A stretch of DNA of 17,298 nt from an uncultured Ruaniaceae bacterium (GTDB taxonomy: Bacteria; Actinomycetota; Actinomycetes; Actinomycetales; Beutenbergiaceae). Position numbers and translations under genes: made by a program. Shown here one piece after another: positions 1 through 17,298 of the stretch. The stretch covers positions 1 through 17,298 of the forward strand of contig CAMXUZ010000226.1 of the NCBI GenBank assembly GCA_947251855.1. Direction: 5' to 3'. Numbering within the stretch: position 1 is the stretch's first letter; the number at the start of each line of letters is the position of its first letter. The notes beneath the pieces were generated by a model. The model was not told the origin of the DNA, ran no database searches, and saw only the letters and a list, made by a program, of their open reading frames with translations.

Positions 1-803
1 CCCGCGAGCGCGTCGATCGCCGAGCGCAGCTCCTCGGGCATGATCATCCACCCGATGCGCCACCCCGTCATCCCCCAGTACTTGGAGAACGAGGAGACGA
101 TGATCGCGTGCGGATCGAGGTTCGCCACGCACACCCCGCGAGGATGGTCACCCCTCGTGTAGGTGATGCCGTGGTAGATCTCATCGGAGATGATCCGCAC
201 CCCGCGCGCGTGGCACCACGCGACGAGTTCCCGAAGCCGCGCCTCACTGATCATCGTGCCGGTCGGGTTCGCGGGGGAGGCGAGCACGATTCCTCGGATC
301 GGCCCCTGCTCATGGACCTCGGCGAGCGCCGCGATGGTTGGCTGGAAGTCCGTCTCCGGCCCGCAGTCGATTTCGACGACGTCGATGCCCAGGGTCCGCA
401 ACAGGTTCCGGTAGGCGGGGTAGCCCGGGCGGGTGAGCACGACCCGATCGCCGGGGTTGAACGCGGCGAGGAACGCGAGCACGAACGCGCCCGAGGAGCC
501 CGTGGTGACCGCGACGGCGGCCGGATCGACGTCGATGTCGTACCAATTCTTGTAATGCCCGGCGATCGCCTCGCGCAGCTTCGATATCCCTAGCGAGGGG
601 GTGTAGGTGAATTCGTTCGCGCTGGAGTGCAGTTCGGCGGCGCGGGCCTGCACCGCGGCGGGAGCGCCCCCGGAGGGTTCTCCCGCGCACAGGGAAATCA
701 CGTCGCGCCCTGCGCTGCGGAGCTCTTCCACTCGCTTAAGGATCCGCATCACCTCGAACGGCGGCACGTGCGCCCTGGCCGCTGGCTCCCATTTCTCGCC
801 CAT
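1..803 (-). CDS. Pyridoxal-phosphate aminotransferase, class I/II (3' end outside window)
   Basis: Fold-type I PLP-dependent aminotransferase, expected to move an amino group between an amino acid and a 2-oxo acid in the cytoplasm. The first 267 codons are visible, from ATG at 803-801; the C-terminal third or so lies beyond the left edge. Seen directly: SLCAGEPSG near the N terminus (the aspartate-aminotransferase-like GxP segment), SPANPTG with cofactor-contacting Asn179, ISDEIYHG with Asp207 and Tyr210, and SSFSKYWGMTGWRIGW with the Schiff-base Lys241. No frameshift was seen over the visible part. A purine-rich GTGAGGGAG lies about 8 nt upstream of the ATG, and a TATAGT box lies further upstream. 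It is divergent from the MBL hydrolase at 861. Which amino acid it uses cannot be told; AspC/AlaA/PatA-like enzymes are all possible. Family assignment is firm. Confidence 0.93.
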   Translation of the reverse strand, partial: MGEKWEPAARAHVPPFEVMRILKRVEELRSAGRDVISLCAGEPSGGAPAAVQARAAELHSSANEFTYTPSLGISKLREAIAGHYKNWYDIDVDPAAVAVTTGSSGAFVLAFLAAFNPGDRVVLTRPGYPAYRNLLRTLGIDVVEIDCGPETDFQPTIAALAEVHEQGPIRGIVLASPANPTGTMISEARLRELVAWCHARGVRIISDEIYHGITYTRGDHPRGVCVANLDPHAIIVSSFSKYWGMTGWRIGWMIMPEELRSAIDALA

Positions 804-838
804 GATCAGACTCCCTCACCTAAGCTGCTGTTACTGGC

Positions 839-844
839 ACTATA
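839..844 (-). promoter_or_regulatory. Candidate -10 box for the aminotransferase gene
   Basis: On the minus strand the hexamer reads TATAGT, five of six matches to TATAAT. It lies about 36 nt upstream of the aminotransferase ATG and leaves a short leader that contains the GTGAGGGAG ribosome site. No good -35 hexamer is visible at 16-19 bp, so the assignment rests on the -10 and its position in a 57-bp divergent gap. Confidence 0.4.
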
Positions 845-860
845 GGGAATCGAGGCGAGG

Positions 861-1598
861 ATGCTTGACGTATTTACGTCGTCGGTGATGATGACGAACT
901 CATGCGTGATTCGCTCCGGTAGGGACGTGATCCTCGTCGATCCGGCGTGGACGACGGCGGAACTCGGGCGCCTTGCCGCGCACCTGTCCGGCTCCACGGT
1001 CGTGTGCGGCTGGGCCACCCACGCCCACCACGATCACGTGTTGTGGCACCCGGGGTTCGGTGACGGCCCGCGCTACGCGACCCCGGCCGCCGCGAGGATC
1101 GCTCTGGAGCATCAGGCCCGGCTCGAGCAGGCGGCCACCGCGCACGTTGCCTGGGAACTCATCCCCCTCGTCGCCCGGGTGGAGGTGTTCGACGGGAGGA
1201 CGCTGCCGTGGGACGGGCCGGAGGTGCAGGTCGTTTCACACAGCGGGCACGCCCCCGGGCATGGCGCGCTGTGGATCCCCGACAGTAAAACCCTCATCGC
1301 CGGCGATATGCTCTCCGACGTCGAGATCCCGATATTCGCCGAGACCGGTTGGCGGGCCTACGTCGATGGGCTCGCCACGCTAGAACCATATGTGCGGGAG
1401 GCCGAGGAAGTGATCCCCGGGCACGGTCGGCGCAGCTCCGCGGCGGGCGACTCGCCGGTGTCCCGTTGGGAGGCCGATATGGCCTACCTGGAGCAGGCGG
1501 CCACCGGGGGCGGCCATGACGACCCGCGGATGAGCAGCGGGCCCGCCTGGCTCTGGGATTCTCATCACGAGAACCTTCGTTCCATGGCGGCGGCGTAG
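861..1598 (+). CDS. MBL-fold metallo-hydrolase
   Basis: A 245-aa cytoplasmic metallo-beta-lactamase-fold hydrolase, probably with two metals. The core motif is THAHHDH with His54, His56, Asp58 and His59. Further ligands fit His130 or His134 (SGHAPGH), Asp149 (IAGDM) and His188 (PGHGR), all in the expected order and spacing. The domain fills the whole protein; there is no signal peptide or extra domain. The ATG at 861 follows GAGGCGAGG closely and is the only sensible start in the 57-bp gap after the divergent aminotransferase. The C-terminal part (WLWDSHHENLR) is not a motif I recognise. The substrate is unknown: thioesters, lactones and phosphoesters are all hydrolysed by members of this fold. 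Fold assignment is firm, function open. Confidence 0.9.
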   Translation: MLDVFTSSVMMTNSCVIRSGRDVILVDPAWTTAELGRLAAHLSGSTVVCGWATHAHHDHVLWHPGFGDGPRYATPAAARIALEHQARLEQAATAHVAWELIPLVARVEVFDGRTLPWDGPEVQVVSHSGHAPGHGALWIPDSKTLIAGDMLSDVEIPIFAETGWRAYVDGLATLEPYVREAEEVIPGHGRRSSAAGDSPVSRWEADMAYLEQAATGGGHDDPRMSSGPAWLWDSHHENLRSMAAA

Positions 1599-1655
1599 CG
1601 TAGGGTGCTCAGGCACGCCCCGTTCTCGACCAGAGGTGTTCTCTAGGAGATTGCA

Positions 1656-1811
1656 TTGACGAGACCTCCCCGCCCGGGAAAGAAGAACGCTCCCTACGCG
1701 TTCGTTCCGCACGGGTTCCTCATCGTTATCGGAGCGGCCATCGCCGGCGGCGTAGCACTACTGCTGAACGTGCTCAGCTTCTACGCCGGGTTCATCCTCG
1801 AGCGGCTCTAG
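1656..1811 (+). CDS. Small single-helix membrane protein (51 aa)
   Basis: A 51-codon frame starting at TTG (1656-1658), preceded at a spacing of 6 nt by AGGAG (1645-1649), which decides the start. The product has a basic, proline-rich N terminus (RPPRPGKKN) and then one hydrophobic stretch at about residues 19-46 (FLIVIGAAIAGGVALLLNV and onward). A positive-inside reading puts the N terminus in the cytoplasm. The stop at 1809-1811 is 4 nt before the ATG of the 8-TM membrane protein at 1816, so the two are probably one transcript, with the second ATG reached by coupling because it has no ribosome site of its own. I do not recognise the family. The good ribosome site and clean hydrophobic segment support it being real. 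Confidence 0.6.
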   Translation: MTRPPRPGKKNAPYAFVPHGFLIVIGAAIAGGVALLLNVLSFYAGFILERL

Positions 1812-1815
1812 CCAT

Positions 1816-2802
1816 ATGGACACCGATCCGTATCGCGGGAAGGTCGAGCCCGCCGCCGAGCGCGCAGGAGCAGGGCAACGAGAGCAGTACCTCGCGGGCG
1901 AGCGGCTCTCCCGCGCGCACCTGTGGGCGAAGGTCAGCCTCGCCATCGCCATCGCATACGCCGCCATCACTGCGGCGTTCGGGGTGATCACCGATCGTCC
2001 CCTGCTCACCCTGGCCCCGGGGTTCGCCACCTCGCTCGTGTTCCTCGTGGGAACGGTGCTGCAGCGCGCGCTCATCGGTTCCCGGGTAGCGCAGCCGGCG
2101 CGGCTCGGGCCGGAGAGTTGGAGCAAGGGGATCTCCCTATTGTTCTCCGTGCTCGCCGGCTACCTCGCGATCGTCGTGGTGAGCATGATCTTTTCGGAGG
2201 CTACCGGCTTCTCCGAGCGGCGCCTCTACCTCGGTTTCCTGCTCATCCTTCTGCTGTTCACCGCGCCCTTGGGGTTCCTCCTCGAGGCATCGACCCTCGC
2301 GACGCAGGCCGCTGCAGGTTCGCCGCACGGTTCCGCGGCGGCGCGGGATGCGGATCTGCGCTGGGCCCGCCGCAAGCTGTTGCGCGCCCCCTTCCGGGCG
2401 AAGATCTCCCTCGCGTTCGCCCTGATCGCCGCGCTCGGCCTCGGTGGCATCGGCTTCTCCCTCGCGTGGGCACCGTTCGAGAAGCTGCTTCTCGGCCTTT
2501 CGGGGATCATCGTTCTCCTCGGCGGGATCCTGCAACTGCGGCTGGCGCGCGGGCAGGCAGCAGCGCCGGCGACGCTGGGGCGGCGGAGCAAGACGCGGGT
2601 GATGATGCTCGTGTGGTCGATGGGCGCTGCCCACGCAGCGATTGCGGTGACGGGAATGATCTATACGTTCTCAAGCGGCGAGATCGTGTTCGCCCCCACC
2701 CTCGGCGTCGTCGTGTCCGGGGTCGTTCTTGCGGGCCCCTGCGGCGCGCTCCTTGACGCCTCCCGGGCCGCGAGCCGACTCATCGGCCCGCCCGGGGCGT
2801 GA
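1816..2802 (+). CDS. Polytopic membrane protein with an internal 4-TM duplication
   Basis: A 328-aa integral membrane protein of unknown function. After a hydrophilic 34-residue head there are about eight hydrophobic segments, near residues 37-60, 66-85, 104-127, 136-160, 193-218, 222-243, 260-285 and 290-315. The two halves repeat: residues 33-83 (RAHLWAKVSLAI ending in GTVLQ) align with 190-240 (RAPFRAKISLAF ending in GGILQ). SWSK at 101-104 aligns with RRSK at 256-259, and FLLEAS at 154-159 with ALLDAS at 311-316. The unit is therefore about 140 residues with four helices, duplicated and fused. A hydrophilic linker at about 166-188 joins the copies. No transport, enzyme or channel signature is recognised. 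It directly follows the 51-aa membrane protein, and its stop is convergent with the acyl-CoA oxidase stop 25 nt away. Confidence 0.75.
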   Translation: MDTDPYRGKVEPAAERAGAGQREQYLAGERLSRAHLWAKVSLAIAIAYAAITAAFGVITDRPLLTLAPGFATSLVFLVGTVLQRALIGSRVAQPARLGPESWSKGISLLFSVLAGYLAIVVVSMIFSEATGFSERRLYLGFLLILLLFTAPLGFLLEASTLATQAAAGSPHGSAAARDADLRWARRKLLRAPFRAKISLAFALIAALGLGGIGFSLAWAPFEKLLLGLSGIIVLLGGILQLRLARGQAAAPATLGRRSKTRVMMLVWSMGAAHAAIAVTGMIYTFSSGEIVFAPTLGVVVSGVVLAGPCGALLDASRAASRLIGPPGA

Positions 2803-2827
2803 GGGCGAATCCGCCGCTACTCGGCGT

Positions 2828-4882
2828 CTACTCGCCGTCGTCCACCTGTAGCGCGTCGTCGGCCTTGGATACGTACTTCTCCAGGGTCGGTTCCGTGCCC
2901 GAGGCGCGGAGCCTGCGGTAATATTCCCGGGCCTCCTCCTGCCGCTCGGCCTCGATCCCGGTGCCGATCGTCGCCCCGATGTGCTCGGGGGCGTACCCGA
3001 ACGCGTCCACGAGGTCGAGGGCGTAGGGCCGGAGCCGAGAAACCAGGCGGCCGATGTAGGAGCCCACGGTCCGCGCGCGCTGGGTGGAGATGCGCCCGTT
3101 GATGATGTACCAGGCGAGGTTCTTCTCGATCAGTCCGAGTCCGAACAGGTCCCGCAGCCAGGTCATCACCTTACGGGTATCGGCATCCTGGATCCCATCC
3201 ACCGCTTCGGTGAACGCTTCCCACTGCAATAACTCCGCGTGCGACTCCGCTGCAAGGATGAGATCGTTCTGGTGTTTGTTGAAGACCTCGGCTGCCTCCG
3301 CCGCCGGAGCTTTCTGCACCGGTCGCATCGCCCCGGCGATCTCGGCGACCATCGTCTCCACCCGATCCTCCAGCAGCTCCCGCTGCACGTCCGGATCCCG
3401 GATCTCCTTCGCCGATCGGGCCGCCGATCCCCAGTCCTGCACCGACTGGGCCACCCGCCGCAGCGGGGTGCGGTGCATCGTCATATCCGCCGCCCAGTCC
3501 GCGACGTAACGCGCCGCTCCGGCGACGTCCATCTTCGCCATCGTTCGGCCGTAATCGGTGAGCAGCCGCTTGCCCACGAGTTGCAGCAGCACGTTGTTGT
3601 CGCCCTCGAACGTCACGTACACATCGAGGCCCGCGTACAGTCCGGGCAGCCGGTTCTCCGACATGTACCCCGCCCCGCCGCAGGCTTCCCGGGACTCCTG
3701 GATCGTCTCGAGGGCGAGCCAGGTGGCGACAGGTTTCGACGCCGCTGCTAACGTTTCCAGGTCCTGGCGGTCCTCGTCGGTGTCATGGGCGCCGGAGAAC
3801 ACGTCGTGGAACCGCTCGAGGAGTTGGTTGTGCATGAACTGCGAGGCATAGGTGCGGGCGAGGAGCGGGAAGAGGCGGTGCTGGTGGCGCTGGTAGTCCA
3901 GCACCACGGTCTCGCTGCTCTCATCGGTGCTCACGAACTGGCGGCGCTCGCTGCCGTAACGGATCGCCGTCGTCAGCGCCATCTTCGAGGCGACCGTCGA
4001 CGCCCCGCTGAGCGAGACCCGGCCCTGGACGAGCGTGCCGAGCATGGTGAAGAAGCGCCGGCCCGGGCTCGTGATCGGCGAGGAGTACGTGCCGTCGGGG
4101 GCGACGTCGCCGTACCGGTTGAGCATGTTCTCCCGGGGGACGCGGACGTTATCGAAGGCGAGCCGGCCGTTGTCGATCCCGTTGAGCCCGCCCTTGTGCC
4201 CGTCGTCCTCGGAACTGACCCCGGGCAGCATCGCAAGCGTGCCATCGCTGGCCACCTCGCGGATCGGCACGTAGAAGGCGTGCACCCCGTGGTTGACCCC
4301 GCCGGTGATGAGCTGCGCGAACACCACCGCCGCGATGCCGTGGCAGGCGGCGTTGCCGAGGAACTCCTTCCAGGCGGCGCGGAAGGGGGTGTTGATGATG
4401 AATTCCTGCGCCTCGGCGTCGTACGTGGCGGTGGTCCCGATCGCCGCGACGTCGCTGCCGTGGCCGATCTCGGTCATCGCGAACACTCCCGGCACGGTCA
4501 GGTCCATGACGCCGGGGAGGAACCGGTCATGGTGTTCCTTCGTGCCCAGGTGCAACACCGCCGCGCCGAACAGGCCCCACTGGACCCCGCCCTTGATCTG
4601 CATGGACGGGTCGCCCAGCACGAGCTCCTCGAAACCGGCGATGTTGCCGCCGTGGTCGTCGTGGCCCCCCAGACGGCTCGGGAAGGCGCGGGTGACGACG
4701 CCGATATCGGTGAGTTCCTGGAGCTGCTCCAGCACGCGCTCCCGGTGCTCGTCGAAGGGCAGGTGTTCGATCTTGCGGAACTCATCCTTCTTCATGAGCT
4801 CGCGGACCTCGCGGCGCCACTGGGCCCACTGGCCGTCGAGGAGGTCGCCGACGAGCGTGGAATCGAATGCGTGGGTAGTCAT
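2828..4882 (-). CDS. Acyl-CoA oxidase/dehydrogenase family flavoprotein
   Basis: A 684-aa FAD enzyme for the first, alpha-beta oxidation step of acyl-CoA. It matches the long acyl-CoA oxidase branch of the ACAD superfamily better than the usual ~390-aa dehydrogenases. Seen: MTEIGHGSDV (136-145) followed by TTATYD (150-155), the flavin/substrate region typical of ACOX; REACGGAGYMSENR (398-411); and VTFEGDNN (423-430), where Glu426 fits the catalytic base. An oxidase-type helical C-terminal domain of about 200 residues follows. The start is the ATG at 4882-4880, which overlaps the TetR stop as ATGA; a longer frame back to 4984 would lie inside tetR and is rejected. No targeting signal is present. 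The real electron acceptor (oxygen or ETF) cannot be decided from sequence. It is divergent from the thiolase operon and probably under the same TetR control. Confidence 0.9.
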   Translation of the reverse strand: MTTHAFDSTLVGDLLDGQWAQWRREVRELMKKDEFRKIEHLPFDEHRERVLEQLQELTDIGVVTRAFPSRLGGHDDHGGNIAGFEELVLGDPSMQIKGGVQWGLFGAAVLHLGTKEHHDRFLPGVMDLTVPGVFAMTEIGHGSDVAAIGTTATYDAEAQEFIINTPFRAAWKEFLGNAACHGIAAVVFAQLITGGVNHGVHAFYVPIREVASDGTLAMLPGVSSEDDGHKGGLNGIDNGRLAFDNVRVPRENMLNRYGDVAPDGTYSSPITSPGRRFFTMLGTLVQGRVSLSGASTVASKMALTTAIRYGSERRQFVSTDESSETVVLDYQRHQHRLFPLLARTYASQFMHNQLLERFHDVFSGAHDTDEDRQDLETLAAASKPVATWLALETIQESREACGGAGYMSENRLPGLYAGLDVYVTFEGDNNVLLQLVGKRLLTDYGRTMAKMDVAGAARYVADWAADMTMHRTPLRRVAQSVQDWGSAARSAKEIRDPDVQRELLEDRVETMVAEIAGAMRPVQKAPAAEAAEVFNKHQNDLILAAESHAELLQWEAFTEAVDGIQDADTRKVMTWLRDLFGLGLIEKNLAWYIINGRISTQRARTVGSYIGRLVSRLRPYALDLVDAFGYAPEHIGATIGTGIEAERQEEAREYYRRLRASGTEPTLEKYVSKADDALQVDDGE

Positions 4883-5571
4883 GAGTCGTATCCTTCGGAT
4901 GCTGCTCCCGACCACAGCCAGGAGGTAATTTTTTCTGCCAATGCTTCCGGTGCGACGCGTTCGGCGCCCGAGGAGGCGAGCCACTCCTCACCGGCGCCGC
5001 GCACGAATCCGACCATCCCGCCCGCCCAGAGCGTCGCGAGCGAGCCGTCCTCTCCCCGCTGATTGAGGATCTCCTTCAGCGGCAGGGCCACGTACTCGCG
5101 GACGGTGGATAGGAAGGTCGCCATCGAGGAGGGCTGATGCTCCGCCTGCGTGACATACCGGTAGACGTTGGGCGAGTTGGTGAGCATGTCCACGTAGACC
5201 CCGACCATCGCCTCAACCTGATCATGGGGGTTGCCGACCCCGCGCGCGGCCGCTGCGAGCGCGTCGGCGATCTCATCGAGGACGGCGATCCCCACCGCCG
5301 CCTGGAGGCCCGACTTGTCGGTGAAGTACCGGTACACGATCGACTTGGAGGTCCCCATCGCCGCGGCCATCTCGTCCATCGAGAGATCCGGCCCGCGTTG
5401 GTGAACAGCTCGCCGGGCCGCTCGGCACAGTTCCGCCCGCCGCTGCTCCCGGTGGCTCGCCCACCTCGTGGAGCGCCCATCAACCTGTTCCACCGCGTTG
5501 TTCACGTCGTCCTCATTCACCTCGTCGGGCCGTCCCTCGCCGTCGGATATTTCACACCCGAGGCAGCACAC
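4879..5571 (-). CDS. TetR-family transcriptional regulator
   Basis: A TetR/AcrR repressor of up to 230 aa. The N-terminal DNA-binding domain has the helix-turn-helix LSMDEMAAAMGTSKSIVYRY at residues 64-83 followed by FTDKSGL, the family hallmark. The remaining ~140 residues are the ligand domain, likely sensing acyl-CoA given the neighbours (inference). The start is uncertain. The longest frame begins at GTG 5571-5569, only a few bases from the palindrome. GTG 5505-5503 has GAGG at 5 nt and gives a 208-aa protein starting MNNAVEQVDG, a more normal N terminus. The stop overlaps the acyl-CoA oxidase ATG by 4 nt (ATGA), so the two are translationally coupled and the gene probably regulates itself as well as the divergent thiolase operon. 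Family is certain, ligand unknown. Confidence 0.92.
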   Translation of the reverse strand: MCCLGCEISDGEGRPDEVNEDDVNNAVEQVDGRSTRWASHREQRRAELCRAARRAVHQRGPDLSMDEMAAAMGTSKSIVYRYFTDKSGLQAAVGIAVLDEIADALAAAARGVGNPHDQVEAMVGVYVDMLTNSPNVYRYVTQAEHQPSSMATFLSTVREYVALPLKEILNQRGEDGSLATLWAGGMVGFVRGAGEEWLASSGAERVAPEALAEKITSWLWSGAASEGYDS

Positions 5572-5577
5572 TCAACC

Positions 5578-5596
5578 GAGAGTATCAGGTACTATC
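5578..5596. promoter_or_regulatory. Candidate TetR operator (19-bp imperfect palindrome)
   Basis: GAGAGTATCAGGTACTATC: arms GAGAGTA and TACTATC match at 6 of 7 positions around a 5-bp centre. It lies between the divergent tetR-oxidase and thiolase-reductase-hydratase transcripts, where a TetR repressor of this class would be expected to bind. It also contains -10-like hexamers for both directions (TACTAT plus, GATACT minus), so one bound dimer could block both. Confidence 0.55.
5590..5595 (+). promoter_or_regulatory. Candidate -10 box for the thiolase operon
   Basis: TACTAT on the plus strand (TAnnnT type) inside the right arm of the palindrome. It would start a leader of about 105 nt before the thiolase ATG at 5710. 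The leader holds a small hairpin, GCGCT (5625-5629) with AGCGC (5636-5640). No clear -35 is seen. Confidence 0.35.
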
Positions 5597-5709
5597 CGTT
5601 CTAGACACCTTCGGGTGAAATTCTGCGCTCAGCCTAGCGCTCAACCGCTTGCCGCGGGAGGGCGCAAGTGATGTGCTGGAGCAACATCCCAATACCAAGT
5701 GAGGAAGCA

Positions 5710-7011
5710 ATGGCCGCTGAGAACACCCGCCGCGCCGCGATCCTGGGCGCGAACCGGATCCCGTTTGGAAAAGCCGGTGGCGCCTACGAAGGAGTCAACA
5801 ACCTCGACATGCTGACTGCCGCCCTGGACGGGCTGGTTGCTCGGTTCAATCTTCAAGGCGAGCGCCTCGGGGATGTGAGCGCCGGAGCGGTGCTCAAGCA
5901 CTCCCGAGATTTCAACCTCGCCCGCGAAGCAGTACTCGGCACCGCCCTCGACCCGCACACCCCCGCCTTCGATGTTCAGCGGGCATGTGCAACGTCGATG
6001 GAAGCCACCTGGGCGATCGCGAACAAGATCACCCTCGGCCAGATCGAGTCAGGAATCGCCGCCGGGGTGGATTCCACCTCCGACGCCCCGATCGTCGTGA
6101 GCGATCGGCTGCGCAGGACCCTGATGAAACTCTCCCGCGCCAAGACCGCGGGCCAGAAGCTCAAGCTCATCTCCTCGATCCGGCCCAAGGACCTCGCGCC
6201 CGTGGCTCCGAGCGTGAACGAACCCCGCACGCACCTTTCGATGGGCGAGCACCAGGCGCTCACGACCGCCGAGCGGGATATCACCCGCGAAGAGCAGGAC
6301 GCAATCGCGCTCGCCTCGCACCAGAACCTCGCCGCCACCTACGACCGCGGCTTCTTCGACGACCTCATGACTCCCTACCGGGGGCTCACCCGGGATGAGT
6401 CGCTGCGGGAGGACACCTCTGCGGAGAAACTCGCCTCGCTCAAACCGGCCTTCGGCAAACGCGGGGCGAACCCGTCGATGACGGCGGGCAACTCCACCCC
6501 CCTCTCCGACGGTGCCGCGACCGTGCTCCTGGGCACCCCGGAGTGGGGCGCCGAGCGCGGGCTGACCCCGCTCGCGTATTTCGTCGACGCCGAGGTCGCC
6601 GCAGTCGACTTCGTGCACGGCAACGAAGGCCTGCTCATGTCGGGGGCCTACGCGGTTCCCCGGCTCCTGCACCGCCAGGGTCTGGGGTTGAACGATTTCG
6701 ACTTCATCGAGATCCACGAAGCGTTCGCCTCCACCGTGCTCACGACGATGCAGGCCTGGGCCGATGAAGAATTCAACCAGAAGACCTTCGGCCGTCCGGC
6801 CCTGGGCGAAGTTGACCGCAGCAGACTCAACGTCGCCGGTTCCTCCCTCGCCGCCGGCCACCCGTTCGCGGCGACCGGCGCCCGGATCGTGGGCACCCTC
6901 GCCCACCTGCTCGCGGAGAAGAAACAAGAAACCGGCACGCCGGCCCGCGGACTCATCTCTGTGTGCGCCGCCGGCGGCCAAGCCACTGCGATGATCATCG
7001 AGGCAGCATGA
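5710..7011 (+). CDS. fadA2: Acetyl-CoA C-acyltransferase (thiolase), FadA2-like
   Basis: A 433-aa thiolase that cleaves 3-ketoacyl-CoA with CoA to acetyl-CoA and a shortened acyl-CoA. All catalytic groups are visible: nucleophilic Cys93 (VQRACATSME), His336 (IHEAFA), His384 (AAGHPFAATG) and Cys419 (SVCAAGGQA). The N terminus ILGANRIPF..GAY..NNLDML resembles mycobacterial FadA2 (Rv0243), and the FabG4-like and MaoC genes follow as they accompany it there; the symbol rests on this resemblance. The start is ATG 5710, with GAGGAAG just upstream. An in-frame GTG/ATG pair at 5668/5671 also has GGGAGGG before it and would add about 14 residues (MCWSNIPIPSEEA), so the start is not fully settled. The stop overlaps the next ATG by 4 nt (ATGA), making this the first gene of a coupled operon. 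Confidence 0.93.
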   Translation: MAAENTRRAAILGANRIPFGKAGGAYEGVNNLDMLTAALDGLVARFNLQGERLGDVSAGAVLKHSRDFNLAREAVLGTALDPHTPAFDVQRACATSMEATWAIANKITLGQIESGIAAGVDSTSDAPIVVSDRLRRTLMKLSRAKTAGQKLKLISSIRPKDLAPVAPSVNEPRTHLSMGEHQALTTAERDITREEQDAIALASHQNLAATYDRGFFDDLMTPYRGLTRDESLREDTSAEKLASLKPAFGKRGANPSMTAGNSTPLSDGAATVLLGTPEWGAERGLTPLAYFVDAEVAAVDFVHGNEGLLMSGAYAVPRLLHRQGLGLNDFDFIEIHEAFASTVLTTMQAWADEEFNQKTFGRPALGEVDRSRLNVAGSSLAAGHPFAATGARIVGTLAHLLAEKKQETGTPARGLISVCAAGGQATAMIIEAA

Positions 7012-8357
7012 GCGACAAATACCTTGACCTCGTCAACTCCGGGTTCACCAAGAAACTCGCGAAGACCCTCGGGTTGCCCCGTCCCGCCAAGTTGCGCCGG
7101 CAGGGGCTTGACCCCGACCCCGTGCCCGTCTCGGGTACCGTCGTCGTTCTCGGCGAGGGCGAGGACGCCGACGCGGTCGCGAACCTCCTCCTGGAATGGG
7201 ATCTCGACGTCCGCCGGAACGCGCCGCCCAGCGGGAAGGTGCACGGGATCATCCTCGTGCTCACCGAACTCCAGACGCCTGCCCAGATGAGCCCGATCGT
7301 GCTCGCCGCGGGGGGCCTGCTGCGTTCCCTCGCCCCGCACGGGCGGGTCGTGACGATCTCCCGCGACCCGGCCGCCACCGAGGGCGTGGCCGCGGCCGCG
7401 ACCCAGGCCGGCGTGGACGGGTTCCTGAGGTCCCTTGCAAAAGAAATGCGTGCCGGTGCAACGGCGAACGGCATCCTGCTGGGCACTGACGTGGGGATCT
7501 CCGCCCCGTCGGTCGCCTCCGCCCTGCACTTCTACCTCTCGGTGAAGTCCGCCTTCGTCGCGGGCCAGTTCCTCACGGTCTCCTCCGAGCGCGGCTCCCT
7601 CGACGCCCCGTGGGATCGGCCCTTGGCCGGGCAGGTCGCCCTCGTGACCGGCGCGGCCCGCGGCATCGGCGCTTCCATCGCGAAGGTCCTCGCCCGGGAC
7701 GGCGCGCACGTCATCGGCGTCGACGTCCCCGGGGCGGGGGAACAGCTCGCGAACGTGATGAACGACATCGGCGGCACGGCCGTGCAACTCGACATCACCG
7801 GGGCCGACGCCGGCGCGCGCCTGGCGAAGCTGGCGAAAGAGCGGTTCGGGCGCCTCGACGTCGTCGTCCATAATGCCGGGGTGCTGCGCGATAAGTTGCT
7901 CGCGAACATGAAACCTGAGCAGTGGAACACGGTGATCGAGGTGAACCTCGCCGCCCAACTGCGCATGAACGAGGCGTTCGCAGCGGAGAGCGACCTCTCC
8001 CCAGACGGCCTGCGCACGGTGTCGCTCGCCTCCACCTCAGGGATCGCCGGTAACCGCGGGCAGACGAACTACGGCTACACCAAGGCCGCCGTCATCGGGA
8101 TCGCAACGTCCTCCGCCCCCGCCGCGGCCGAGGCCGGTGGCACGATCAACGCCGTCGCTCCCGGTTTCATCGAGACGGAGATGACCGCCTCGATCCCGCT
8201 CGTCACCCGGCAGGTCGCGCGCCGGTTGAACTCCCTGCAGCAAGGGGGCCTGCCCGTGGACGTCGCCGAAGCGATCGCCTTCCTCGCCAGCCCCGCGTCT
8301 ACGGGGATCAACGGGCAGACGCTGCGCGTGTGCGGCCAGAACCTCGTGGGGCAGTGA
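7008..8357 (+). CDS. fabG4: 3-oxoacyl-(ACP/CoA) reductase, two-domain FabG4-like SDR
   Basis: A 449-aa short-chain dehydrogenase that interconverts 3-oxoacyl and 3-hydroxyacyl thioesters with NAD(P)H. Length and layout match the high-molecular-weight FabG4 (Rv0242c, about 454 aa) rather than the usual ~250-aa FabG. Residues 1-200 form a degenerate flavodoxin/Rossmann-like domain, and 205-449 the catalytic SDR. Motifs: TGAARGIG (214-221), HNAG (288-291), Asn313, Ser342, and Tyr355 with Lys359 in YGYTK, where Thr replaces the commoner Ser/Ala before Lys. GFIETEM (386-392) and the ING..LRVCG end are also typical. It starts at ATG 7008 within the thiolase stop, and its stop TGA shares a base with the MaoC ATG (TGATG), so all three are coupled. 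Direction in vivo (oxidation or reduction) is not shown by sequence. Confidence 0.93.
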   Translation: MSDKYLDLVNSGFTKKLAKTLGLPRPAKLRRQGLDPDPVPVSGTVVVLGEGEDADAVANLLLEWDLDVRRNAPPSGKVHGIILVLTELQTPAQMSPIVLAAGGLLRSLAPHGRVVTISRDPAATEGVAAAATQAGVDGFLRSLAKEMRAGATANGILLGTDVGISAPSVASALHFYLSVKSAFVAGQFLTVSSERGSLDAPWDRPLAGQVALVTGAARGIGASIAKVLARDGAHVIGVDVPGAGEQLANVMNDIGGTAVQLDITGADAGARLAKLAKERFGRLDVVVHNAGVLRDKLLANMKPEQWNTVIEVNLAAQLRMNEAFAAESDLSPDGLRTVSLASTSGIAGNRGQTNYGYTKAAVIGIATSSAPAAAEAGGTINAVAPGFIETEMTASIPLVTRQVARRLNSLQQGGLPVDVAEAIAFLASPASTGINGQTLRVCGQNLVGQ

Positions 8358-9262
8358 TGTCTGCGCCGTCCACGGTTATTCACCTCGATTCCCTCCCGCG
8401 CCTGGGCGGGCTGTACGCCAAGGCGCTGGGCCGGCAAGCTCAGGCCGTCGTTGCCCGCTCCGGGCGCGCGCGCCGGTTGCCGGCCGTCACTCAGGAGGTC
8501 GTGGGCGTGCAGGTCGATCCCGGCCGCCTCACCGCCTACCAACACCTGCTGGGTGAGCGCGCCTCGGACGTGCTGCCGGCGGGGTTCGTGCACGTGGTGG
8601 GGTTCCCGCTCGCCGTCTCGATCATGGCGCGGGCGGACTTCCCGCTCCCGCTGCTCGGAATGGTGCACATCTCCAACCGCGTCACCCAGGCTCGCGCACT
8701 ACATCTGGAGAGTGTCCTCACCGTGCGGGCGTGGGCCCAGGAACTACGCGCACACCGCTCCGGCACCCAGGTGGAACTCGTCGTGGAGGTCGACGACGGC
8801 GCCGCCGGTTCCGATGCGAGGCCCGCCTGGCGCGGGGTGTCGACGTACCTCGCCCGGGGAATCCGGATCCCCGACCTCCCCGCCGCGGCGGGGGCCGAGC
8901 GGGATACCGGCGAGTTCCCGGTCCCGACGGCCGTGTGGCATCTCGGCGCGGGCGTGGGGCGGGAATATGCGAAGGTGTCCGGGGATGTCAACCCGATCCA
9001 CACCTCAGCGCTGGGCGCGAAGGCCCTCGGGTTCCCGCGGGCGATCGCACACGGGATGTACACCGCCTCCCGCGCGCTCGCCGAAGTGGGTCCGCGCCGG
9101 GGCGAGGCCTACACCTGGACCGTGGAGTTCGCCGCCCCGGTGTTGCTGCCGGGCACCGTCAACCTCGCGATCGACGCCGACCTCGGTGCGGGCGAGTCCG
9201 TCTTCACCTATCGCGGCTGGGGCAAGAAGCTCAACTTCACAGGCACGGTGGAAGGGGCATAG
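8357..9262 (+). CDS. htdX: MaoC-family (R)-enoyl hydratase/dehydratase, HtdX-like
   Basis: A 301-aa double-hotdog hydratase acting on enoyl/3-hydroxyacyl thioesters, the step between the oxidase and the FabG4-like reductase. The C-terminal hotdog carries the MaoC signature [12 protein letters not shown] (204-215), with the expected catalytic Asp210 and His215, followed by FPRAIAHGM (227-234). The N-terminal ~170 residues form the second, catalytically empty hotdog typical of the ~280-300-aa HtdX class. The start is ATG 8357, overlapping the reductase stop by one base; a longer frame from 8330 lies inside the reductase. Order thiolase-reductase-hydratase matches the mycobacterial fadA2-fabG4-htdX set, which is the basis for the symbol. 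No unusual base use was noted. Confidence 0.9.
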
Positions 9263-9272
9263 CCTGAAGCCT

Positions 9273-10283
9273 ATGCGCATCCCCTTATCGATCCTTGATC
9301 TGGCAACCGTCGGCCGGAACGAAACCGTTGCGGAGTCCTTGCAGGGGAGCGTGAAACTCGCCGAGTTGGCTGAGGCGTGCGGCTACCATCGCATCTGGTA
9401 CGCCGAGCATCACAACATGGCCTCGATCGCGTCCTCGGCTACGAGCGTGCTCATCGCCCACGTTGCTGCCCACACCGAGTCGATCCGGCTCGGATCTGGC
9501 GGGGTGATGCTCCCGAATCACGCACCGCTCGTCATCGCCGAGCACTACGGGACGCTCGCCGAACTGCACCCGGGCCGGATCGACCTTGGCCTCGGGCGCG
9601 CCCCGGGCACGGATCCCAAGACGATGCTCGCTCTGCGCCGGGACCACGCCGCCGCCGATACCTTCCCCCACGACGTGCTCGAACTGCAGGGGTACCTCGC
9701 GGGGAATTCCCGGATCCCGGGGATCGATGCGATCCCGGGCAAAGGCACGAACGTGCCGCTGTTCATCCTCGGCTCCTCCCTCTTCGGTGCCCAGTTGGCG
9801 GCTACGCTCGGGCTTCCCTACGCGTTCGCCTCCCACTTCGCGCCCGCCGCCCTGGAGCAGGCGCTCGCGGTGTACCGCGCGGAGTTCAAACCCTCCGAGC
9901 AGCTCTCCTCCCCCTATGCGATCGCGGCGGTCAACGTCATCGCCGCCGACGAACGCGAAGACGCCGAGGAACAGAAGCAGGGCACGTTGCGCGCCCGAGT
10001 CCGGCTGTTCGTGCCCGGCGGAGCGAACCTCAGCCGGGAGGAAGCGGACATGGTCCTCGCCTCCCCGCAGGGGCAGAAGATCGCCGAGATGCTCACCTAT
10101 ACCGCGATCGGGACTCCCGAGGACGTTCGCGAATACCTCGAGGGCTTCGCGGAGCGCACCGGTGCCGATGAGCTCATCGTTGCCCACCAGAATCCCGGCG
10201 TCGACGCGCGGCTGCGCTCGGTGGAACTCACCGCACAGGCGTGGGAGCTGGGCGAACAGGGCGTGGGGGCTGGGCAGCGATAG
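9273..10283 (+). CDS. Luciferase-like (LLM class) flavin-dependent oxidoreductase
   Basis: A 336-aa TIM-barrel member of the bacterial luciferase superfamily, using reduced flavin to oxygenate an unknown substrate. Seen: [12 protein letters not shown] at the N terminus, [10 protein letters not shown] (40-49), and the block from [14 protein letters not shown] (73-86) through [16 protein letters not shown] (99-114). These are strongly characteristic of the YhbW/MsnO8-like subgroup that is nearly universal in actinobacteria. Length is normal. The start is ATG 9273, 10 nt after the MaoC stop, with no strong ribosome site. The same frame stays open far upstream, but that part shadows the MaoC gene. 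It may be read with the fatty-acid operon, but a functional link is not evident. A GC-rich hairpin directly follows the stop. Confidence 0.92.
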
Positions 10284-10290
10284 CGTGGAG

Positions 10291-10314
10291 GGTGGCGCGG
10301 CTGACCCCGCCACC
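10291..10314 (+). terminator. GC-rich hairpin after the LLM gene
   Basis: GGTGGCGCGG pairs with CCCCGCCACC with one C:C mismatch and a CTGA loop, giving a 9-pair stem 8 nt after the stop. There is no T tract, so it would be an atypical intrinsic terminator or 3'-end stabiliser. Confidence 0.5.
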
Positions 10315-10436
10315 GCGTAGTTCTGCTGTCGATGTGCGTTGGAGCGCTGCGGGTTTTACGTTGCTGGATCCTGCCCGTCGGGGCCCTGCCCCGTGCAGTA
10401 TTCGCCGGCTCGTGTGGCGGTTTCGCGGGCTGAGGA

Positions 10437-10487
10437 CCGACTGGGGACGTAACCCCGTGATATTTGCGGTAAACGGGACCCAGTCGG
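10437..10487. repeat. Perfect 9-bp inverted repeat closing a potential hairpin
   Basis: CCGACTGGG (10437-10445) and CCCAGTCGG (10479-10487) are exact reverse complements, 33 nt apart. Inside them CCCGT and ACGGG can also pair. The element coincides with the partial third unit of the 62-bp array, so the array edge could fold into a long cruciform or RNA hairpin. Confidence 0.7.
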
Positions 10488-10608
10488 CGCGGGGGCGACC
10501 ACCCGGGGATCAAACGCCACAATAACTACCGCAAACGGGACCCAGTGGGCACGGGAGCGAACACCTGGGGATCGTTCGCCGCAACAATTACCGCATGCGG
10601 GCCCCACT
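10437..10608. repeat. Tandem repeat array, 62-bp period
   Basis: Two full 62-bp units read on the minus strand (10608-10547 and 10546-10485) agree at 47 of 62 positions in a hand alignment. A third, partial and more diverged unit covers 10484-10437. Landmarks keep the period exactly: GGGGAT/C at 10443, 10505 and 10567; (A/G)C(C/G)G..CGGGACCCAGT-type blocks at 10466, 10528 and 10590. The period is not a multiple of three, so this is not a protein repeat. A related array lies near 17091-17240. Confidence 0.85.
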
Positions 10609-10670
10609 AGCCCGCGCGAGCCCACGACGGCGCACAGCCCGCGCTGCCGCACGCGGTCCCGCGCGGATTC

Positions 10671-11195
10671 CTATTCCGCGAGTTCCTCCACGCCGCGGTT
10701 GGCGAGCTCGTCGGCGCGTTCGTTGCCCGGATCACCGGCATGGCCCCGGACCCACGTCCACGTCACGTCGTGACGTGTGATGAGCTCATCGAGTTCACGC
10801 CACAGCTCGGCATTCGCCACCGGCTTCTTCGCCGCGGTGCGCCAGCCGTTGCGCTTCCAGCCGTGGATCCACTCGGTCATCCCCTTCATCACGTACTGGG
10901 AATCCACGTGCAGCTCCACCCGGGAGGGGCGAGTGAGGGCCTGCAGCCCGCGGATGACGGCGGTGAGTTCCATGCGGTTGTTCGTCGTCTCCCGCTCACC
11001 GCCGAAGATCTCCTTCGAGTGCGTGCCGTACTTCATCAGCACGCCCCAGCCACCGCGGCCAGGGTTCCCCTTGCACGCACCATCGGTCCACATCCGCACC
11101 GGAACCTGCCCGGAACCATTCGACCCGGAGCCACCCGACCCAGCGCCACCCGGCCCGGCGCCCCCCGAGGTGGCATCGCCGACGCCGCCACTCAT
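10671..11195 (-). CDS. rnhA: Ribonuclease HI
   Basis: A 174-aa RNase H that cleaves the RNA strand of RNA-DNA hybrids. The acidic catalytic set is complete: Asp38 ([11 protein letters not shown]), Glu76 (NNRMELTAV), Asp98 (HVDSQYV) and Asp162 (NERADELA), with His152 in RGHAGDPGN. Residues 1-30 are a Gly/Ser-rich low-complexity head not found in the compact E. coli enzyme; residues 31-174 are a normal RNase HI domain. The start ATG 11195 overlaps the purQ stop as ATGA, so translation is probably coupled to purQ or to an internal restart within it. A start after the Gly/Ser segment cannot be excluded, but no better ribosome site was noticed. It is the last gene of the purS-purQ-rnhA run. Identification is secure. 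Confidence 0.96.
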
Positions 11196-11860
11196 GCGCG
11201 TGCTCCCAGGACCGGGGCGAAAAAGCCGCGCCCGTGGGGGGAGGGGCGGAACCCCGGCCCGACCGCGTTCCCGGGAGCGGCGAGAAGGCCGACGACGTTG
11301 CCCGCTTCGTTGCTCACACCCGCGATTCCGCGGGCCGTTCCGGTGGAGTTCGTGCCCGCGAAGCGGAGGACTACCCGACCGGAGTTTTCCACCTCGTCCA
11401 ATTCGGCCCCGCTCGCGAGGTACTGCCCCGCCCCGGTTTTCACCGGCAGGCGCAGCGACTCACCCTGGGCGAAGCTGCTCGTCCACGCCGTCGCCGCGGA
11501 CTCGAGCGTGAACCGGTCCGGCCTGGAGACGAAGCGCAGATCCTCGTTCGCAACGAGCGACCCCGGCAGCAGCCCCGCCTCGCACAACACGTGGAACCCA
11601 CTGCCCACGCCGAGCACCGGCAACCCCTCACCCGCCGCGTCGACGACCGCGCCGATCACCGGGGTCGTCCGGGCGAGGGCTCCCACGCGAAGATAGTTCC
11701 CCTACGTTGCCCCGCCCGGCACAACGACCGCGTCCACGCCGCGCAGGACGGCGTCGCGATACCACAGCAGCACCGGCTCAGCGCCGGCCATCCTCACGGC
11801 GCGAGCGGCGTCGTCGAAAAGCGCTCCCGGAAGGAGCGGGATCCCGATCCGCACCGTCAC
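11192..11860 (-). pseudogene. purQ: Degenerate PurQ (FGAM synthase glutaminase subunit) with in-frame TAG and no catalytic triad
   Basis: In actinobacteria PurQ frees ammonia from glutamine for FGAM synthase, together with PurS and PurL. The frame from GTG 11860 (4-nt overlap with the purS stop, GGAGG just upstream) aligns throughout with Pur[42 protein letters not shown], and [13 protein letters not shown] at the end. Codon 53 (11704-11702) is TAG where the family has Tyr of GGFSYGDYLR. Position 86 is Gly in GVGSGF instead of the nucleophilic Cys of G(I/V)CNGF. The PHPE motif that supplies His and Glu reads AAPG (194-197). All three triad residues are therefore lost, yet there is no frameshift over 222 codons. 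GTG 11686 could restart translation of the last 164 residues. Most likely a decaying gene; a non-catalytic role or stop readthrough is less likely but open. Confidence 0.85.
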
Positions 11861-12111
11861 TCGCCCTCCGCGGCAAACACGGCGGTTACGTCCTCCGTCA
11901 CCGGGTTGGCGAGGATGTCCTCCGCCAGTTGGCGCGCCTGGGCGAGCACGCCATCGGTGACCGGCCCCTCCACCTCGAGCTCGAAGCGCTTTCCCTGACG
12001 CACCGCCGTGAACTCGGCGAAGCCCACGCGTGGCAGCACGCCCGCGATCGCCTTTCCTTGCGGGTCCAAAATCTCAGGCTTCGGCATGACCTCAACGATC
12101 ACACGGGACAT
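11857..12111 (-). CDS. purS: Phosphoribosylformylglycinamidine synthase subunit PurS
   Basis: An 84-aa small subunit of the three-part FGAM synthase (PurL-PurQ-PurS), the fourth step of de novo purine synthesis. PurS bridges PurQ and PurL and helps pass ammonia between them. Seen: [17 protein letters not shown] (residues 7-23), PRVGF and [13 protein letters not shown], followed by [14 protein letters not shown], all characteristic; length is normal and nothing is missing. The start ATG 12111 has AGGAG 6 nt upstream. Its stop overlaps the purQ GTG by 4 nt. Its intactness next to a degenerate purQ is odd, because its known partner function needs PurQ. A weak TAGGCT -10 (12154-12149) may drive it; it is divergent from the MBL hydrolase at 12206. 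Confidence 0.95.
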
Positions 12112-12193
12112 TCTGCACTCCTGCTCGGTCGGATGGGTGAGCGGTTCCAGCCTACCGCGCCGGCGGTTACTGGTTTCCGCCTGTCCACATTGA

Positions 12194-12199
12194 TAGCTT
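12194..12199 (+). promoter_or_regulatory. Candidate -10 box for a leaderless MBL-hydrolase transcript
   Basis: TAGCTT (TAnnnT) ends 6 nt before the ATG at 12206, so transcription would start at or next to the A of the start codon. The gene lacks a ribosome site, which fits the leaderless genes common in actinobacteria. No -35 is evident. Confidence 0.35.
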
Positions 12200-12205
12200 G
12201 CTCGC

Positions 12206-12880
12206 ATGAGCACCGGAATTTTTCCTCCCCTATCCCCCGGATCCGAGCACATGGTCGAACTGCCCGGCCTCGCCGTCACCAAGATCGTCGTCGACGAGAA
12301 GATGCACAACAACTGCTACCTGCTGCGCTGCACCTCCACCGGAGCGCAGGCTCTCATCGACGCGGCCGACGACGCCGAGCGGCTGCTGCGGATCATCGGC
12401 CCCCAGTTGGTCACCGCCGTCATCACCACCCACTCCCACTGGGACCACCATCGCGCGCTCGCGACGGTCGTGGACGAAACCGCCGCGGTGACCGTCGCCG
12501 GCGCGCCCGACGCCCAGGAGATCACGAACCAGACCGGAGTGAAGGTCGACCTCGAGGTGAACGACGGCGATATCGTCTCCGTGGGGGCGGCCCGCCTCGG
12601 TGTCATCCGCCTGACCGGCCACACGCCGGGCTCCATCGCCCTGGTGTACGAACCCGAGGGCGTGCCCGCGCACATCTTCACCGGCGATTCGCTGTTCCCC
12701 GGCGGGGTCGGCAACACGTTCGGCGATAAGGACGCGTTCGCCACCCTCATTGACGACGTCGAAGCGAAAGTTTTCGACGAATTCGACGACGCGTGCGTGT
12801 TCCACCCCGGGCACGGAGACGATTCCACTCTCGGCGCGGAGCGCCCGCACCTGCCCCAGTGGCGGGAGCGCGGCTGGTGA
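12206..12880 (+). CDS. MBL-fold hydrolase, glyoxalase II-like
   Basis: A 224-aa metallo-beta-lactamase-fold hydrolase of the compact glyoxalase II-like (YcbL) type, probably acting on thioesters or related small esters. Metal motif THSHWDHH gives His76, His78, Asp80 and His81. His139 (TGHTPGS), Asp161 (FTGDSLFPGG) and His203 (HPGHGDD) complete the set. NNCYLL at 35-40 is the usual N-terminal strand of the group. Starts possible at ATG 12206 (leaderless-looking) or ATG 12251 (residue 16, MVELPGLAVTK); both lack a clear ribosome site. It sits between purS and purC on the opposite strand, its stop convergent with that of purC. This is a different subfamily from the MBL protein at 861. Fold is certain, substrate unknown. 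Confidence 0.92.
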   Translation: MSTGIFPPLSPGSEHMVELPGLAVTKIVVDEKMHNNCYLLRCTSTGAQALIDAADDAERLLRIIGPQLVTAVITTHSHWDHHRALATVVDETAAVTVAGAPDAQEITNQTGVKVDLEVNDGDIVSVGAARLGVIRLTGHTPGSIALVYEPEGVPAHIFTGDSLFPGGVGNTFGDKDAFATLIDDVEAKVFDEFDDACVFHPGHGDDSTLGAERPHLPQWRERGW

Positions 12881-12905
12881 CGCCCCGCGCCGTGTCGATG
12901 AGTGG

Positions 12906-13781
12906 TTACAGGTCGAGGTGGTGCCCGGTGAGCCGGTAGTACGCCTCGAGGTACCGCTCCCGGGTGCGGGCCACCACGTCCGCGGGGAGCTCGGGGGGCG
13001 GGTCGTTGCTGGCCGGGTCCCACCCGGACTCGTTCGTGAGCCAGTCCCGTAGGTACTGCTTGTCGAACGAGGGTTGCGCGCGGCCCACCTGCCACTCATC
13101 GGCGGGCCAATAGCGCGAGGAGTCGGGGGTGAGGACTTCGTCGCCGAGCACGAGTTCACCGCTCGCGGTGTGCCCGAACTCGAATTTCGTGTCGGCGAGG
13201 ATGATCCCGCGCTCTGCGGCGACCTCGGCGGCGAAGGAATAGACCTTCAGGGTGAGTTCGCGGAGCTGCTCGGCGAGGTCAGTGCCGATCTCGCGGGAGA
13301 TGTGCGCGAAGGAGACGTTCTCGTCGTGCTCGCCCACCTCGGCTTTCATCGCCGGGCTGAAGATGGGGTCGGCGAGCCGGGACCCGTCGTCGAGCCCGCC
13401 GGGCAGAGGCACCTCGCAGACCGTGCCCGACTCGCGGTACTCGGTGAGCCCGGAGCCGGTGAGGTACCCTCGAGCGACGCATTCGACGCCGATCATCTCC
13501 AGGCGGTCACAGACCATCGCCCGCCCCGCGACCTGCGCCGGAACCTCCTTCAAGGAGATGACGTGGTTGCCCACGATGCCGGTGAGCTGTTCGAACCACC
13601 ACGCGCTCAGGGCGGTGAGAACTTTGCCCTTGTCCGGGATCGGGGTGGGCAGGATGTGGTCGTAGGCGCTGATCCGGTCCGAGGCGACGACGAGGATTCG
13701 ATCCGATCCGTCCTCGGGCGCGTACAGATCGCGGACCTTGCCGGAGTACACGTGGCGCCAGCCGGGCAGTTGTGCAGTCAC
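12906..13781 (-). CDS. purC: SAICAR synthase (phosphoribosylaminoimidazole-succinocarboxamide synthase)
   Basis: A 291-aa enzyme that joins CAIR and aspartate using ATP, a late step of purine synthesis. Motifs in order: YSGKVRDLY (12-20, nucleotide loop), ASDRISAYD (33-41), ECVARGYLTGSG (100-111, family signature), ILADTKFEFG (194-203) and GDEVLTPDSSRYW (213-225, second signature). The protein is of the ~290-aa actinobacterial/fungal length rather than the ~240-aa E. coli length. The start is GTG 13781-13779 (MTAQLPGWRH). A frame back to 13931 would overlap the divergent gene at 13807 and is rejected. GGAGA sits directly against the GTG, too close to be a good ribosome site, so the transcript may be leaderless. 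It lies about 800 bp from purS but is separated by an opposite-strand gene, so it is not in the same operon. Confidence 0.96.
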   Translation of the reverse strand: MTAQLPGWRHVYSGKVRDLYAPEDGSDRILVVASDRISAYDHILPTPIPDKGKVLTALSAWWFEQLTGIVGNHVISLKEVPAQVAGRAMVCDRLEMIGVECVARGYLTGSGLTEYRESGTVCEVPLPGGLDDGSRLADPIFSPAMKAEVGEHDENVSFAHISREIGTDLAEQLRELTLKVYSFAAEVAAERGIILADTKFEFGHTASGELVLGDEVLTPDSSRYWPADEWQVGRAQPSFDKQYLRDWLTNESGWDPASNDPPPELPADVVARTRERYLEAYYRLTGHHLDL

Positions 13782-13806
13782 TCTCCGAGTGTGCCACGAT
13801 TCCGCT

Positions 13807-14907
13807 ATGGAACCGGAACCGAATCCTGAACTTGTGGCCGAGCTCGCGGGGATCCTGCGTGGCGCAGCGCACCCCGCTGCCGGGGGCGCCGCTTCGGGAG
13901 GGATCGCCGCCGAATGGTCCCAGGTCGCCACGGCCCACGCGGGTCGGATCTATACCGGCGGGAGGCGTTACCCGCTGCCCGAGGGGGCGGAGGCGGTATT
14001 CCGGAAACTTCATGAAGACATGCGTGATGAGGCCCGCGGCGCGTGGTTCAGCGCCCGGCTGGAACTACGCCCGGATGCCGCCGCTCCCGGGGGTTTCTCC
14101 CACCCCGAATTCACCGTCAATTACACCGAGCGGGTGTATTGGAACGGGGAGACGATGCTCACTCCCGCCCAGGGCGCGGCTCCGATCCCTAGCGACGCCG
14201 AGTGGTCAGCCGAGCTGCGCCGACATCCCCGCGCGCCGCAGTTCGTTCCCACGTGGATCTCCGCCCGGCCCGATACCTCGGGCGAATTCGGTGCCCTGCG
14301 CACTGCCCTGGAGAAGGCGGGCCTGCCACGCGGCGCCGCGCGGCTTCCCGGTGAGGACCACGTGACCTTCGAAGGCGCCCTGCTCGTGCGCGAACTCTCC
14401 GGCGGCTACTCCGTCGACATCTTCGATTACGGCCAGCTCCATCACCTCGGGACCGAACCGGACCCACGCTCGGCCGGCCTGCACGCGTGGAACTACCTCT
14501 CCTCACCCCTGCCCGATCCCGTTTCCCTCTCCCCTGCCGAGGTGGATCAGCGCGTCCGCGCCGCCGTGGCAGGGTACTCCGAACTCGGTGCACGCATCCA
14601 AGCGGCCGGCGCGGGCGGGATCGCCACGAACCTCGCCACGGGAGTGCCCTTCGACCGGTGGGGCGGGATCGACGGCTTCTATCTGTTCGCGTGGCAGACC
14701 CCGGTGCCGCAACGCTCCCTACCGCCCTCCGCCGTCGAGGGCGGCGCTGCTCGCGTCGGTTTTATCGCCGCCCACCCCGTCCCGGTCCAGGCGGAGTTCA
14801 GCCCCGCGTGGTTCGACCAACCCGGCGGGGGGATCCGGTTCCGGACCCATGAGCCTTTGCGCGACCTGGTGCGGGCCGGGGCGCTGCGGGTCATCACGGT
14901 CGGCTAG
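13807..14907 (+). CDS. Hypothetical protein with a possible YezG/DUF600-like segment
   Basis: A 366-aa soluble protein with no signal peptide or membrane helix. Residues 60-151 resemble, by eye, the YezG/DUF600 immunity-like fold: RGAWFSARLEL, then FTVNYTERVYWNG, then SDAEWSAELRRHPRAPQFVPTWI. The last ~200 residues (IFDYGQLHHLGTEPD, WNYLSS, GIDGFYLFAWQTP, the end at VRAGALRVITVG) are unfamiliar to me. The start ATG 13807 is only 25 nt from the divergent purC start and has no ribosome site, so its promoter must overlap the purC 5' end or the transcript is leaderless. No toxin-like gene is adjacent, so an immunity role is not supported by context. Coding is well supported by length and frame; function is not known. 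Confidence 0.7.
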   Translation: MEPEPNPELVAELAGILRGAAHPAAGGAASGGIAAEWSQVATAHAGRIYTGGRRYPLPEGAEAVFRKLHEDMRDEARGAWFSARLELRPDAAAPGGFSHPEFTVNYTERVYWNGETMLTPAQGAAPIPSDAEWSAELRRHPRAPQFVPTWISARPDTSGEFGALRTALEKAGLPRGAARLPGEDHVTFEGALLVRELSGGYSVDIFDYGQLHHLGTEPDPRSAGLHAWNYLSSPLPDPVSLSPAEVDQRVRAAVAGYSELGARIQAAGAGGIATNLATGVPFDRWGGIDGFYLFAWQTPVPQRSLPPSAVEGGAARVGFIAAHPVPVQAEFSPAWFDQPGGGIRFRTHEPLRDLVRAGALRVITVG

Positions 14908-14974
14908 CCCCACCCGGGCGATCTCACCGGCGCTGTGCGCTCGACGGCGCCCCACCCGCCCCGGACCCTGTGAG

Positions 14975-14980
14975 TAATAT
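14975..14980 (+). promoter_or_regulatory. Candidate -10 box for the GNAT gene
   Basis: TAATAT preceded by TGAG, within the 97-bp gap before the acetyltransferase. It would put the transcript start near 14987, followed by GCGAGG (14995-15000) as the ribosome site for GTG 15005. No good -35 is visible. Confidence 0.4.
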
Positions 14981-15004
14981 TTCCTTGAGCACCCGCGAGG
15001 CCGC

Positions 15005-16000
15005 GTGAGAATGTATTTTGCTGTGACGACTTCGAAGACTCCTACCGCGACCCGGGCCACCCCCACGACTGCCGGGTTGCGCCGCACGCCGTTAACTCCG
15101 GAAATGGCGCCCGCGTGGTCACAGCTGCACGCGATCATCGCCGACGATGATGGCGGAAGGTGGAAACCTACCCCCACCGAGCTCGCCGAAGAACTGCAGC
15201 CGTCGTCAACCTTTGATCCGGCGCAGCAGACGTGGGCGGCCTGGTCCGGCGAGGAGATGATCGCGTTCGCCCTCGCGGGGGTGCGCAGCGCACCCCGATA
15301 CGACGGCACGAACTCCGCGTTCATCATCGGCGGGGTGCACCCGGACTGGCGCGGACACGGGCTCGGGAGCGAACTGCTCGAACGCACCGAACGCCGCGGG
15401 GCAGAGCGTGCGCGGGCGCTGGTTCCCGGTGTTCCCCTGGTGTTCAACGCGATGACGACGGCCACCGCGCCGGCCGCCTCCGAATTCCTCACCGATCACG
15501 GGTACGAGCAGGTGCGGTATTGGTTCGACATGACCCACGATCTGCAGGGGGACTTCACCGACGACCCCCGGACCCAGCCCCTCTCCCCCGAGCACTCCGA
15601 AGCGGTCCGGCTCGCGCACAACGACGCCTTCTCCACCCACTGGGGAAGTGCGCCCATCAGCGCCGAGAACTGGCACCGGCTCACCCGCTCGGCGGGGTTG
15701 CGCCCCGACCTCTCGCGGATCGTCGTCGAGGACGGCGAGGTGCTCGCCTATACCCTCGTGTCCTCCAACCTTCCCGGCGAGGCGTACTTCGACCTCGTGG
15801 GGGTGCGCGGCGGAGCACAGGGCCGGGGCCTCGGCCGGGCTGTACTCACCTCCGGGCTCGCGGCAATTCGCGAGGAGGGCTCCTTCACCGAGGCGGGGCT
15901 CGACGTCGACGCCGATAACCCCTCCGGGGCGGGACGCCTGTACACGTCGGCGGGGTTCACGAACGCCGCGAAGACGATCACCTGGGAAAAATCCCCGTAA
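15005..16000 (+). CDS. Tandem GNAT-domain acetyltransferase
   Basis: A 331-aa protein with two GNAT folds in tandem. The first (about 25-180) has the acetyl-CoA loop GGVHPDWRGHGLGSEL (109-124), and the second (about 190-330) has GVRGGAQGRGLGRAVL (266-281) followed by DADNPSGAGRLYTSAGF. It would transfer an acetyl group from acetyl-CoA to an unknown amine. The overall plan resembles mycothiol synthase MshD (about 315 aa, two GNAT domains), but many other two-domain GNATs exist and I see no MshD-specific motif, so no symbol is given. The start is GTG 15005, 4 nt after GCGAGG; ATG 15011 and GTG 15023 are alternatives that remove only a few variable residues. The stop is 8 nt from the convergent AbiEi/DUF559 stop. 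Confidence 0.88.
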   Translation: MRMYFAVTTSKTPTATRATPTTAGLRRTPLTPEMAPAWSQLHAIIADDDGGRWKPTPTELAEELQPSSTFDPAQQTWAAWSGEEMIAFALAGVRSAPRYDGTNSAFIIGGVHPDWRGHGLGSELLERTERRGAERARALVPGVPLVFNAMTTATAPAASEFLTDHGYEQVRYWFDMTHDLQGDFTDDPRTQPLSPEHSEAVRLAHNDAFSTHWGSAPISAENWHRLTRSAGLRPDLSRIVVEDGEVLAYTLVSSNLPGEAYFDLVGVRGGAQGRGLGRAVLTSGLAAIREEGSFTEAGLDVDADNPSGAGRLYTSAGFTNAAKTITWEKSP

Positions 16001-16008
16001 CGCACCGG

Positions 16009-16992
16009 TTACCTGCCCGCCGCCCGATCGTGCAGAACTCCTTCGGCTACCCGCCTGGCCATCACCTCGCGTATCGTCGCGATCATCTGCTGAGGATGCT
16101 CGCGAACGTCGGCCGTGGTGAACCGCAACGTTTGCCAGCCAAGGGTGGCGGCGCGTCGGTCTCGGTCGCGGTCGCGCCGTTGCGCCTCCGCTGAGGTGTG
16201 AAAGGCACGTCCGTCGATCTCAATGCCGAGTTTGAGCGCCGGTTCGGCGAAGTCGAAACGACGAATGATCCGATTGTTCATCCGCACCCGGTGCTGCCGA
16301 AGAAAATGGAGCCCGTTCGCTCTGAAGACCTCATCCGCCTCCGCCTCCAGCCCGGAATCGAACCCCTCCTCCAGTTCGGCTAGCATCCTTCGAACCTGCG
16401 CGGCGCGTGAGGACTTGGGCATCGCGGCCGCTGCCTCTTCAAGCTCAGCTGGGCTCGTTCTCTTCGTCCGGATCGCGTCATAGATCACCGCCTGGACCGC
16501 CCGCGCGGTGAGGAAGCTGCTCAGGTCAATGATGGTGCGGGCGACGGTAGTCACCGGCTTCCCCTGAATGCCGGTGGTGAAGTTGCTGAGGTTCCGGCTG
16601 CGGATGATCCTCGCACCCGGCATGCCCCGCAACTTGTGAGCGTGCGGAATGGTCAGCCACACCAACGGCGACCCCGGCCGAACGTCAAGGCCATGGATCC
16701 GGGCGGCGGAGAAGTGGCTCAACGCTGCTCCTACCGGGGCGACGCGCAGGATCGCTTGGCCAACGGTGGTGCGGGTATAGGGCGTGCTCGCTAGACGGAA
16801 CACGCCTCGGCGGATCCGCTCCCATTCGCCGAGGCGCAGACGGTAATCCACTTGGGTCGCGGTCAACCCTGCGGCGAGGGCCTGCTGCCGGGAGATGACG
16901 CCGTCCTGCTTCAATAGAAGGGCAGTGATCCGAGCCCGGGTCCGCCCCCGCGCGAGGGGATCTGCTGTGTCCCTCGATCGTTCGTTGGTCAT
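16009..16992 (-). CDS. AbiEi-type antitoxin domain fused to DUF559 (PD-(D/E)XK nuclease-like)
   Basis: A 327-aa two-part protein common in actinobacteria. Residues about 20-70 form an AbiEi-like winged-helix start (GVISRQQALAAGLTATQVDYRL then GEWERIRRGVFRL). The middle, 88-160, is the AbiEi body (LSHFSAARIHGLD, TVARTIIDLSS). The C-terminal 210-315 is DUF559, a Vsr/PD-(D/E)XK-like domain: Glu216 or Glu218, Asp247 in RRFDFAEP, Glu258/Asp260 in GIEIDGRAFH, and RDRRAATLGWQTLRFT. Acidic residues fitting a metal site are present, so nuclease activity is possible but unproven. Start ATG 16992. No AbiEii nucleotidyltransferase toxin lies beside it, so the usual type IV toxin-antitoxin partner is missing, at least on the visible side. 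Domain recognition is good; role (defence, antitoxin or housekeeping) is unknown. Confidence 0.85.
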   Translation of the reverse strand: MTNERSRDTADPLARGRTRARITALLLKQDGVISRQQALAAGLTATQVDYRLRLGEWERIRRGVFRLASTPYTRTTVGQAILRVAPVGAALSHFSAARIHGLDVRPGSPLVWLTIPHAHKLRGMPGARIIRSRNLSNFTTGIQGKPVTTVARTIIDLSSFLTARAVQAVIYDAIRTKRTSPAELEEAAAAMPKSSRAAQVRRMLAELEEGFDSGLEAEADEVFRANGLHFLRQHRVRMNNRIIRRFDFAEPALKLGIEIDGRAFHTSAEAQRRDRDRDRRAATLGWQTLRFTTADVREHPQQMIATIREVMARRVAEGVLHDRAAGR

Positions 16993-17090
16993 GGCACTAC
17001 GGAGCCAGAAACTTCTGCCGCGTGTCGGTACCGGGAGGAACGTTGTGGACTTGCCCGACGGTGTGCACCGCCCTTTCCGGCACCGGCCCC

Positions 17091-17240
17091 ACCGCGAACG
17101 GACCCCAGGTACCGGCGCCGATCCGGCACTGGGGCGCGATAGCGGTAACGGTTACCGACTCGGGGACCCACATCCTCTCCTCGTTCGAGAGCGGGCGCCG
17201 TTTACCGCAACAATTACCGCAAGCGCACCCCAAGCCCCCG
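17091..17240. repeat. Second array of the 62-bp-period repeat (diverged)
   Basis: Blocks of the type ACCGC-N-AACGGGACCCAG recur at 17091, 17154 and 17216, spacings of 63 and 62 nt, matching the period and motif of the 10437-10608 array. The 17-mer CCGCAACAATTACCGCA is identical at 17205-17221 and 10579-10595, in the same orientation. The first copy also carries CCCCAG (17103-17108) facing CTGGGG (17129-17134), a perfect 6-bp stem. Confidence 0.75.
17143..17157. promoter_or_regulatory. 15-bp palindrome upstream of the AbiEi/DUF559 gene
   Basis: CGGTAAC-G-GTTACCG is a perfect 7+7 inverted repeat around one base, at the junction of two 62-bp units and about 150 nt upstream of the gene. It could be a protein-binding site or a product of the repeat, which contains GCGGTAA/TTACCGC elements. 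Confidence 0.4.
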
Positions 17241-17298
17241 CGGCGGACGCGAACGCGCCTCCTCGCGCGCCGCCGCGTGCACGCTGGGGCCGCGAGGC

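Follow-up and report, generated by a model that had tools for sequence, protein, structure and literature searches.

How can a purQ gene that stands at its usual place beside purS have lost every residue of the catalytic Cys-His-Glu triad and, in addition, carry a stop codon inside its reading frame? In this type of FGAM synthase, glutaminase activity resides in PurQ and synthetase activity in small PurL, and ammonia is passed between the two, according to the accessible parts of the reports describing the enzyme (PMC3815217, PMC3261824). In the archaea studied, PurQ has a conserved triad, the one exception being a changed His in two Thaumarchaeota, as far as the excerpted text of one of these reports goes (PMC3261824).

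The answer favored here, with slightly less than even confidence, is that the glutaminase site was erased in place, that the PurQ body was kept as a structural pseudo-glutaminase subunit of an ammonia-fed FGAM synthase, and that the copy in the DNA examined was probably broken later, unless the contig is in error. In vitro, the synthetase component is able to use ammonia by itself. In the open-licence papers searched, no report of a conserved triad-less PurQ was found.

Gene order at the purQ locus

The window, i.e., the whole stretch of DNA analysed, is 17.3 kb in length, has a G+C content of 68% and, judged by the relatives of its purC, is of actinobacterial origin. Its 16 listed genes are in frame, and an internal stop is present in purQ alone. 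Rfam and tRNA scans of the window yielded no hits. The purQ frame is read from the minus strand, the same coordinates on the plus strand giving something else. The order on the minus strand is purC, purS, the purQ frame and rnhA, with one further gene on the plus strand:

12906..13829, minus strand: purC, intact, start codon not settled (NF010568, 409.8 bits)
12206..12880, plus strand: metallo-beta-lactamase-fold gene between purS and purC (profile match)
11857..12111, minus strand: purS, intact, with a 4-base overlap with the start of the purQ frame (TIGR00302, 40.3 bits, cut-off 39; PF02700, 80.9 bits)
11192..11860, minus strand: purQ-like frame of 222 codons plus TGA, triad absent, one internal TAG (reading frame; NF002957, TIGR01737 and PF13507 scores)
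10671..11195, minus strand: rnhA (RNase HI), intact, with a 4-base overlap with the end of the purQ frame (NF001236, 230.1 bits)

A fatty-acid cluster comprising FadE, TetR, FadI, FabG and MaoC is situated further left in the window. The purS and rnhA flanks given in the preliminary description of this DNA were recovered, and the same order is found in related genomes. The window purS is 63-72% identical to the purS of 23 relatives, and purQ has rnhA as a neighbor in 13 of the 23 related loci that were read.

Other genes of the neighborhood vary in their distribution. The metallo-beta-lactamase-fold gene (12206-12880) has a same-place match in G258 only, among the 23 related loci, and a relative of the TNT-domain protein that adjoins purC in the window (13807-14907, plus strand; C-terminal domain, PF14021, 58.6 bits) is located near purC or purS in 19 of them, with 35-45% identity. 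Between MaoC and rnhA the window has a luciferase-like (MsnO8-type) LLM oxidoreductase (9285-10283, plus strand), which is unmatched in the 23 related loci. The window RNase HI (10671-11195, minus strand) carries a Gly/Ser-rich N-terminal extension of approximately 30 residues, and at 16009-16992 (minus strand) there is a protein with AbiEi_4 and DUF559/MTES_1575 nuclease-like matches.

When the window FadI was searched against 396 genomes sampled from the order, the 17 best matches (74-79% identity) all came from one family of 24 genomes. The gene order shared by G258 and the window is FadE-TetR-FadI-FabG-MaoC-rnhA-purQ-purS-metallo-beta-lactamase-purC-TNT-GNAT, the window LLM oxidoreductase being unmatched in G258. 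A wrong strand or a foreign locus is ruled out, as synteny with G258 and G163 puts the gene where purQ normally stands, next to purS. Profile TIGR01737 detected PurQ in 23 of the 24 nearest-family genomes, one in each, all with Cys-His-Glu and beside purS. Small PurL is present exactly once in all 24, and in G258 approximately 15 kb separate it from purQ; the corresponding position would be beyond the left end of the window. In G307 small PurL is present and a PurQ match absent; this assembly may be incomplete. Of the 80 purC loci fetched, 57 had a purQ match, 55 of these with Cys-His-Glu and two cut by the locus end with Cys present. By its position, the window gene is the orthologue of the single ordinary purQ. 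Since each nearest-family genome with a match has one PurQ, triad-bearing and beside purS, loss of the triad in place is the most likely course, the window copy being the one triad-less PurQ with a known genomic context.

The purQ frame of the window

Examined on the minus strand, the frame bore out the features first described for it, namely a TAG at codon 53, Gly86 for the nucleophilic Cys, AAPG for PHPE at codons 194-197 and an otherwise unbroken run of 222 codons:

11702..11704, minus strand: in-frame TAG, codon 53, at the Tyr position of GGFSYGDYLR (codon reading)
11687..11716, minus strand: GGFSYGDYLR changed to GGAT*GNYLR, codons 49-58 (alignment)
11594..11620, minus strand: nucleophile elbow PVLGVGSGF instead of PVLGICNGF (alignment), with Gly86 at the nucleophilic Cys site, 11603-11605
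11270..11281, minus strand: AAPG (Ala-Ala-Pro-Gly) in place of PHPE, codons 194-197 (alignment)
11192..11686, minus strand: frame of 164 codons with a GTG start just past the TAG, without the first 58 residues (predicted; the longest listed product without read-through)

Tyr occupies position 53 in 311 of the 312 triad-bearing relatives and in all ten triad-less ones. Because TAG terminates 6 of the 15 other listed genes of the window, it is a stop here and not a sense codon, and recoding of TAG is ruled out. With the TAG read as Tyr, the window frame scored 202.4 bits against NF002957 (cut-off 212) and 172.6 bits against TIGR01737 (cut-off 177.8), i.e., below both of the curated PurQ cut-offs, which were applied to this frame only. 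Against PF13507 it scored 47.6 bits, above the cut-off of 27. The third-position G+C of the frame is 0.857, and that of the other window genes ranges from 0.768 to 0.907.

A group of triad-less PurQ proteins

A protein search in which the query was the window PurQ with the TAG read as a residue gave P0002 (96% identity), P0003 (85%), P0004 (85%, a piece of 185 residues) and P0005-P0009 (64-67%) as the best matches. Seven of these eight close homologues, 64-96% identical to the window, are full length with open frames. In every one of the eight the nucleophile is replaced by Gly and the His by Ala or Ser. A profile search added two more distant, full-length triad-less PurQs, P0156 and P0198, and a third search, with P0156 as the query, gave no additional one. 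P0156 is named PurQ in its source record (Actinomycetaceae bacterium MAG), which means that such proteins can be called glutaminases by similarity alone. Altogether, Cys and His are both absent in 10 of the 322 PurQs read and Cys-His-Glu is present in 312, a ratio that is not a population frequency, the 322 being the best 120 listed per search out of 8000 candidates scored. The ten triad-less clusters represent 37 member sequences.

The claim that all three triad residues are lost applies to the window but not to the group, where Glu is kept in 4 of the 10 relatives and is Gln in the other 6; Gly at this site is the window's own. In a similar manner, the substitutions first described are shared in part, with Cys and His lost in 10/10 triad-less relatives and the TAG and Gly197 restricted to the window. 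Compared at the sequence level, loss of Cys and His is common to the whole group and the TAG is confined to the window copy. The same substitutions recur across the group: in all ten, Cys is replaced by Gly, His by Ala or Ser and Asp56 by Asn or Ser, and in nine of ten Asn174 is replaced by Thr. The KNGEG loop of PurQ is altered to KTGAG. A PurQ devoid of Cys and His should make no ammonia.

Several genome collections were searched for additional members. In the order sample, a profile search matched 327 of the 396 genomes with a best score of 312 bits, and the eight loci read all had Cys-His-Glu; 69 genomes gave no match at the cut, and a P0156-like protein could rank below the eight loci. 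The main-group triad-less PurQs score 344-422 bits on the same profile. Among 213 genomes of the Actinomyces bovis family, 14 were above the cut (best 329 bits), and the eight loci and G502 that were read all had Cys-His-Glu. Among the nearest genomes, searched at genus and family level (4, 3 and 24 genomes), no match scored like the triad-less group. A motif search of 394 genomes of the class, which recovers the window and misses Ser encoded as TCN and Leu encoded as TTR at one place, found no triad-less PurQ, and the 83 pattern hits on viral contigs included no relative. Within the scope of these searches, no genome encoding a triad-less PurQ came to light.

Constraint and fold

The reference for conservation was a set of 98 alignment columns with a conservation of 95% or more in the 312 active PurQs. 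Of these columns, the ones altered in no fewer than 90% of the ten dead PurQs are F52, S53, D56, I63, I86, C87, N88, N174, M194, H196 and H199 (P0010 numbering). Such losses affect 9 of the 25 conserved columns in four glutaminase motifs, which we picked with the alignment in view, versus 2 of the 73 elsewhere (Fisher p 5e-5). Conserved columns kept in all ten proteins are 45/73 outside the motifs versus 10/25 inside (p 0.07), that is, retention is mildly better outside. The mean pairwise identity of eight members is 0.86 in the columns outside the motifs that are conserved in active PurQ versus 0.54 in variable columns, and thus constraint persists.

Placement of the triad elsewhere in the protein would have overturned the original observation. 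No position has a conserved His across the eight full-length members, and P0006 has no His whatsoever, so no new triad can have formed. Also, the single invariant Cys of the eight members is present in active PurQ. A relocated triad is therefore ruled out, there being neither a conserved His nor a new conserved Cys.

The AlphaFold model of P0002 has a pLDDT of 91. Its best solved match is 3d54_D, the PurQ of T. maritima PurLQS (TM 0.90/0.95, 34% identity), and the 3d54 PurQ is also the only PDB sequence match (E 2e-31). As modeled, the group keeps the PurQ fold. Judged at the protein level for constraint and from the missing residues for catalysis, the glutaminase domain is retained under constraint after the loss of catalysis.

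Rate of evolution and phylogeny

At family-invariant columns the window PurQ departs in 38 of 104, and the seven other window genes depart in 3-12% of theirs (FadI 7/247, FabG 13/185, FadE 46/446, MaoC 2/76, rnhA 5/79, purC 7/140 and purS 5/43). Of the eight proteins, PurQ is the one best conserved within the family, with a median identity of 0.82, but its identity to the window is 0.51. In purS the relatives depart at no more than 1/44 invariant columns, and the change of the window PurS suggests co-change or mild relaxation. The PurQ of G258 (L112), the nearest syntenic relative, has kept Cys-His-Glu, yet 16 of its 121 family-invariant columns are changed and its branch is long. From this protein, relaxation perhaps began before the triad was lost.

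The dN of the window purQ to three relatives is 0.39-0.46, and among those relatives it is 0.09-0.22. The dN/dS check proposed in the preliminary description gave 0.45-0.46 to the three relatives, values that are not 1 but that average the whole branch and rest on high dS. As the comparison pairs span 0.15-0.48, these values by themselves indicate neither relaxation nor constraint.

In the tree, ten triad-less PurQs (the window, its eight close homologues and P0198) form one clade with a support of 100/99. With the motifs included, P0156 joins them, a branch with a support of 82/95 separating all eleven from the remaining proteins (84% of 200 bootstrap trees). With the four motifs removed, P0156 is placed apart, nearest to proteins of the Actinomycetaceae family, although the AU test does not reject a single clade (p 0.13). 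The triad of P0156 was perhaps lost separately from that of the main clade.

Recent death or sequence error in the window copy

The window differs from P0002 at eight positions, including the TAG and Gly197. Five of the eight affect columns that do not vary among eight group members; as 100 of the 222 columns are invariant in this way, this is near the expectation without constraint. Five of the eight are also located within codons 197-209. Either the window copy was recently pseudogenised or the contig is in error; in other words, the copy is probably now non-functional, or else the contig carries errors.

That the TAG and the other window-only changes are assembly or sequencing errors, the true gene being an intact dead PurQ like P0002, is a substantial possibility that nevertheless falls short of the likelier half. 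The 96%-identical P0002 has a Tyr in position 53, the crowding in codons 197-209 resembles a low-quality patch, and the window FadE also departs often, in comparison with at most 18/435 in five relatives. On the other hand, the other listed window genes are free of internal stops, the window FadI, FabG and MaoC depart less often than those of G258, and the two genomes are about equal in rnhA (5/79 versus 5/84) and purC (7/140 versus 6/146). In this comparison purS departs more in the window; FadE was compared with the five relatives.

Proposed role of the triad-less PurQ

The preliminary description left a choice between slow decay and retention as a non-catalytic partner. For the group it is retention that agrees with the open frames, the fold and the motif-focused losses; decay suits the window copy only. 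The PurQ body, its place and purS have all been kept, which favors a structural role within an FGAM synthase fed by ammonia. According to this proposal, the glutaminase site would have been erased in a group of actinobacterial PurQs that kept the protein, and the dead PurQ would still dock on small PurL and on PurS, serving as a structural subunit. The synthase may take free ammonia rather than glutamine, like CPS1, in which, by the accessible text, an inactive glutaminase-like domain is kept and ammonia is taken from outside (PMC4655335). The window copy would afterwards have gained its premature stop and changes at group-invariant sites. A stricter form of the proposal, in which FGAM synthase turned ammonia-specific in one clade with PurQ as an obligate pseudo-glutaminase of structural or gating function, possibly twice independently (in the main clade and in P0156), is put forward more tentatively. 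If such a lineage exists, the PurQ body would be needed beyond glutamine hydrolysis, e.g., for docking, tunnel sealing or allosteric gating, and the group would offer a natural separation-of-function protein for testing its role. It would also extend the CPS1-type transition to purine synthesis.

The main rival is a second PurQ in the genome. The triad-less protein would then be an extra or displaced copy, regulatory or idle in catalysis, and an active PurQ or other glutaminase encoded elsewhere would serve PurL. The fast evolution of PurQ in the group, with its long branches, is what duplicates display, and a published parallel exists in M. marisnigri, where a shortened, triad-less PurQ-like protein is found beside a full PurQ, as stated in the available portion of the report (PMC3261824). 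Still, we consider this rather unlikely, given that the position of the dead gene matches that of purQ in the purS-purQ-rnhA order of related genomes and that none of the 23 genomes with a PurQ match has more than one.

Plain decay, in which the lineage is losing purine synthesis and purQ is an ageing pseudogene, would account for the in-frame TAG, the near-neutral distribution of the differences from P0002, the elevated dN of purQ and the slightly faster change of the window PurS. It is nonetheless improbable for the group, because frames stay open across 64-96% identity, constraint persists outside the active site and the losses are concentrated in the motifs, and purS and purC are intact in the window. 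Broken frames and absence of constraint, as in a simple pseudogene, were found in the window copy alone and not in its relatives, the predicted-protein search being biased in that broken relatives would escape it. Whole-group decay is thus disfavored by the open frames and by the constraint outside the motifs. Least probable of all is a new function outside FGAM synthase with the emptied pocket binding another ligand or partner, for although the consistent replacements suggest a selected site over random loss, the gene is still beside purS in the window, the fold is that of PurQ with its best match from a PurLQS complex, and there is no positive sign of another partner.

Comparison with known systems

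The structural subunit proposed here is closest to the PurQ of T. maritima PurLQS (3D54), with which it has in common the fold (P0002 model), the length, the place beside purS and, away from the active site, most of the conserved columns. The group differs from it in the absence of Cys and His, in having Glu partly replaced by Gln, and in the altered GGFSYGDYLR loop, the GVGSGF elbow and the KTGAG loop.

Two archaeal cases are comparable, both as given in the accessible part of the same report. Memar_1841 of M. marisnigri is likewise a triad-less PurQ relative clustered with purS and purC; however, approximately 150 residues are missing from it and a full PurQ is present in the same genome, whereas the relatives of the window PurQ are full length (PMC3261824). 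PurF' of Crenarchaeota is similarly a purine-pathway amidotransferase without its catalytic Cys and was suggested to be ammonia-dependent. It acts at another step of the pathway and belongs to another amidotransferase class (with N-terminal Cys), and its ammonia dependence is a hypothesis there as well (PMC3261824).

If the reading favored here is right, the S2 domain of CPS1 represents the same kind of transition: a domain of Cys-His-Glu ancestry was kept after loss of the catalytic Cys, and free ammonia is used, according to the part of the source at hand (PMC4655335). CPS1 is, however, another enzyme, the human protein having Ser in place of Cys and the domain being within one chain (PMC4655335). 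By the same partial account (PMC4655335), the use of ammonia is established for CPS1, whereas for the triad-less PurQ group we infer it.
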